In this document: one piece after another, positions 1 through 63,170 of the stretch
How positions within the stretch are numbered: position 1 is the stretch's first letter
How the letters are laid out: each line of letters begins with the position of its first letter
NCBI GenBank assembly: GCA_017302655.1
Contig: JAFLDE010000018.1
Location: 1-63,170, forward strand
Direction: 5' to 3'
Length of the DNA stretch: 63,170 bases
Origin: Burkholderiales bacterium
GTDB taxonomy: Bacteria > Pseudomonadota > Gammaproteobacteria > Burkholderiales > Burkholderiaceae_C
Translations under genes and position numbers: made by a program
Notes under the pieces: model-generated
The model's database searches: none
Told to the model about the DNA's origin: nothing
What the model saw: the letters and a program-made list of their open reading frames with translations, nothing else

Positions 1-130
1 TTTCAAATTCCACGGCATTTCCGTTGAGGGTCAGCAATTTGACCATAATCTCTTTTTTGCCTGTTTCGGTGGTGTACAACTTGTCTTTATCTGTACGCCA
101 TACGCCACTTTGGTTTTGGTTGCCGAAATG
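1..130. other. AT-richer edge sequence, probable chimeric join
   Basis: The first ~130 bases are clearly lower in GC than the rest of the window, with runs such as TCTTTTTTGC and TGGTTTTGGTTG. On the minus strand they stay open in the gcdH frame. The encoded residues ([12 protein letters not shown], then a Lys/Thr-rich stretch) do not resemble the acyl-CoA dehydrogenase continuation that should follow KFGTEALK. The switch is abrupt, close to base 130, and coincides with the contig edge. I read this as a misassembly or chimera; an insertion into gcdH is the alternative. Confidence 0.6.
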
Positions 131-484
131 TTTGAGCGCCTCGGTGCCGAACTTCCAGATCGGCAGCATGACCAGCGAGGACTGCACCGAAAGCATGGAA
201 CGGTAGCCGGCATCGACCCGCTCGATCTCGCGCGCCACCAGCCCGTAGCAGACCTGGTTCAGGCCGGCGCAGCCGTACTCGGCGGGCAGGGTCGAACCGA
301 GCAGCCCGAGCTCGCCCATCTCGCGAAAGATGGCCGGATCCGTTTTCTCCTCGCGGAAGGCCTGGAGCACCCGTGGTGCCAGGCGACCTTGAGCGTAGGC
401 GGCAGCGGCGTCGCGAACGGCGCGTTCGTCATCGGAAAGCTGCGCGTCGAGTCGCAGCGGGTCTTGCCAGTCAAAGGCTTGCAT
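2..484 (-). CDS. gcdH: Glutaryl-CoA dehydrogenase, N-terminal part only
   Basis: The reading frame starts with ATG at 484 and runs off the left edge. Residues 1-118 ([20 protein letters not shown] to KFGTEALK) match the N-terminal helical domain of glutaryl-CoA dehydrogenase, an FAD flavoprotein that oxidises and decarboxylates glutaryl-CoA to crotonyl-CoA in lysine/tryptophan degradation. The motifs [20 protein letters not shown] and [13 protein letters not shown] are typical. After residue 118 (about base 131) homology stops and an AT-richer sequence follows in the same frame. The FAD-binding core and the catalytic Glu are outside the window. The gene is divergent from kynB with a 50-bp gap. 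Identity is firm for residues 1-118; the gene is broken or the edge is chimeric. Confidence 0.85.
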
Positions 485-534
485 CGGGTTCTCCAGGGAA
501 GGCAGGCATGCTAGCCAGCCGCGACACTTGCACC

Positions 535-1161
535 ATGATGGAGCGCAAGATTTGGGACATCTCCCCGCCAGTCGGCCCCGACACGCCCACCTTCCCTGGG
601 GACGAGCCCTACCGCCTGCATTGGACCGCCCGTCTCGGCCCCGGCTGCCCGGTCAACCTGAGCAGCGTGACGGCCAGCCCGCACGTCGGCGCCCATGCCG
701 ACGCCCCGTTGCATTACGCGAACGGCGCTCCGTCCATCGCCGAGGTGGACCTTGCTCCCTACCTCGGCCCCTGCCGCGTCATCCACGCCTTCGACGTGGC
801 GCTGGTGCAACCTGAGCACGTGCAGCCTTTTCTCACCGACCTGCCCGCGCGCGTGCTGCTGCGCACCTGCCGCGTGGCCGACCGCGTCTGGCGCGATGAC
901 TTCCCCGCCTTCTCGCCGGCCACCCTGGGCCTGCTGGCCGACCACGGCGTGCGGCTCGTCGGCATCGACACCCAGTCGGTGGACCCGGCCAGCAGCAAGA
1001 CCCTGGAAGCGCACCAGATCCTGCTTCAGCGCTCGTTGCGAGTACTCGAAAACCTGGTGCTCGACGGGGTCCCTGCGGGGGACTACGAACTCATCGCCCT
1101 GCCCCTGCGCTGGGTCGGGGCCTGCGCCTCGCCCGTGCGCGCCATCCTGAGGAGCCTGTGA
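535..1161 (+). CDS. kynB: Kynurenine formamidase (arylformamidase)
   Basis: This cyclase-family hydrolase removes formate from N-formylkynurenine, the second step of tryptophan catabolism to anthranilate. The product is 208 residues, the usual KynB size. It begins [20 protein letters not shown], typical of the family. The metal-binding region [13 protein letters not shown] is present, as is the downstream [10 protein letters not shown] segment. Two adjacent ATGs (535 and 538) are possible starts; an upstream in-frame ATG at 373 would run across the gcdH promoter and N-terminus and is unlikely. kynU begins 4 bases after the stop, so kynB leads a kynBUA operon. The order B-U-A is common in Burkholderiales. 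Confidence 0.95.
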
Positions 1162-1165
1162 TCCC

Positions 1166-2419
1166 ATGAACCGCGACCAAGCCCTGGCGCTCGACGCCGC
1201 CGACCCGCTCGCCCCGCTGCGCGCGCACTTCCACCTGCCCGAGGGGCTCATCTACCTCGACGGCAACTCGCTCGGCGTGATGCCGAAGCACGCCCCGGCT
1301 CGCGTGGCCCGGGCGGTGGAGCAGGAATGGGGCGAGGGCCTGATCCGCAGCTGGAACGACGCCGGCTGGATCGACCAGCCACGGCGCCTGGGTGACCGCA
1401 TCGCCCCGTGGATTGGCGCGCGGCCGGGCGAGGTGCTGGTGGCTGACTCGACTTCCGTCAACCTCTACAAGGTGCTGCACGCCGCCATGCAGTTGCAGCA
1501 AGGCCAGCGCCTGCGCATCGTCAGCGAGCGCTCCAACTTCCCCACCGACAACTACGTCGCCCAGAGCGTGGCGCGCGCCCATGGCGGCGAGCTGGTGCTG
1601 GTGGACGCGCCCGAGGAGATCCCGGCGCTGCTGGACGAACGCTGCGCCGTGCTCATGCTCACCCACGTGAACTACCGCAGCGGTCGCATGCACGACATGC
1701 CGCTGCTCACTCGCTGGGCGCAGCAGGCCGGCTGTCTGGCGGTGTGGGACCTCGCCCACTCCGCCGGCGCAGTGCCGGTGGACCTCTTGGGGAGCGCCGC
1801 CGACTTCGCCGTGGGCTGTGGCTACAAATACCTGAACGGCGGCCCCGGTGCTCCGGCCTTCGTGTGGGTGCACCCACGCCACCACGGTCAGGCCTTCCAG
1901 CCGCTCTCCGGCTGGCTGGGCCATGCCAAGCCCTTTGCGTTCACACCCGACTACCAACCGGCCGCCGGTATCCAGCAGTACCAGTGCGGCACACCGCCCA
2001 TCCTCGGCCTCGCCGCGCTTGATGCGGCGCTTGACGTGTTCGACGCCGCGACCAAGCTGGGCGGCATGGCTGCGGTGCGGGCCAAGTCGGTGCAGCTGTG
2101 CGAGGCCTTCATCGAGACCGTGCTGCAGCGCGTGCCCGAGGCTGCCATCGAATCGCCGCGCGTGGCGGCGCAGCGCGGCAGCCAGGTGTCGCTGTCGCTT
2201 CCTGAGGGCATCGACGCCTACGCGGTCATGCAGGCGCTCATCCACCGCGGGGTCATCGGCGATTTCCGCGACGGCACGCCGCCGCTGCTGCGCTTCGGCT
2301 TCACCCCGCTCTACACGCGCTTTGCCGAGGTGGTGGACGCCGTGGAGCACCTGCGCGCGGTGCTGAACACCGGCCAATGGCGCGAGCCGCCATTCGCTGC
2401 TCGCGGAGCCGTGACATGA
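1166..2419 (+). CDS. kynU: Kynureninase
   Basis: This PLP enzyme cleaves L-kynurenine to anthranilate and L-alanine. The 417 residues match the usual length. The PLP lysine lies in [16 protein letters not shown] (K221), and the upstream [15 protein letters not shown] holds the PLP-contacting Asp. LYLDGNSLG-like and DSTSVNLYK segments of the family are present near residues 30 and 95. The start ATG is 4 bases after kynB, and the stop overlaps the kynA start (ATGA), so kynB-kynU-kynA should be translated from one transcript. Confidence 0.97.
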
Positions 2420-3237
2420 CGCAGCACCACGACGCCCAGCTCGACTTCAGCCGCAGCATGAGCTACGGCGACTACCTTCAGCTGGACGCCATCCTGAGCG
2501 CGCAGAAGCCGCTCTCGCCCGCGCACGACGAGCTGCTCTTCATCATCCAGCACCAGACCAGCGAACTCTGGATGAAGCTGGCGCTGCACGAGCTACAAGC
2601 GGCCTGCGACAACGTCGCCGCCGACCGCCTGCCCGCCGCCTTCAAGATGCTCGCCCGGGTGAGCCGCATCATGGAACAGCTGGTGCACGCCTGGGACGTG
2701 CTGGCCACCATGACGCCGCCCGAGTACAGCGCCATCCGGCCCTACCTGGGCCCGAGCAGCGGCTTCCAGAGCTTTCAGTACCGGCAGATCGAGTTCCTGC
2801 TTGGCAACAAGGTGGCGGCCATGCTCAAGCCCCACGAGCACCACCCCGAGCGCCTGGCCACCGTGCGCGCCGCGTTCGAGGCGCCCAGCCTCTACGACCA
2901 GGTGCTGCGCCTGGCCGCCCGCCGCGGCTTGACGCTGCCGGCGGAACTGCTGGCGCGCGATGTCACTCAGCCCTGGCAAGCCCACGAAACGGTGGAAGCC
3001 CTGTGGGCCACGGTCTACGCGGCGCCGGAAAAGCACTGGGACCTATACCAGATGGCCGAGGAACTCGTCGATCTGGAGGATGCCTTCCGGCTCTGGCGCT
3101 TCCGGCATGTAACCACCGTGGAGCGCGTCATCGGCTTCAAGAAGGGAACCGGCGGCACGGCCGGGGTGGCCTACCTGCGCAAGATGCTGGAGGTGGTGCT
3201 GTTTCCGGAGCTGTGGACCGTGAGAACCCGCATGTAG
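2416..3237 (+). CDS. kynA: Tryptophan 2,3-dioxygenase
   Basis: This heme enzyme opens the indole ring of L-tryptophan to give N-formylkynurenine, the first and committed step of the pathway. The product has 273 residues. Family signatures include [27 protein letters not shown] and the C-terminal [21 protein letters not shown]. In that last segment the His after Arg is the expected proximal heme ligand and GTGGTAG closes over the substrate. I chose ATG 2416, which overlaps the kynU stop, because it gives the canonical N-terminus; an ATG 39 bases upstream lies inside kynU. The pathway end product anthranilate has no degradation genes in the window. Confidence 0.97.
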
Positions 3238-3283
3238 CGCGGTCGGCCCCGACAATCCGCATCTCCCTTCCGAGGACCGCTTC

Positions 3284-5095
3284 ATGGACACCCGCACCCA
3301 CCCCGCCCGCACCCGCGTTGCCACCGTGCAGGCCGAACTGCGCCGCCTCCAGCTTGACGGCTACTTCATCCCCTCCGCCGATCCGCATTTGAGCGAGTAC
3401 CTGCCTGAGCGCTGGCAGGGGCGACAGTGGCTGTCCGGTTTCACCGGGTCCGCCGGATACGTGGCGCTCACGCAGGACCGCTGCGCGGTGTTCGCCGACA
3501 GCCGCTACTGGGAGCAGGCCGAGAAGGAGTTGGCCGGCAGCGGTGTCGAGCTGGTGAAGATGGCGAAGAACAGCGCCGACGATCCCATCGCTTGGCTCAC
3601 GGCGGCCTTGAAGCCGGGCCAGACCGTCGGCTCGGACGCCAGCATCCTGGCCCTCGCGCTGGCCGCGCAACTGGGCGGCGCCTGCAAGGCGGCCGGCCTG
3701 AGCTGGCAACCCGGCGTGGATGCGTTGGCCGGCGCATGGCCTGAGCGCGCCGACTTGCCCAAGCGGCCCGTGCGCGAACACCGCGCGCCGCAGGCCACGC
3801 AAAGCCGCGCCGAGCGCTTGGCCCTGGTGCGCGCCAAGTTGGCTGAGCGGGGGGCCACCCACCACCTCGTCAGCAGCCTGGACGACATCGGCTGGCTGCT
3901 GAACCTGCGCGGCAGCGACGTGGACTACAACCCGGTGTTCGTCGCCCACCTGCTGATCGCGCCTGAAGCCGCCACCCTGTTCGTGAGCCAGGGCCAGATC
4001 GACGCGACGCTGGCCGCGCGCTTGGCCCAGGACGGCGTGCACCTCGCCGACTACGCGCAGGCCGCCGCGCACCTGGCAGCCTTGCCTCCCAGCGCTGTGG
4101 TGTGGCTGGACCCCAAGCGCGTCACCCTCGGTTCGCGCCAGGCCCTGCCCGCAGCCTGCCGGGTGGTCGAAGCCATCAACCCCAGCACCCTGGCCAAGAG
4201 CCGCAAGAGCGCGCTGGATGCCGAGCATGTGCGCGAGGCCATGCGCCAGGACGGCGCAGCCATGTGTGCCTTCTATGCCGAGTTCGAGAGCCGACTGGCG
4301 CGCGGCGAGCGCCTGAGCGAGTTGGACGTCGACGAACTGCTGAGCCGCGAGCGCGCCAAGCGCCCGGGCTTCTTCGGGCTGAGCTTCTCCACCATCGCCG
4401 GCTGGATGGCCAACGGCGCGCTGCCGCACTACCGCGCCCTGCCCTCCTCCTTCTCCTACCTCGACGGCGAGGGCCTGCTGCTGATCGACTCCGGCGGCCA
4501 GTACGAAGGCGGCACCACCGACATCACCCGCGTCTGGGCCATCGGCACGCCCACCGCCCAGCAATGCGCCGATTACACCCGCGTGCTCAAGGGCACCCTG
4601 GCCCTGAGCCGCACCGTCTTCCCGCGCGGCACGCTGTCGCCCATGCTGGACGCGATCGCCCGCGCGCCGCTCTGGGAAGCCGGCTGCGATTACGGCCACG
4701 GTACCGGCCACGGCGTGGGCTACTTCATGAACGTGCACGAAGGCCCGCAGAGCATCAGCAAAGCCATCCCCGACGCCACCATGGCCATGGAGCCGGGCAT
4801 GATCACCAGCATCGAGCCGGGGCTCTACCGGCCGGGGAAGTGGGGCGTGCGCATCGAGAACCTCGTGCTCAACGTGCCCCTGGCCACGCCGGAGAACGGC
4901 CAGTTCGGCGACATGCTGGCCTTCGAGACGCTCACCCTGTGCCCGATCGACACCCGGCCCATCGACCGCGCGCTGCTGCGCGCCGACGAAGTGCAGTGGC
5001 TGGACGACTACCACGCCACCGTGCGCGAACGCCTGCTGCCCCTGGTGGAAGGCGCTGCACGCGACTGGCTGCTGGCCCGCACCGAAGCCATTTGA
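3284..5095 (+). CDS. Aminopeptidase P family Xaa-Pro aminopeptidase (M24B)
   Basis: This predicted cytosolic metallopeptidase removes N-terminal residues that precede proline. At 603 residues it is the long, three-domain form: two creatinase-like N-terminal domains (about 1-310) and a pita-bread catalytic domain. The dinuclear metal site is complete: Asp in LIDSGGQYE and in TTDITRVW, His in HGTGHGVGYFMNVHE, Glu in SIEPGLY and Glu in VRIENLV. It starts 46 bases after kynA on the same strand, so it may be read from the kyn transcript, but no functional link is evident. There is no signal peptide. Confidence 0.93.
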   Translation: MDTRTHPARTRVATVQAELRRLQLDGYFIPSADPHLSEYLPERWQGRQWLSGFTGSAGYVALTQDRCAVFADSRYWEQAEKELAGSGVELVKMAKNSADDPIAWLTAALKPGQTVGSDASILALALAAQLGGACKAAGLSWQPGVDALAGAWPERADLPKRPVREHRAPQATQSRAERLALVRAKLAERGATHHLVSSLDDIGWLLNLRGSDVDYNPVFVAHLLIAPEAATLFVSQGQIDATLAARLAQDGVHLADYAQAAAHLAALPPSAVVWLDPKRVTLGSRQALPAACRVVEAINPSTLAKSRKSALDAEHVREAMRQDGAAMCAFYAEFESRLARGERLSELDVDELLSRERAKRPGFFGLSFSTIAGWMANGALPHYRALPSSFSYLDGEGLLLIDSGGQYEGGTTDITRVWAIGTPTAQQCADYTRVLKGTLALSRTVFPRGTLSPMLDAIARAPLWEAGCDYGHGTGHGVGYFMNVHEGPQSISKAIPDATMAMEPGMITSIEPGLYRPGKWGVRIENLVLNVPLATPENGQFGDMLAFETLTLCPIDTRPIDRALLRADEVQWLDDYHATVRERLLPLVEGAARDWLLARTEAI

Positions 5096-5109
5096 TGGGT
5101 GCGCCCCCC

Positions 5110-5124
5110 GCACCCCGGGGGTGC
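5110..5124. repeat. GC-rich palindrome downstream of the aminopeptidase P gene
   Basis: GCACCCC-G-GGGGTGC is a perfect inverted repeat 15 bases after the stop codon. There is no T-tract, so it may be a weak hairpin or a transcript-end stabiliser rather than a classic terminator. Confidence 0.4.
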
Positions 5125-5216
5125 CGACCCTGGCCATGAGCCTTGGCGGCGGTTGACGCTGCGTAGACCGATGAAGGGGCTGCTCACCTGCAGTCCTCCA
5201 TCGGAAAGGGTTCTTC

Positions 5217-6476
5217 ATGCACGTCGCCTCCCGCCTGCCCCTCGCGCTGGGCCTCTCCACCGCACTGGCTCTCTTTGCCCCAGCGCCAGCCCAGGCACTG
5301 ACTTTCTCCCTCGTCGACCTCGGCATCGCGCCGGGGTGGGAAGCGCGCCAACCCACCACGGGTTATGGGCTGAACGCCCGTGGCGACGTGATCGGCCAGA
5401 TCGGCACCAGCCAAAGCACCCAGACGGCGCTCTGGACGGCCCCGGTTCAGGATGGCAGCCGCCGCAGCGCCGTGTACGTCCCCCCCGTGGCGAACGGGGT
5501 GGGCTACCGCAATGGCGTGGGCTACCAGATCAACGACAGCGGCCACTTCGTCGGCACTTTGTCCGATGGCGGCAACATGGCCGCGGTCTTCCGCGATGGG
5601 GGCTGGGCGGTGCTGCCCGGCGTGGGCGTGGCGCAATCCACAGGGCGTGCCTACGCCATCAACGACGCGGGCACCATCGCCGGCCAGGATCTGCCCGGCA
5701 ACTACGGCTTCCCGCTGCGCTGGCTGCCGAACGGCAACGGGGGCTACACCCCGCAACGATTGAACGGCCTGGGCGGCGGCGGCATTGCGCGGGATATAAA
5801 CCAGAGCGGGCAGATGGCAGGCGCCTCGAATGTCGGCGCGTTGCTCGGTGCCTCGCACGCGGTGCTCTGGCAGGCTGACAACACGGTGACCGACCTGGGC
5901 GTGCTCGACGCCACGCGCAACCACTCCGAAGCCTTCGCCCTCAACGACCATGGCACCGTGGTCGGCGCCTCACGCAATGCCGCCGGCAAGCTGGAAGCCT
6001 TCCGCTGGATCGATGGCGCCATGAGCGGCCTGGGTGCCATCCCAGGCTGGGAGAACAACCCCCACCTCGGCGCCGTGAGCACCCTGAGCCAGGCCCGCGA
6101 CGTCAACAACCTGGGTTGGGTGGTGGGCAGCGCCTTGCGCGCCGATGGCCAGACCGTGGGCTTCCTCTGGCGGGAAGGCCTGGGCATGGTGGACCTGAAC
6201 ACCCTGATCTCGCCGGCCGATCCCTGGTTTGGCGGTTCGGACGTGTTCAACCCGCACGGTTTGCTCATCACCGGTGCCAGCGCCACCAACGACCGCGGCC
6301 AGATCCTCGTGTCCGCGGTCTACAACTACCGGCTCGGCCCCGCCAATGCCTGGCAGGTGACGCACGCCTTCCTGCTCAGCCCCGACGCGCTGCCGGCGGT
6401 CCCGGAGCCTTCCAGCTGGGCGCTGATGGCGCTGGGCCTGGCCGTCACGCTGCGCCTGGGACGGCGGCGCGCCTGA
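5217..6476 (+). CDS. HAF-repeat PEP-CTERM exported protein
   Basis: A predicted secreted or surface protein of 419 residues. It has a signal peptide (MHVASRLPLALGLSTALALF to AQALT) and then repeated HAF-type units. The units follow the pattern DLG...G.NARGDVIGQI...A.LW, YAINDAGTIAGQDL, ALNDHGTVVGAS and DVNNLGWVVGSA, suggesting a beta-propeller-like fold. The C-terminus VPEPSSWALMALGLAVTL plus an Arg-rich tail is a PEP-CTERM sorting signal for exosortase/archaeosortase-type processing. SD GAAAGG lies just upstream of ATG 5217. The repeat family has no assigned activity. Confidence 0.9.
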   Translation: MHVASRLPLALGLSTALALFAPAPAQALTFSLVDLGIAPGWEARQPTTGYGLNARGDVIGQIGTSQSTQTALWTAPVQDGSRRSAVYVPPVANGVGYRNGVGYQINDSGHFVGTLSDGGNMAAVFRDGGWAVLPGVGVAQSTGRAYAINDAGTIAGQDLPGNYGFPLRWLPNGNGGYTPQRLNGLGGGGIARDINQSGQMAGASNVGALLGASHAVLWQADNTVTDLGVLDATRNHSEAFALNDHGTVVGASRNAAGKLEAFRWIDGAMSGLGAIPGWENNPHLGAVSTLSQARDVNNLGWVVGSALRADGQTVGFLWREGLGMVDLNTLISPADPWFGGSDVFNPHGLLITGASATNDRGQILVSAVYNYRLGPANAWQVTHAFLLSPDALPAVPEPSSWALMALGLAVTLRLGRRRA

Positions 6477-6685
6477 ACGCCGTTTGCTCGCTGGCATCTG
6501 CAAGTGCCGTCGCGGTGCGTCACAGGTAGGTGGCCTCATTGGGCCGGAAAGCTGCGTGTTGGTCGACCAAACGGCACCAGACCGCTCGGGCACTCCAAGG
6601 GATGCGAAAGACCGGCGATGCATGAGGCTGGCTGCAATGCCGAGGCCTCTGCGTCGCGACGGGTCGGGCCAAGAGGCCTCAGTCG
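6477..6685. other. Convergent intergenic gap, no gene seen
   Basis: This 209-base stretch separates two convergent PEP-CTERM genes. Two copies of the self-complementary octamer GAGGCCTC occur at 6642-6649 and 6673-6680 and could pair into a hairpin. Short open frames here have no start context or recognisable product. Confidence 0.5.
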
Positions 6686-9600
6686 CTACGGATGCACAGC
6701 GGTTTGCCGCGCTGCTCTGCGAAGTTGTACTCGGTGCAAACAACCTATACCCGCTAGCCATAGCAACCAGGTCTGCGGCTCCGGCACAGCCGGCAGGCCG
6801 AGTTCAAGCACATGGAGTTGGGTGCGACCAGCTCCCGCAAACTGAACGTTGAAGAACATCTCCTGGCCAAGCGGCAGGTCAGCTGCAGAGCCCAACAAGG
6901 TCAGGCGAATCCCCTGAGCTTCAGCAGGCAGGGTCAGCACCTCCCCGCTACTGATCAACGGGCCAGCTTGCCAATAGCCACCCACCTCCAGTTCCACCTG
7001 CCAATTGAGCGAATGGGAGGCTAGGTGCGGCATCAGCAAATGGCTGATGCGTACACCCGCATCTTGGCGAATCAGGTAACCCGGCGCGACGAACGGATCC
7101 AACAAGTAGTTCTGCGCGCCCTGAACAGCAAGGTCAAAGAAGCTGCCGTCATTGTCCCGCCCCATCGGGCGCAATATGTAGGGATCGATCAGGACGCTCA
7201 GCCAAGCTCGGAGGTCCGCATCGCTCAGCGCATCCTCACTGCTGCCGCTCAAGCCACGCTGACGTGTGCTCACTACCCTTGCCGCCATGCCACTGAGCTG
7301 CTGCACCCAGTCCACCGGTGCCGATGAGGGTACCAATCCGCGATCGAAGCTCACTCCAGGTGCCATGGGCAGTGACCACCCGCGCTGCGCGAGCACAGCA
7401 AAGGGATCTTGGATGAGGCTGAGATCACGCCCGAACACTGACGCAGCCGGATCGCGATGAGGATCGCCAAGCAGGCTGAAGTTCACTATCCGATCAGCAT
7501 CGTCGAGCTGACGCAAGTCGTCACCCAACTTGAACGCGCCTTCGTAGCGTGAGCCTTGCCAATGATGCGAGGCATTCACCGACAGGGCGCCGAAGCTATA
7601 GACGTCGATGCCCAGGCGATGCCCCACCATGCTGGCCAGCGAACCTCCAAGGCCTTCCCCTGTCAGCACCAACTGTTGATCGGGGTGCGCAGCATGCAAC
7701 GCCCCCACATAGGAGACCAGGTTGCGCACATATGCGTCGTATTGCAAATTGGGGGCACTACCGTCCAGACCCCATCGACGCAGCAGGTCGGCCTCTCCCG
7801 AGAGACGGTCGGGATCCAGTCGGACGAGCACTCTCGTCGTGCCCCCTATGGCTCCGACGGCCACCTGCAATCCTTCTAGCTGAAAGCGGTCACTTCCTTC
7901 GCGCCAGAACATCGGTTCTCTCGCCTGCATGACCCAGCGGGCGAGCATCTCTCGGATGCGCCAGTCGCTGCTGAGCCGATCGGCGGCAGCGAGTCCACGC
8001 GGGGCCTCCGACGGCAAGGGGTCGAAAATCCGACCGCCAGCCCCCTTGTCCGGCATCACCGCAAAAGCCAGGGTCGAGGCGTCGCAAGCGTCTTTGACAC
8101 GTCCGTTCAGCGTGCAACCGTGGCGGAGCACCAGAGGCACCCGGGCCTGGTATGGAAGCACGTCGTTGGCGAAGCGGAACTGCGTCTGTCCCACTTGGGT
8201 GATCCAGTACCCTTCATGCAACTCGGCGCGGCCATAGATGCCTTCGCCCAAATCGATGCTGCCAGCGCTCAACAGGCGAATGGGCTCACCTACGAGGGGC
8301 AACCACTGAACGAAGGGTGCCTTGGTCACCTGCAGGATGCCGCTCAACAGCAGGCTTCCTCTCAGGGACTCCTCGGCCAAGGGCTGCGCAGGCAAGACTT
8401 GGGGCGAGCTCTGCTGCAGGATCTCCGTCCGACCGAGCACGTTGGCCTGCCCCGCGGCGATGCTCATCGAGTTGGAACCCTTGAGCCAAAGTCGAGAGGT
8501 CGGATCCAAGGACATGACGCCAGTTGAGCGCCAGCGCAACTGGTCGGCCTGCAACTCCGCGTTGTACAAGCCCATGCGGGCCATTCCCGTGGCCGTGAAG
8601 GTCTGTGCGTGCAGGGCACCCTCTATGCTCAGCGTGCCGTCGTCGAGAGACGCGCTGCCAACGATCACTCGGCTGTCACCGAGCAGTTCAAGTTCGCTGG
8701 CCAGACCCTGCACCGTCAAAGTCCCCTGGCCCGCCTGCCCAAGTTGGGTGTCGCGTAGGCTCAGCCGAGCGCCATCTTTGGCGTCCAGGTCCAACGCGGC
8801 CGTGCCACGCACAGCGTGAAGCAGTAGCTGCCCTTCCTGCGCCTGAGCAGCAAAGCTTTGGCCATCGGGCAGATCCAGGTTGCGCAAGTCCACGAGCGAG
8901 CGCGTGCCCACTGAGGACACAGAGCCGATCGGCACAGGTGTATTGGGTTCCGCATGCCAGCTGATCTTTGCGTTGTCGGCCCTCACAGATCCCTGCCCTG
9001 CCGCAACCAGCCGCAAATTGCCCAACATGAGTTGGCCATCGTGAGAAGCGTTGAACTGAAACGGCTTGCCAGAAAGTTGCCAAGTCACATCTTGCATGCT
9101 GATCAGGCTGCCGTCGCCTTGCGCAGTCATGGATAGATCGGCCGCCGATGAAGCGGGCACGAAGCGACTCCTCCACAGATACAAGCTGGCCCCTTGGGCG
9201 GCAGTCAGCCAACCACCCAAACCCATGTCGCTGTCCCGAATCCAGGCTTCGCCACCCAGCATGCTCACACTGCCCACGGCAAAGCTGCCGCCCATGCGGT
9301 CCAGTTCAAGGAGCGCGCCGCTAGCGAGTTCGACACTGCCTGCGCCACCGGCCAGCGCGTCGCGCCAGGCGACATGCTGTCGACCGGTGGTCCCCGTGCT
9401 CGAAAGCCGGGCCGCATGCAACTCGGCACCGGGCGAAACGTCGAAAGTGGCGTCGCCGCGGAGCTCAAGCGTACTCAACCGAGCAAAGCTGCCAGATTGC
9501 ATGGACAACTGGCTGCTCGCCAGATCACCGCGCATGAACAGAGAACTCGTCAGACTCGCATGCCCTCCGAAGACCCCGCCTTCAAGCAACCGCATCTCAG

Positions 9601-10681
9601 CGCCGTCGCGCAGCACGAGGCTACCGGCAAGCCGTGCCCCGCCGCCCACCTCGAGTGTCGCGCGCTGCCGCTGGCCCTGTCCGTCGACGCGACCTTCCAC
9701 GACACTGTTTGTTGTCAGATGCAGAGTCGCTTGGTCCCGAAGGATTGCCGAGCCACCCCGCACCTGCAGAAGGCTCCAATCCGGCAGGTTCGTCGCTGCC
9801 CCGGTCACTTCAAGCATGCCGCCCAGATCGGCCACCATGGCCAGGGAACGCAATTCGGGGATGGTGCGGACATCCTGCAGGAGCAGCCGACTTTCCACCC
9901 CTTGCACCTTCCATACCTGGTAAGCGGCACTTCCATATGAGCCGTCCAGGTCCAGCAGGGTTCCTCGGAGTTCAGCGTTCGCGCCCTCACTCACTGTCAG
10001 GTCCTGTGCGCGCAATACGCCACCTTGAGCCAGAAAGCTGCCATGCTCGCCGAACACCCGGGTACTACCCAGACGGCTGAAGATCGCGGGATGGGCGGGA
10101 TCGCTATCGATCAGCACTCTGCCGCCAATGTCGCTGCGCGTGAAGTTCAGCTGGGCGGTACGGCCCATCACCCGCAGGTGGACTGGCAGAGCGCCATCGT
10201 GCGCACCACCGGCAACGAACAGTTCACCCCCGTGCAACACGCCGCGCTGAAGGTTAGCCGCACTACCAAGATCTACGCGCACGAAGTTGGCGAAGAGGTC
10301 GCCGCCTTCCATGAGCATGCGCCCACCCTGGAGTTGCAACTCGTTCAAGCTGAGGTTGGAGTCCACGACCTCCAGCAGCGAAGCCCCTCCGTTGACCTGA
10401 ACAGTGATGCTTGGCGTCTGAAGGGTGGCGTTGCGCACATCCAGGTAGCCAGGGCGCTGGACCCAAACGCCGTCCTGCAGCCGAGGCACACCCACCACGA
10501 TGCCCCGGGTGCGCAACAGCGCGAGATCGTTAATGCAGGTCTCGCCCGGCACATCAATGCCGATGCATGGCGACACATAAGCATTGCTGATAACCCCCGC
10601 GTGAGACGCTGAAGCCATGCAAGCCCATGCCGCCCAAGCCACCGGTCGCCAAGCCGGCATGCCACGTTTCCAACTTGCCAT
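6686..10681 (-). CDS. Giant PEP-CTERM surface protein with solenoid region and degenerate lipase-like domain
   Basis: A 1331-residue predicted exported protein. It has a signal peptide (MASWKRGMPAW to ASASHAG) and then about 800 residues of short hydrophobic repeats (VxGxAxLxxSxLxLxxG pattern), as in beta-solenoids or adhesins. Near residues 970-1080 lies a stretch like class 3 lipases (VLTGEGLGGSLASMVGHRLG, then VYSFGAL and LLGDPH). The usual GHSLGG nucleophile motif reads GEGLGG: Ser is replaced by Gly1010 and His by Glu1009, so hydrolase activity is doubtful. The end VPEPQTWLLWLAGIGCL plus basic tail is PEP-CTERM. I prefer ATG 10681 over GTG 10687 because GAAGGGGGG sits about 9 bases upstream. 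It lies 109 bases downstream of the LytTR regulator, same strand. By eye its GC is lower than that of its neighbours. Confidence 0.82.
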   Translation of the reverse strand: MASWKRGMPAWRPVAWAAWACMASASHAGVISNAYVSPCIGIDVPGETCINDLALLRTRGIVVGVPRLQDGVWVQRPGYLDVRNATLQTPSITVQVNGGASLLEVVDSNLSLNELQLQGGRMLMEGGDLFANFVRVDLGSAANLQRGVLHGGELFVAGGAHDGALPVHLRVMGRTAQLNFTRSDIGGRVLIDSDPAHPAIFSRLGSTRVFGEHGSFLAQGGVLRAQDLTVSEGANAELRGTLLDLDGSYGSAAYQVWKVQGVESRLLLQDVRTIPELRSLAMVADLGGMLEVTGAATNLPDWSLLQVRGGSAILRDQATLHLTTNSVVEGRVDGQGQRQRATLEVGGGARLAGSLVLRDGAEMRLLEGGVFGGHASLTSSLFMRGDLASSQLSMQSGSFARLSTLELRGDATFDVSPGAELHAARLSSTGTTGRQHVAWRDALAGGAGSVELASGALLELDRMGGSFAVGSVSMLGGEAWIRDSDMGLGGWLTAAQGASLYLWRSRFVPASSAADLSMTAQGDGSLISMQDVTWQLSGKPFQFNASHDGQLMLGNLRLVAAGQGSVRADNAKISWHAEPNTPVPIGSVSSVGTRSLVDLRNLDLPDGQSFAAQAQEGQLLLHAVRGTAALDLDAKDGARLSLRDTQLGQAGQGTLTVQGLASELELLGDSRVIVGSASLDDGTLSIEGALHAQTFTATGMARMGLYNAELQADQLRWRSTGVMSLDPTSRLWLKGSNSMSIAAGQANVLGRTEILQQSSPQVLPAQPLAEESLRGSLLLSGILQVTKAPFVQWLPLVGEPIRLLSAGSIDLGEGIYGRAELHEGYWITQVGQTQFRFANDVLPYQARVPLVLRHGCTLNGRVKDACDASTLAFAVMPDKGAGGRIFDPLPSEAPRGLAAADRLSSDWRIREMLARWVMQAREPMFWREGSDRFQLEGLQVAVGAIGGTTRVLVRLDPDRLSGEADLLRRWGLDGSAPNLQYDAYVRNLVSYVGALHAAHPDQQLVLTGEGLGGSLASMVGHRLGIDVYSFGALSVNASHHWQGSRYEGAFKLGDDLRQLDDADRIVNFSLLGDPHRDPAASVFGRDLSLIQDPFAVLAQRGWSLPMAPGVSFDRGLVPSSAPVDWVQQLSGMAARVVSTRQRGLSGSSEDALSDADLRAWLSVLIDPYILRPMGRDNDGSFFDLAVQGAQNYLLDPFVAPGYLIRQDAGVRISHLLMPHLASHSLNWQVELEVGGYWQAGPLISSGEVLTLPAEAQGIRLTLLGSAADLPLGQEMFFNVQFAGAGRTQLHVLELGLPAVPEPQTWLLWLAGIGCLHRVQLRRAARQTAVHP

Positions 10682-10790
10682 GCGCACGTGCCCCCCTTCG
10701 ATGAGTCAGCCTCATCCCGGGGTGCCACCCTATCGCTCGATGGCGGCGCTGCCTTCCTCAAAACTACGAATCTGGCACAAGTGGGCCGCG

Positions 10791-11567
10791 CTACATCTGC
10801 CGGAACAGGTGCAGGTAGGACCGGGACACCGGCAGCACCTCGTCGCGGCCCTTGAGGTGGATGTCGGCGGTCTCGTTCATGCCACGCTGCACATGGCTGA
10901 TGGCGCGCAGGTTCACCACCACCGAGCGGTGCACCTGCACGAACTGTGCGGGGTCGAGCTGGGCCACCAATTCCTTGAGCGGGGTGCGGATCAAGGCTTC
11001 GCCGGGCTTGTCGCCATCGCCCTTCCAGGCCACCAGGGTGTACTTCTCGTCGCTCTTCAGGAAGTCGATCTCGTCCACGGGAATCAGGCGCAGGGTTTGG
11101 CCCACCGAGGCACGGATCCAGCGCAGCGGCGCGCTGGCCTGCGGTGCACCCAGGCGCTCGGCCAACTGGGCGATCAGCGATTCGGTGTCGTCGCGCACCG
11201 GCGCGCGCAGGCGCTCCTTCAAGCGCGCCACGGTGTCGGCCAAGCGCTCGGGCTCCACCGGCTTGACCAGGTAGTCCAGCGCCCCCTGCTCGAAGGCCTG
11301 GACGGCGTACTGGTCGTAGGCGGTCACGAAGACGATGAGCGCACGCCGGCCGATGCGCTGCGCCGCCTCGACGCCGCTCAGGCCCGGCATGTGCACGTCC
11401 AGGAAGCAGATGTCGGGCTGCTGGGCTTCGAAGTGCTCGACCGCCTCGCGCCCGTTGCGCGCCTGCGCCAGCACCTGCAGTTCGGGCCAGGCCTGAGCCA
11501 GCAAGCGCGTCAGTGCGTCGCGCAGCAGCGGTTCGTCGTCGGCAACGAGTGCGGTCGGGGCCTTCAT
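10791..11567 (-). CDS. LytTR-family response regulator
   Basis: A 258-residue cytoplasmic DNA-binding regulator. Residues 1-120 form a receiver domain with acidic pocket DDE, phospho-acceptor Asp in CFLDVHMPG, the conserved Thr in VTAYD and Lys in LVKPVEP. Residues about 150-255 form a LytTR domain (IPVDEIDFLKSDEKYTLV, FVQVHRSVVVNL, ISHV, VSRSYL). The start ATG overlaps the stop of the histidine kinase gene (ATGA), so the pair is translationally coupled. The giant PEP-CTERM gene follows 109 bases downstream, making it a possible target or operon member. No target is known from the sequence. Confidence 0.95.
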   Translation of the reverse strand: MKAPTALVADDEPLLRDALTRLLAQAWPELQVLAQARNGREAVEHFEAQQPDICFLDVHMPGLSGVEAAQRIGRRALIVFVTAYDQYAVQAFEQGALDYLVKPVEPERLADTVARLKERLRAPVRDDTESLIAQLAERLGAPQASAPLRWIRASVGQTLRLIPVDEIDFLKSDEKYTLVAWKGDGDKPGEALIRTPLKELVAQLDPAQFVQVHRSVVVNLRAISHVQRGMNETADIHLKGRDEVLPVSRSYLHLFRQM

Positions 11568-12643
11568 GCGCGGGTCTCCTCGGCGGGGAACTCGACGTCG
11601 GCCACGACCCCACCCCCTTCGCGTGCCGCGAGGCGCAATTGGGCGTCACCGGCAAACACCAACTGCAAGCGCTCGCGCAAGGTGGACAGGCCGGTGCCCA
11701 GGCCATCGCCGCCGCTGCGCAGGCCCACGCCGGTGTCGCTCACCCGGGCGTGCACCCGGGCAACCTCGCGCCGCACCTCGACCTCGATGCGGCCGCCTTC
11801 CTCGCCAGGGTCGATGCCGTGCCGCACCGCGTTTTCCACCAGCGTCAGCAGGGTCATGGTCGGGCAGCGGAGACCTTGCACCTCAGGGCCGGCCCGCACC
11901 TCGAACTGCAGGCGGTCGGGCATGCGCAGGTGCATCAAGGCCAGGTAGGCGCGCACCAGCTCCAGTTCCTGGCCGATGGTCGTCGCCGGCTGGTTCAGGC
12001 GTGGCACGGCGGCACGCAGGTAGGCAATCAAACTGCCCAGCACCTGACTGGCCTGGGGCGAGCCGGCATCCACCAACGCGCGCACATTGGCCAGGGTGTT
12101 GAAGAGGAAATGCGGTTCAACCTGGGCCTGCAGCAGGCGCAGCCGGGCGTCCAGGGCGCGGCGCTCCAGCTCGCTGCGCTCCAGCTCGAAAGCCAGGGCC
12201 TGGGCGCGGGCGGACTCCTCGCGCTGGCGCAGCATGGCCGACAGCGCCAGCAACGCGCCCAGCACCAGGCCGCTGCTTGCCATCCACAGGAAACCGGTGA
12301 TGCGCGCTTCGTTGCGCCAGAAGGCCGACAGATTGCCGCCGGTGGAGAGCAGGTAGGCGAGCAGCACGCCCAGTGGCACGGCCAGGACCACACCCAGGAC
12401 CTGCAGCACCCAGCGCGACATCCAGCGCGGCAACCGTGCCGGCCAGTGTTCGAGCAAGCCAAAAACCAGTAACGCCAGCAGACCGGCCAGCGTGGCTCGT
12501 CCGGCCAACACGGGCACCGGGGTGACGTAGATGGGACTGAGCGCGAGCGCTGTGAGCGTGGCCACCACCAGGGTCAGCAGCACGCGTCGCCACCCCAGGG
12601 TTTGGGTCAGCACGCCGGCCAGCGAGGGAGATTCAGTGGGCAT
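11564..12643 (-). CDS. LytS/AlgZ-type sensor histidine kinase
   Basis: A 359-residue membrane histidine kinase, partner of the adjacent LytTR regulator. Four hydrophobic segments lie in residues 20-145, followed by a coiled coil (LRQREESARAQALAFELERS). The His_kinase motif EPHFLFNTLANVRALVD carries the phosphorylated His, and the ATPase domain has N box (LVENAVRHGI), G1 (SDTGVGL) and G2 (GTGLSTLRERL). I chose ATG 12643 (MPTESPSLAG); an extended frame upstream is Arg-rich and looks non-coding. No extracellular sensor domain is visible, so the signal is probably sensed in or near the membrane. Confidence 0.93.
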   Translation of the reverse strand: MPTESPSLAGVLTQTLGWRRVLLTLVVATLTALALSPIYVTPVPVLAGRATLAGLLALLVFGLLEHWPARLPRWMSRWVLQVLGVVLAVPLGVLLAYLLSTGGNLSAFWRNEARITGFLWMASSGLVLGALLALSAMLRQREESARAQALAFELERSELERRALDARLRLLQAQVEPHFLFNTLANVRALVDAGSPQASQVLGSLIAYLRAAVPRLNQPATTIGQELELVRAYLALMHLRMPDRLQFEVRAGPEVQGLRCPTMTLLTLVENAVRHGIDPGEEGGRIEVEVRREVARVHARVSDTGVGLRSGGDGLGTGLSTLRERLQLVFAGDAQLRLAAREGGGVVADVEFPAEETRA

Positions 12644-12726
12644 GACCGGCACGATAGCCAGTGCCAGGCCCCTTGGGAGCCGCCGGCGCCGTTCGGCGCG
12701 ACGGGCGACGGATGGCGGGGCCTGAG

Positions 12727-12999
12727 TTACGCCGCCGCGCGGCTCCAACGGCGGCCCTGGATGCCGGTGCGGCACATCACGATGTCGCGGCCGCGCTGCA
12801 CGGCGTAGCGCAGCGCCTCCTGGGCGTTCGGCCAGGGGTAGCCGGCGCCGATGTCTTCGTCGCGGAACACCTCCTCGCGAAGCCCGTCGGCACGCAGGCG
12901 GATCACCACCACAGCGGCGCAATAGCTGGCGTTGCCCTTGCGCTCCAGCGCCCCGGCATAGATGCGGAAATCACCGGCGTCGATCTCTTCAAACTGCAT
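12727..12999 (-). CDS. Conserved hypothetical protein (90 aa)
   Basis: The start is fixed by AAGGAG seven bases upstream of ATG 12999 (MQFEEIDAGDFRIYAGALER). The product is a small soluble protein with alternating beta-like stretches (GDFRIYAGAL, YCAAVVVIRL) and an Arg-rich end (RGRDIVMCRTGIQGRRW). I do not recognise a family. It is divergent from the patatin gene across 145 bases and lies upstream of the histidine kinase gene with an 83-base gap. Confidence 0.75.
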   Translation of the reverse strand: MQFEEIDAGDFRIYAGALERKGNASYCAAVVVIRLRADGLREEVFRDEDIGAGYPWPNAQEALRYAVQRGRDIVMCRTGIQGRRWSRAAA

Positions 13000-13056
13000 G
13001 CCTTGCTCCTTCAGGAAGGGCGCCATGCTGCTTGCGGCGAGGAATTGGCGCCAGAG

Positions 13057-13071
13057 CCCCCCAAAAGGGGG
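13057..13071. repeat. C6-A4-G5 hairpin in a divergent promoter region
   Basis: CCCCCC-AAAA-GGGGG forms a simple GC stem in the gap between the 90-aa gene and the patatin gene. It may affect either leader transcript or be a remnant of a dispersed palindromic repeat. Confidence 0.4.
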
Positions 13072-13144
13072 ATGCACAGACGAGCAAGGAATGCGGGGAA
13101 CCCTGAGCCGCCGCGCGCTCTTTTCGTGTCACCGTGCAGGCGCC

Positions 13145-14968
13145 ATGAGCGACACCCCCCTGCCCTCGCCCGAGCAACTCCGCCAGGTGCTGCGCAGCAG
13201 CCCGGTGTTCGGCGCCCTGCCCGAGCCAGCCTTGGATGCCTTGCAAGCCCAACTGCACATCCAGCGCCTGGCTGCGGGCGAGTTGGTGCTGCGCGAGGGT
13301 GAGCTGGCCGACCGTCTGGTGGTGGTGGTCAGCGGGCGGCTGCGCGTTACGCGGGTCGGCCCGCAGGGCGAATTGCAGCTCTTCAACGAACTCGGAGCGG
13401 GCGAATGCCAGGGCGAGGCTGGACTGATGCTGCGCCAGCCCCGGCCGGCCGACGTCACGGCGCTGCGCGACTCCGTGGTGGCCTGGCTCGACGAAGCCGG
13501 CTTCGAGGCCCTGCTGCACCACGACCCGGTCCTCTTCAACCGCGTGTTCTCGCAGGCCTTGGTGCGCTACCTGCGGCATACGCCCAAGCCGGTGGAGGCG
13601 GCGCGTGCGCAGACCATTGCCCTCGTGCCCCTGCTGCCCACCGAAGGCCTTCAGGAGCTGGCGCTGGCGCTGCAAGCGGCGCTGGGCCCGGCCGGCCAGG
13701 TGCGCCTGCTGCAGCCGGAAGGGCAGCAGGCCAGCGAGGTCGATCTGGTGCAGGCCATGCGGCGCTTCGACCAATGGGAGCTGTCGGCCGAAGTGCTGCT
13801 GATCCGCGCCGAGCCGCAGCTCAGCGCCTGGACGCGTTTCGCCGTCCGACAGGCCGACCAGATCGTGTTCGTGGCGCCGGCCTCGGGCAGCCCGCTGATG
13901 GGCGCCTTCGAGCGCAAGCTCCGCGAGGAGCCCGGCTTCCACTACAAGCGCCAGCAACTGGTGCTGCTGAACCCCGCCGGCATGGTCCTGCCTGGGTCGC
14001 AGCGCCCCTGGTGGCAGGAGCGCGCCGAGCTCGAACGCGTGCTTCCGCTGCGCCAGTCGCATCTGGGCGACGCCGCCCGCCTGGCGCGCTTCCTCACGGG
14101 CCACGCCGTGGGGGTGGTGCTGGGCGGCGGCGGCGCGCGCGGCTTCGCCCACCTCGGCGTGCTCAAGGCGCTGCAGGAAGCCGGCGTGCCCATCGACCTG
14201 CTGGGCGGCAACAGCATGGGCGCGCTGATCGGTTCGCAGTACGTGCTCGGCTACTCGCTGGACGCCATCCGCGAGCGCATCCAGGCCTTCGCCGCCGCCG
14301 GCGAGCGCCCCACGCTGCCCATGGTGTCGCTGCTGTCCGGGCGGCGCATGGAGCAGGGCATCCGCCGCCTGTGCCATCACGGTGGTCACGACGCCCTGAT
14401 CGACGCGCTCTGGCTGCCCTTCTTCACCGCTGCCTGCAACCTCAGCCGCGCCTGCACCACCGTGCTCGACGAAGGCCCGTTATGGCGCGCCGTGCTGGCC
14501 TCGAACAGCCCCGCCGGCCTGCTGCCGCCGGTGCCGCACCGCGGTGACCTGCTGGTGGACGGCGCCATCCTCGACAACGTGCCCGTCGAGGCCATGCGCC
14601 GGCGCCTGGGTGCCAAGCTGGAGCGGCGACGCGGCAACGGCAGCGTCATCGCCATCGACGTGGACGTGGCCGAACCGATGAACGTGGAGCCCGAGATGCA
14701 ACGCCTGGGCGCGGGGGACAAGTTGCGCGCCACCTTGCGCAAAGACGCCGCCCTGCCCTCCATCGGCCAGATCCTCTACCGCGCCGGTCACATCGGTGGC
14801 ATGGTGCAGCGCGGCCGCACGCTGGCGCAGAGCGACTTCTACCTGGAGCCGCCGGTGGCCGAGTTCTCGCTGATGGCCTACAAACGGGCCGAGGAGATTG
14901 CAGAGCGCGGGTACGAGTACGCCGTGAAGCAAATCGCCGCCTGGGACAAGAGCCAGTTGCTTCGATGA
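13145..14968 (+). CDS. Cyclic-nucleotide-binding/patatin-like phospholipase (NTE type)
   Basis: A 607-residue protein with the layout of bacterial neuropathy-target-esterase relatives. A cNMP-binding beta-roll spans residues about 18-130 (LAAGELVLREGELADRLVVV, GECQGEAGLM). A linker follows, and a patatin domain spans about 320-560. The catalytic dyad is complete: oxyanion loop GGGGARGFAHLG, nucleophile Ser in GGNSMGALIG, Asp in LVDGAILDNVP. It should hydrolyse acyl chains from (lyso)phospholipids at the inner membrane face under nucleotide control, but the substrate is unknown. ATG 13145 is supported by family start; upstream in-frame codons cross the divergent gene. Its stop overlaps the NRPS start (ATGA), implying coupled expression. 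Confidence 0.93.
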   Translation: MSDTPLPSPEQLRQVLRSSPVFGALPEPALDALQAQLHIQRLAAGELVLREGELADRLVVVVSGRLRVTRVGPQGELQLFNELGAGECQGEAGLMLRQPRPADVTALRDSVVAWLDEAGFEALLHHDPVLFNRVFSQALVRYLRHTPKPVEAARAQTIALVPLLPTEGLQELALALQAALGPAGQVRLLQPEGQQASEVDLVQAMRRFDQWELSAEVLLIRAEPQLSAWTRFAVRQADQIVFVAPASGSPLMGAFERKLREEPGFHYKRQQLVLLNPAGMVLPGSQRPWWQERAELERVLPLRQSHLGDAARLARFLTGHAVGVVLGGGGARGFAHLGVLKALQEAGVPIDLLGGNSMGALIGSQYVLGYSLDAIRERIQAFAAAGERPTLPMVSLLSGRRMEQGIRRLCHHGGHDALIDALWLPFFTAACNLSRACTTVLDEGPLWRAVLASNSPAGLLPPVPHRGDLLVDGAILDNVPVEAMRRRLGAKLERRRGNGSVIAIDVDVAEPMNVEPEMQRLGAGDKLRATLRKDAALPSIGQILYRAGHIGGMVQRGRTLAQSDFYLEPPVAEFSLMAYKRAEEIAERGYEYAVKQIAAWDKSQLLR

Positions 14969-17900
14969 GCACCCTGCTGCCGTTGGCCCTCGCGCAGCAC
15001 GAGGTGCTGCAGGACCAGCGCGCCTGGCCGGGCAGCCGGCACCTGCGGATCGGTGGGTACTCCAAGGTGCATGGCCCTCTGAAGGGCGAATGGCTGCACG
15101 AAGCGCTGCACCGCATGTGCGTCGAGCAGCCCTCGCTTCGCCTGTGTCCGGACCTGGCCGGACAACGCCTGCTGAGCCCGGACGAGGCGCGCCCCACCCT
15201 GATGGAGCAGCAATTCGGGCCTGACAGCGATCCGGACGCCCGCTATCGCGAGGTCTGGCAAGGTTGGTTGACGGAAGCGCTGGAGCCGCTGGGCACGAAC
15301 GATGCGAATGACACGAACAGCGCCAAGGGCCCGCCGCCCTGGCGCGCCGGCTGGGTGCGCTGTGGCGACACCGACTCCGCCCTGCTGCTCATGGCGCACC
15401 ACAGCGTGATGGACGGCTGGGGCAGCGCGCAGTTCCTGTCGCGCTGGGTCTGGCATTACAACCAACTCGCTGCCGGCACGTCGAGCGAGGTGGTCGAAGA
15501 CCGCAGCTATCTGCAGCACCTGCAGGAAGACGAAACCTACCGCCAGGGCGAGGGCATGCAGCGCGACGCCGCCTTCTGGGCCTCGGAGCTGCCACGCCTG
15601 CCGCCGCCGCTGTTCAGCAACCGCCGCGCCGCGCCGGCGCGCCAACTGCCGCCCGCCTTGCTGCAGCGCCTGCCGCTGTCGCGCGAGGACTACGCGCGCT
15701 GGCTGCTGCTTGCTCAGCAGGCGCATGGCACCGAATTCGCCAGCTTCGCCGCGGTGCTCGCCTGGCACTTCGGCTGCCTGGCCGGACACGAGGAGGTGCT
15801 GCTCGGCGTGCCCGTGCTGAACCGGCGCAGCCACGCGCACCGCGCCACGCTGGGCATGTATGTGGGCGTGATGCCGCTGCGCGTGCAGGTGGTCGGCGCC
15901 GCCACGCCGCGCGAACTGGCGGCGCGCGTCAGCCAGGCGCTGCGCCAGGCCATGCGCCATGCGCGCTACCCGGCCAGTTTGCTGGCGCGCCAGCTCGGCC
16001 TGGCCCGGCTGGGGCGCGACAGCGCCTTCGATCTGTTGCTTTCCTTCGAGCGCCAGGACTACCGCCACCGCATGGGCGCCGGCAGCCAATGGGCGGAGGT
16101 GGAACGCACGCACCAGTTGTTCAACGGCGCGGCGCGCTTTCCACTGTCCATCACCGTTTGCGACTTTGGAGCTGACCATGAGCTGGAGCTGGTCTTCGAA
16201 GCCAGCAGCTCCTGCTTCGACGGCCGCGGTCTGGCCCTGCTGGCGCGCCGCGTGGTGGCGCTGGCCAAGACCTTCGCCGAGCAGCCCGATGCGCCGCTGG
16301 AGGCACTGCCGCTGCTGCCGCCGGCCGAGCGCGAGGCCGTGCTGGAAGGCCTTCACCGCGACCTCGCCCACCTGGAGCGCGCGCCAAGCTTCGTCGAACG
16401 ATTTGCCGCGCAGGCTGCCCTGCACCCGCTCAGTACCGCGCTGGTCTGGGATGGCGGCAGCCTTCGCTATGGCGAGCTGGCTGCGCGCGTGCGCCGCCTG
16501 GCCGCCCGCCTGCTCGCCGCCGGCGTGCGGCCCGCTGAACCGGTGCCGCTGCTGCTGCCGCGCGGCCCCGATCTGGTCTGCGCCCAGCTGGCGGTGGCAC
16601 GCGCTGGCGCTAGCTTCGTGCCCCTCGACCCCGAGGCGCCCGACGAGCGCCTGTGCACCTTGCTGAGCCTCCTGACCGCCTGTGGCGCACGGCGGCTGCT
16701 TGGAGAAGCTGCGCAGTCCGAGCGACTCACCCGCCTTCACCCCGATTGGATGGCGGCCGACGCCGAGGCCGACGCCGTTGCGGTCAGCGATGCCGAGTTG
16801 CCGCCCTGGCCCGACGAGACAGCACCGGCCTACGCGCTGTTCACCAGCGGCTCCACCGGCACGCCGAAGGCGGTGCGCGTGCCGCATGGCGCGCTGGCGC
16901 GGCGCTTTGCCTGGCTGGCACGGGTCTGGGACCTCGGCCCGGCCGACCGCAGTCTGCAAGGCACGCAGGCCGGCTTCGACCCCAGCCTGATCGAGCTCTT
17001 GCTGCCGCTCACGCTGGGCGCCAGCGTGGCCCTGCCCCCGCCCGGGCGTCTGGCACCGCAGCGCTGGGCAGCCTTTGCGACGCGCCACGGCTGCAGCTTC
17101 AGCGCCTTGGTGCCCACCACGCTGGCACGCCTGCTCGACGGCATTGAAGCCCTGGAGCCGGCCGAGCGTGAGCGCCTGCGCCTGCGCGTGGCCTGCTGCG
17201 GCGGCGAGGTGCTGCCGCCACCGCTCGCTCAGCGCTGGCTGCGCAGCACGCGCGCCGCGCTTTGGAACGTCTACGGCCCCACCGAGGCTTGCATCTTTGC
17301 CACCGCCTGGAATTGCCGCGACGGCGACGAGGCGCTGGCGTTGCCCGTGGGCAGCCCGGTGGACGACACCCGGCTCTACGTGCTGGACGCCCAAGGCCAA
17401 CCCCTGCCCTTCGGCACGCCCGGGGAGATCTGGCTGGGCGGCCCGACGCTGGCGCTGGACTACCTGGGCGACCCGGAGGCCACGCAGGAGCGCTTCCGGC
17501 CCGACCCCTTCCTGCCGGGCGACCCGCAGGCTCGCATCTACCGCACAGGCGACCGCGGCTGGCTGGACGGCGACGGCCGCCTTCAGTTCCTGGGCCGCGC
17601 CGACCGCCAGCTGAAGATTCGCGGCCAGCGCATCGAGCCCGGCGAGGTAGAGGCGGCGCTGCTGGGCCTGCCCCTGCATCCCCCCGTGCATGAGGTGCAT
17701 GTGCAAGGCCACGCGCCACAGCCGGGCGAGCCAGCGCAGCTGCATGCCTACCTGGCACCTGCCAGCGTCGACCTGGACGCATTGCGCCAGGCCGCCCGCC
17801 AGCGGCTGCCCGAGGCCTTGCTGCCGACGGGCTGGACGCTGCTGGACGCCCTGCCCCGCACGGCCACTGGCAAGCTCGACCAGCAGCGCCTGCCAGCCCC

Positions 17901-18906
17901 GGGCCTTGCGCCCAGCATGCCGCACCGCCCACCCGGCACGCCGCTCGAAGCCGAGCTGCTTCAGCTGATGGGCAGCGTGCTCCAGCGCGAAGACCTGGGC
18001 GTGGACGACGACTTCTTCCAGTCCGGTGGCGACAGCCTGGCAGCGCTGGACTGGCTGGCCGCCATCGAGCAGCGCACCGGCCTGCACGCCGACCTCGCCC
18101 TGCTGGCGCAATCGCCCACCGTGGCCAGGTTGGCGCAGCAGCTCAGCTTGGCCGAAACGGCCGCGAAGGGTGGATGGCTCGAGGCGCCCATGGCGCTGGC
18201 GCTGAGCCAGCACGAAGCCGCGCCCACCTTGTTTCTAGCCGCCAGCGGCCATGGGGATCGGTTGCGCTTTCAGCAACTGGCGCAGGCGCTGGCGCCCCAG
18301 GTCAACGTGCAGATGCTGCAGCCGCCGCCGGGCGTGCCGATGGGAACGCTCAGCGAACTGGCCGCCGCCTACGGCCAGCACATCCAGGCCCATCACGACA
18401 AACATCAGGCCGCGCAGGGCGCGGCGCCGGTTTGGCTGGCCGGCTTTTCGGTGGGTGGCGTGGCCGCGCTGGAAACAGCGCGCTGGCTGCAGGCGAACGG
18501 CACGTCGGTGCAGCGTCTGGTGCTCATCGACTCGGTGTTCCCCCGCTGGCTGCTGCGCCAGCCTTGGCTCTGGCGCTTCCTGGGCTGGCTCACGCGCAGC
18601 CTCTACGTTCAGGAGCTGAGCATGAACGGCCGGCGCTTGGGCGCCATGTTCAAGGACACCGGCCTGGTCGGCCAGGTGCTGGCGCTGCATCGCTACCGCG
18701 TGCGGCCGTATGCCGGCGCGGTCTGGCTGCTGCGCACCAGCGGGCTGGCGCGTTGGCAGGGCCTGCTCTTCGGCCCCTGGCGTGCGCCATTGCAGCTTCA
18801 TGAGGAAGAGGTACAAGGCCTGCACGGCTCGGTGTTCGAGCCCGGCCGCGTGGCCGGGCTCGCACAATGCCTGCGCCGTGTCCTGGCCCTTCCTCCTGCG
18901 CCTTGA
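14965..18906 (+). CDS. Single-module non-ribosomal peptide synthetase (C-A-T-TE)
   Basis: A 1313-residue one-module NRPS. The condensation domain (about 1-450) has an intact AHHSVMDGW motif (H145, H146, D150). The adenylation domain (about 470-960) has LFTSGSTGTPKA, NVYGPTE, YRTGDRGW, LGRADRQLKIRG and PRTATGKLD. The thiolation domain carries the pantetheine Ser in GGDSLAAL (about residue 1023). The thioesterase has GFSVGG (Ser about 1162), an Asp in VLIDSVF and a likely catalytic His in GLHGSV. Aligning by eye to the GrsA pocket suggests DPILACVIFK, which I cannot assign to a substrate. With an N-terminal C domain it should join an outside acyl or peptidyl donor to one amino acid and release it through the TE. 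It is coupled to the patatin gene upstream (ATGA). No phosphopantetheinyl transferase is in the window. Confidence 0.95.
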   Translation: MSTLLPLALAQHEVLQDQRAWPGSRHLRIGGYSKVHGPLKGEWLHEALHRMCVEQPSLRLCPDLAGQRLLSPDEARPTLMEQQFGPDSDPDARYREVWQGWLTEALEPLGTNDANDTNSAKGPPPWRAGWVRCGDTDSALLLMAHHSVMDGWGSAQFLSRWVWHYNQLAAGTSSEVVEDRSYLQHLQEDETYRQGEGMQRDAAFWASELPRLPPPLFSNRRAAPARQLPPALLQRLPLSREDYARWLLLAQQAHGTEFASFAAVLAWHFGCLAGHEEVLLGVPVLNRRSHAHRATLGMYVGVMPLRVQVVGAATPRELAARVSQALRQAMRHARYPASLLARQLGLARLGRDSAFDLLLSFERQDYRHRMGAGSQWAEVERTHQLFNGAARFPLSITVCDFGADHELELVFEASSSCFDGRGLALLARRVVALAKTFAEQPDAPLEALPLLPPAEREAVLEGLHRDLAHLERAPSFVERFAAQAALHPLSTALVWDGGSLRYGELAARVRRLAARLLAAGVRPAEPVPLLLPRGPDLVCAQLAVARAGASFVPLDPEAPDERLCTLLSLLTACGARRLLGEAAQSERLTRLHPDWMAADAEADAVAVSDAELPPWPDETAPAYALFTSGSTGTPKAVRVPHGALARRFAWLARVWDLGPADRSLQGTQAGFDPSLIELLLPLTLGASVALPPPGRLAPQRWAAFATRHGCSFSALVPTTLARLLDGIEALEPAERERLRLRVACCGGEVLPPPLAQRWLRSTRAALWNVYGPTEACIFATAWNCRDGDEALALPVGSPVDDTRLYVLDAQGQPLPFGTPGEIWLGGPTLALDYLGDPEATQERFRPDPFLPGDPQARIYRTGDRGWLDGDGRLQFLGRADRQLKIRGQRIEPGEVEAALLGLPLHPPVHEVHVQGHAPQPGEPAQLHAYLAPASVDLDALRQAARQRLPEALLPTGWTLLDALPRTATGKLDQQRLPAPGLAPSMPHRPPGTPLEAELLQLMGSVLQREDLGVDDDFFQSGGDSLAALDWLAAIEQRTGLHADLALLAQSPTVARLAQQLSLAETAAKGGWLEAPMALALSQHEAAPTLFLAASGHGDRLRFQQLAQALAPQVNVQMLQPPPGVPMGTLSELAAAYGQHIQAHHDKHQAAQGAAPVWLAGFSVGGVAALETARWLQANGTSVQRLVLIDSVFPRWLLRQPWLWRFLGWLTRSLYVQELSMNGRRLGAMFKDTGLVGQVLALHRYRVRPYAGAVWLLRTSGLARWQGLLFGPWRAPLQLHEEEVQGLHGSVFEPGRVAGLAQCLRRVLALPPAP

Positions 18907-19583
18907 GCTCCGATCCCGACGCCCACCGCCGCCCCCGCCACCGCCACCGACTGGCCGGCCTGTTGGCCGCGCTGCTGCTGCTGCTCTCGCTGGCGCTGGC
19001 CTGGCGCTTCAGCCCGGCGGCCGCCTGGCTGCACCCCGACACCCTGCTGGAAGGCGCCCGCCACATCGGCTGGGCCACGCAATTGGCAGTCTTCGTGCTG
19101 GCCGGCTGCGCGGCGGTGCCGCTCTCGCTCCTGGTGCTGCTGACGGTGCTGGTGCAAGGCCCCTGGCAGGGCGCGCTGAGCTGCCTGCTGGGCGGCAGCT
19201 TGATCGGGGCGCTGAGCTTTGGCGCCGGGGCCCTGCTCGGCCGCCAGGCGGTGGCGCAATGGGCCGGGCCACGCCTGCAGGCGCTCAATGCGCTGGTGGC
19301 ACGGCGCGGCCTGCTCGCGGTCTTCGTGGTGCGCCTGGTGCCGGCGGCGCCCTTTGCGGTGGTCAACCTGATGCTGGGCGCGACGCCGATCCGCTGGTTC
19401 GCCTTCCTTGCCGGCAACCTGATCGGCATGCTGCCCATGGTGGGCGTGACCGCCTGGGCAGCGCCGGAGATCCTCGCCCAGCTGCGTGAACCCAGCGAAT
19501 GGGGTGTGGCAGCGCTGCTCGGCGTGCTGCTGCTGGTGGCCGCAGCCACCTGGGCACTCAAGCGCTGGGCGCGCACGCTGTGA
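18903..19583 (+). CDS. TVP38/TMEM64 (DedA-like) membrane protein
   Basis: An inner-membrane protein of about 226 residues with a VTT/SNARE-associated domain: hydrophobic helices near residues 20-40, 70-100, 110-135 and 200-222, with the central FVVRLVPAAPFAVVNLMLGAT and GNLIGMLPM segments typical of the TVP38 branch. Relatives of the DedA superfamily are linked to lipid scrambling and membrane homeostasis; the substrate here is unknown. The start is ambiguous. TTG 18903 overlaps the NRPS stop (TTGA), which fits the coupling seen upstream; ATG 18867 would give 12 more residues inside the NRPS C-terminus. Context suggests a role in handling the patatin/NRPS product. Confidence 0.88.
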   Translation: MSSDPDAHRRPRHRHRLAGLLAALLLLLSLALAWRFSPAAAWLHPDTLLEGARHIGWATQLAVFVLAGCAAVPLSLLVLLTVLVQGPWQGALSCLLGGSLIGALSFGAGALLGRQAVAQWAGPRLQALNALVARRGLLAVFVVRLVPAAPFAVVNLMLGATPIRWFAFLAGNLIGMLPMVGVTAWAAPEILAQLREPSEWGVAALLGVLLLVAAATWALKRWARTL

Positions 19584-19605
19584 GCCCCCCGCGGGAGCGC
19601 CACCC

Positions 19606-20232
19606 ATGAGACTCTGCCTGGTACGCCATGGCGAGACGGCCTGGAACGCCGAGCAGCGCATGCAGGGCTGGACCGACATTCCGCTCAACGAACAGGGCGA
19701 ACGGCAGGCGCGTGCGCTGGCCGCCGCGCTGCGTGGCCAGGCCTTCGACGCCATCGTGGCCAGCCCCTTGCAGCGTGCCCTGCACACCGCGCAGGCAGTG
19801 GCCGCCGGTCGCACGGCGAGCGCAGTGGAACAAGACGCCCGGCTGCGCGAGCGCCACCACGGCGATCTGCAGGGCTTGACGCGCGACGAGATCGCCGCCG
19901 CGGCTCCGGCCATCCACGAGGCCCTGCAGGCGCGGCGACCCGGTTATCAGCCCCCCGGTGGCGAGTCCGTGGAAGCCTTCGCCGCCCGGGTGCACGCGGC
20001 GATGCAGGCCCTGCGCCATCGCTTCCACGGCGGCACGGTGCTCGCGGTGGCACATGGCGGTGTGCTCGACATCGCCTACCGCCTGGCCACCGACGCCGAT
20101 CTGCATTCGCCGCGCCAGCACGCGTTGCCCAACGCCGCGATCAACTGGCTGCGCGCCACGCCAGCTGGCTGGGCCGTGGAAGCCTGGGGCCTGGACGATC
20201 ACCTGAGCCACGCGCTGGACGACAGCGGCTGA
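19606..20232 (+). CDS. Histidine phosphatase family protein
   Basis: A 208-residue branch-1 histidine phosphatase (phosphoglycerate-mutase-like). The phospho-His motif LVRHGETAWNAEQRMQGW is at the N-terminus, with the second Arg in SPLQRALHTA, the acid Glu in LRERHHGDLQG, and the second His in VLAVAHGGVLD. Such proteins dephosphorylate small metabolites (GpmB/CobC-like); the substrate cannot be told from sequence. ATG 19606 follows GCGGGAG. It starts 22 bases after the TVP38 gene on the same strand and probably shares its transcript. Confidence 0.9.
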   Translation: MRLCLVRHGETAWNAEQRMQGWTDIPLNEQGERQARALAAALRGQAFDAIVASPLQRALHTAQAVAAGRTASAVEQDARLRERHHGDLQGLTRDEIAAAAPAIHEALQARRPGYQPPGGESVEAFAARVHAAMQALRHRFHGGTVLAVAHGGVLDIAYRLATDADLHSPRQHALPNAAINWLRATPAGWAVEAWGLDDHLSHALDDSG

Positions 20233-20291
20233 CGACCCGCACGGGCCGCCGCATGGCGCAAACTGGCGGTCCCTCGTCTTTCGCCGCCACC

Positions 20292-21272
20292 ATGCCCGCC
20301 ATCGTCCTGCACGCCCCCGGAGGCCCCGAACAACTGCGCCTGGAGCCACGGGAGGTCGGCGAGCCCGGCCCCGGTGAGGTGCGCATCCGGCATCACGCGG
20401 TGGGCGTGAACTTCATCGATGTGTACCACCGCACCGGCCTGTACCCGTTGGCGCTGCCGCACGCCCTGGGCATGGAGGCGGCGGGCGTGGTCGAGGCTGT
20501 GGGCGCAGGGGTGGCCCATCTGCAGCCCGGTGACCGCGTCGCCTACGCCAGCAATCCCCCCGGCGCCTACTGCGACCGGCGCCTGATGCCGGCGCAGAAC
20601 GTCTGCCGCCTGCCGGATGCGGTGCCCTTCGAGGCTGCCGCTGCCAGCATGCTCAAGGGCCTGACCGTGCAATACCTGCTGAAGAAGACGCTGCCGGTGC
20701 AGGGCTTGCAGGCGGGGGACTTCGTGCTCTGGCACGCCGCCGCCGGCGGGGTGGGTCTGCTGGCCTGCCAGTGGGCGCGGCATCTGGGCTATCAGCTCAT
20801 CGGCACCGCGGGCAGTGACGAGAAATGCCAGTTGGCGCTCGACCACGGCGCGGCCCATGCCATCAACTACCGGCGCGAGAACTTCGTCGAACGCGTGAAG
20901 GCCATCACCGGCGGGCGCGGCGTCAAGGTGGTCTACGACTCGGTCGGCAAGGACACCTTTGAAGGCTCGCTGGATTGCCTCTCGCCTTTCGGGCTGTTGG
21001 CCAGCTTCGGCAACGCCAGCGGGCCGGTGCCACCCTTCAGCCCTGGGCTTCTCGGGCCCAAGGGCTCGCTCTACCTCACGCGCGCCACGCTGTTCACGCA
21101 CCTGGCCAGCCGCGATGCCACGCAGACTATGGCCGACGACCTGTTCGCCGTGCTGGACAGCGGCGCGGTGAAGCCGCACATCGAGCGGCGCTACCCGTTG
21201 GCGGAGGTGGCGCAGGCGCACCGCGATCTGGAGTCGCGCACCACCACCGGTTCGCTGGTGCTGCTGCCATGA
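20292..21272 (+). CDS. Quinone oxidoreductase (MDR, zinc-free NADPH type)
   Basis: A 326-residue medium-chain reductase of the quinone oxidoreductase (QOR) branch. The N-terminal GroES-like domain has GVNFIDVYHRTGLYPLALP and GMEAAGVVEAVG. The Rossmann domain starts at HAAAGGVGLLACQWARHLG. The zinc-ligand cysteines of alcohol dehydrogenases are absent. It reduces quinones or related enones with NADPH. ATG 20292 gives the canonical MPAIVLHAPGGPEQL start; an upstream frame ATG at 20253 adds 13 atypical residues. The stop overlaps the next gene (ATGA). Confidence 0.93.
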   Translation: MPAIVLHAPGGPEQLRLEPREVGEPGPGEVRIRHHAVGVNFIDVYHRTGLYPLALPHALGMEAAGVVEAVGAGVAHLQPGDRVAYASNPPGAYCDRRLMPAQNVCRLPDAVPFEAAAASMLKGLTVQYLLKKTLPVQGLQAGDFVLWHAAAGGVGLLACQWARHLGYQLIGTAGSDEKCQLALDHGAAHAINYRRENFVERVKAITGGRGVKVVYDSVGKDTFEGSLDCLSPFGLLASFGNASGPVPPFSPGLLGPKGSLYLTRATLFTHLASRDATQTMADDLFAVLDSGAVKPHIERRYPLAEVAQAHRDLESRTTTGSLVLLP

Positions 21273-22195
21273 AGCGCGCGGTCTGGCTGTTGGCCCTGTG
21301 GATGGGCGCAAGCTCGCTGTCGGCGGCCGAGGACCCGCTGCAGGCGCGGGTGCAGACGCGTGACGCCCACCGGTTTGCCGCCCTGTTCCTGGCCGGCAAG
21401 ACGAGCGCCGCCGAACTGCAGGCCGGTTACCTGGACGGCGCCGGCCGCGGCGTGGCGGTGTTCACCCCGCACCGCATCCAAAACGCCGCCAACCTGGCGC
21501 GCGAGGTGGCCGCCCGACCGGCGGATTACGCGCATGCCATCGCCACCTGCCTGCCGCTGGCCGACAGCCTGAACGGCGAGCTGCGCGCCATCTACCTGGC
21601 CTACCGCGGCCTGCTGCCCGAGCTGCCGATGCCCAGCGTGCATCTCGTGTTCGGTGCCGGCAACAGCGGCGGCACTGCTGCGCCCGACGCGCAGGCGCTC
21701 GGCCTGGAGGTGCTGTGCAAGTCCGGCACCACGCCCGAGCAGTTCCGCGCCACGATGCGCCGTTTCTTCGCGCACGAGACCGCCCACACCTGGCAGCCGC
21801 AACCCGAGGCGGGCGTCAAAGACTGGCTGCTCCTGGCAGCGCTGATGGAGGGCACGCCCGATCTGCTGTCCGAATGGGTGACCGGTCTGGAACCCGACCC
21901 TGCCCGCGAGGCCTGGGCGCGAGGCCGCGAGGCCGACATCTGGCAGCGCTTCCTGGCGGATCGGCAGCGGGTCATCGACGGTGACTCCAAGGCAATGCAG
22001 CGCTGGTTCGGCAACGCCGGGCGTCGTTTTGCGGACCTGCCCGAGGGCTGGCCCAGCGAGCTCGGCTACTGGGTGGGTCGCAACATCGCACGGGCCTACG
22101 TCGCCAAGGCTGCCGACCCGCGCGCCGCGCTGCGCGAGTTGCTCGCCGCACGCGACCCGGCCGCCATCCTGAAGGCCAGCGCCTACGCGCCTTGA
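21269..22195 (+). CDS. Exported putative zinc metalloprotease (HExxH)
   Basis: A 308-residue protein with a signal peptide (MKRAVWLLALWMGASSLSAAED). The motif RRFFAHETAHTWQPQ is an HExxH zinc site, and MEGTPDLLSEWVTG about 30 residues later supplies a candidate third ligand (Glu), as in gluzincins and the predicted-protease DUF2268-like group. It should act in the periplasm. Translationally coupled to the quinone reductase gene (ATGA). The specific family is not certain. Confidence 0.75.
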   Translation: MKRAVWLLALWMGASSLSAAEDPLQARVQTRDAHRFAALFLAGKTSAAELQAGYLDGAGRGVAVFTPHRIQNAANLAREVAARPADYAHAIATCLPLADSLNGELRAIYLAYRGLLPELPMPSVHLVFGAGNSGGTAAPDAQALGLEVLCKSGTTPEQFRATMRRFFAHETAHTWQPQPEAGVKDWLLLAALMEGTPDLLSEWVTGLEPDPAREAWARGREADIWQRFLADRQRVIDGDSKAMQRWFGNAGRRFADLPEGWPSELGYWVGRNIARAYVAKAADPRAALRELLAARDPAAILKASAYAP

Positions 22196-22204
22196 GCACG
22201 TTGC

Positions 22205-22221
22205 GGGCCGCTTGGCGGCCC
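22205..22221. terminator. Hairpin between convergent genes
   Basis: GGGCCGC-TTG-GCGGCCC is a perfect 7-bp stem in the 36-base convergent gap. It could end transcripts from both sides, though there is no clear T-tract. Confidence 0.45.
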
Positions 22222-22231
22222 TGTGACCGAG

Positions 22232-23140
22232 TCAGTTCTGGCTGGCGCGCCGCGGCAAGAGCAGCCCCAGCCCAAGCAACATCAGCGCCGCAACGCCCGG
22301 CTCGGGCACCGGCGCGAAGGGCTGCGTCCAGTCGATGCCGCTCTGGCTGCTCAAGGTGAAGGCCACCGGGCTGCCGGCCAGGGTCAGCGATTGGACGCCG
22401 CCCCAGGTCATGGTGCTGGCGAAGTCGCTGGTGGCCTCGCTCATCCAATTGGGCCCGGCGCCTGCCGTACCTGCCGAGGCACGGGTGAAGACTCCGAGCT
22501 CGAAGGGCGTGCCGAGTTTCACGGTGACCGAGAAGTTCAGGTCCTGGTCAATGTCCTGGTGGAAAGGAAAGCCGCCCTGGCCCTGTCCTTGCACGCGAAA
22601 ACTCTGGCCGGGCACGCTCCCATCGTCCTTCCAGACCTGAACGCCGATGCGGGTGTAGCTGTTGCCACTGGGCACTCCATCGAGCATGCCGTCCAGATGC
22701 AGGCTGAAGCTGAGCACCACGTCCTGGCCGATCAGCGCAGGGTTGACGGGGTTCAAGGTCCAGGTGTCGGTCCAACCGGCCGTGGTTTCGGCCGCAGCGA
22801 AACCGGCACTGGCGTTGGCCCGAAAGTGCGCATAGACACCCACCTGGCCGAACTGCGCGCTGCCATGCGCATCGGTCTGCACGACCGGCGCCGCCTGGTT
22901 CCATCCGCCGGCGGCGACCAGCAACTGGCCAGGCGATGCGGTGGTGAACGCGTCGCAGCTGAACTTGCCCGCCATGTAGTCAAACAGCCCGCCCTCCACC
23001 GGGAAGCCACCGGTGGCCAAGCCGCCGCAGCTGGACAACAAAGCGCCGCTGCTGCCCAGGTCGGCCTGACTTTTCTGGGCGCCGAAGGCCGGCGTGGCCA
23101 GCAGCGCGAAGGAGATGCAGAGGAAGGCGTGACGGGTCAT
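22232..23140 (-). CDS. PEP-CTERM sorting domain protein
   Basis: A 302-residue exported protein with a signal peptide (MTRHAFLCISFALLATPAFG). The mature part is rich in Gly, Ser, Thr and aromatic residues and resembles extracellular beta-sandwich proteins (WTLNPVNPALIGQDVVLSFSL region), with a few cysteines (LLSSCGGL, FSCDAF). The end VPEPGVAALMLLGLGLLL plus PRRASQN is a clear PEP-CTERM signal. The function of the mature domain is not recognised. Confidence 0.88.
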   Translation of the reverse strand: MTRHAFLCISFALLATPAFGAQKSQADLGSSGALLSSCGGLATGGFPVEGGLFDYMAGKFSCDAFTTASPGQLLVAAGGWNQAAPVVQTDAHGSAQFGQVGVYAHFRANASAGFAAAETTAGWTDTWTLNPVNPALIGQDVVLSFSLHLDGMLDGVPSGNSYTRIGVQVWKDDGSVPGQSFRVQGQGQGGFPFHQDIDQDLNFSVTVKLGTPFELGVFTRASAGTAGAGPNWMSEATSDFASTMTWGGVQSLTLAGSPVAFTLSSQSGIDWTQPFAPVPEPGVAALMLLGLGLLLPRRASQN

Positions 23141-23213
23141 GGCTAGGCTCCATGGTTCAGGGATGAAGCCAGCTTAGGCAGGTCTCCTCCTCGCTGTCAC
23201 CCCCCCAGCTTGC

Positions 23214-25370
23214 TCACCAGATGCTGCAGCGCTCCGCGTCCGGCCGGGTCATCGGGCTGCCCGGCTTGCACTGGAAGGCGGTCTCGAACTCCTTCATGTT
23301 GACCACCACACCGTTGATGCGCCAGCGGCCCGGCGAGTGCGGGTCGGTGCGCGCCTTCTGGCGGGCGGCCTCGGGGCGCTGGTCGCTGCAGTCCCACTGC
23401 GCGTAGCCGACGAAAAAGCGCTGCTCGGGCGTGAGCCCGTCGCGCAGCGTGCTCGGTGGTGCCCCAGACGCGTCCGCGCCGGGTGCCGGGCCGCTCCCAA
23501 GCCCGGCGGCGCCCCCTTGGGGGGTGGCGACCGCAGGGAGACTGGCGGCCGTTTGTGCTTTCCAAGCGATCCAGGCCAGGATGGTGCCGCCCAAGTCGGC
23601 CAGGTCCTCGCCCAGCGTGAGCTGGCTGTTGATGCGGATGTCGTCCACCACCGGGTATTGCGCGTACTGCCGGGTCACGCACTGCGCCTGCTGCCGAAAG
23701 CGCGCTTCCTGCCGCTTGGCCCACCAGTTCTTCAGCGCGCCGCGCGCGTCGAATTGACGCCCTTCGTCGTCGAAGGCATGCGTGAGCTCGTGGCCGATGG
23801 TGGCGCCGGTGTTGCCGTAATTGGGCGCGTCGTCCAGCTTGCCGTCGTACAGCGGCGGCTGCAGCACGCCGGCCGGGAAATTGATGTCGTTCATCTGCGG
23901 GTTGTAGTAGGCGTTCACCGTCTGCGGTGTCATGCCCCATTCGCTGCGGTCGAGCGGCTGGCCGATCTTGGCCAGGTCTCGCTCCACTTCGAAGGCCACG
24001 CCGCGCATCACATTGCCGGCGAAGTCCCCACGCTCCACGCGGTAGCCGCTGTAGTCGCGCCAGCGGTCCGGGTAACCGACCTTGTTGACGATGGCATGCA
24101 GCTTGGCGAGCGCCTTCTTCTTCGTGGCCTCGTCCATCCAGGCGCGGGTCTGGATGCGCTCGGCCATCGCTTGCTCGATCTGCCGGCTCATGGTCAGCAC
24201 GCGCGCCTTGAGCTCGGGGCTGAAATTGCGTGCCACGTACTCCTGACCGAGCTGCTCGCCCAGCTGCGCGTCTACCAGCTGCACGCATTGCTTCCAGCGC
24301 GCCTTGGGCTGGGGCTGGCCGGTGAGGGTCTTCTCGAAAAATTCGTGGTGCGACTGGCGCCACTCGTGCGACAGGTAGGGCGCGAGCGCTGCGGCCAGGT
24401 GCCAGCGCAGGAAGGTCTGCAGCTCCGGCAGCGGCGCGCGCACCAGCCAGGCCTGCAAAGCGCGCAGGTAGCCGGGCTCGTTGACGTTCAGGCGCGCCGG
24501 CGCCGGCCCGCCGAGCTGGCGGCGATAGGCCGTCCAGTCGAAGGCCGGCATGAGCCGCTGCAGCGCCGCAGCGTCCATCGGGTGCCGGGTCAGGTAGGGG
24601 TTGCGCAGTTGGACGCGCGTCAGGCGGCTGCGCGCCAATTGCGTTTCCACCCGAAGCACGGTGGCCGCGTTGGCGGCCGGGTCAGCGTCGCCCAGGCGCG
24701 CAAAGGTCTGAACCAGGTGCGCACGGTAGGCCTCGCGGATGGCACGGCTCTTGGCGTCCTGGTCGAGGTAGTCGTTGCGGTCGGGAAGGCTCAGGCCCCC
24801 GGGCAGCACGAAGCCGATGACGCGCTCGGGGTCGTCCAGGTCCTGCCCCGAGCCGTAGCCGAACAGCAGGCCGTGGCGACCGGTGGCGCGGTGCAGATCG
24901 GCCAGCAGGGCGGGCAGTTCGCGGCGCGACTCCATGGCCCCAATGCGCGCCAGCAGCGGCTGCAGGGGTTTGAGAGCGGCTTTCTCCAGGGCAGACTCGT
25001 CCATGCAAGCGGCGAAGTAGTCGCCCAATAGGTGGCCCGGCCTCTCGGATAGCCCCTGCAGCACGCCCCAGAGGTGGCGCTGGTTGTCATTGGCCAGCTT
25101 GGCGTAGACGCTCCAACGCGACTGGTCGGCGGGGATCGAGTTGGACTGGATCCAGCCCCCGCAGCTGTATTGGTAGAAGTCCTCACAAGGATCCACCGAA
25201 CGGTCCATGGCCGCCGGATCCAGGCTCGGGGTGTAGGGCAGCTGTTGCAATGGCGCTTCCGGGACGGACGCACCCGGTGCAGCCGGCGCGGTGACCGGCG
25301 TGGCCAGGGTCGTCAAGGAGGCGAACAGGGCCGCCATCAAGCGGCGGAGGTGGGAAGGGGGCAGCGGCAT
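23214..25370 (-). CDS. M13 family metallopeptidase (neprilysin/PepO-like) with in-frame insertion
   Basis: A 718-residue exported zinc peptidase with signal peptide (LMAALFASLTTLATPVTAPAA). The N-terminal part shows SVDPCEDFYQYSCGGWI. The active site is IGHELTHAFDDEG with the downstream GEDLADLGG ligand, and the family end is EFETAFQCKPGSPM to CSIW. It should cleave small peptides in the periplasm. Residues about 603-637 are a Gly/Ala/Pro-rich insertion (PQGGAAGLGSGPAPGADASG) between ILAWIAWKAQ and DGLTPEQRFF, where relatives have only a short linker; its DNA is a palindromic element. It starts 15 bases after the SRAP gene with no clear SD. Confidence 0.93.
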   Translation of the reverse strand: MPLPPSHLRRLMAALFASLTTLATPVTAPAAPGASVPEAPLQQLPYTPSLDPAAMDRSVDPCEDFYQYSCGGWIQSNSIPADQSRWSVYAKLANDNQRHLWGVLQGLSERPGHLLGDYFAACMDESALEKAALKPLQPLLARIGAMESRRELPALLADLHRATGRHGLLFGYGSGQDLDDPERVIGFVLPGGLSLPDRNDYLDQDAKSRAIREAYRAHLVQTFARLGDADPAANAATVLRVETQLARSRLTRVQLRNPYLTRHPMDAAALQRLMPAFDWTAYRRQLGGPAPARLNVNEPGYLRALQAWLVRAPLPELQTFLRWHLAAALAPYLSHEWRQSHHEFFEKTLTGQPQPKARWKQCVQLVDAQLGEQLGQEYVARNFSPELKARVLTMSRQIEQAMAERIQTRAWMDEATKKKALAKLHAIVNKVGYPDRWRDYSGYRVERGDFAGNVMRGVAFEVERDLAKIGQPLDRSEWGMTPQTVNAYYNPQMNDINFPAGVLQPPLYDGKLDDAPNYGNTGATIGHELTHAFDDEGRQFDARGALKNWWAKRQEARFRQQAQCVTRQYAQYPVVDDIRINSQLTLGEDLADLGGTILAWIAWKAQTAASLPAVATPQGGAAGLGSGPAPGADASGAPPSTLRDGLTPEQRFFVGYAQWDCSDQRPEAARQKARTDPHSPGRWRINGVVVNMKEFETAFQCKPGSPMTRPDAERCSIW
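23458..23565. repeat. REP-like palindromic element inside the M13 peptidase gene
   Basis: Inside the coding sequence lie GCCGGGC (23485-23491) and GCCCGGC (23501-23507), a perfect 7-bp stem, followed by C5-TT-G6 (23512-23524). Outer limits are approximate and set by where M13 homology breaks. It encodes about 35 low-complexity residues without a stop. I infer a dispersed intergenic-type palindrome that inserted in frame. Confidence 0.55.
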
Positions 25371-25385
25371 GGAGGTTTTCGAGGG

Positions 25386-26039
25386 TCAGGCCGGTCCGGC
25401 GTCGAAGGCTTCGAGCGGCGCGAGGCGCACCAGGCTGGCGGCCTCGGCCTGAGGGGCAAAAAGCCAGCGCAGCGCGTCGGTAGGCTCGATGGCGACGATG
25501 CTGCGCTTGTCCTGGCGATCGGACGGAAGTTTGGGGTCGGGCTTGTGCATGCGCGACATCAGCGGATGGGCGTCGGCGTTCATCGTCAGCATCGTGAAGC
25601 TTTCGAAGATCTCGCCCGTGGCCTTGTCGGTCCAGGCGTTCCACAGCCCCGCGAGCAGCCAGGGCGTGCCATCGGCACGACGGAAGCGCCACCAGACGTT
25701 GCGGCCGCTTTCCCAGCAAGGTTCGTCGAAGCTCTCGGCCAGCACCAGGCAGCGTTGGCCGCGCTTCCAAGGATCGCGGTAGCTGGCCTTTTGCGCCAGC
25801 TCTTCGAAGCGCGCGTTCATGGTGGAGAACTTCAGCCGCGGCGACTCGGCGAACCAGGGGATGAGGCCGAAGCGACCGGTGACCAGCTCGGTCCGCGCTT
25901 CACTGTCATGCCGAGCAGCGCGCACGAAAGGACCGAGCCCCCCCGAGAAGGTCAGCACGTTCTGCCAGGGCTGACGGGCGCCAAGCTGCCAAAAGCGCTC
26001 GGTGGCGGCCATGTCGGGAGGGATGTAGCGGGTGCACAT
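25386..26039 (-). CDS. SOS response-associated peptidase (SRAP/HMCES family)
   Basis: A 217-residue SRAP-domain protein of the YedK/HMCES kind, which covalently traps abasic sites in single-stranded DNA. The catalytic Cys is residue 2 (MCTRYIPP), usable after Met removal. The conserved Asn lies in STMNARFEEL, Glu in LAESFDEPCWESG, and His in ADAHPLMSRMHKP. It lies upstream of, and on the same strand as, the M13 peptidase (15-base gap). It could be co-transcribed, although no functional tie is evident. No LexA box is obvious upstream. Confidence 0.93.
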   Translation of the reverse strand: MCTRYIPPDMAATERFWQLGARQPWQNVLTFSGGLGPFVRAARHDSEARTELVTGRFGLIPWFAESPRLKFSTMNARFEELAQKASYRDPWKRGQRCLVLAESFDEPCWESGRNVWWRFRRADGTPWLLAGLWNAWTDKATGEIFESFTMLTMNADAHPLMSRMHKPDPKLPSDRQDKRSIVAIEPTDALRWLFAPQAEAASLVRLAPLEAFDAGPA

Positions 26040-26119
26040 GGGGTGGGGGAATGCAGATCCGCATCATGCCCAAGCCCCAGCGCCCGTCGTCTCGGGCACC
26101 CGCCATCCGGGGGGCCCTG

Positions 26120-26782
26120 TCAAACGCGATGGCGTCGGCGCCTTGCAGCCAAAACGAGCAGGCCAGCGCTGAGCATCGCCGCGACACCTGGCTCGGGCAC
26201 GGCCGCCACATCGCCTTCACGAACCAGCAGGACGTAGTTCGGGCTGATGCGGGTATTGCGGATCTGCTGGCCAGCGGCCGAGAAGGACCAGGCCAGATTG
26301 ATCGGGTCGTTGGCGCCAAGTTCCGCATTCCAATACACAGCGTTCTGCAGGTTCTGGAACAGGGCCACCGCCGCATGGTCCTTGCCCGGCGAGTTCGACA
26401 GCCAGGACCAGCCGGGCGTGCCCTTGAAGTCCTCGTAGAACAGATGCCCGAGCTCGTTGCCTGAACAGCGGTAGACCGGTGTGCCGCAGGCCGGGTCCGC
26501 CTTGGGCAGGCGCCAGTCGCTCCAGGTGGTCCCGCGCAACGGGTCGTACACGCTGAAGTTCGCCGCGAAATCCAGGGCCAAGGCGTGGGTCATGTCGCCC
26601 CAGGGCTGACCGTCGGCCAAGTCCTGCCAGCTTCCAAGACCGACCAGGCCATTCGCGTACCACGTGATGTTCAGCGTGCTGTCGTAAATGAAGCCGCCGC
26701 CCCGGTTGATCAGCGCGGAATGCGCAGGAAGGAGGACCAGGGCACCGAGGGCGCAGGCGACGAGCGATCGATAGAGCTTCAT
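26120..26782 (-). CDS. PEP-CTERM protein with DUF1566-like domain
   Basis: A 220-residue exported protein. The signal peptide is MKLYRSLVACALGALVLLPA, cleaved near HSALINRG. The mature part has GGGFIYDSTLNITWYANG and WSDWRLPKADPACG, as in DUF1566-like proteins with WRLP motifs. The C-terminus VPEPGVAAMLSAGLLVLAAR plus RRRHRV is the sorting signal. GGAGG five bases upstream fixes ATG 26782. The gene is downstream of parC on the same strand. Confidence 0.9.
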   Translation of the reverse strand: MKLYRSLVACALGALVLLPAHSALINRGGGFIYDSTLNITWYANGLVGLGSWQDLADGQPWGDMTHALALDFAANFSVYDPLRGTTWSDWRLPKADPACGTPVYRCSGNELGHLFYEDFKGTPGWSWLSNSPGKDHAAVALFQNLQNAVYWNAELGANDPINLAWSFSAAGQQIRNTRISPNYVLLVREGDVAAVPEPGVAAMLSAGLLVLAARRRRHRV

Positions 26783-26855
26783 GGGATCCTCCGGGCGACA
26801 AGGAAGCACGGGATGTGCCTCTCCTCGTTTACGCAGGAATGCGTGACCCAAAGGC

Positions 26856-29180
<2,325 letters not shown>

Positions 29181-29220
29181 GGAAGAAACGGAAGAAGTGA
29201 ACGGATGGCGCTGGCGCGCC

Positions 29221-29777
29221 TCAGGAGAGTTCGGAATGCAGGGCGAGAGGCGATGCGCCCTCCAGGTCCATCGCCAATCGTGCCTGGTACTCGCGGTCGA
29301 GCATGGACATGACGATCAGGCTGTCGTAGCCGTCGGCGCCCTCGATGCTGACACGCACGGACTCGCGCAGGCGCCCTTCTTCCACAAAGCCTTCGCTGAG
29401 GTAGAGCTGGTGCGCGCGCTCGTTGAGCGCTTTCACGTCGAGCCAGAAGCGATGGGCGTGCAGCTGCGTGAAGGCGAGCTTTTTGAGCAAGCGCACGCAG
29501 CTGCGCCCCAGGCCTTGGCCTTTGGCTTGCAGCACGAGGCGCTTGAGTTCGACCGAACCATGCGGGTTGCGGCAACCCTGCAGGATGACGAAACCCAGGC
29601 GCTCATGCCATTCGCCTTCGACGATGAAATGCCGTGCGTCTGCGAATCGCAGGGCCCCCTCGTGCTGGGGGCGCTCCCAGGGCGTGATGAAGGGCCGATT
29701 GCTGCCGTCCTGCTCGACGCTGACGACCCAATCCAGGTCGGACAGCATGGTGGGGCGCAGGCGGGGGCTGGGGCTCA

Positions 29778-29778
<1 letters not shown>
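29221..29778 (-). CDS. GNAT family N-acetyltransferase
   Basis: A 185-residue acetyltransferase of the RimI/RimJ-like group. The acetyl-CoA-binding motif is [18 protein letters not shown] (R/Q-x-x-G-x-G/A), followed by [29 protein letters not shown], the usual beta4-alpha4 signature. The substrate is unknown. The start ATG overlaps the parE stop by one base (TGATG), so its translation is coupled to parE, and parC follows 40 bases later. Placement between the two topoisomerase IV subunits is unusual. Confidence 0.92.
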
Positions 29779-32280
<2,502 letters not shown>

Positions 32281-32284
<4 letters not shown>

Positions 32285-32634
32285 GAGCCTGTCGGGCCTT
32301 GGGAGTGCCCGCGCTGGGAACCAGTCAGGGGGCCAAACGAGGCGTCGGCGAGGCCGTGGGGCCGGCCTTGCAGGCCGCGCCAGGCCAGAGGCCTGGCCCT
32401 TCGGCAGGCACAAACAGCCCACTGGGCTGTTTGTGTCCGGCCTCAGCCCCACAACGAGCCGGCAACGACGGATGACCCCCTGACTGGTCCCAGCCCGGAG
32501 GGTTTGGCCGCCAAGGGGCCCGCTTCGGCGTTGCCGGCGCTTGCCGCACGCTAGTGCGGCTTCGCCCCGGCGCCTTGCATCAGGCTCCTTGGCGGCCAAA
32601 CGCGGGGTAATCCCAAGGCCCGACAGGCTCCTAG
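32281..32634. mobile_element. Nested-palindrome, MITE-like element
   Basis: A 354-bp non-coding element bounded by perfect 24-bp inverted repeats (32281-32304 and 32611-32634, both ending in CTAG). Inside are further inverted pairs: 32314-32332 with 32476-32493 (one-base indel), and 32502-32516 with 32587-32601 (perfect 15 bp). There are also hairpins at 32379-32397 (8 bp), 32409-32435 (12-bp stem, ACT loop) and 32543-32560 (7 bp). No transposase is encoded. It fills the 378-base gap between the methyltransferase gene and dapA. I infer a non-autonomous mobile element or large folded RNA; copy number is unknown. Confidence 0.7.
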
Positions 32635-32662
32635 AATCCGCGACCCTCTGAAATCCACCGCA

Positions 32663-33544
32663 ATGAGACCCATCACCGGCAGCATCGTGGCGCTCGTCAC
32701 GCCCATGCACCCCGACGGCCGCATCGATTACGACGGCTTCAAGTCCCTCATCGACTGGCATGTCCAGGAAGGCACGCATTGCGTGGGCGTGGTCGGCACG
32801 ACCGGCGAGTCGCCCACCGTCAGCATGGCCGAGAACTGCGAGTTGATCCGCGTGGCGGTGGAGCACGCGGCCGGTCGGGTGCCCATCCTGGCCGGCACGG
32901 GGGCAAACAACACCGCCGAAGCCATCGAGCTGGCTCGCTACGCCAAGCAGGTGGGCGCCGACGCGCACTTGAGCGTCGTGCCTTACTACAACAAGCCCAG
33001 CCAAGACGGCATCTACGCGCACTTCAAGGCCATCACCGAGGCCGTGGATCTGCCGCTGATGCTTTACAACGTGCCGGGCCGTACCGTGGCCGATATGCAA
33101 CCGGAGACCGCGCTGCGCTGTGCCTCGCTTCCTGGCGTGTTCGGCATCAAGGAGGCCAGCGGCAACATCGAGCGAGCGGCCTACCTGATCAAACACGCCC
33201 CTGAGGGTTTCGCCATCTACTCAGGTGATGACGGCACCTCGCCGGCGCTCATGCTGTTCGGCGGCGCCGGGGTGGTGTCGGTCACGGCCAACGTGGCGCC
33301 GCGGCTGATGTCCCGGCTCTGCGAAGCCGCCACGCGCGGTGATGTGGCCACCGCCACTGCGCTGCACTTCACCTTGCTGGCCCTGCATCAGACCCTGTTC
33401 TGCGAGCCCAGCCCCGCCCCCACCAAGTGGGCGCTGAGCCGCCTGGGCCGCTGCAACAATGCGCTGCGCCTGCCTCTGCTGCCTTTGAGCGAAGCCGGCC
33501 AGGCGCGCGTCGAAGCGGCCCTGCGCGAAGCGCAACTGCTCTGA
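32663..33544 (+). CDS. dapA: 4-hydroxy-tetrahydrodipicolinate synthase
   Basis: The 293-residue class I aldolase condenses pyruvate with aspartate semialdehyde, the first step of lysine/diaminopimelate synthesis. The Schiff-base Lys lies in FGIKEASGN, the catalytic Tyr in [10 protein letters not shown], and the GTTGESPT loop near residue 45 is present. It starts 28 bases after the palindromic element, so its promoter may lie in the element. bamC follows 43 bases downstream, a pairing conserved in proteobacteria. Confidence 0.97.
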
Positions 33545-33587
33545 CCCTTCACCGCGATCCCTCCCCGTTTCCGCCAGGACCCTTTTC

Positions 33588-34727
33588 GTGACCCGTTTTT
33601 CCCTCACTGCCCTCGCGGCGGCGGCCTGCCTGGCCGGATGCAGTTCCTTTGACCCGCTGTTTGCCGGTGACAAGGTCGACTACCGGACGCAGTCCAAACA
33701 GACCCCGGGCCTTGAAGTGCCGCCGGACCTGACGCAGCTGCAGCGCACCGCACCGCTGGGCCAGGGCGCCAGCGTCAGCGCGGCGGAACTGGCCACGCGG
33801 CCAGCAGCTGCGCCGGCTGCTGCCGCGCCCAGCCTGGCTTCGGTGGCGGTGAACCAGGTGCCTGGGGCTGAGATCGTGCGCGTCGGCGGCCTGCGCATCA
33901 TCCGCAGCAATCAGAGCCCTGAACAACTCTGGCCGCTGGTACGTGGCTTCTGGGTCGATCTGGGCTTCGACCTGCCCAAGGACCAGGCCGACGTCGGCGT
34001 GCTCGAAACCGACTGGAAGGAGAACCGCGCCAAGCTGCCCAAGGACTTCATCCGCCGCACCATTGGCACGGTGCTCGACGGCCTCTACTCCACTGGCGAG
34101 CGCGACATGTTCCGCACCCGCCTGGAGCGTGTGGGCAATCACACCGAGATCACGCTGACGCACCGCGGCATGCACGAGATCTACGTCAGCAACCAGCGCG
34201 ACCAGACCACCTGGACTGCGCGGCCAGCCGACCCGGAACTGGAGGCGGAAATGCTGAGCCGCTTGCTGCTGCGCCTGGGCGGCAAGACCACCGTGGCGAA
34301 CAGTTCGCAGGCCGCCGCTGCTGCCGTGGCCACGCCCACCGTGGCCGCGCCGCAGGCCGCCGCCCCAATGGGCGAGGTGCCCGATCAATTGGTGATCGCG
34401 GAAGACTTCGAACGCGCTTGGCGCCGTGTCGGCCAGTCGCTGGACCGCCATGGATTCACCGTTGAAGATCGCGACCGTCGCGCCGGGGTGTTTTTCCTGC
34501 GCTGGGCCGACCCCAAGCGCGCAGGCAAGGAGGAGCCGAACTGGTTCGAACGCCTGTTCAGCAAGGATCAAGGCCCGGTCATGGGTCGCTACCGCGTGGT
34601 CGTCAAGAGCGAGGCGAATGCCGCCAACCCACGCTCGGTCGTCAACGTGCAGGACGAGAAGGGCCAGCAACTGACGGACGAGGCGGCCAAGCGCATCCTG
34701 GCGCTATTGCAGCAAGACCTGCGCTGA
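33588..34727 (+). CDS. bamC: Outer membrane assembly lipoprotein BamC
   Basis: A 379-residue lipoprotein of the BAM complex that inserts outer-membrane proteins. The signal peptide ends in lipobox LAGCSS, with lipidated Cys near residue 18. The unstructured N-terminal stretch VDYRTQSKQTPGLEVPPDLT binds BamD in relatives. Two helix-grip domains follow, separated by an Ala/Pro/Thr-rich linker (about 240-265). The start is GTG 33588. It lies downstream of dapA, with a terminator after it. Confidence 0.95.
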   Translation: MTRFSLTALAAAACLAGCSSFDPLFAGDKVDYRTQSKQTPGLEVPPDLTQLQRTAPLGQGASVSAAELATRPAAAPAAAAPSLASVAVNQVPGAEIVRVGGLRIIRSNQSPEQLWPLVRGFWVDLGFDLPKDQADVGVLETDWKENRAKLPKDFIRRTIGTVLDGLYSTGERDMFRTRLERVGNHTEITLTHRGMHEIYVSNQRDQTTWTARPADPELEAEMLSRLLLRLGGKTTVANSSQAAAAAVATPTVAAPQAAAPMGEVPDQLVIAEDFERAWRRVGQSLDRHGFTVEDRDRRAGVFFLRWADPKRAGKEEPNWFERLFSKDQGPVMGRYRVVVKSEANAANPRSVVNVQDEKGQQLTDEAAKRILALLQQDLR

Positions 34728-34764
34728 CGCCCTGCGAGCGAGGTTCGGTGCCCTGCACTGACGA

Positions 34765-34785
34765 CGGCCCTTCGGGGCCGTTTTT
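34765..34785 (+). terminator. Rho-independent terminator after bamC
   Basis: CGGCCC-TTCG-GGGCCG with a UUCG tetraloop is followed directly by TTTTT. It ends the dapA-bamC transcript 38 bases after the stop. Confidence 0.88.
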
Positions 34786-34900
34786 CATGGCTGCTTGCAC
34801 TCGCCAAGACGGCCCACAAAGACAAAGCCACCAGTGCTTTCGCCCTGGCGGCTTTGCGTGCAGTCAGGCCAGCCCAAGGCCGACCAGATCCTGCAAGAGC

Positions 34901-35101
34901 TTAGTTGCTGGCAGGAGCCGAGGCAGCCTCAGCAGCCGAAGCGTCAGCGGCCGGAGCCGAAGCGACTTCCGAAGCGGCCGAAGCAACCGGAGCGGGCGCA
35001 GCGGTCTCGGCGGGGGCCGGGGCCGGGGCCTCTTCCTTCTTCGAGCAGGCGGTCAGGGAAGCGGCGGCCAGCACGGCAGCCAGCAGAATCGACTTGTTCA
35101 T
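34901..35101 (-). CDS. Small Ala/Pro/Ser-rich lipoprotein
   Basis: A 66-residue predicted lipoprotein. The signal sequence MNKSILLAAVLAAASL ends in lipobox LTACSKKEE, so Cys19 should be acylated. The mature part is only Ala, Pro, Ser, Glu, Val and Thr, with an EVASAP/EAASAP pattern, and is likely disordered. GAGG six bases upstream supports ATG 35101. It resembles small entericidin-like lipoproteins in style but has no recognised domain. Confidence 0.82.
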   Translation of the reverse strand: MNKSILLAAVLAAASLTACSKKEEAPAPAPAETAAPAPVASAASEVASAPAADASAAEAASAPASN

Positions 35102-35128
35102 TGGTGTCCTCAAAGACGTGTGAAACGA

Positions 35129-35140
35129 ATTACCGGTAAT
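35129..35140. promoter_or_regulatory. Perfect palindrome ATTACCGGTAAT upstream of the small lipoprotein
   Basis: A 12-bp perfect palindrome 27 bases upstream of the lipoprotein start, in an otherwise GC-rich gap. Position fits an operator or a promoter-proximal site. The regulator is unknown. The rest of the 35102-35264 gap shows nothing clear. Confidence 0.45.
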
Positions 35141-35264
35141 GGAGCGGAGCCCGGCGAACCGGAGTCCAAACCCCGCGAGGCTTCCCTCGCTGGGTATGGC
35201 GCCAGCAACCTCGAGCGTCACTGGCGTCAAGCCGCGAATTCTAGGGGGTTGCCCGTGCTTCGCA

Positions 35265-35765
35265 TCAAAGCCCCAAGGTGGTCAGCGGCCAAGCGGGGCT
35301 GGATCGTTGCGCAATTGCATCGAAAAGCTCTAGAGCGGCCTGTCGATCCGGTCCATGGCGCGACCAGCGTGCGCGCCCATGCTCCAGTTCGATGACGCGC
35401 AGGCTCACCCCCCCCTGCACGGCCAGCAGCGCGGTTGGCCATTCCATGCCGGCATCCTGCGGGTGAAACTCGCGAATGTCGAGGAAGTGATCGAAGCCCT
35501 TGCGCCAAGCGTGCAGGCGCGAATGACGCCGGGAGCAGGCTTCCCAACTTGGCGCCGCCAACTCCAGGCGCCGCGAGCCACGACGCCCCCAGTCACGCAG
35601 CGCATCAAGCAGCGGTGGATGAGAGAGTGGCCACGCGCAGAAGTCCGGGTCGAGCGCGACGATGCGCCGCGTGTCCGATGCCAGCGCGTCGAGTAGCAAG
35701 GCTTCCAGCACCGCAGTGATTTCTGGCCACCCCTCTGCGCGGCCGCCGCTCAAGTCGATGGCCAT
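35265..35765 (-). CDS. Conserved hypothetical protein next to the cupin gene
   Basis: A 166-residue soluble protein beginning MAIDLSGGRAEGWPEITAVL. It contains RRIVALDPDFCAWPLSHPPLLDALRDW and HAWRKGFDHFLDIREFHP segments. I do not recognise a catalytic motif. The start ATG 35765 overlaps the end of the cupin gene by 16 bases, so the two are co-translated. The link to a ribosomal oxygenase suggests, but does not show, a translation-related role. Confidence 0.75.
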   Translation of the reverse strand: MAIDLSGGRAEGWPEITAVLEALLLDALASDTRRIVALDPDFCAWPLSHPPLLDALRDWGRRGSRRLELAAPSWEACSRRHSRLHAWRKGFDHFLDIREFHPQDAGMEWPTALLAVQGGVSLRVIELEHGRARWSRHGPDRQAALELFDAIAQRSSPAWPLTTLGL

Positions 35766-36856
35766 AGCCAACCCTCCTCCAGCCATTGAAGCACCAGTTC
35801 CCGCGCTCCCTCGCTGAGCAAACGCAGTCTGCGATCGTCGAGTTGCCGGCGGTCGGCCAATTCGTGCATCAGGCTCGCGTCGCGGCCTCCAGCACGGAAT
35901 GACTCACCGTTCAAGAACACATGCGCGTCGTCGTAGAGCATGCGACTGCCCGGCGCCAAGCGCACTGCAGCGGGCAACTCATGGCCCTGCCACGGCGCTG
36001 CATCGAAGGACTGATGCGGCTTGGTCTGACTGAGGTGTTCGCCGAGCGCACGCGCCAGGGCATGGGGTTGATACAGCGCGCGCTGCAGGGAGTCACGAGC
36101 GAAGTCCGCCAAGGCCGCCGGTACCTCGGCTGGCCGATCGGTGGGGGCCAGCCCGGCATCGGCATAGCGGCGGCGAAGCGCTGTCGGCGCATCGTCCTCG
36201 TCGCTGTCCAACAGGCGGGGCAGCAATGCCTGCGCCAGCTCGAAGCGTGAAGGGGCACGAAAACCCACAGAGGCGGTGATGCAATCCGCGCCCAGCGCCA
36301 CGCCATCGTGCGCCCAGAGCGGCGGCAGATAGAGCACGTCGCCTGGCTCCAGCACCCACTCCATCTCGGGCTGGAAGTCACGCAAGATCTTCAGCGGCAG
36401 GCCGTCCACCAGGCCGAGCTCGCGCTGATGCGACACCCGCCATCGCCGCCGCCCTGCCACCTGCACAAGGAACACGTCATAGGCATCCACATGCGGCCCG
36501 ACTCCACCGCCATCTGCTGCCCATGACACCATGACGTCGTCCAGGCGCGCCTCCGGGAGGAAGCGGTAGCGGTCCATGAGCTCGCGGGCCACCGGCAGGT
36601 GCGCCTCCACCCCTTGCACGAGCAAGGTCCACTGCCCCAAAGCGACGGCGGGAAGACGCACCAGGGGGCCATGTCGCAGCTGCCAGCGCCCTCCTCGCAG
36701 CTGCACCAGGCGGGACTCGACGTCCTCGCGTCTGGCCAGCGCAAAGAGCTCGCTGCGGCCGATGCGACCGGCCGTCTCAGGGGCGGCGCCGCGCAGCAGG
36801 GCTGGCTTGCGCTGCCAGTGGCGGCGCATGAATTGCGCTTGGTCTCGTGGGTTCAT
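35750..36856 (-). CDS. JmjC-type cupin, ribosomal protein L16 arginine hydroxylase-like
   Basis: A 368-residue Fe(II)/2-oxoglutarate oxygenase of the RoxA/YcfD group, which hydroxylates an arginine of ribosomal protein uL16. The iron triad is H-x-D in GPHVDAYDVFLVQ plus the distal His in PLWAHDGVAL; the 2OG-binding region is GRRRWRV. A winged C-terminal part (about 230-368) is present. ATG 36856 is preferred; a TTG 18 bases upstream is possible. It is divergent from the FKBP gene across only 26 bases. Confidence 0.9.
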   Translation of the reverse strand: MNPRDQAQFMRRHWQRKPALLRGAAPETAGRIGRSELFALARREDVESRLVQLRGGRWQLRHGPLVRLPAVALGQWTLLVQGVEAHLPVARELMDRYRFLPEARLDDVMVSWAADGGGVGPHVDAYDVFLVQVAGRRRWRVSHQRELGLVDGLPLKILRDFQPEMEWVLEPGDVLYLPPLWAHDGVALGADCITASVGFRAPSRFELAQALLPRLLDSDEDDAPTALRRRYADAGLAPTDRPAEVPAALADFARDSLQRALYQPHALARALGEHLSQTKPHQSFDAAPWQGHELPAAVRLAPGSRMLYDDAHVFLNGESFRAGGRDASLMHELADRRQLDDRRLRLLSEGARELVLQWLEEGWLWPST

Positions 36857-36882
36857 GCCGCCATTCTTCGACAATCCGGCCC

Positions 36883-37413
36883 ATGCAAGAGATTCAAACC
36901 CCCTGTGTGGCCAGCCTGACCTGGACCCTGCACGACGCCCAAGGCGAATTGATCGATGTCCTGGAGGAAGCCACCGAGTTCCTCGTCGGTGGTGACGACC
37001 TGCTCGCCAAAGTGGAAGAAGCCCTGATCGGTCAGCCGCTCGGTGCCGAAGTACCTATCGCTCTTCAACCCGAGGAAGCCTTTGGCGACTACCGCCCGGA
37101 GCTGACCTGCTTCGAGGCGCGGGCGCTGTTCCCGCCGCAGCTCGAAGTCGGGATGCGCTTCGAGGGCCTGCCCGAAGGCGCCGCCACGCCGGACATGCCC
37201 AAGGACGTCATCTACACGGTGACCGAGATCTACCCCGAACATGTGGTGCTGGACGGCAACCACCCGCTCGCCGGCATCGGGCTGCGCATGCATGTGCAGG
37301 TGCGCGCGCTGCGCGAGGCCACGCCCGAGGAGATCGCCGCGCGCAGCGTGGGCAACGGCTTGGTGGACGTGCTGGAGAGCGGCTCAGCGCCGCCCGACGC
37401 CACGCTTCATTGA
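36883..37413 (+). CDS. FKBP-type peptidyl-prolyl isomerase (SlyD-like)
   Basis: A 176-residue prolyl isomerase/chaperone. The FKBP half-domain carries TLHDAQGELID, FLVGGDDLLAKVEEALIGQ and LQPEEAFGDYRPEL, with the inserted-in-flap domain after it (GMRFEGLPEG to VVLDGNHPLAG). The NHPLAG motif is typical of SlyD. The His/Cys-rich metal-binding tail of E. coli SlyD is missing, so nickel handling is unlikely. Confidence 0.92.
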   Translation: MQEIQTPCVASLTWTLHDAQGELIDVLEEATEFLVGGDDLLAKVEEALIGQPLGAEVPIALQPEEAFGDYRPELTCFEARALFPPQLEVGMRFEGLPEGAATPDMPKDVIYTVTEIYPEHVVLDGNHPLAGIGLRMHVQVRALREATPEEIAARSVGNGLVDVLESGSAPPDATLH

Positions 37414-37439
37414 AGGATCACTGAGCGCTCCCCGAGCGC

Positions 37440-37889
37440 TCACTGGGCACCGGTGCTGCCGAAGCCTCCCACGCCGCGGCTGCTGGCCTCGAAGTCCTCG
37501 ACGACGCGGAACTGCGCCTGCACCACCGGCACGATGACCAATTGCGCAAGCCGCTCCATGGGCTGCAGGGTGTAGGCGATCTGGCTTCGATTCCAGCAAC
37601 TGACCATCAGCGGCCCCTGGTAGTCGGAGTCGATCAAGCCCACCAGATTGCCCAGCACCAGGCCATGCTTGTGGCCCAGGCCAGAGCGCGGCAGGATGAC
37701 TGCGGCCAGGCCGGGGTCGGCCAGGTGAATGGCAATGCCAGTGGGAATGAGCTCGGTCTGCCCAGGGTGCAGGGTCAAGGGCTCAGCGAGCGCCGCGCGC
37801 AGGTCCAGTCCGGCGCTGCCGGGGGTTGCGTAGGCGGGCAGCTGTTCGCGCAGACGCGCGTCAAGGATCTTCAGGTCAACGGGGTGCAT
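37440..37889 (-). CDS. dut: dUTP diphosphatase
   Basis: A 149-residue homotrimeric dUTPase that converts dUTP to dUMP and keeps uracil out of DNA. All five motifs are visible: [35 protein letters not shown] and [10 protein letters not shown] at the C-terminus. ATG 37889 overlaps the coaBC 3' end by 14 bases, a conserved arrangement. Confidence 0.96.
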
Positions 37890-39093
37890 GCAGGTCCAGC
37901 CGTCTGGCCAGTTCTTCGATGAGTTGTTCGGCCAGTTCGTCCTTGCTGGCCAATGGCAGCTCGCGGTGGCCGGTCTCATCGACCAGCAGCAGCGCATTGG
38001 TGTCGCGGCCGAAGGTGGCCGGCCCAAGGTTGGCGACGATCAGCGGCACGCGTTTGCGCAGGCGCTTGGCCTGCGCATGTTCGAGCAGTTTCTCGCTCTC
38101 GGCCGCAAAGCCCACGCAATAGGGCGCGTCGGGCAGGGCCGCCACCGTGGCCAGCACATCGGGGTTTTCGATGAAGCGGAGTTCCGGCACGGCACCGCTG
38201 CCGTCCTTCTTGATCTTGTGCTCGGCGCTGCTGGCCGGTCGCCAGTCGGCCACAGCGGCAGCGGCCACGAAAGCATTCACGCGCGGTGCCAGGGGTAGCA
38301 CGGCGGCCAGCAGGTCGCAGGCGGACTCGATGTCGATGCGCGTCACACCCTGCGGCGTGGGTAGCGCCACCGGGCCGGCCACCAGGGTCACCTCGGCACC
38401 AGCACGCTGCGCGGCACGGGCGATGGCGAAGCCCATCTTGCCGCTGGAGCGGTTGGTCAGCCCGCGCACCGGGTCGAGTGCCTCATACGTAGGCCCGGCC
38501 GTCACCAACAGGCTTCGGCCCGCCAATCGCTTGGGGGTGAAGAAGGCTTCCAAGGCATCAAACAGCTCGGCGGCCTCCAGCATGCGGCCGTCGCCCACCT
38601 CGCCGCAAGCTTGATCGCCGCTGGCGGGGCCGAGCACGGTGGCGCCGTCCTCGCGCAGCTGGGCGATGTTGCGCTGCGTGGCCGGGTGCGACCACATCTC
38701 GCGGTTCATGGCCGGCGCCACCAGCAGCGGGCAGCTGGCGCGCGGGCGCGCCAGTGCGCTCAAGCTGACGATTTCGTCGGCGCGGCCCTGCGCCAGCTTG
38801 GCGAGCATGTCGGCCGAGGCTGGCGCCAGCAGCATCGCCTCCGCCTCGCGGCTGGCGTTGATGTGGTGCATGTTGTTCGGCGCGCCCGCATCCCATTGGG
38901 TCAGGATCACCGGCCGGCCCGAGAGCGCCTGCATCGTCACCGGCGTGATGAACTGCGTCGCAGCCTCGCTCATCATCACCTGCACCTGGGCGCCGGCCTG
39001 GGTGAGCAGTCGCGTCAGTTCGGCCACCTTGTAGGCGGCGATGCCCCCACTGAGCGCGAGCAGCAGGCGGCGTCCATTCAGGGGGGATTGCAT
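37876..39093 (-). CDS. coaBC: Bifunctional phosphopantothenoylcysteine decarboxylase/synthetase
   Basis: A 405-residue two-domain enzyme of coenzyme A synthesis. The N-terminal CoaC half (FMN flavoprotein) has [11 protein letters not shown], the catalytic-His region [15 protein letters not shown] and PAMNREMW. The CoaB half has [31 protein letters not shown] and a KIKKDG lysine motif. Start ATG 39093 gives [11 protein letters not shown]. It couples to dut downstream. Confidence 0.97.
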
Positions 39094-39151
39094 GGGCCGG
39101 CAATGTAAACGCCTAGGCAGCGGAGCGCATTGGCCTGCTAGCGTGTTTTCC

Positions 39152-41452
39152 ATGAAACGCACCCTCACCGCCCTGGCGCTGGCCGCCCTGAGCAGCACTG
39201 GGCTCCACGCCCACAGCGCCGACACCGCCGAGCTCTTGCAGCAGGAGATGGCGAACCGCAACGTATTCAAGGCCTGGTTCCCGAACCGACAACTGGCGCG
39301 GCGCGCGGCGATCAGCCTGCACGGGCAGTTGCTCGAATCTCGTCTCGATGAGGGCTACCAGGTCTTCGAGTTGGACCCGATCGACCAATCGCGCTTGCGC
39401 GCTTTCGGCTTCCGCCTGGAAGTGGCCGAGGACTTCATTCGTGACCGCAACAGCCGGCTGCTGCGGATGCAGAAAGAGGCCTTGGCCGCAGGCCCTGAAG
39501 CGCGCTCGATCCCCAGCTACACCTGCTACGAGACGGTCGAGGAGACGTTTACGCAGGCGCAGGCGCTGGTGGCTGCCAAGCCGCAATTGGCCACCTGGCT
39601 GGACGCTGGCAATTCCTGGCAGAAGAACCAGGGCAGCGGCGGCTATGACCTGCAGGTGCTCAAGCTCACCAACAGCGCGGTGGCCGCACCGCCGGGGCAG
39701 AGCAAGCCCAAGCTTTTCATCAACAGCGCCATCCACGCCCGCGAATACGCCACCGCACCGCTGGTGCTGGAGTTCGCCCGTCAGTTGCTCAATGGCCATG
39801 GCGTGGACGCCGACGCCACCTGGGTGCTCGACCACCACGAGGTGCACCTGATGCTGCACGCCAACCCGGACGGCCGCAAGCGCGCCGAGACCGGACTGTC
39901 CTGGCGCAAGAACACCAACAACGCCCACTGCGCGAACACCAACACGCGCGGGGTGGACCTGAACCGCAACTTCAGCCAGAGCTGGAACAGCACTGGCGGC
40001 GAGGGCAGCAGCGGAAGTGCGTGCTCGCTGACCTATCGCGGCCCCTCAGCGGGCTCAGAGCCCGAGACCCAGGCCATCGAGGCTTATGTGCGCAGCCTGT
40101 GGCCGGATCGTCGCGGCCCCAACCCGGGCGACGCCGCCCCCGCCGACACCAGCGGCATTCACCTCGACATCCACAGCTTCAGCCAACTGGTGCTTTGGCC
40201 TTGGGGGGCCACCAACGCGCCCGCGCCCAATGGCGCGGCACTCGCCACGCTCGGCCGGCGCTTCGCCTGGTTCAACGGCTACACGCCCATGCAGTCGATC
40301 GGCCTTTACCCGACCGACGGCACGTCCGATGCCGTGAGCTACGGCGAACTCGGCGTGGCCGCCTATACCTTCGAACTCGGTACGGCCTTTTTTGAGAGCT
40401 GCGCCAACTTCACCAACAGCATCAAGCCCGGCAACCTGCCGGCGTTGATGTACGCCGCCAAGGTGGTGCGCACCCCCTACCTCACGCCCGGCGGTCCTGA
40501 GGTCACCGGTCTGAGCTGGGTCAACGGCGGCGTGGTGGCCCCAGGCGGCAGCGCGAAGCTGCTGGCCAGCGCCACCGACCTTCGCTTCAACCAGAGCCAA
40601 GGCGCCGAAGCCACGCAGGCCATCGCAGGCGCCGAGGCCTACATCAACACCCCGCCCTGGCTGCCGGGTGCCACGCCCATCGCGCTGCAGGCGGCCGACG
40701 GCCAGTTCGACAGCCCCACCGAAGCGCTCACTGGCACCCTCAGCAGCCGAGGCCTGCCCAGCGGCAAGCACCTCGTGTACGTGCGGGCTCGCGATGCCTC
40801 AGGAAGTTGGGGCCCGTTCAGCGCGCAGTTCCTGGAGGTGAGTGCCGCCCCGGCGCCGCTGCGCATAGGCGCGCAATGCTCCGCCCTGCAGTGCAGTTTC
40901 AAGGCCACCGGCGGTCTGAGCGGTGCGCTGAGCAGTTACAGCTGGCGGCTCGGCGACGGCCGCAGTGCCAGTGGCCAGCAGATTGGCCACCTCTATGCAC
41001 AGGCCGGCACCTACTTGGTGGAACTCACCCAGCGAAGCGGCGCCGGCACGCAAACCGCCAGCCGCCAGGTGACCGTGCAGAACAGCGGCACCGTGACCGA
41101 AGCCGAGCCCAACAACAGCTTGGCCAGCGCCCAGGCACTGAGCTTCAACCCGGTGCGCGTGAATGGCTTGATGGATGTCTCGGGCGATCAGGACTGGTTC
41201 ACGCTGCAGCATGAACCAGGCAAGACCTTGAGCGTGCTGATGCAGCCGAACGCCAGCTCTGATTACGACCTCTACGTCTACGACGCCAATGGCGTGGAGT
41301 TGGCTCGTAGCGAGAACGGCAGCGGTGCCGCCGACAGCGTGAGTCTGGTGAACAGCGGCGCGTTCAGCGCCCGCCGATATGTGCGCGTGCTTTACTACAG
41401 CGGCGGCACGGGAGCGGCCAACGGTCGCTACACGCTGGACATCGGCCAATGA
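39152..41452 (+). CDS. Secreted M14 zinc carboxypeptidase with PKD and PPC domains
   Basis: A 766-residue exported peptidase. It has a signal peptide (MKRTLTALALAALSSTGLHA) and a pro-region (about 25-110). The M14 domain has zinc ligands in SAIHAREYA (H and E) and GIHLDIHSFS (H), with the catalytic Glu in AYTFELGTAF. A PKD-like domain (SYSWRLGDGRSASG to GHLYAQAGTYLVEL) and a C-terminal PPC domain (DQDWFTLQHEPGKTL, SSDYDLYVYDANG) follow. PPC domains are often removed during maturation. It probably degrades extracellular protein for nutrition. Confidence 0.94.
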   Translation: MKRTLTALALAALSSTGLHAHSADTAELLQQEMANRNVFKAWFPNRQLARRAAISLHGQLLESRLDEGYQVFELDPIDQSRLRAFGFRLEVAEDFIRDRNSRLLRMQKEALAAGPEARSIPSYTCYETVEETFTQAQALVAAKPQLATWLDAGNSWQKNQGSGGYDLQVLKLTNSAVAAPPGQSKPKLFINSAIHAREYATAPLVLEFARQLLNGHGVDADATWVLDHHEVHLMLHANPDGRKRAETGLSWRKNTNNAHCANTNTRGVDLNRNFSQSWNSTGGEGSSGSACSLTYRGPSAGSEPETQAIEAYVRSLWPDRRGPNPGDAAPADTSGIHLDIHSFSQLVLWPWGATNAPAPNGAALATLGRRFAWFNGYTPMQSIGLYPTDGTSDAVSYGELGVAAYTFELGTAFFESCANFTNSIKPGNLPALMYAAKVVRTPYLTPGGPEVTGLSWVNGGVVAPGGSAKLLASATDLRFNQSQGAEATQAIAGAEAYINTPPWLPGATPIALQAADGQFDSPTEALTGTLSSRGLPSGKHLVYVRARDASGSWGPFSAQFLEVSAAPAPLRIGAQCSALQCSFKATGGLSGALSSYSWRLGDGRSASGQQIGHLYAQAGTYLVELTQRSGAGTQTASRQVTVQNSGTVTEAEPNNSLASAQALSFNPVRVNGLMDVSGDQDWFTLQHEPGKTLSVLMQPNASSDYDLYVYDANGVELARSENGSGAADSVSLVNSGAFSARRYVRVLYYSGGTGAANGRYTLDIGQ

Positions 41453-41479
41453 CCGGGCCCCAGCGGTCTGTCCTGACGC

Positions 41480-41878
41480 TCAAGCCGGCTGCGGCGCCGA
41501 AGCGCGCCGCGCCAGCGCGACAAAGCCACTGAGCAGCAGGCCTCCGAGCAACAACCCGGCCATGCCGACGCCCCAGATCAGCCAGACCGCCACCTGCAGC
41601 CAGGCACCGAGGTCGGGAAGGCTGCTCATCACGCCCATCAGCCAGGCGTGAATCTCGGGGCCCCACTCGCCCAGCCACTCGCGCAGGTTCTCCAGCCAGG
41701 CAATCCCAAGCCACTGCTGCAGCCAATCCGGCAGCGGCAGGGGCGGCATGTCCTTGACCCAATCGGCACCGCTCGCCCAACCCTCCCAGCCCAGCACGGC
41801 ATGCACCGCCCAACTCAAGAACGACCACAGCAGCGCAAAGAGACCCACCAGGCCCCAAATCAACACATGCCAACCCAC
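41480..41878 (-). CDS. Hypothetical membrane protein (132 aa)
   Basis: Two transmembrane helices are clear (residues about 4-30 and 98-122), flanking a Trp/Leu-rich middle (WEGWASGADWV, WLQQWLGIAWLENLREWLGEWG). The start is GTG 41878, with GGAGGG five bases upstream. No family is recognised. It lies 71 bases downstream of trmB on the same strand and may be the last gene of the nucleoside operon. Confidence 0.8.
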   Translation of the reverse strand: MGWHVLIWGLVGLFALLWSFLSWAVHAVLGWEGWASGADWVKDMPPLPLPDWLQQWLGIAWLENLREWLGEWGPEIHAWLMGVMSSLPDLGAWLQVAVWLIWGVGMAGLLLGGLLLSGFVALARRASAPQPA

Positions 41879-41949
41879 GACAACCCTCCATCAGGCAGAG
41901 AGCGCCATGGTGCCGCAATCCGTGCGGCATGGCGGGCCTGTGGGCTTGC

Positions 41950-42648
41950 TCAGCTGCGCCGGCGGAACACCAGGTCCCACACGCCGTGCCCCAGCCGCAA
42001 GCCGCGAGCCTCGAACTTGGTCTGCGGCCGGTAGGCGGGCGTTTCGGCATACCCGGCCGCCGTGTTCTCCAGCAGCGGCTCGGCGCTCAGCACTTCCAGC
42101 ATCTGCTCGGCATAGGGCTGCCAGTCGGTGGCGGCGTGGAAGTAGCCCCCCGGGGCGATGAACTGCATCAGCTGCGCGATGAAGGGGCCCTGCACCAGGC
42201 GCCGCTTGTGGTGACGCTTCTTGTGCCAGGGGTCGGGGAAGAACAGGTGCACGCCGTGCAGGCTTTGCGGCGCCACCATCTGCTCCAGCACCTCCACCGC
42301 GTCGTGCTGGATGACGCGCAGATTGCGCAGCCCGGCCTCCTCGATCCGCTGCAGCAGCGCGCCCACGCCGGCCTCGTGCACCTCGCAGGCGATGAAGTCG
42401 ATGTGCGGCAAGGCGGCGGCAATCTTCGCAGTGGCGTCGCCCATGCCCGAACCGATCTCCAGCACCCGCGGTGCGGAGCGACCGAACACCGCGTCCCAAT
42501 CGGGTCGGCTCGGTTGGAAGGGCAACGCGTACTTGGGCGCCAGCTCCTGCAGCGCACGGATCTGCCCGCTGCCCATGCGCCCGGCGCGCTTGACGAAACT
42601 CTTGATGCGGCGCGGCGGTGACGCCTGGTTCGGCACGTCGTCGCTCAC
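41950..42648 (-). CDS. trmB: tRNA (guanine-N7-)-methyltransferase
   Basis: A 232-residue SAM enzyme that makes m7G46 in the variable loop of tRNA. Motif I is [10 protein letters not shown]; the family signature [17 protein letters not shown] is complete. It overlaps the deoA stop by four bases (ATGA), so it is the distal gene of the nucleoside catabolic operon, an odd setting for a tRNA modification enzyme. Confidence 0.96.
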
Positions 42649-43949
42649 CCCAGCACCTCGGTCACCAAGGGCTTGGCAGGCGGCGCGGCGTCGGCGATGT
42701 GCACCGCCGCGAGATAGGCGGCCACGGCGCGTTCGGCATCGGCCTCGCTGGCCGCGTGCACGAAGGCCAGCGGTTCGCCCGCCTGCACGGCGCAGCCCAG
42801 CGGCCGGACGCCAGCAAAACCGACGCGTGGGTCGATGGGGTCCGCCGCCACGCGGCGACCACCTCCCAGCTCGATGACGGCCACTCCGATGGCGCGCGTG
42901 TCCTGCGCCGCCAACACGCCGGCGCGCGGCGCCGCCACCGGCTGAACCACCGGCGCCTGCGCCAACTCGGCCTGCCGCAACACGTCCTTCGGGCCACCCA
43001 GCGCAGCCACCATCTGCGCGAATTTCTCGGCCGCGGCGCCACTGTCCAAGGCCTGCTGCAGTCGTTCGCGGGCTTGTTTTTCGTCAGCGGCCAGACCGCC
43101 CAGCAGCAGCATCTGGCTGCACAGCTGCAAGGTGATCTCGTGCTGCCGGGGCTCGCGGTTCCTGCCGCACAGGTAGTCGATGGCCTCCTGCACCTCCAGC
43201 GCGTTGCCGGCCGTGTGGCCCAGCACCTGGTTCATGTCGGTGATGAGGGCGCGCGTCATCATGCCGGCGCCGTTGCCGACGGCCACGATGCTCTCGGCCA
43301 GCTCGCGCGCCATCTCGGGCGAGTCTGCAAACGCGCCATTGCCGACCTTCACGTCCATCACCAGCGCCTGGAGGCCGGCGGCCAGCTTCTTGCTGAGGAT
43401 GCTGGCGGTGATGAGCGGCACCGACTCGACCGTCGCCGTGACGTCGCGCGTGGCGTAGAAGCGCTTGTCGGCCGGCGCCAGGTCGGCGGTCTGGCCGATG
43501 ATGGCCACGCCCAGGCGGCGCACCGTGGCGTCGAACAGGGCGGCATCGGGGCGGGTCTGGTAACCCGGCAGGGCTTCCAGCTTGTCCACCGTGCCGCCGG
43601 TGTGGCCCAGGCCGCGTCCGGCAATCATCGGCACGTAGCCGCCGCAGGCCGCGACCATGGGGCCGAGCATCAGGCTGATCTTGTCGCCCACGCCCCCGGT
43701 GGAATGCTTGTCCACCACCGGTCCGGGCATGTCGGGCCAGCGCATCACGCGGCCGGAATCGCGCATCGCCAGCGTCAGCGCCACCGCCTCGTCGCGCTGC
43801 ATGCCGTTCAGAAAGATGGCCATGGCCAGCGCCGCCACCTGACCCTCGCTCCAGCTCTCATCGGTGAGGCCGCGCACGAAGGATTGGATCTGCTCGGGCG
43901 ACAGCGCGCCCTTGCGCCGCTTGGTGCGGATGATTTCCTGGGCCAGCAT
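42645..43949 (-). CDS. deoA: Thymidine phosphorylase
   Basis: A 434-residue pyrimidine-nucleoside phosphorylase that splits thymidine and deoxyuridine into base and 2-deoxyribose-1-phosphate. The phosphate-binding signature [18 protein letters not shown] and [15 protein letters not shown] are present, and the C-terminal domain has the usual ALxxGxA pattern. It overlaps deoC upstream by one base (TGATG) and trmB downstream. The base released can feed the preTA pathway encoded next door. Confidence 0.96.
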
Positions 43950-44710
43950 CAGTAAGCGCTCCCCTGGGATTGCGAGGCGCCACCGCCCAGCACCTGCAGG
44001 ATGTCGTCCAGCAGGCCCGAGGCGCCAAAGCGCAGACGCTGCGCGTTCAGTGCGCCCGCGCCCAAGGCTTGCCGCGTCTGCTCGATGTAGCCGGCCGCCT
44101 GGGCCACCGAACGGATGCCGCCGCTGGCCTTGAAGCCGGCATGCGTGAAGCCGCTGCGGCGGATCTCGTCGAGCATGGCCGTGGCGGCCTCGGGCGTGGC
44201 CGAGACCGGGGTCTTGCCGGTGCTGGTCTTGATGAAATCAGCGCCGGCGCTCAAGGCCAGCTGGCTGGCGCGGCGGATCAGGGACTCTTCCTTCAGCTCG
44301 CCCGATTCGAGGATCACCTTCAGCGTCAGCGGCCGGCTGGCATGGCGCACCTCGGCCAGGAACTCGGCCACCTCCTGCACCAGCCCTTGCTGCAGCGCGC
44401 GCCAGGGCAGCACCACATCCACTTCCTGGCCGCCGGCCTGGGCGATGGTGTCAATGTCGCGCAGCGCGCGCTCCAGGTTCAGTTCGCCGTCGGGAAAGTC
44501 GGCCACCGCCGCCACGCGGATGGCGGCGGGCAGCGCGGCACGCGCCTGCGCCACGAAGCGCGGCCACACGCACACGGCGGCCACTGGGCCTTGCGGGGTC
44601 TGCGCCTTGACGCACAGGCGCTCGATGCTCGCCTCGTCATCGCCGTCGTTCAGGCTGGTCAGATCCAGGCAGGCCAAGGCGACCCGGGCCTCTTCAAGCA
44701 AAGCGTTCAT
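43949..44710 (-). CDS. deoC: Deoxyribose-phosphate aldolase
   Basis: A 253-residue class I aldolase that splits 2-deoxyribose-5-phosphate into glyceraldehyde-3-phosphate and acetaldehyde. The Schiff-base Lys is in ADFIKTSTGKTPV, and the second catalytic Lys in AGFKASGGIRS. The start ATG 44710 overlaps the nucleoside phosphorylase stop by one base. The phosphopentomutase DeoB needed to link it to the phosphorylases is not in the window. Confidence 0.95.
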   Translation of the reverse strand: MNALLEEARVALACLDLTSLNDGDDEASIERLCVKAQTPQGPVAAVCVWPRFVAQARAALPAAIRVAAVADFPDGELNLERALRDIDTIAQAGGQEVDVVLPWRALQQGLVQEVAEFLAEVRHASRPLTLKVILESGELKEESLIRRASQLALSAGADFIKTSTGKTPVSATPEAATAMLDEIRRSGFTHAGFKASGGIRSVAQAAGYIEQTRQALGAGALNAQRLRFGASGLLDDILQVLGGGASQSQGSAY

Positions 44711-45558
44711 CAAAGCGTCTGGTGAATGGCGTTCAAGGCTTCGGTCAGGAAGCTCGCCGCGCGCTCGGCGTTCTTCTTCGCTTCCGAGAGCGTGAGCTCG
44801 TGAGTCAGGGCCTCGTCGGACAGACCGGCGCCCATGTTGGTCATCAGGGCCAGGCCGAGCACGCGCAGGCCGGCGTGGCGCGCCAGGATGACGTCGGGCA
44901 CGGTGCTCATGCCGACAGCGTCGGCGCCCCAGGCCTGGAACATGCGGATCTCGGCCGGCGTTTCGAACTGCGGACCCAGTGCCCAGCAGTAGATGCCCTC
45001 GTGCAGGGCTTCGCCCATCTCGCGGGCGCGCGCCAGCACGGTCTGGCGCAGGGCCCTGTCCCAGGCCGCGCTCATGTCGCAGAAGCGGTCCATGCCCGTC
45101 AGACCCACCAGCGGGCTGCGCTGCGGGGCGTTCAGGTGGTCGCTGATCAGCATCAGCGAGCCCGGCGGCTGCTTGGCGCGCAGCGAGCCACTGGCATTGG
45201 TGAGCACCAGCACCTGCACGCCCCAGGCCTTCAGCGTGCGGATGGGCGCGGCCATGCCGGTGCAGTCGCCGCTCTCGTAGGTGTGCGCACGCCCGCGCAG
45301 CATGGCCACGCGCGCGCCAGCCGCCGTCTTGCCGACGACCAACTCGTTCACATGCCCTTCTACTTTGGGTAAGGGCCAGCCTGGCAGGGACTGATAGGGA
45401 AGGCGCTCGGCGTCTTGCAGCGATTCGCTCGCGCCGGCCCAGCCGGAGCCGAGCACGACGGCGATGGAAGGCGCCTCACCGAAGCGCTGACGGAGCGTGG
45501 CGGCGCCGTCACGAATGGCGGCGGCCAGGGCGTCGCCCTGGAGGTAGGGACTACTCAT
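44710..45558 (-). CDS. Purine nucleoside phosphorylase
   Basis: A 282-residue trimeric-type (NP-I) phosphorylase acting on inosine/guanosine-type nucleosides. Signatures include VVLGSGWAGASE, KVEGHVNELVVG, LVLTNASGSL and GPQFETPAEIRMFQAWGADA, followed by MSTVPDVILARHAGL. ATG 45558 was chosen because the upstream extension overlaps cdd and is Arg-rich. Third catabolic gene of the transporter-cdd-PNP-deoC-deoA operon. Confidence 0.94.
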   Translation of the reverse strand: MSSPYLQGDALAAAIRDGAATLRQRFGEAPSIAVVLGSGWAGASESLQDAERLPYQSLPGWPLPKVEGHVNELVVGKTAAGARVAMLRGRAHTYESGDCTGMAAPIRTLKAWGVQVLVLTNASGSLRAKQPPGSLMLISDHLNAPQRSPLVGLTGMDRFCDMSAAWDRALRQTVLARAREMGEALHEGIYCWALGPQFETPAEIRMFQAWGADAVGMSTVPDVILARHAGLRVLGLALMTNMGAGLSDEALTHELTLSEAKKNAERAASFLTEALNAIHQTL

Positions 45559-45575
45559 GTTGTTCTTCGTCTTTC

Positions 45576-45986
45576 TCAGGGGAAGAGGTGATCGGGCCCG
45601 AAGCTGTGCGGCAACAGCTGCTCGAGCGTCCATTCCTGTTGCAGGCCGCCTTCGTTCACGGCCAGCACGCGGAAGGTCTTCGGGTCGCAGAACTCGCGCA
45701 AGCGCTGACGGCAGCCGCCGCACGGCGTGATCGGGTGCAGGCCGGCGCCATAGACCAGCACCGCCGTGGCACGGCGCTGGCCGGCCAGCACCATGGCGCT
45801 GATGGCGCCGGACTCGGCGCAGTTGCCCTGCGGATAGGCGGCGTTCTCGACATTGCAGCCGCCGAAGATGCGGCCGTCCTCGGCCAGCAGCGCGGCACCC
45901 ACCCGGTAGTTCGAGTACGGCGCGTAAGCCACCGCGTGGGCCGCGCGGGCCACGTTCAACAGCTCGGTGCGAAGCGCATCCTGCAT
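45576..45986 (-). CDS. cdd: Cytidine deaminase
   Basis: A 136-residue tetrameric-type deaminase that converts (deoxy)cytidine to (deoxy)uridine. The zinc site is complete: GNCAESGAI (Cys and catalytic Glu) and TPCGGCRQRL. The substrate loop is APYSNYRVGAAL. The start overlaps the permease stop by one base (TGATG), so nucleoside import and deamination are co-translated. Confidence 0.97.
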   Translation of the reverse strand: MQDALRTELLNVARAAHAVAYAPYSNYRVGAALLAEDGRIFGGCNVENAAYPQGNCAESGAISAMVLAGQRRATAVLVYGAGLHPITPCGGCRQRLREFCDPKTFRVLAVNEGGLQQEWTLEQLLPHSFGPDHLFP

Positions 45987-46972
45987 CAGCGCTCCTTCAC
46001 GTACGGCTTGGCCAGGGCCTTGGGCGCCACGGCCTGGCCGATGAACCCCGCCAGCAGCACGACGGTGAGCAGGTAGGGCAGCGCCTGGATGAGTTGCACC
46101 GGCACCTCGCCGACGCCTGGCAGCGCCACGCCCTGCAGGCGGATGGCCATGGCATCGAGCAGTCCGAAGAGCAGGCAGGCGCCCAGCGTGGGCAGCACGC
46201 GCCAGCGGCCGAAGATCATGGCGGCCAGCGCGATGTAGCCCCGGCCGGCGGTCATGTTGGGGCTGAAGTTGGCGTTCTGCGCCATCGACAGGTAGGCACC
46301 GGCCAAGCCGCAGAGCACGGCGCCAAACAGCAGCGCGGTGTAGCGCAGGCGCGGCACCGACACGCCGGCGGCGTCCACCATCGCCGGGTTCTCGCCCACG
46401 GCGCGGATGCGCAGTCCCAGGCGGGTGCGTTCCAGCAGGAACCAGACGCCCAGCACCGCGGCAAAGGCCAGGTACACCAGGGCGTTGTGGCTGAACAGCC
46501 CGTGGCCGATCAGGCCACCGAGAAAGCCGCCATGCGCCTGTGCCGCGCCCAAGGGCTCGGCCAGCGCAGGCACCAGCGCTCCGATGCGTTGCTCGGAGGC
46601 CAGGGTCGGGGTCTGGCCCCCGGTCTGAAACCAGGCGATACCCAGCACCACGGTGAGCCCGGCGGCCACCATGTTGATGGCGACGCCGGAGATGACCTGG
46701 TCTCCCCGGTGCGTGACACAGGCGAAGCCATGCACCAGCGCCAGCACGATGCAGACGCCGATGGCGGCCAACAGGCCCAGCATCACCGATCCACTCAGCG
46801 CGGCAGCCGCGCCCGCGGCAAAGGCCCCGGCGAGCATCTTGCCCTCCAGGCCCAGGTCCACCACGCCCGAGCGCTCCGCCAGCAGGCCGGCCAACGCCAC
46901 GAAGAGCAGCGGCACACTCAAGCGCAGCGTCGAAGCAAGCACCGAGCCGACCTGGATCAGCATGTCATCCAT
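45986..46972 (-). CDS. Nucleoside-type ABC transporter permease 2
   Basis: A 328-residue inner-membrane permease of the BPD_transp_2 group (RbsC/NupQ-like) with 8-10 hydrophobic helices. GLEGKMLAGAFAAG and the cytoplasmic coupling loop RTRLGLRIRAVGENPAMVDAAG are typical of BMP-family nucleoside transporters. ATG 46972 overlaps the first permease gene by 8 bases. With the neighbouring permease and ATPase it forms an import system for purine/pyrimidine nucleosides (family inference). Confidence 0.92.
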   Translation of the reverse strand: MDDMLIQVGSVLASTLRLSVPLLFVALAGLLAERSGVVDLGLEGKMLAGAFAAGAAAALSGSVMLGLLAAIGVCIVLALVHGFACVTHRGDQVISGVAINMVAAGLTVVLGIAWFQTGGQTPTLASEQRIGALVPALAEPLGAAQAHGGFLGGLIGHGLFSHNALVYLAFAAVLGVWFLLERTRLGLRIRAVGENPAMVDAAGVSVPRLRYTALLFGAVLCGLAGAYLSMAQNANFSPNMTAGRGYIALAAMIFGRWRVLPTLGACLLFGLLDAMAIRLQGVALPGVGEVPVQLIQALPYLLTVVLLAGFIGQAVAPKALAKPYVKER

Positions 46973-48074
46973 GGCGGCCTCCCTGGAGCGCGGCATACAG
47001 GCGCGCGAACAGCGGCGCGCTGACCATGGACATGGCACCCGCGAAGAGCACGATGAGCCCCTGCACGGTGACCACCATCTCACGAGAGAAGCCGGGCAAC
47101 TCGAAGGCCACCTCGACCCCACCTTGATAGAGCACGCCGAAGAGCAAGGCGGCGAGCAGGATGCCCACCGGGTGGTTGCGCCCCATCAGACTCACAGCAA
47201 TGCCGGTGAAGCCGGCGCCAGCGACGAAGTCCAGCGTGAGCTTGCCCTGCACCCCTGACAGCTCATTCACCGCCAGCAGCCCGGCCAACGCACCGGAGAT
47301 GCCCATGGCCACCAGCACCTGCTGCTTCGGGTTCAGGCCCGCGTATTGGGCTGCACGCGGCGAACTGCCCACCGCACGCAGCGCATAGCCGCCCCGCGTG
47401 CGCCACAGGAACCAACCCACCAGCACCAGCGCGATGACGGCCAGCAAGGTCGAAGCATTGAGCGGCGAGCTGGGCCACTCCATGCCAAAACGCGCCACCC
47501 ATTCGTGCAGCGCGGGCAGCTTGGCGCTGTCGGGGAAGTTGTCGGACTCCACAGCCATCGAGCCGGCGGGCCGCAGCAAGTTGACCAGCAGGTAGACGTT
47601 CAGGCTCGCGGCAATGAAATTGAACATGATCGTCGTGATGACGATGTGGCTGCCTCGCCAAGCCTGCAGGTAGCCGGGCACCAGGCCCCAGAGCGCGCCG
47701 AAGGCCGCAGCCGAGAGCACGAGCAGCGGCAGCAGCAGCGCCGCCGGCAGGTGCGGGCCCAGCCACAAGGCGGCCAGCGCCAGGCCGATGCCGCCAAACA
47801 GGGCCTGGCCTTCGCCACCGATGTTGAAGAGGCCGCCATGGAAGGCCACCGCCACCGCCAGGCCCGTGAACACGAAGCTGGTGGCGTAGTACAGGGTGTA
47901 GCCGATGCCGCGGGCGTCGCCCAGGCTGCCCTTGACCAGCACGGCGAAGGCTTGGGCGGGCGAGTGGCCGATCAGCGCCACCACGCCGGCGGCGACGGCC
48001 AGGGCAATGGCGAGGTTCCACAGCGGCAGCAGGCCGATGTCGATCCAGCGGGGAAGTTGGAGGGGGGTGCTCAT
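46965..48074 (-). CDS. Nucleoside-type ABC transporter permease 1
   Basis: A 369-residue inner-membrane permease, NupP/YufP-like. Hydrophobic helices run throughout, with the signature FHGGLFNIGGEGQALFGGIG and coupling loop RTRGGYALRAVGSSPRAAQYAG. It forms the heterodimeric channel with the next permease. It starts 40 bases after the ATPase gene stop. Confidence 0.92.
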   Translation of the reverse strand: MSTPLQLPRWIDIGLLPLWNLAIALAVAAGVVALIGHSPAQAFAVLVKGSLGDARGIGYTLYYATSFVFTGLAVAVAFHGGLFNIGGEGQALFGGIGLALAALWLGPHLPAALLLPLLVLSAAAFGALWGLVPGYLQAWRGSHIVITTIMFNFIAASLNVYLLVNLLRPAGSMAVESDNFPDSAKLPALHEWVARFGMEWPSSPLNASTLLAVIALVLVGWFLWRTRGGYALRAVGSSPRAAQYAGLNPKQQVLVAMGISGALAGLLAVNELSGVQGKLTLDFVAGAGFTGIAVSLMGRNHPVGILLAALLFGVLYQGGVEVAFELPGFSREMVVTVQGLIVLFAGAMSMVSAPLFARLYAALQGGRHG

Positions 48075-48114
48075 GGGTTGTTCTTGTTCTTGCGGGAGCT
48101 CGCCAGGCCAGTCA

Positions 48115-49644
<1,530 letters not shown>

Positions 49645-49650
49645 GGCGGG

Positions 49651-49675
49651 AAAAGGACCGGCCCCGAAGGGCCGG
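49651..49675 (-). terminator. Rho-independent terminator of the aminotransferase-mmsA operon
   Basis: On the minus strand CCGGCCC-TTCG-GGGCCGG is followed by TCCTTTT. It sits 34 bases after the mmsA stop and just before the ABC ATPase start, separating the two minus-strand operons. Confidence 0.8.
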
Positions 49676-49708
49676 CAGGATACCAAGGGGGGTCTAGAGC
49701 CCCGCCCC

Positions 49709-51223
49709 TTATCGATGCGAGGGGAAGCTGAACACCGCGCTCTCACGCACGCCGTTGCCGGGCCAGCGCTGCGTGATGGTCTTGCGCTTGGTGTAGAAGC
49801 GGACGGCATCGGGCCCGTAGGCGCTGAGGTCACCGAACAGCGAGCGCTTCCAGCCGCCAAAGGAGTGGTAGGCCACAGGCACCGGCAGCGCCACATTCAC
49901 GCCGACCATGCCCACCTGGATGTGATCGCTGAAGTAGCGCGCCGCCTCGCCATCGCGGGTGAAGATGGCCGTGCCGTTGCCGTACTCGTGGGCGTCGATC
50001 AGGTCCATGGCCTCCTGCAGGCTGTGCGCGCGCACCACGCCGAGCACCGGGCCAAAGATCTCTTCGTGGTAAATCCGCATGCCCGGCCGTACATGGTCGA
50101 ACAGGCAGGGGCCGAGGAAGTAGCCGCCTTCGTGGCCGGGCACGCGCAAGCCGCGGCCGTCCACCACCAGCTCCGCGCCTTCCTGCACGCCGATGTCGAC
50201 GTAGCCACGCACCTTCTCGAAGTGCGCGCGGGTGACCAGCGGGCCCATCTGCGCGGCCGGGTCCAGGCCAGGACCGACCTGCATGCGGGCGATTTCCGCC
50301 TTCAGGCCGGCGACCAGCGCATCGGCCGTCTCGTTGCCCACGGCCACCGCCAGCGGCACCGCCATGCAGCGCTCCCCGCAGCTGCCGAAGGCGGCGCCCA
50401 TCAGCGCATTGACGGCGTTGGGGATGTCGGCGTCCGGCATCACCACAGCGTGGTTCTTCGCGCCGCCCAGCGCCTGCACGCGCTTGCCATGCGCGCAGCC
50501 GGTGGCGTAGATGTGCTCGGCGATCGGGGTCGAGCCGACGAAGCTGACCGCCTTCACGCGCGGGTCGGCGAGTAGGGTGTCGACCGCTTCCTTGTCGCCG
50601 TTGATGACGTTCAGCACGCCCGGCGGCAGGCCGGCTTGCAGCGCCAGCTCGGCCACGAAGAGCGCACTCGAAGGATCGCGCTCGGAGGGCTTGAGCACGA
50701 ACGTGTTGCCGCAGGCCAGGGCCATCGGCCACATCCACAGCGGCACCATGACCGGGAAGTTGAAGGGCGTGATGCCGGCCACCACGCCCAGGGGCTGGAA
50801 CTCGCTCCAGCTGTCGATGCCCGGCCCCACATTGCGGCTGTGCTCGCCCTTGAGCAGCTCCGGCGCGTAGCTGGCGAATTCGACGTTCTCGATGCCGCGT
50901 TGCAGCTCGCCATGGGCGTCCGCCAGCACCTTGCCGTGTTCGGCCGTGATGAGTCGGGCGATCGCCTCGGCGTTTTGTTCCAGCAACTCGCGAAAGCGCG
51001 TGAGGATGCGCGCGCGCTTGAGCGGATGCGTGGCGCGCCAGGCCGGGAAGGCGGCCTGCGCGCTGGCGATGGCCTGCTGCACGGTGGCTTCATCGGCCAG
51101 CTGCAGCTGGGTGCTCACGGCGCCCGTGGCGGGGTCGAACACCTCGGCCAGGCGGCTGCCACCGCTGACGCGCTGGCCATCGATCAGGTGACCGATGCAG
51201 GTCACTTCGGCACGAGCGTTCAC
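49709..51223 (-). CDS. mmsA: (Methyl)malonate-semialdehyde dehydrogenase, CoA-acylating
   Basis: A 504-residue aldehyde dehydrogenase. The catalytic Cys lies in SCGERCMA, the signature of MmsA, and ALGGAKNHAVVMPDAD is also typical. It turns malonate semialdehyde (from beta-alanine) into acetyl-CoA, and methylmalonate semialdehyde (from beta-aminoisobutyrate or valine) into propionyl-CoA. The GTG start overlaps the aminotransferase stop (GTGA), which supports the role as last step of pyrimidine breakdown here. Confidence 0.94.
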   Translation of the reverse strand: MNARAEVTCIGHLIDGQRVSGGSRLAEVFDPATGAVSTQLQLADEATVQQAIASAQAAFPAWRATHPLKRARILTRFRELLEQNAEAIARLITAEHGKVLADAHGELQRGIENVEFASYAPELLKGEHSRNVGPGIDSWSEFQPLGVVAGITPFNFPVMVPLWMWPMALACGNTFVLKPSERDPSSALFVAELALQAGLPPGVLNVINGDKEAVDTLLADPRVKAVSFVGSTPIAEHIYATGCAHGKRVQALGGAKNHAVVMPDADIPNAVNALMGAAFGSCGERCMAVPLAVAVGNETADALVAGLKAEIARMQVGPGLDPAAQMGPLVTRAHFEKVRGYVDIGVQEGAELVVDGRGLRVPGHEGGYFLGPCLFDHVRPGMRIYHEEIFGPVLGVVRAHSLQEAMDLIDAHEYGNGTAIFTRDGEAARYFSDHIQVGMVGVNVALPVPVAYHSFGGWKRSLFGDLSAYGPDAVRFYTKRKTITQRWPGNGVRESAVFSFPSHR

Positions 51224-52581
51224 GGCTGCTCCTCGAAAGTCTCAGCCAGCGCGGCGACCAGGCGGTCAATCTCGGCTGGGGTGCTGATGAATGGGGGCGC
51301 CAGCTGGATGGTGTCGCCGCCGTAGCGCACGTAAAAGCCCTTGGCGAACATGCGCATGGCCACCTCGTAGGGACGCCGTGCAGGCTCGCCGGGCATGGAC
51401 AGCACCGTGATGCCAGCAGCCAAACCGAAGTTGCGCACATCGGCGACATGCTTGACGCCCTGAAGACCATGCACCGCACGTTCCAGGTGCGGGGCCAGTT
51501 CGCGAACACGCTGCAGGCCGTCTTCCTTCTCCATCAGCTCCAGCGCCGCGATGCCAGCGGCGCAGGCCACTGGGTGCGCCGAGTAGGTGTAGCCGTGTGC
51601 AAACTCCAGCATGTAGTCCGGCCCGCCGGCCGCCATGAAGGTGTCGTAGATGTCCTGCTTGGCCACCACTCCGCCGAGCGGCTGCACGCCGTTGGTGACC
51701 TGCTTGGCGAAATTGAGCAGGTCGGGCGTCACGCCGAAGGCCTCGGCACCCGTCCAGGCGCCGCTGCGCCCGAAGCCGGAAATGACCTCGTCAAAGATCA
51801 GCAGGATGTGATGCTGGGTGCAGATCTCGCGCAGACGCTGCAGATAGCCCTGCGGCGGGATGATCACTCCGGCCGAACCGGCGAAGGGCTCGACGATGAC
51901 GGCCGCAATATTGCTGGCGTCGTGCAAGTTGATGAGGTTCAGCAACTCCTCGGCCAGCGTCATCTGCGGCGGCGGCATGCCACGGTGGAAACTGCCGTTC
52001 GCAGGCTGCGTGTGCGGCAGGTGATCGGCCTCGATCCCCTGGCCGAAGAGCTTGCGGTTGGCCGGCAGCCCCCCCACCGAAATGCCGCCGAAGTTCACGC
52101 CGTGGTAGCCCTTGACGCGGCCGATCAGCCGCGTCTTGCTGCCCTGCCCCTTGGCCCGCCAGTAGGCACGCGCCATCTTCAGCGAGGTGTCGGCCGCTTC
52201 CGAGCCCGAGCCGGTGAAGAACACGCGGTTGAGGTCGGAGCCGGCGGGCATGCGCGAGACGATGCGGTTGGCCAGTTCGAAGGAGGCCGGGTGGCCGAAC
52301 TGGAAGGCCGGCGAGTAGTCGAGCTGCGCAGCCTGGCGGCTGATGGCGTCCACCAGCTCCTGTCGACCATGGCCGAGGCCGACACACCAAAGACCCGACA
52401 GGCCGTCGAACACCTGGCGGCCATCCAGGGTCTGGTAGTAGGCCCCCTTGGCGGCACCGAAGAGTCGTGGGTTGGCCTTGAAGTCGCGGTTGCCGGTGAA
52501 GGGCATCCAATGCGCGGCCAGCCAGTCGCCGTGCACATCGCTGCTCTTCAGCAGCGTCCAGTGTTTCTCGGGCGCATTCAT
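51220..52581 (-). CDS. Class III omega-amino acid:pyruvate aminotransferase
   Basis: A 453-residue PLP enzyme, close in pattern to beta-alanine:pyruvate transaminase. The PLP Lys is in LNFAKQVTNGVQPLGG, the Asp pairing with the pyridine nitrogen is in LIFDEVISGFGRSG, and GSGSEAADTSLKMARAYW binds phosphate. It should convert beta-alanine and beta-aminoisobutyrate to the semialdehydes used by MmsA. ATG 52581 has GAGGAG six bases upstream. It follows the TetR gene by 10 bases. Confidence 0.93.
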   Translation of the reverse strand: MNAPEKHWTLLKSSDVHGDWLAAHWMPFTGNRDFKANPRLFGAAKGAYYQTLDGRQVFDGLSGLWCVGLGHGRQELVDAISRQAAQLDYSPAFQFGHPASFELANRIVSRMPAGSDLNRVFFTGSGSEAADTSLKMARAYWRAKGQGSKTRLIGRVKGYHGVNFGGISVGGLPANRKLFGQGIEADHLPHTQPANGSFHRGMPPPQMTLAEELLNLINLHDASNIAAVIVEPFAGSAGVIIPPQGYLQRLREICTQHHILLIFDEVISGFGRSGAWTGAEAFGVTPDLLNFAKQVTNGVQPLGGVVAKQDIYDTFMAAGGPDYMLEFAHGYTYSAHPVACAAGIAALELMEKEDGLQRVRELAPHLERAVHGLQGVKHVADVRNFGLAAGITVLSMPGEPARRPYEVAMRMFAKGFYVRYGGDTIQLAPPFISTPAEIDRLVAALAETFEEQP

Positions 52582-52591
52582 CACCAACTCC

Positions 52592-53302
52592 TCAGGGCTT
52601 GAGGGTGCGCAGCACCATCTCGGTCAGCAACTTCTCAGCGGCTTCGAAGTCTTGCTCGTCCAGTGCCTCCTTGCCTTCGAAGAGCGCGAACTGCGGCGCC
52701 AGGTCGGCATAGGCCTGCGTACTGGCCCAGAGCACGAACATGAGATGCAGGAAATTGGTGCGCCGGATCAAGCCCTCGCGAGCCCAGCGCTCCAAGCGCT
52801 TCACGTCGGTCTTCAGGGCTGGCATCACCTTGGCCACCAGCGTGTCACGGTAGAGCGGCGCTCCGGCCATCACCTCGCGCGTGAACACCGAGGTGCCACT
52901 GGGTCGCTCGCGCGAGAAGCGCAACTTGGCGCGGATGTATTGGGCGATGGCCTGCTCAGGCGTGTCGACCGAGCCCAACTCCTCCATGCTCGCGATCCAG
53001 TCGGCCAGCACGTTGTCCAGCACCGCCACGTAAAGCGCTTCCTTGCTGGCGTAGTAATACAGCAAGTTCTGGCGGCTGATGCCGAGTTGCGCGGCGATGC
53101 CCTCGATCGAACTGCCTTCCAGGCCGAAGCGCGCGAACTGCCGCTCGGCCTCCAGCAGGATGGCCTCCTGCTTGCGCACCGTCGCAGCCCGGGGAGCCCT
53201 GGGTGATGCGGAATCGGCGGCTCGATCGACCTTGGCCGTGCGCAGCGCACGCAGCGGCGCACTTGCGCGAAGAGCTTGGGACTGCGGGTTCATGGCCGGC
53301 AT
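52592..53302 (-). CDS. TetR family regulator, RutR-like
   Basis: A 236-residue repressor-type regulator. The N-terminal helix-turn-helix is IEGIAAQLGISRQNLLYYYASKEALY; the C-terminal domain resembles the YcdC/RutR type (PSGTSVFTREVMAGAP). RutR binds uracil and controls pyrimidine use, so a pyrimidine or degradation product is the likely ligand here (inference). Starts ATG 53302 or 53293 are possible. It heads the aminotransferase-mmsA operon and is divergent from preT, with paired palindromes between them. Confidence 0.9.
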   Translation of the reverse strand: MPAMNPQSQALRASAPLRALRTAKVDRAADSASPRAPRAATVRKQEAILLEAERQFARFGLEGSSIEGIAAQLGISRQNLLYYYASKEALYVAVLDNVLADWIASMEELGSVDTPEQAIAQYIRAKLRFSRERPSGTSVFTREVMAGAPLYRDTLVAKVMPALKTDVKRLERWAREGLIRRTNFLHLMFVLWASTQAYADLAPQFALFEGKEALDEQDFEAAEKLLTEMVLRTLKP

Positions 53303-53337
53303 CTTGCTCGGCTTCGGGGCAAAGGTCACGCGGGTTT

Positions 53338-53369
53338 TTACTGTTTGGTAATGTTTTACCGAGGCGTAA
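53338..53369. promoter_or_regulatory. Tandem TTAC-N6-GTAA palindromes in the divergent promoter
   Basis: Two sites with the same layout, 53338-53351 and 53356-53369, have centres 18 bp apart in an AT-rich patch between the TetR gene and preT. The second extends to TTTAC-N6-GTAAA. This fits a double operator for the adjacent TetR protein, controlling both arms. Confidence 0.65.
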
Positions 53370-53421
53370 ATTTTGCCAGCCAGTCGGTGCTGGCGCCGCT
53401 TGAGACCGAGGAACCTTCTTC

Positions 53422-54777
53422 ATGCCCCCTGCCTGCCCCTCACGCGCCGACGGCCTGCTGGCTGGGCGACTGGCGCCCGAGCAGTACGCCCCGCTGCGGG
53501 TCGACGCCCATCCGCCGCTCACGGCCGCACAAGCAAAGATCGAGGCCGAGCGCTGCCTGTACTGCCACGATGCGCCTTGCACCATCGCTTGTCCGACGAG
53601 CATCGATGTGCCCGGCTTCATCCATCGCATTGCACAGGGCAACGAGCGCGGGGCAGCACGTCTGATCCTGGAAGCCAATCCGCTCGGCGGCCTGTGTGCG
53701 CGGGTCTGCCCCACCGAGGTGCTGTGCGAGCAAGCCTGTGTGCGCCATGCGATGGAGGAGCAGCCGGTCGAGATCGGCGCGCTGCAGCGCCATGCCACCG
53801 ACGCCTACTTCGCCGCCGAGCGCGCCGGCAAGCCCCCGCTGTTCAAGCGCGGGGCTGGCACCGGGCGTCGTGTCGCCGTAGTGGGCGCGGGGCCGGCTGG
53901 TCTGGCTTGCGCCCATGGCTTGGCGCGGCTGGGCCATGGCGTCGATCTGTACGACGCCCATCCCAAGCTCGGCGGCCTCAACGAGTATGGCCTGGCCACC
54001 TACAAGACCGCCGGCGACTTCGCCCAGCGGGAAGTGAACTGGCTGCTCTCCATCGGTGGCATCGAGGTGCATGCCGGGCAGGCGCTGGGGCGGGACTTCA
54101 CGCTGGAGAGCCTGCTCGCCTCGCACGACGCCGTCTTCCTCGGCCTGGGCCTGGCCGGCGTGAATGCCTTGGGCATCGCGGAGCCTGCACTGAGCGGGCT
54201 GCGTGACGCCGTGGAATTTATCGCCGAGCTGCGCCAAAGCGACCCAGCCAAGGTGGCCGTGGGGCGCCGTGTCATCGTCATCGGCGGTGGCATGACGGCC
54301 GTCGACGCGGCGGTGCAAAGCCGCCTGCTCGGCGCCGAGGAGGTGCATCTGGTGTACCGACGGGGTGCAGCGCAGATGGGGGCGTCCGACCATGAGCAGG
54401 CCTGGGCGCTGTCGCACGGGGTGCGCATGCACCACTGGGCCGCGCCGCGCGAGGTGTTGCGCGAAGGCGATCGGCTTGTGGGCATGCGCTTTGCACGCAC
54501 CGAGGAGCAGGAGGGCCGACTTGTCGAAACCAACGACAGCTTCGACCTGCCCGCCGACCAGGTGCTGCGCGCCATTGGCCAACGCTGGGTGGCTCCAGCT
54601 GGCGTGCAGCTGCAAATGCGCCAGGGCCGACTGGACTGCGACGCGCAGGGCCGCACCAGCCATCCACGCGTGTGGGCGGGCGGCGACTGCCGCGCCGGCG
54701 GGCGCGATCTCAGCGTCGAAGCCGTGGCGCATGGCCGGGATGCCGCGCTCTCCATCGATCAAGCCCTGCGCGCCTGA
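53422..54777 (+). CDS. preT: NAD-dependent dihydropyrimidine dehydrogenase subunit PreT
   Basis: A 451-residue flavoprotein that passes electrons from NADH to PreA. The N-terminal Fe-S part has CLYCHDAPCTIACPTSIDV and CARVCPTEVLCEQACVR. The FAD-binding motif is VVGAGPAGLACAHGLARLG, the NAD-binding motif VIGGGMTAVDAAVQS, and the end is WAGGDCRAGGRDLSVEAVAHG. With PreA it reduces uracil and thymine to the 5,6-dihydro forms. First gene of the plus-strand arm. Confidence 0.96.
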   Translation: MPPACPSRADGLLAGRLAPEQYAPLRVDAHPPLTAAQAKIEAERCLYCHDAPCTIACPTSIDVPGFIHRIAQGNERGAARLILEANPLGGLCARVCPTEVLCEQACVRHAMEEQPVEIGALQRHATDAYFAAERAGKPPLFKRGAGTGRRVAVVGAGPAGLACAHGLARLGHGVDLYDAHPKLGGLNEYGLATYKTAGDFAQREVNWLLSIGGIEVHAGQALGRDFTLESLLASHDAVFLGLGLAGVNALGIAEPALSGLRDAVEFIAELRQSDPAKVAVGRRVIVIGGGMTAVDAAVQSRLLGAEEVHLVYRRGAAQMGASDHEQAWALSHGVRMHHWAAPREVLREGDRLVGMRFARTEEQEGRLVETNDSFDLPADQVLRAIGQRWVAPAGVQLQMRQGRLDCDAQGRTSHPRVWAGGDCRAGGRDLSVEAVAHGRDAALSIDQALRA

Positions 54778-54787
54778 AGGAACCCCC

Positions 54788-58946
<4,159 letters not shown>

Positions 58947-58956
58947 GAGCTCCGCC

Positions 58957-60225
58957 ATGAACACGATGCGCATCAACGGACAACGCCTCTGGGATTCGCT
59001 GATGGAGCTGGCGCAGATCGGTGCCACGCCCAAGGGCGGGGTCTGCCGCCTGACCCTCACCGACCTGGACCGGCAGGGCCGCGACCTAGTCTGCCGCTGG
59101 GCACGCGAGGCGGGCATGACGGTGACCGTGGACCAGATCGGCAACGTCTTCATGCGCCGGGAGGGGCGCGACCCCAGCCTGCCGCCCATCGTCACCGGCA
59201 GCCACATCGACACCCAGCCCACCGGCGGCAAGTTCGACGGCAACTACGGCGTGCTGGCCGGCCTGGAGGTGGTGCGCACGCTGAACGACCACGGCATCGA
59301 GACCGAAGCGCCGATCGAGGTCGCGTTCTGGACCAATGAGGAAGGCTCGCGCTTCGTGCCGGTGATGATGGGCTCGGGCGTGTTCGCCAAGGCCTTCACC
59401 CTGGAACACGCGTATGCCGCCAAGGACACCGAGGGCAAGACCGTCCGCGACGAACTCGCGCGTATCGGCTACATCGGCGATCAAGTCCCGGGCGAGCACC
59501 CGATCGGCGCCTACTTCGAGACGCACATCGAGCAAGGCCCGGTGCTGGAGGACCATGGAAAGACCATCGGCGTGGTCACCGGCGTGCTGGGCATCCGCTG
59601 GTACGACTGCGTGGTCACCGGCATGGAAGCGCACGCCGGACCCACCCCGATGGCCCTGCGCAAGGACGCGTTGCAGGTGGCCACGCAGCTGATGCAGGAG
59701 GTGGTGGCCTGCGCGCACCGCCACCCGCCGCACGGACGGGGCACGGTGGGCATGGTGCAGGTGCACCCGAACAGCCGCAACGTGATCCCCGGACGGGTCA
59801 AGTTCAGCATCGACCTGCGCAATGCCACCGACGCCCTGTGCGAGGCGATGGATGCCGACATCCGCGCTGTGGCCGCGCGCCTTTCCAGCAGCACGGGCCT
59901 GGCCATCGAGATCACGCCGGTGTCCAGCTACCCGGCCCAGCCCTTCCACCCGGATTGCGTGAGTGCCGTGCGCGAAGCGGCGCAGCAACTGCGCCACAGC
60001 CATATGGACGCGGTGTCCGGCGCCGGTCACGACGCCGTCTACATGGCCCGCCTGGCGCCGGCCGGCATGATCTTCATCCCCTGCAAGGACGGCATCAGCC
60101 ACAACGAGATCGAGGACGCCCAGCCGGAGCACATCAGCGCCGGCGCTGATGTGCTGCTGCAGGTGATGCTGCGTGCCGCGCGCGTGGCGGAGCCCGCGGC
60201 GAGGGCGGCTGCAGCCGCCCCGTAG
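58957..60225 (+). CDS. M20-type N-carbamoyl-beta-alanine/hydantoinase amidohydrolase
   Basis: A 422-residue dinuclear metal amidase that should release CO2, ammonia and beta-alanine (or beta-aminoisobutyrate) from the carbamoyl compounds made by HydA. Metal ligands: GSHIDTQPTGGKFDGNYG (His, Asp), FWTNEEGSRF (Glu), THIEQGPVLE (His) and GISHNEIED (His). The dimerisation domain spans about 215-330. Allantoate or L-carbamoyl amino acid activity is possible in this family; the operon favours the pyrimidine role. Confidence 0.93.
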   Translation: MNTMRINGQRLWDSLMELAQIGATPKGGVCRLTLTDLDRQGRDLVCRWAREAGMTVTVDQIGNVFMRREGRDPSLPPIVTGSHIDTQPTGGKFDGNYGVLAGLEVVRTLNDHGIETEAPIEVAFWTNEEGSRFVPVMMGSGVFAKAFTLEHAYAAKDTEGKTVRDELARIGYIGDQVPGEHPIGAYFETHIEQGPVLEDHGKTIGVVTGVLGIRWYDCVVTGMEAHAGPTPMALRKDALQVATQLMQEVVACAHRHPPHGRGTVGMVQVHPNSRNVIPGRVKFSIDLRNATDALCEAMDADIRAVAARLSSSTGLAIEITPVSSYPAQPFHPDCVSAVREAAQQLRHSHMDAVSGAGHDAVYMARLAPAGMIFIPCKDGISHNEIEDAQPEHISAGADVLLQVMLRAARVAEPAARAAAAAP

Positions 60226-60228
60226 CGC

Positions 60229-61203
60229 TTACTTCTTCGCGCAGTCCGCCGGATTCACCATGTAGTCAGGCACTTTCACTTTGCCGGCGACGATGTCGGC
60301 ACGCAGCCCATCCAGGCGCTTGCGCAGATCCTGCGGCACCAGCTTGTCGTTGTGCTCGTCGATGGCCAGGCCCACGCCCTCCTCCTTCAAGCCCAACTGC
60401 TGTGGACCGGGCTTGAAGTTTTTGAGCACGCCGTACACCGCCACATCCACGCGCTTGACCATGCTGGTGAGCATGGTGCCGGGCTGCAGGTGGTTCTGGT
60501 TGCTATCCACGCCGATGGCCAGCTTGCCGGCATCCTTGGCCGCGCTGTAGACGCCCGAGCCGGTATTGCCGGCCGCCGCGAAGACCACGTCCACGCCCTT
60601 GGCGAACTGCGCCTTGGCCAACTCACCGCCGCGCGTCGGGTCGTTCCAGGCGGTGGCGGTGGTGCCGGTCATGTTGGCGAAGAGCTCGGCCTTCGGGTTC
60701 ACCGCCTTCACGCCGGCTTCGTAGCCGCACTGGAACTTGCGGATCAGGGGGATGTCCATGCCGCCGACGAAGCCGAGCTTGCCGCTCTTGCTCTTCATGG
60801 CGGCCAGCGCACCCGCCAGGTAGCTGCCCTCGCCTTCCTTGAAGTTGATCGAGGCCACATTGGGCAGGTTCACGCTGCCGTCAATGATCGCGAACTGCGT
60901 CTTCGGAAACTGCTTGGCCACCTGTTCCAGCGCCGAGGCCTGCGCAAAGCCGATCGAGATGATGGGCGAGGCGCCGCGTTCGGCCATGCGGCGAAGGGCC
61001 TGCACGCGCTGGGTCTCGTTGGAGATCTCGAACTCCAGGTAGTTCTGCTTGGTCTCGGCCTTCCAGCGCTCCACGCCGCGGTAGGCGCTTTCGTTGAAGC
61101 TCTTGTCGAACTTGCCGCCCATGTCGAAGATGACCGCCGGCGCAGCCAGGCTGGATGCGGCGCAAACGGACACAAGCAGAGGGAGCAGGCGCGGGAGCGA
61201 CAT
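60229..61203 (-). CDS. BMP family nucleoside-binding ABC substrate-binding protein
   Basis: A 324-residue periplasmic binding protein of the BMP/PnrA family. The signal peptide is MSLPRLLPLLVSVCAASSLAA. Family segments include AVIFDMGGKFDKSFNESAYRG, GFVGGMDIPLIRKFQCGYEAG and AAGNTGSGVYSAA. It should deliver nucleosides to the ABC permeases encoded 11-15 kb away, which lack their own binding-protein gene. Not a lipoprotein by sequence, as no lipobox is seen. Convergent with the M20 gene, 3 bases apart. Confidence 0.93.
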   Translation of the reverse strand: MSLPRLLPLLVSVCAASSLAAPAVIFDMGGKFDKSFNESAYRGVERWKAETKQNYLEFEISNETQRVQALRRMAERGASPIISIGFAQASALEQVAKQFPKTQFAIIDGSVNLPNVASINFKEGEGSYLAGALAAMKSKSGKLGFVGGMDIPLIRKFQCGYEAGVKAVNPKAELFANMTGTTATAWNDPTRGGELAKAQFAKGVDVVFAAAGNTGSGVYSAAKDAGKLAIGVDSNQNHLQPGTMLTSMVKRVDVAVYGVLKNFKPGPQQLGLKEEGVGLAIDEHNDKLVPQDLRKRLDGLRADIVAGKVKVPDYMVNPADCAKK

Positions 61204-61279
61204 GGCAGCTGATGGTGACGAATGAAGGGTGCAGATTGTAGGGAGCGCGCCGTCTCGGCTCCTCTAGCATGCCCCTCTC

Positions 61280-63097
61280 ATGACCGAAGCCCACGCTGCC
61301 ACTGCGCCCAACGCCTTGCCGATGCGCTGGCTGCGCATCGCCGACTGGCGCCCCCAGACGCTACCGGCTTGGCTGCTGCTCAACGCTGTTGCGGCGCTGG
61401 CCATGTGGCTGTCTGGTGCGCTGGGTGCCCAACTGTCGCTGGGTGGCGCCAGTGCCCTGTGGCCGCCCAACGGTGTGGCACTGGCCTTTGTGATGGCCTG
61501 GGGCGGCTCGGTGCTCCCTGGCCTGCTGTTTGGAGCCATGGCGCAGGCCTTATGGACCGCATGGCAGACAGACATGGGCCTCATGCAGGGCTTGGTGCTC
61601 CCGCTGTCCATGCGATTGGCCTCGGCCCTTCAGTGGTTCATCACCAGCCTGGCACTGGGCCCTTGGCGGCAGGCCATCGAACAGCCCGGCTCGCGCTTTG
61701 CCTTGCGTTTTGTGGTGGTCGTGCCGCTGGGCTGCTTGATCGCTGCGAGCGCAGGTCCGCTGCTGCGCTGGCTGTTCGGCATGCTGGAGACGCCGGAGCT
61801 CGCGACCAGCATGCTGCACTGGTGGGTGGGCGACGTCGCGGGCATGCTCATCGTCACGCCGCTGCTGCTTGCGCTGTTGCACGGTGGCATGCGCCAGCAC
61901 CTGCTGGGCAATCTCACCTTTCCCACGCTGGCTATGGGCCTGGGCCTGAGCCTGGCGACCACGGCCTTGATCGGCCATCTGGAGCGCCTGCAAGCGCGCG
62001 AGCGTGCCGGCGCCGAGCTGCGTGAGTTCGCCCAGAGCTTGCGCAACCAAGCCGCGCTGGCTGAGGCCGACCTCGGACAGCTCGCTGCGCTCTTTTACCG
62101 CAACCGCCCAGACGCAGATGACTTCGACCACCATGCCACCGCCCTGCGGCTGGCCCATGACTGGGTGAGTGGCTTCGCTTTCCTGCGGGCTTTGCCATTC
62201 ACCCAGCGGGGTGCTTTCGAAGAGCGAATGCAGCAGAACCTGCGCAGCCTCGGACCCGATGGCGCGATGCGCCGGGCGCCCGTCCAGACCGACTACTGGG
62301 CGGTCGAGTGGCTGAATCCGCTGGCGGGTCAGGAATCTCGCCTGGGTGTGGACGAGGGGGCCGACCCGCTGCGGCGCCCGGCCATCGAACGCGCGGTGGC
62401 ACAGCAGCGCATGGCTGCCACGCACATCCTGGACGACCTGCTCTACGCCAGCGGCACTGAATGGGGCATGTTGCTGTACCAGCCCGTTTTTGAGCGGCTC
62501 GACGACGGTCGCGCCTCGCCCCAGGCGACCGGACTGGTCTCCGTGAGCATCCAGCTGGCGCCCCTGCTGCAAGCCACGCTGCGCGGCTCCAGCGGCCTGC
62601 AGTTTCCTATGCTGGTGAGCGCCCAAGGCGAGGCCCGCCGTGCGCTGGCTGTGCAGGGTCAAACGGTGCGCGAACTGGATGCAGACGCCGCAGCCGCATG
62701 GCAGCGCAGCGTGCCGCGGCGCGAGCGCAGCAGCCAGTCCTTGCGTCTGGGCCAGGTGGACTGGGCCCTGACCACCGACACCCGCGCCTCCCCCGGCCTT
62801 CGGATCAGCGCCTGGCAAGCCGGCAGCCTGGTGCTGGGATTGGCGATTACCGCGCTGCTCACAGCGCTGCTTGCCGCGCGTGGCAGGCGCGATGAGGTGC
62901 TCAGACGCTGGAGCGTGACCTTGCGTGAGGAGGTCGCTTCGCGCACCGCTGAACTAGACAGCGCCAACCAGCTGCTGCAGGTCGAAGCCACCGAGCGCGA
63001 GCGCGTCCATCGCGCATTGGCCGAACGGCAGGCACTGCTCGCAGGACTAAACCGCTCGCGCGGTAGTCGCTCCGGCCCGACCGAGGACGTTCGCTGA
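61280..63097 (+). CDS. MASE1/CHASE-type membrane sensor without output domain
   Basis: A 605-residue membrane protein. Residues about 28-230 form a MASE1-like bundle (GASALWPPNGVALAFVMAWGG, HWWVGDVAGMLIVTPLLLAL). A CHASE-like extracytoplasmic domain follows (about 260-490; FAFLRALPFTQRGAFEERM). A last helix (about 512-534) leads into a coiled coil (REEVASRTAELDSANQLLQV). The protein then ends at LLAGLNRSRGSRSGPTEDVR, where relatives continue into PAS, kinase or GGDEF domains. It could be truncated, or could signal through a partner such as the gene that starts at 63163. Confidence 0.87.
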   Translation: MTEAHAATAPNALPMRWLRIADWRPQTLPAWLLLNAVAALAMWLSGALGAQLSLGGASALWPPNGVALAFVMAWGGSVLPGLLFGAMAQALWTAWQTDMGLMQGLVLPLSMRLASALQWFITSLALGPWRQAIEQPGSRFALRFVVVVPLGCLIAASAGPLLRWLFGMLETPELATSMLHWWVGDVAGMLIVTPLLLALLHGGMRQHLLGNLTFPTLAMGLGLSLATTALIGHLERLQARERAGAELREFAQSLRNQAALAEADLGQLAALFYRNRPDADDFDHHATALRLAHDWVSGFAFLRALPFTQRGAFEERMQQNLRSLGPDGAMRRAPVQTDYWAVEWLNPLAGQESRLGVDEGADPLRRPAIERAVAQQRMAATHILDDLLYASGTEWGMLLYQPVFERLDDGRASPQATGLVSVSIQLAPLLQATLRGSSGLQFPMLVSAQGEARRALAVQGQTVRELDADAAAAWQRSVPRRERSSQSLRLGQVDWALTTDTRASPGLRISAWQAGSLVLGLAITALLTALLAARGRRDEVLRRWSVTLREEVASRTAELDSANQLLQVEATERERVHRALAERQALLAGLNRSRGSRSGPTEDVR

Positions 63098-63162
63098 GCG
63101 CCCATCTCTGCGATGTTGGTCATCGAGGCAATCCGCCTCGGTCACCCACAGGAGCAGGATCA

Positions 63163-63170
63163 TGGACGTC
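63163..63170 (+). CDS. Start of a gene cut by the window edge
   Basis: CACAGGAGCAGGATC then ATGGACGTC: a good Shine-Dalgarno (AGGAG) at normal spacing before ATG 63163. Only the first codons are visible, so no product can be named. It lies 65 bases after the sensor gene on the same strand. Confidence 0.55.

Follow-up and report, generated by a model that had tools for sequence, protein, structure and literature searches.

The closest described counterpart of the locus studied here is a cassette reported in 2023 (PMC10681181), in which two bins from sludge and three strains each combine genes for an NRPS, a SNARE-associated protein and a patatin (the Rhodoferax and Rhodocyclaceae bins, P. ginsengisoli, N. 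denitrificans and R. koreense), with NRPS identities of 51-58%. According to the available text of that report, cassette-bearing strains inhibited Botrytis by 43-47%, versus 11.6% for a strain without the condensation (C) domain (the text and Table 2 swap two strain values). The link is correlative, between three strains and one, the authors themselves are cautious about it, and no product is given in that text.

Other described systems resemble single members of this cassette. First, a stand-alone NRPS composed of C, adenylation (A), thiolation (T) and thioesterase (TE) domains defines the pyreudione cluster, as far as the accessible part of PMC8719888 goes. The pyreudione synthetase and AB3403 (PDB 4ZXH) consist of one C-A-T-TE module, like the NRPS encoded in our window (the whole stretch of DNA that was analysed, 63,170 nucleotides), and differ from it in their specificity code. 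We know of no patatin and VTT genes coupled to stand-alone C-A-T-TE NRPSs. Second, RzmA-Cs, HolA-Cs and CdaPS1-C1 resemble the window C domain in their full-length alignment, their HHxxxDG motif and the small residue at the R148 position; they start multi-module lipopeptide synthetases, whereas the window module also ends in a TE. Third, OaaC, as presented in the available part of PMC13142362, combines an acyl donor with one small amine compound, as we propose for the window NRPS, but it is free-standing with a (D/H)HxxxDS motif, whereas the window C domain has HHxxxDG and built-in A and T domains. An assignment to the OaaC-type fatty acid amide C domains was rejected, DG being present in all 59 NRPSs counted below and the domain being fused to A and T. 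Fourth, the NTE/PlpD/RssA-type patatins have a cNMP domain, an NTE P-loop-like domain and a Ser-Asp dyad in common with the window patatin, whose subfamily stands apart by about 50% identity or more inside and at most 39% identity to other full-length homologues in 100 relatives. Fifth, the COG0398/TVP38 branch of DedA proteins shares with the window VTT protein a VTT_dom and, as judged by eye, probably a first re-entrant tip (P-L-S-L-L) devoid of acidic residues; unlike this branch in general, the window protein is bound to one operon.

The window trio comprises the same three gene types as the published cassette, two species of which (P. ginsengisoli, our locus L087, and N. denitrificans, L083) are, by species name, common to both studies. 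The combination, which an earlier note on this DNA had not recognised, is already in print, without explanation, and we found no other description in the part of the open-access literature that was searched. New here are its breadth, its constant chemistry, and one natural loss of the NRPS followed by faster patatin evolution; the available text of PMC10681181 does not extend to conservation beyond its five organisms, to the forms in gammaproteobacteria, to the specificity code, to evidence for a starter domain or to a loss of the NRPS. We propose that the trio is a cyclic-nucleotide-gated lipo-amino-acid operon, a reading to which we give an even chance of being right.

Gene order and conservation of the trio

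The three genes lie on one strand and overlap by ATGA, then TTGA (Table 1), just as the earlier note had described. An in-frame ATG at 18867, an alternative start for the VTT gene, would give a 238-aa protein. A promoter scan of the window operon found none, and terminator-like sites in the window were at the level of shuffled sequence.

Table 1. Features of the trio in the window, with strand and basis of each assignment.
Feature	Position	Strand	Details and basis
cNMP-binding, NTE-type patatin phospholipase	13145..14968	+	607 aa, ATG start; Pfam
Cyclic-nucleotide-binding domain; phosphate-binding-cassette Glu91, Arg100	13262..13522	+	Pfam, alignment
NTE-type P-loop-like domain	13610..14023	+	PF24179, 48 bits
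Patatin catalytic domain (GGGGARG, GGNSMG, DGA)	14114..14593	+	Pfam, motif counts
ATGA start-stop overlap, patatin/NRPS	14965..14968	+	sequence; overlaps also in relatives
Single-module NRPS, C-A-T-TE	14965..18906	+	1313 aa, ATG within ATGA; Pfam, orthologues
Condensation domain, starter-like, HHxxxDG intact	14980..16338	+	Pfam, structure-set ranking, residue counts
Adenylation domain, code DPIAACVIFK	16402..17874	+	Pfam, alignment; positions mapped by presumed motifs
Thiolation (carrier) domain, GGDSL, Ser1024	17953..18141	+	Pfam; Ser in 59/59
Compact thioesterase, SGHGD loop, NGRR..GAMF lid stretch; Ser1162, Asp1189, His1287	18226..18903	+	Pfam, alignment, model
TTGA start-stop overlap, NRPS/VTT	18903..18906	+	sequence; overlaps also in relatives
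VTT/TVP38 (DedA superfamily) membrane protein	18903..19583	+	226 aa, TTG within TTGA; PF09335, 53.7 bits

The conservation of this arrangement rests on the following lines of evidence. First, a full-length NRPS orthologue is present in seven others among 100 relatives (the window's own genome included), each time with the patatin gene directly before it and the VTT gene directly after it. Second, the family TE alignment, run against 84,980 species genomes, returned 63 loci, labelled from record titles as 55 betaproteobacterial and 8 gammaproteobacterial (L113 being called only "proteobacterium"). These loci are non-independent, since several belong to one genus, and L099/L102 as well as L103/L104 each come from one MAG. 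Wherever a betaproteobacterial locus has room on both sides, the full trio is present in the same order and strand (46/46); patatin is directly upstream of the NRPS in 48/48, and VTT directly downstream in 53/53, of the betaproteobacterial loci with the necessary room. When the start codon nearest the upstream stop is taken, a choice that favours overlaps, an overlap is possible at 43 of 51 patatin-NRPS junctions (22 of them by 4 bases) and at 39 of 53 NRPS-VTT junctions (26 of them by 4 bases). Third, 32 of 399 genomes of the family (own genome included) contain the patatin subfamily, and the NRPS is present in 30 of these and in no other genome (Fisher p 4e-43, kinship ignored, in a count that covered the patatin subfamily and the NRPS). 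In all NRPS genomes but one, the two genes adjoin and share contig and strand (29 of 30); the exception is G594, where they lie on different contigs and the patatin gene is located at a contig end. The two genomes with patatin and no detected NRPS are G526, where the patatin ends at the contig start, and G001, which is described below.

The genes around the trio vary between the genera compared, and are common within genera and within the Roseateles/Paucibacter group. Because the same order recurs in 46/46 loci while the flanks differ between genera, the arrangement reflects more than chance. On sequence evidence, the trio is a real, conserved and catalytically intact unit: the genes are there, linked, conserved and with their active residues in place. 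The earlier note had named a lack of conserved gene order in relatives as grounds for refuting its proposal, and on this point these loci do not refute it. A search for an extra gene common to the trio loci returned recurrent families that represent synteny within related genera or generic genes; the next gene of the window, a histidine phosphatase gene from 19606, has matching neighbours in same-genus loci only.

With a class-wide TE profile, 3 of 369 genomes matched, including the window's own. The other two were rejected as trios: G339 has no patatin or VTT gene within 18 kb, and G400 lacks a patatin gene and has a shorter NRPS, some 4 kb from a VTT gene. Plasmids, searched with the patatin only, gave no match at E <= 1e-60.

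No VTT gene was found in any of the 8 gammaproteobacterial loci. Patatin adjoins the NRPS in six of them, directly upstream in L104, L110 and L111 (5/8 lack this order) and rearranged in L112, L114 (convergent) and L115 (downstream); no patatin was called beside the NRPS in L103 and L113. The gene overlapping or abutting the NRPS encodes a pyridoxal-dependent decarboxylase in L103, an alpha/beta hydrolase in L113 and a radical SAM protein in L115. In the L103 region (L103:2836-13339), the decarboxylase, whose gene overlaps the NRPS gene, is of the tyrosine type, and a lipoxygenase gene lies further downstream on the other strand.

The locus of Noviherbaspirillum denitrificans (L083:7698-9325) holds only the T-TE part and the VTT gene, with no patatin within 16.6 kb; the NRPS domains of this species were reported as separate genes (PMC10681181, in the part available). 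This locus, and the retention of patatin and VTT without the NRPS in G001, would fit three neighbours lacking any common function. Such a reading is very unlikely given the 46/46 trios, the 30/30 co-occurrence and the patatin that still adjoins the NRPS in the rearranged gammaproteobacterial loci.

Upstream of the trio, on the opposite strand, the window encodes a histidine kinase and LytTR response regulator pair (10791-12922). A 1333-aa protein (6686-10687, minus strand) ends in VPEPQTW, which we take to be a PEP-CTERM-like motif, and another PEP-CTERM-like tail is found at 22232-23140 (minus strand).

The NRPS module and its predicted product

Pfam places Condensation at 6-458, AMP-binding at 480-834, PP-binding at 997-1059 and Thioesterase at 1088-1193 of the NRPS, all over cut-offs, with AMP-binding_C just below. 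Residues were counted in 59 sequences (the window, G003 and 57 of the 63 loci; 6 partial NRPSs were excluded). The H, H, D and G of the C domain are invariant, like the carrier Ser, and the TE triad is kept almost throughout (Ser 59/59; Asp 57/59, with Glu in 2; His 58/59, with one gap). The protein is a complete single C-A-T-TE module with its catalytic residues.

The C domain, with its HHxxxDG motif, is nearest to a starter domain among solved structures. In phmmer, RzmA-Cs came first over 1-451 (89.2 bits; EntF, 66.9), and the family profile scored RzmA-Cs at 191.5 bits versus 155.9 for PvdL, 150.1 for Txo2, 137.3 for CDA, 129.8 for TycC, 108.9 for EntF, 81 for AB3403 and 74.9 for SrfA-C. 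We take PvdL to be a myristoylating starter-type domain and Txo2 an elongation domain, and the scores of these two are nearly equal. When scored, the C domains of 22 other loci gave a mixed result that does not decide the class.

In RzmA (structure 7C1H) and HolA, the residue at the R148 position sets the chain length, and small residues there admit C8-C10 chains in RzmA (PMC7804268, in the part available). The equivalent residue in the 59 NRPSs is Thr (53), Ser (4) or Ala (2); position 144 is Phe or Tyr in 53/59 (Ala in the window's own protein) and position 149 is Met in 53/59. By the RzmA pocket rule, the acyl donor looks medium rather than long. Comparison supports a fatty-acyl donor, which may be an acyl-CoA or acyl-ACP, and a single-residue product. 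The earlier note had the patatin free or present the acyl chain for the NRPS, and this may be so; however, membrane lipids are mostly C16-C18, and because the residues at 144 and 149 argue against long chains, chains derived from the membrane are perhaps not what the NRPS uses. We recognised no gene for an acyl ligase or a carrier among the three.

Of the 59 NRPSs, 40 have the specificity code DPIAACVIFK and the rest differ from it by one or few changes, the D, P and final K being constant throughout; the code positions were mapped by motifs that we presume to apply. Such a near-constant code suggests that one kind of amino acid is activated across the family. The code strings appear in none of the papers searched.

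The modelled TE (mean pLDDT 93.3) is nearest in fold to NocB and AB3403, and its SGHGD loop and NGRR..GAMF stretch are family-specific and conserved in an alignment of 51 of the 58 available sequences. Of eight genomes checked, five (G000, G002, G003, G004 and G043) have no condensation domain over cut-off besides that of this NRPS, and G080 has several. No MbtH was found in the window's own genome. A second phosphopantetheinyl transferase was considered as an operon companion and rejected: two matches occur in 5/10 genomes, one in 4/10 and none in G005, and the operon is present alongside a single match in G002, G003 and G080.

Taken together, these sequences are best read as encoding a one-module lipo-NRPS that would produce a lipo-amino acid. 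The earlier idea that the NRPS joins an acyl chain to an amino acid gains support from the proximity to RzmA-Cs, the single module and the five genomes without another condensation domain, and it stays a prediction.

By analogy with the pyreudiones, the NRPS could instead make a secreted small antifungal or signal (an N-acyl amino acid, or a TE-cyclised tetramate or pyrrolizidine), the patatin and VTT protein then serving membrane repair or self-protection. The Botrytis inhibition, the stand-alone module that defines the pyreudione cluster and the predicted TE fold would agree with this, but the inhibition is correlative, no clear exporter or tailoring gene is common to the genera, and the code does not resemble the proline code as we understand it. 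We regard this alternative as possible, though on the unlikely side. For the antifungal activity described in the available part of PMC10681181, the cassette supplies a defined gene to target.

The cyclic-nucleotide-type phospholipase and the VTT protein

The patatin contains cNMP_binding (40-126), NTE_Ploop (156-293) and Patatin (324-483) domains, all over Pfam cut-offs. In 55 sequences (2 partial patatins excluded), the catalytic dyad, Ser357 and Asp472, is kept in 55/55, so that the protein has the full make-up of an NTE-type patatin. In the cassette expected to bind the cyclic nucleotide, Glu91 is kept in 53/55 (Val in G001 and L055/G002) and Arg100 in 54/55. Five class III cyclase matches pass the cut-off in the window's own genome, hence a cNMP signal can exist there. 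Regulation by a cyclic nucleotide, as the earlier note had it, fits the conserved binding residues, and gating itself is plausible. In the same genome (L122:1578-5688, G000 contig C10), a second cNMP-patatin gene, whose product is 34% identical, is divergent to a gene for a 697-aa class III cyclase match.

A cNMP-sensing, membrane-damaging patatin also recalls the CBASS/Pycsar effectors, and the trio could be a phage or stress defence with the NRPS as an accessory. We consider this extremely improbable: the PADLOC matches to cNMP-domain and phospholipase effectors are weak (at most 28.3 bits) and domain-level, the NRPS and VTT protein have no PADLOC match, the operon has no cyclase, and the trio sits in a conserved chromosomal context within genera. 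Membership among these effectors was rejected on the missing cyclase and the PADLOC scores. PHROGs matched the VTT protein once, weakly, and the patatin not at all.

The VTT protein has a VTT_dom at 72-184, over the Pfam cut-off, and its model (mean pLDDT 88.6) had no fold match in the PDB at E <= 0.001. The VTT alignment covered 47 of 48 sequences. Judged by eye against the available part of PMC10127716, the first re-entrant tip, P-L-S-L-L, appears to lack the acidic residues of UndP flippases, which would place the protein in the COG0398 scramblase-like branch.

Natural loss of the NRPS and a proposed pathway

G001, a genome of the window's genus, carries at the same locus (L053, 7513-10067, minus strand) patatin and VTT genes fused by ATGA, without NRPS. 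Compared with its sister G002, unique changes (G001:G002) with three outgroups were 76:26, 86:23 and 76:23 in the patatin (p <= 7e-7) and 34:15 to 36:14 in the VTT protein (p 0.002-0.007). Among the flanks, the phosphatase, 774-aa, 194-aa and up312 proteins showed no significant rate difference, up344 gave 10:3 (p 0.052), and the M13 peptidase was also faster in G001 (51:32, p 0.037; 22:4 with another outgroup). Against the pooled flanks (124:92), the patatin excess stands (Fisher p 0.0001-0.004 by outgroup) and the VTT acceleration is not significant (p 0.08-0.15); the patatin against the M13 peptidase alone gives p 0.08. From the excess over the pooled flanks, we infer that the G001 patatin probably lost its constraint along with the NRPS, in what is one event.

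The faster evolution of the patatin after NRPS loss is consistent with another possibility, in which a lysophospholipid made by the patatin receives the N-acyl-aminoacyl group from the TE, to give a new membrane lipid that is then flipped by the VTT protein. This would explain the coupling of a phospholipase and a scramblase-like protein to one NRPS module, and would give a role to the unusual conserved TE loop and lid stretch; if true, a cyclic nucleotide would reshape the membrane through non-ribosomal chemistry. However, the VTT gene is missing from the gammaproteobacterial loci, ordinary TE hydrolysis would suffice, and we know of no precedent for such a transfer, which makes this possibility clearly unlikely.

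For the cyclic-nucleotide-gated lipo-amino-acid operon, which we favour, we propose the following pathway. The NRPS would activate one hydrophobic amino acid and load it on its carrier domain; the starter-like C domain would N-acylate it with a fatty-acyl-CoA or acyl-ACP from general metabolism, probably of medium chain; and the TE would release the N-acyl amino acid. The patatin, switched by cAMP or cGMP, would deacylate nearby membrane phospholipid, so that the product finds space, free fatty acid or lysolipid, and the VTT protein would equilibrate the amphiphile or lysolipid across the two leaflets of the inner membrane. Movement of the product by the VTT protein, as the earlier note had suggested, is conceivable for the betaproteobacterial loci, the gene being absent in 8/8 gammaproteobacterial ones; the retention of patatin and VTT by G001 also counts against our proposal. 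Across tens of genera from freshwater and soil, a single NRPS module, which several of these bacteria have as the sole one of their genome, is tied to a cyclic-nucleotide-type phospholipase; in betaproteobacteria it is also tied to a scramblase-like protein. If our proposal is true, second-messenger signalling would be linked to a defined lipo-amino acid, and there would be a handle on the substrate of a bacterial VTT protein of COG0398, a group whose function is open according to the available part of PMC10127716. The nearest relatives of the VTT protein outside the operon (G069:C50:130939-131598 and similar) lie in open frames of at least 700 aa and are probably fusions.
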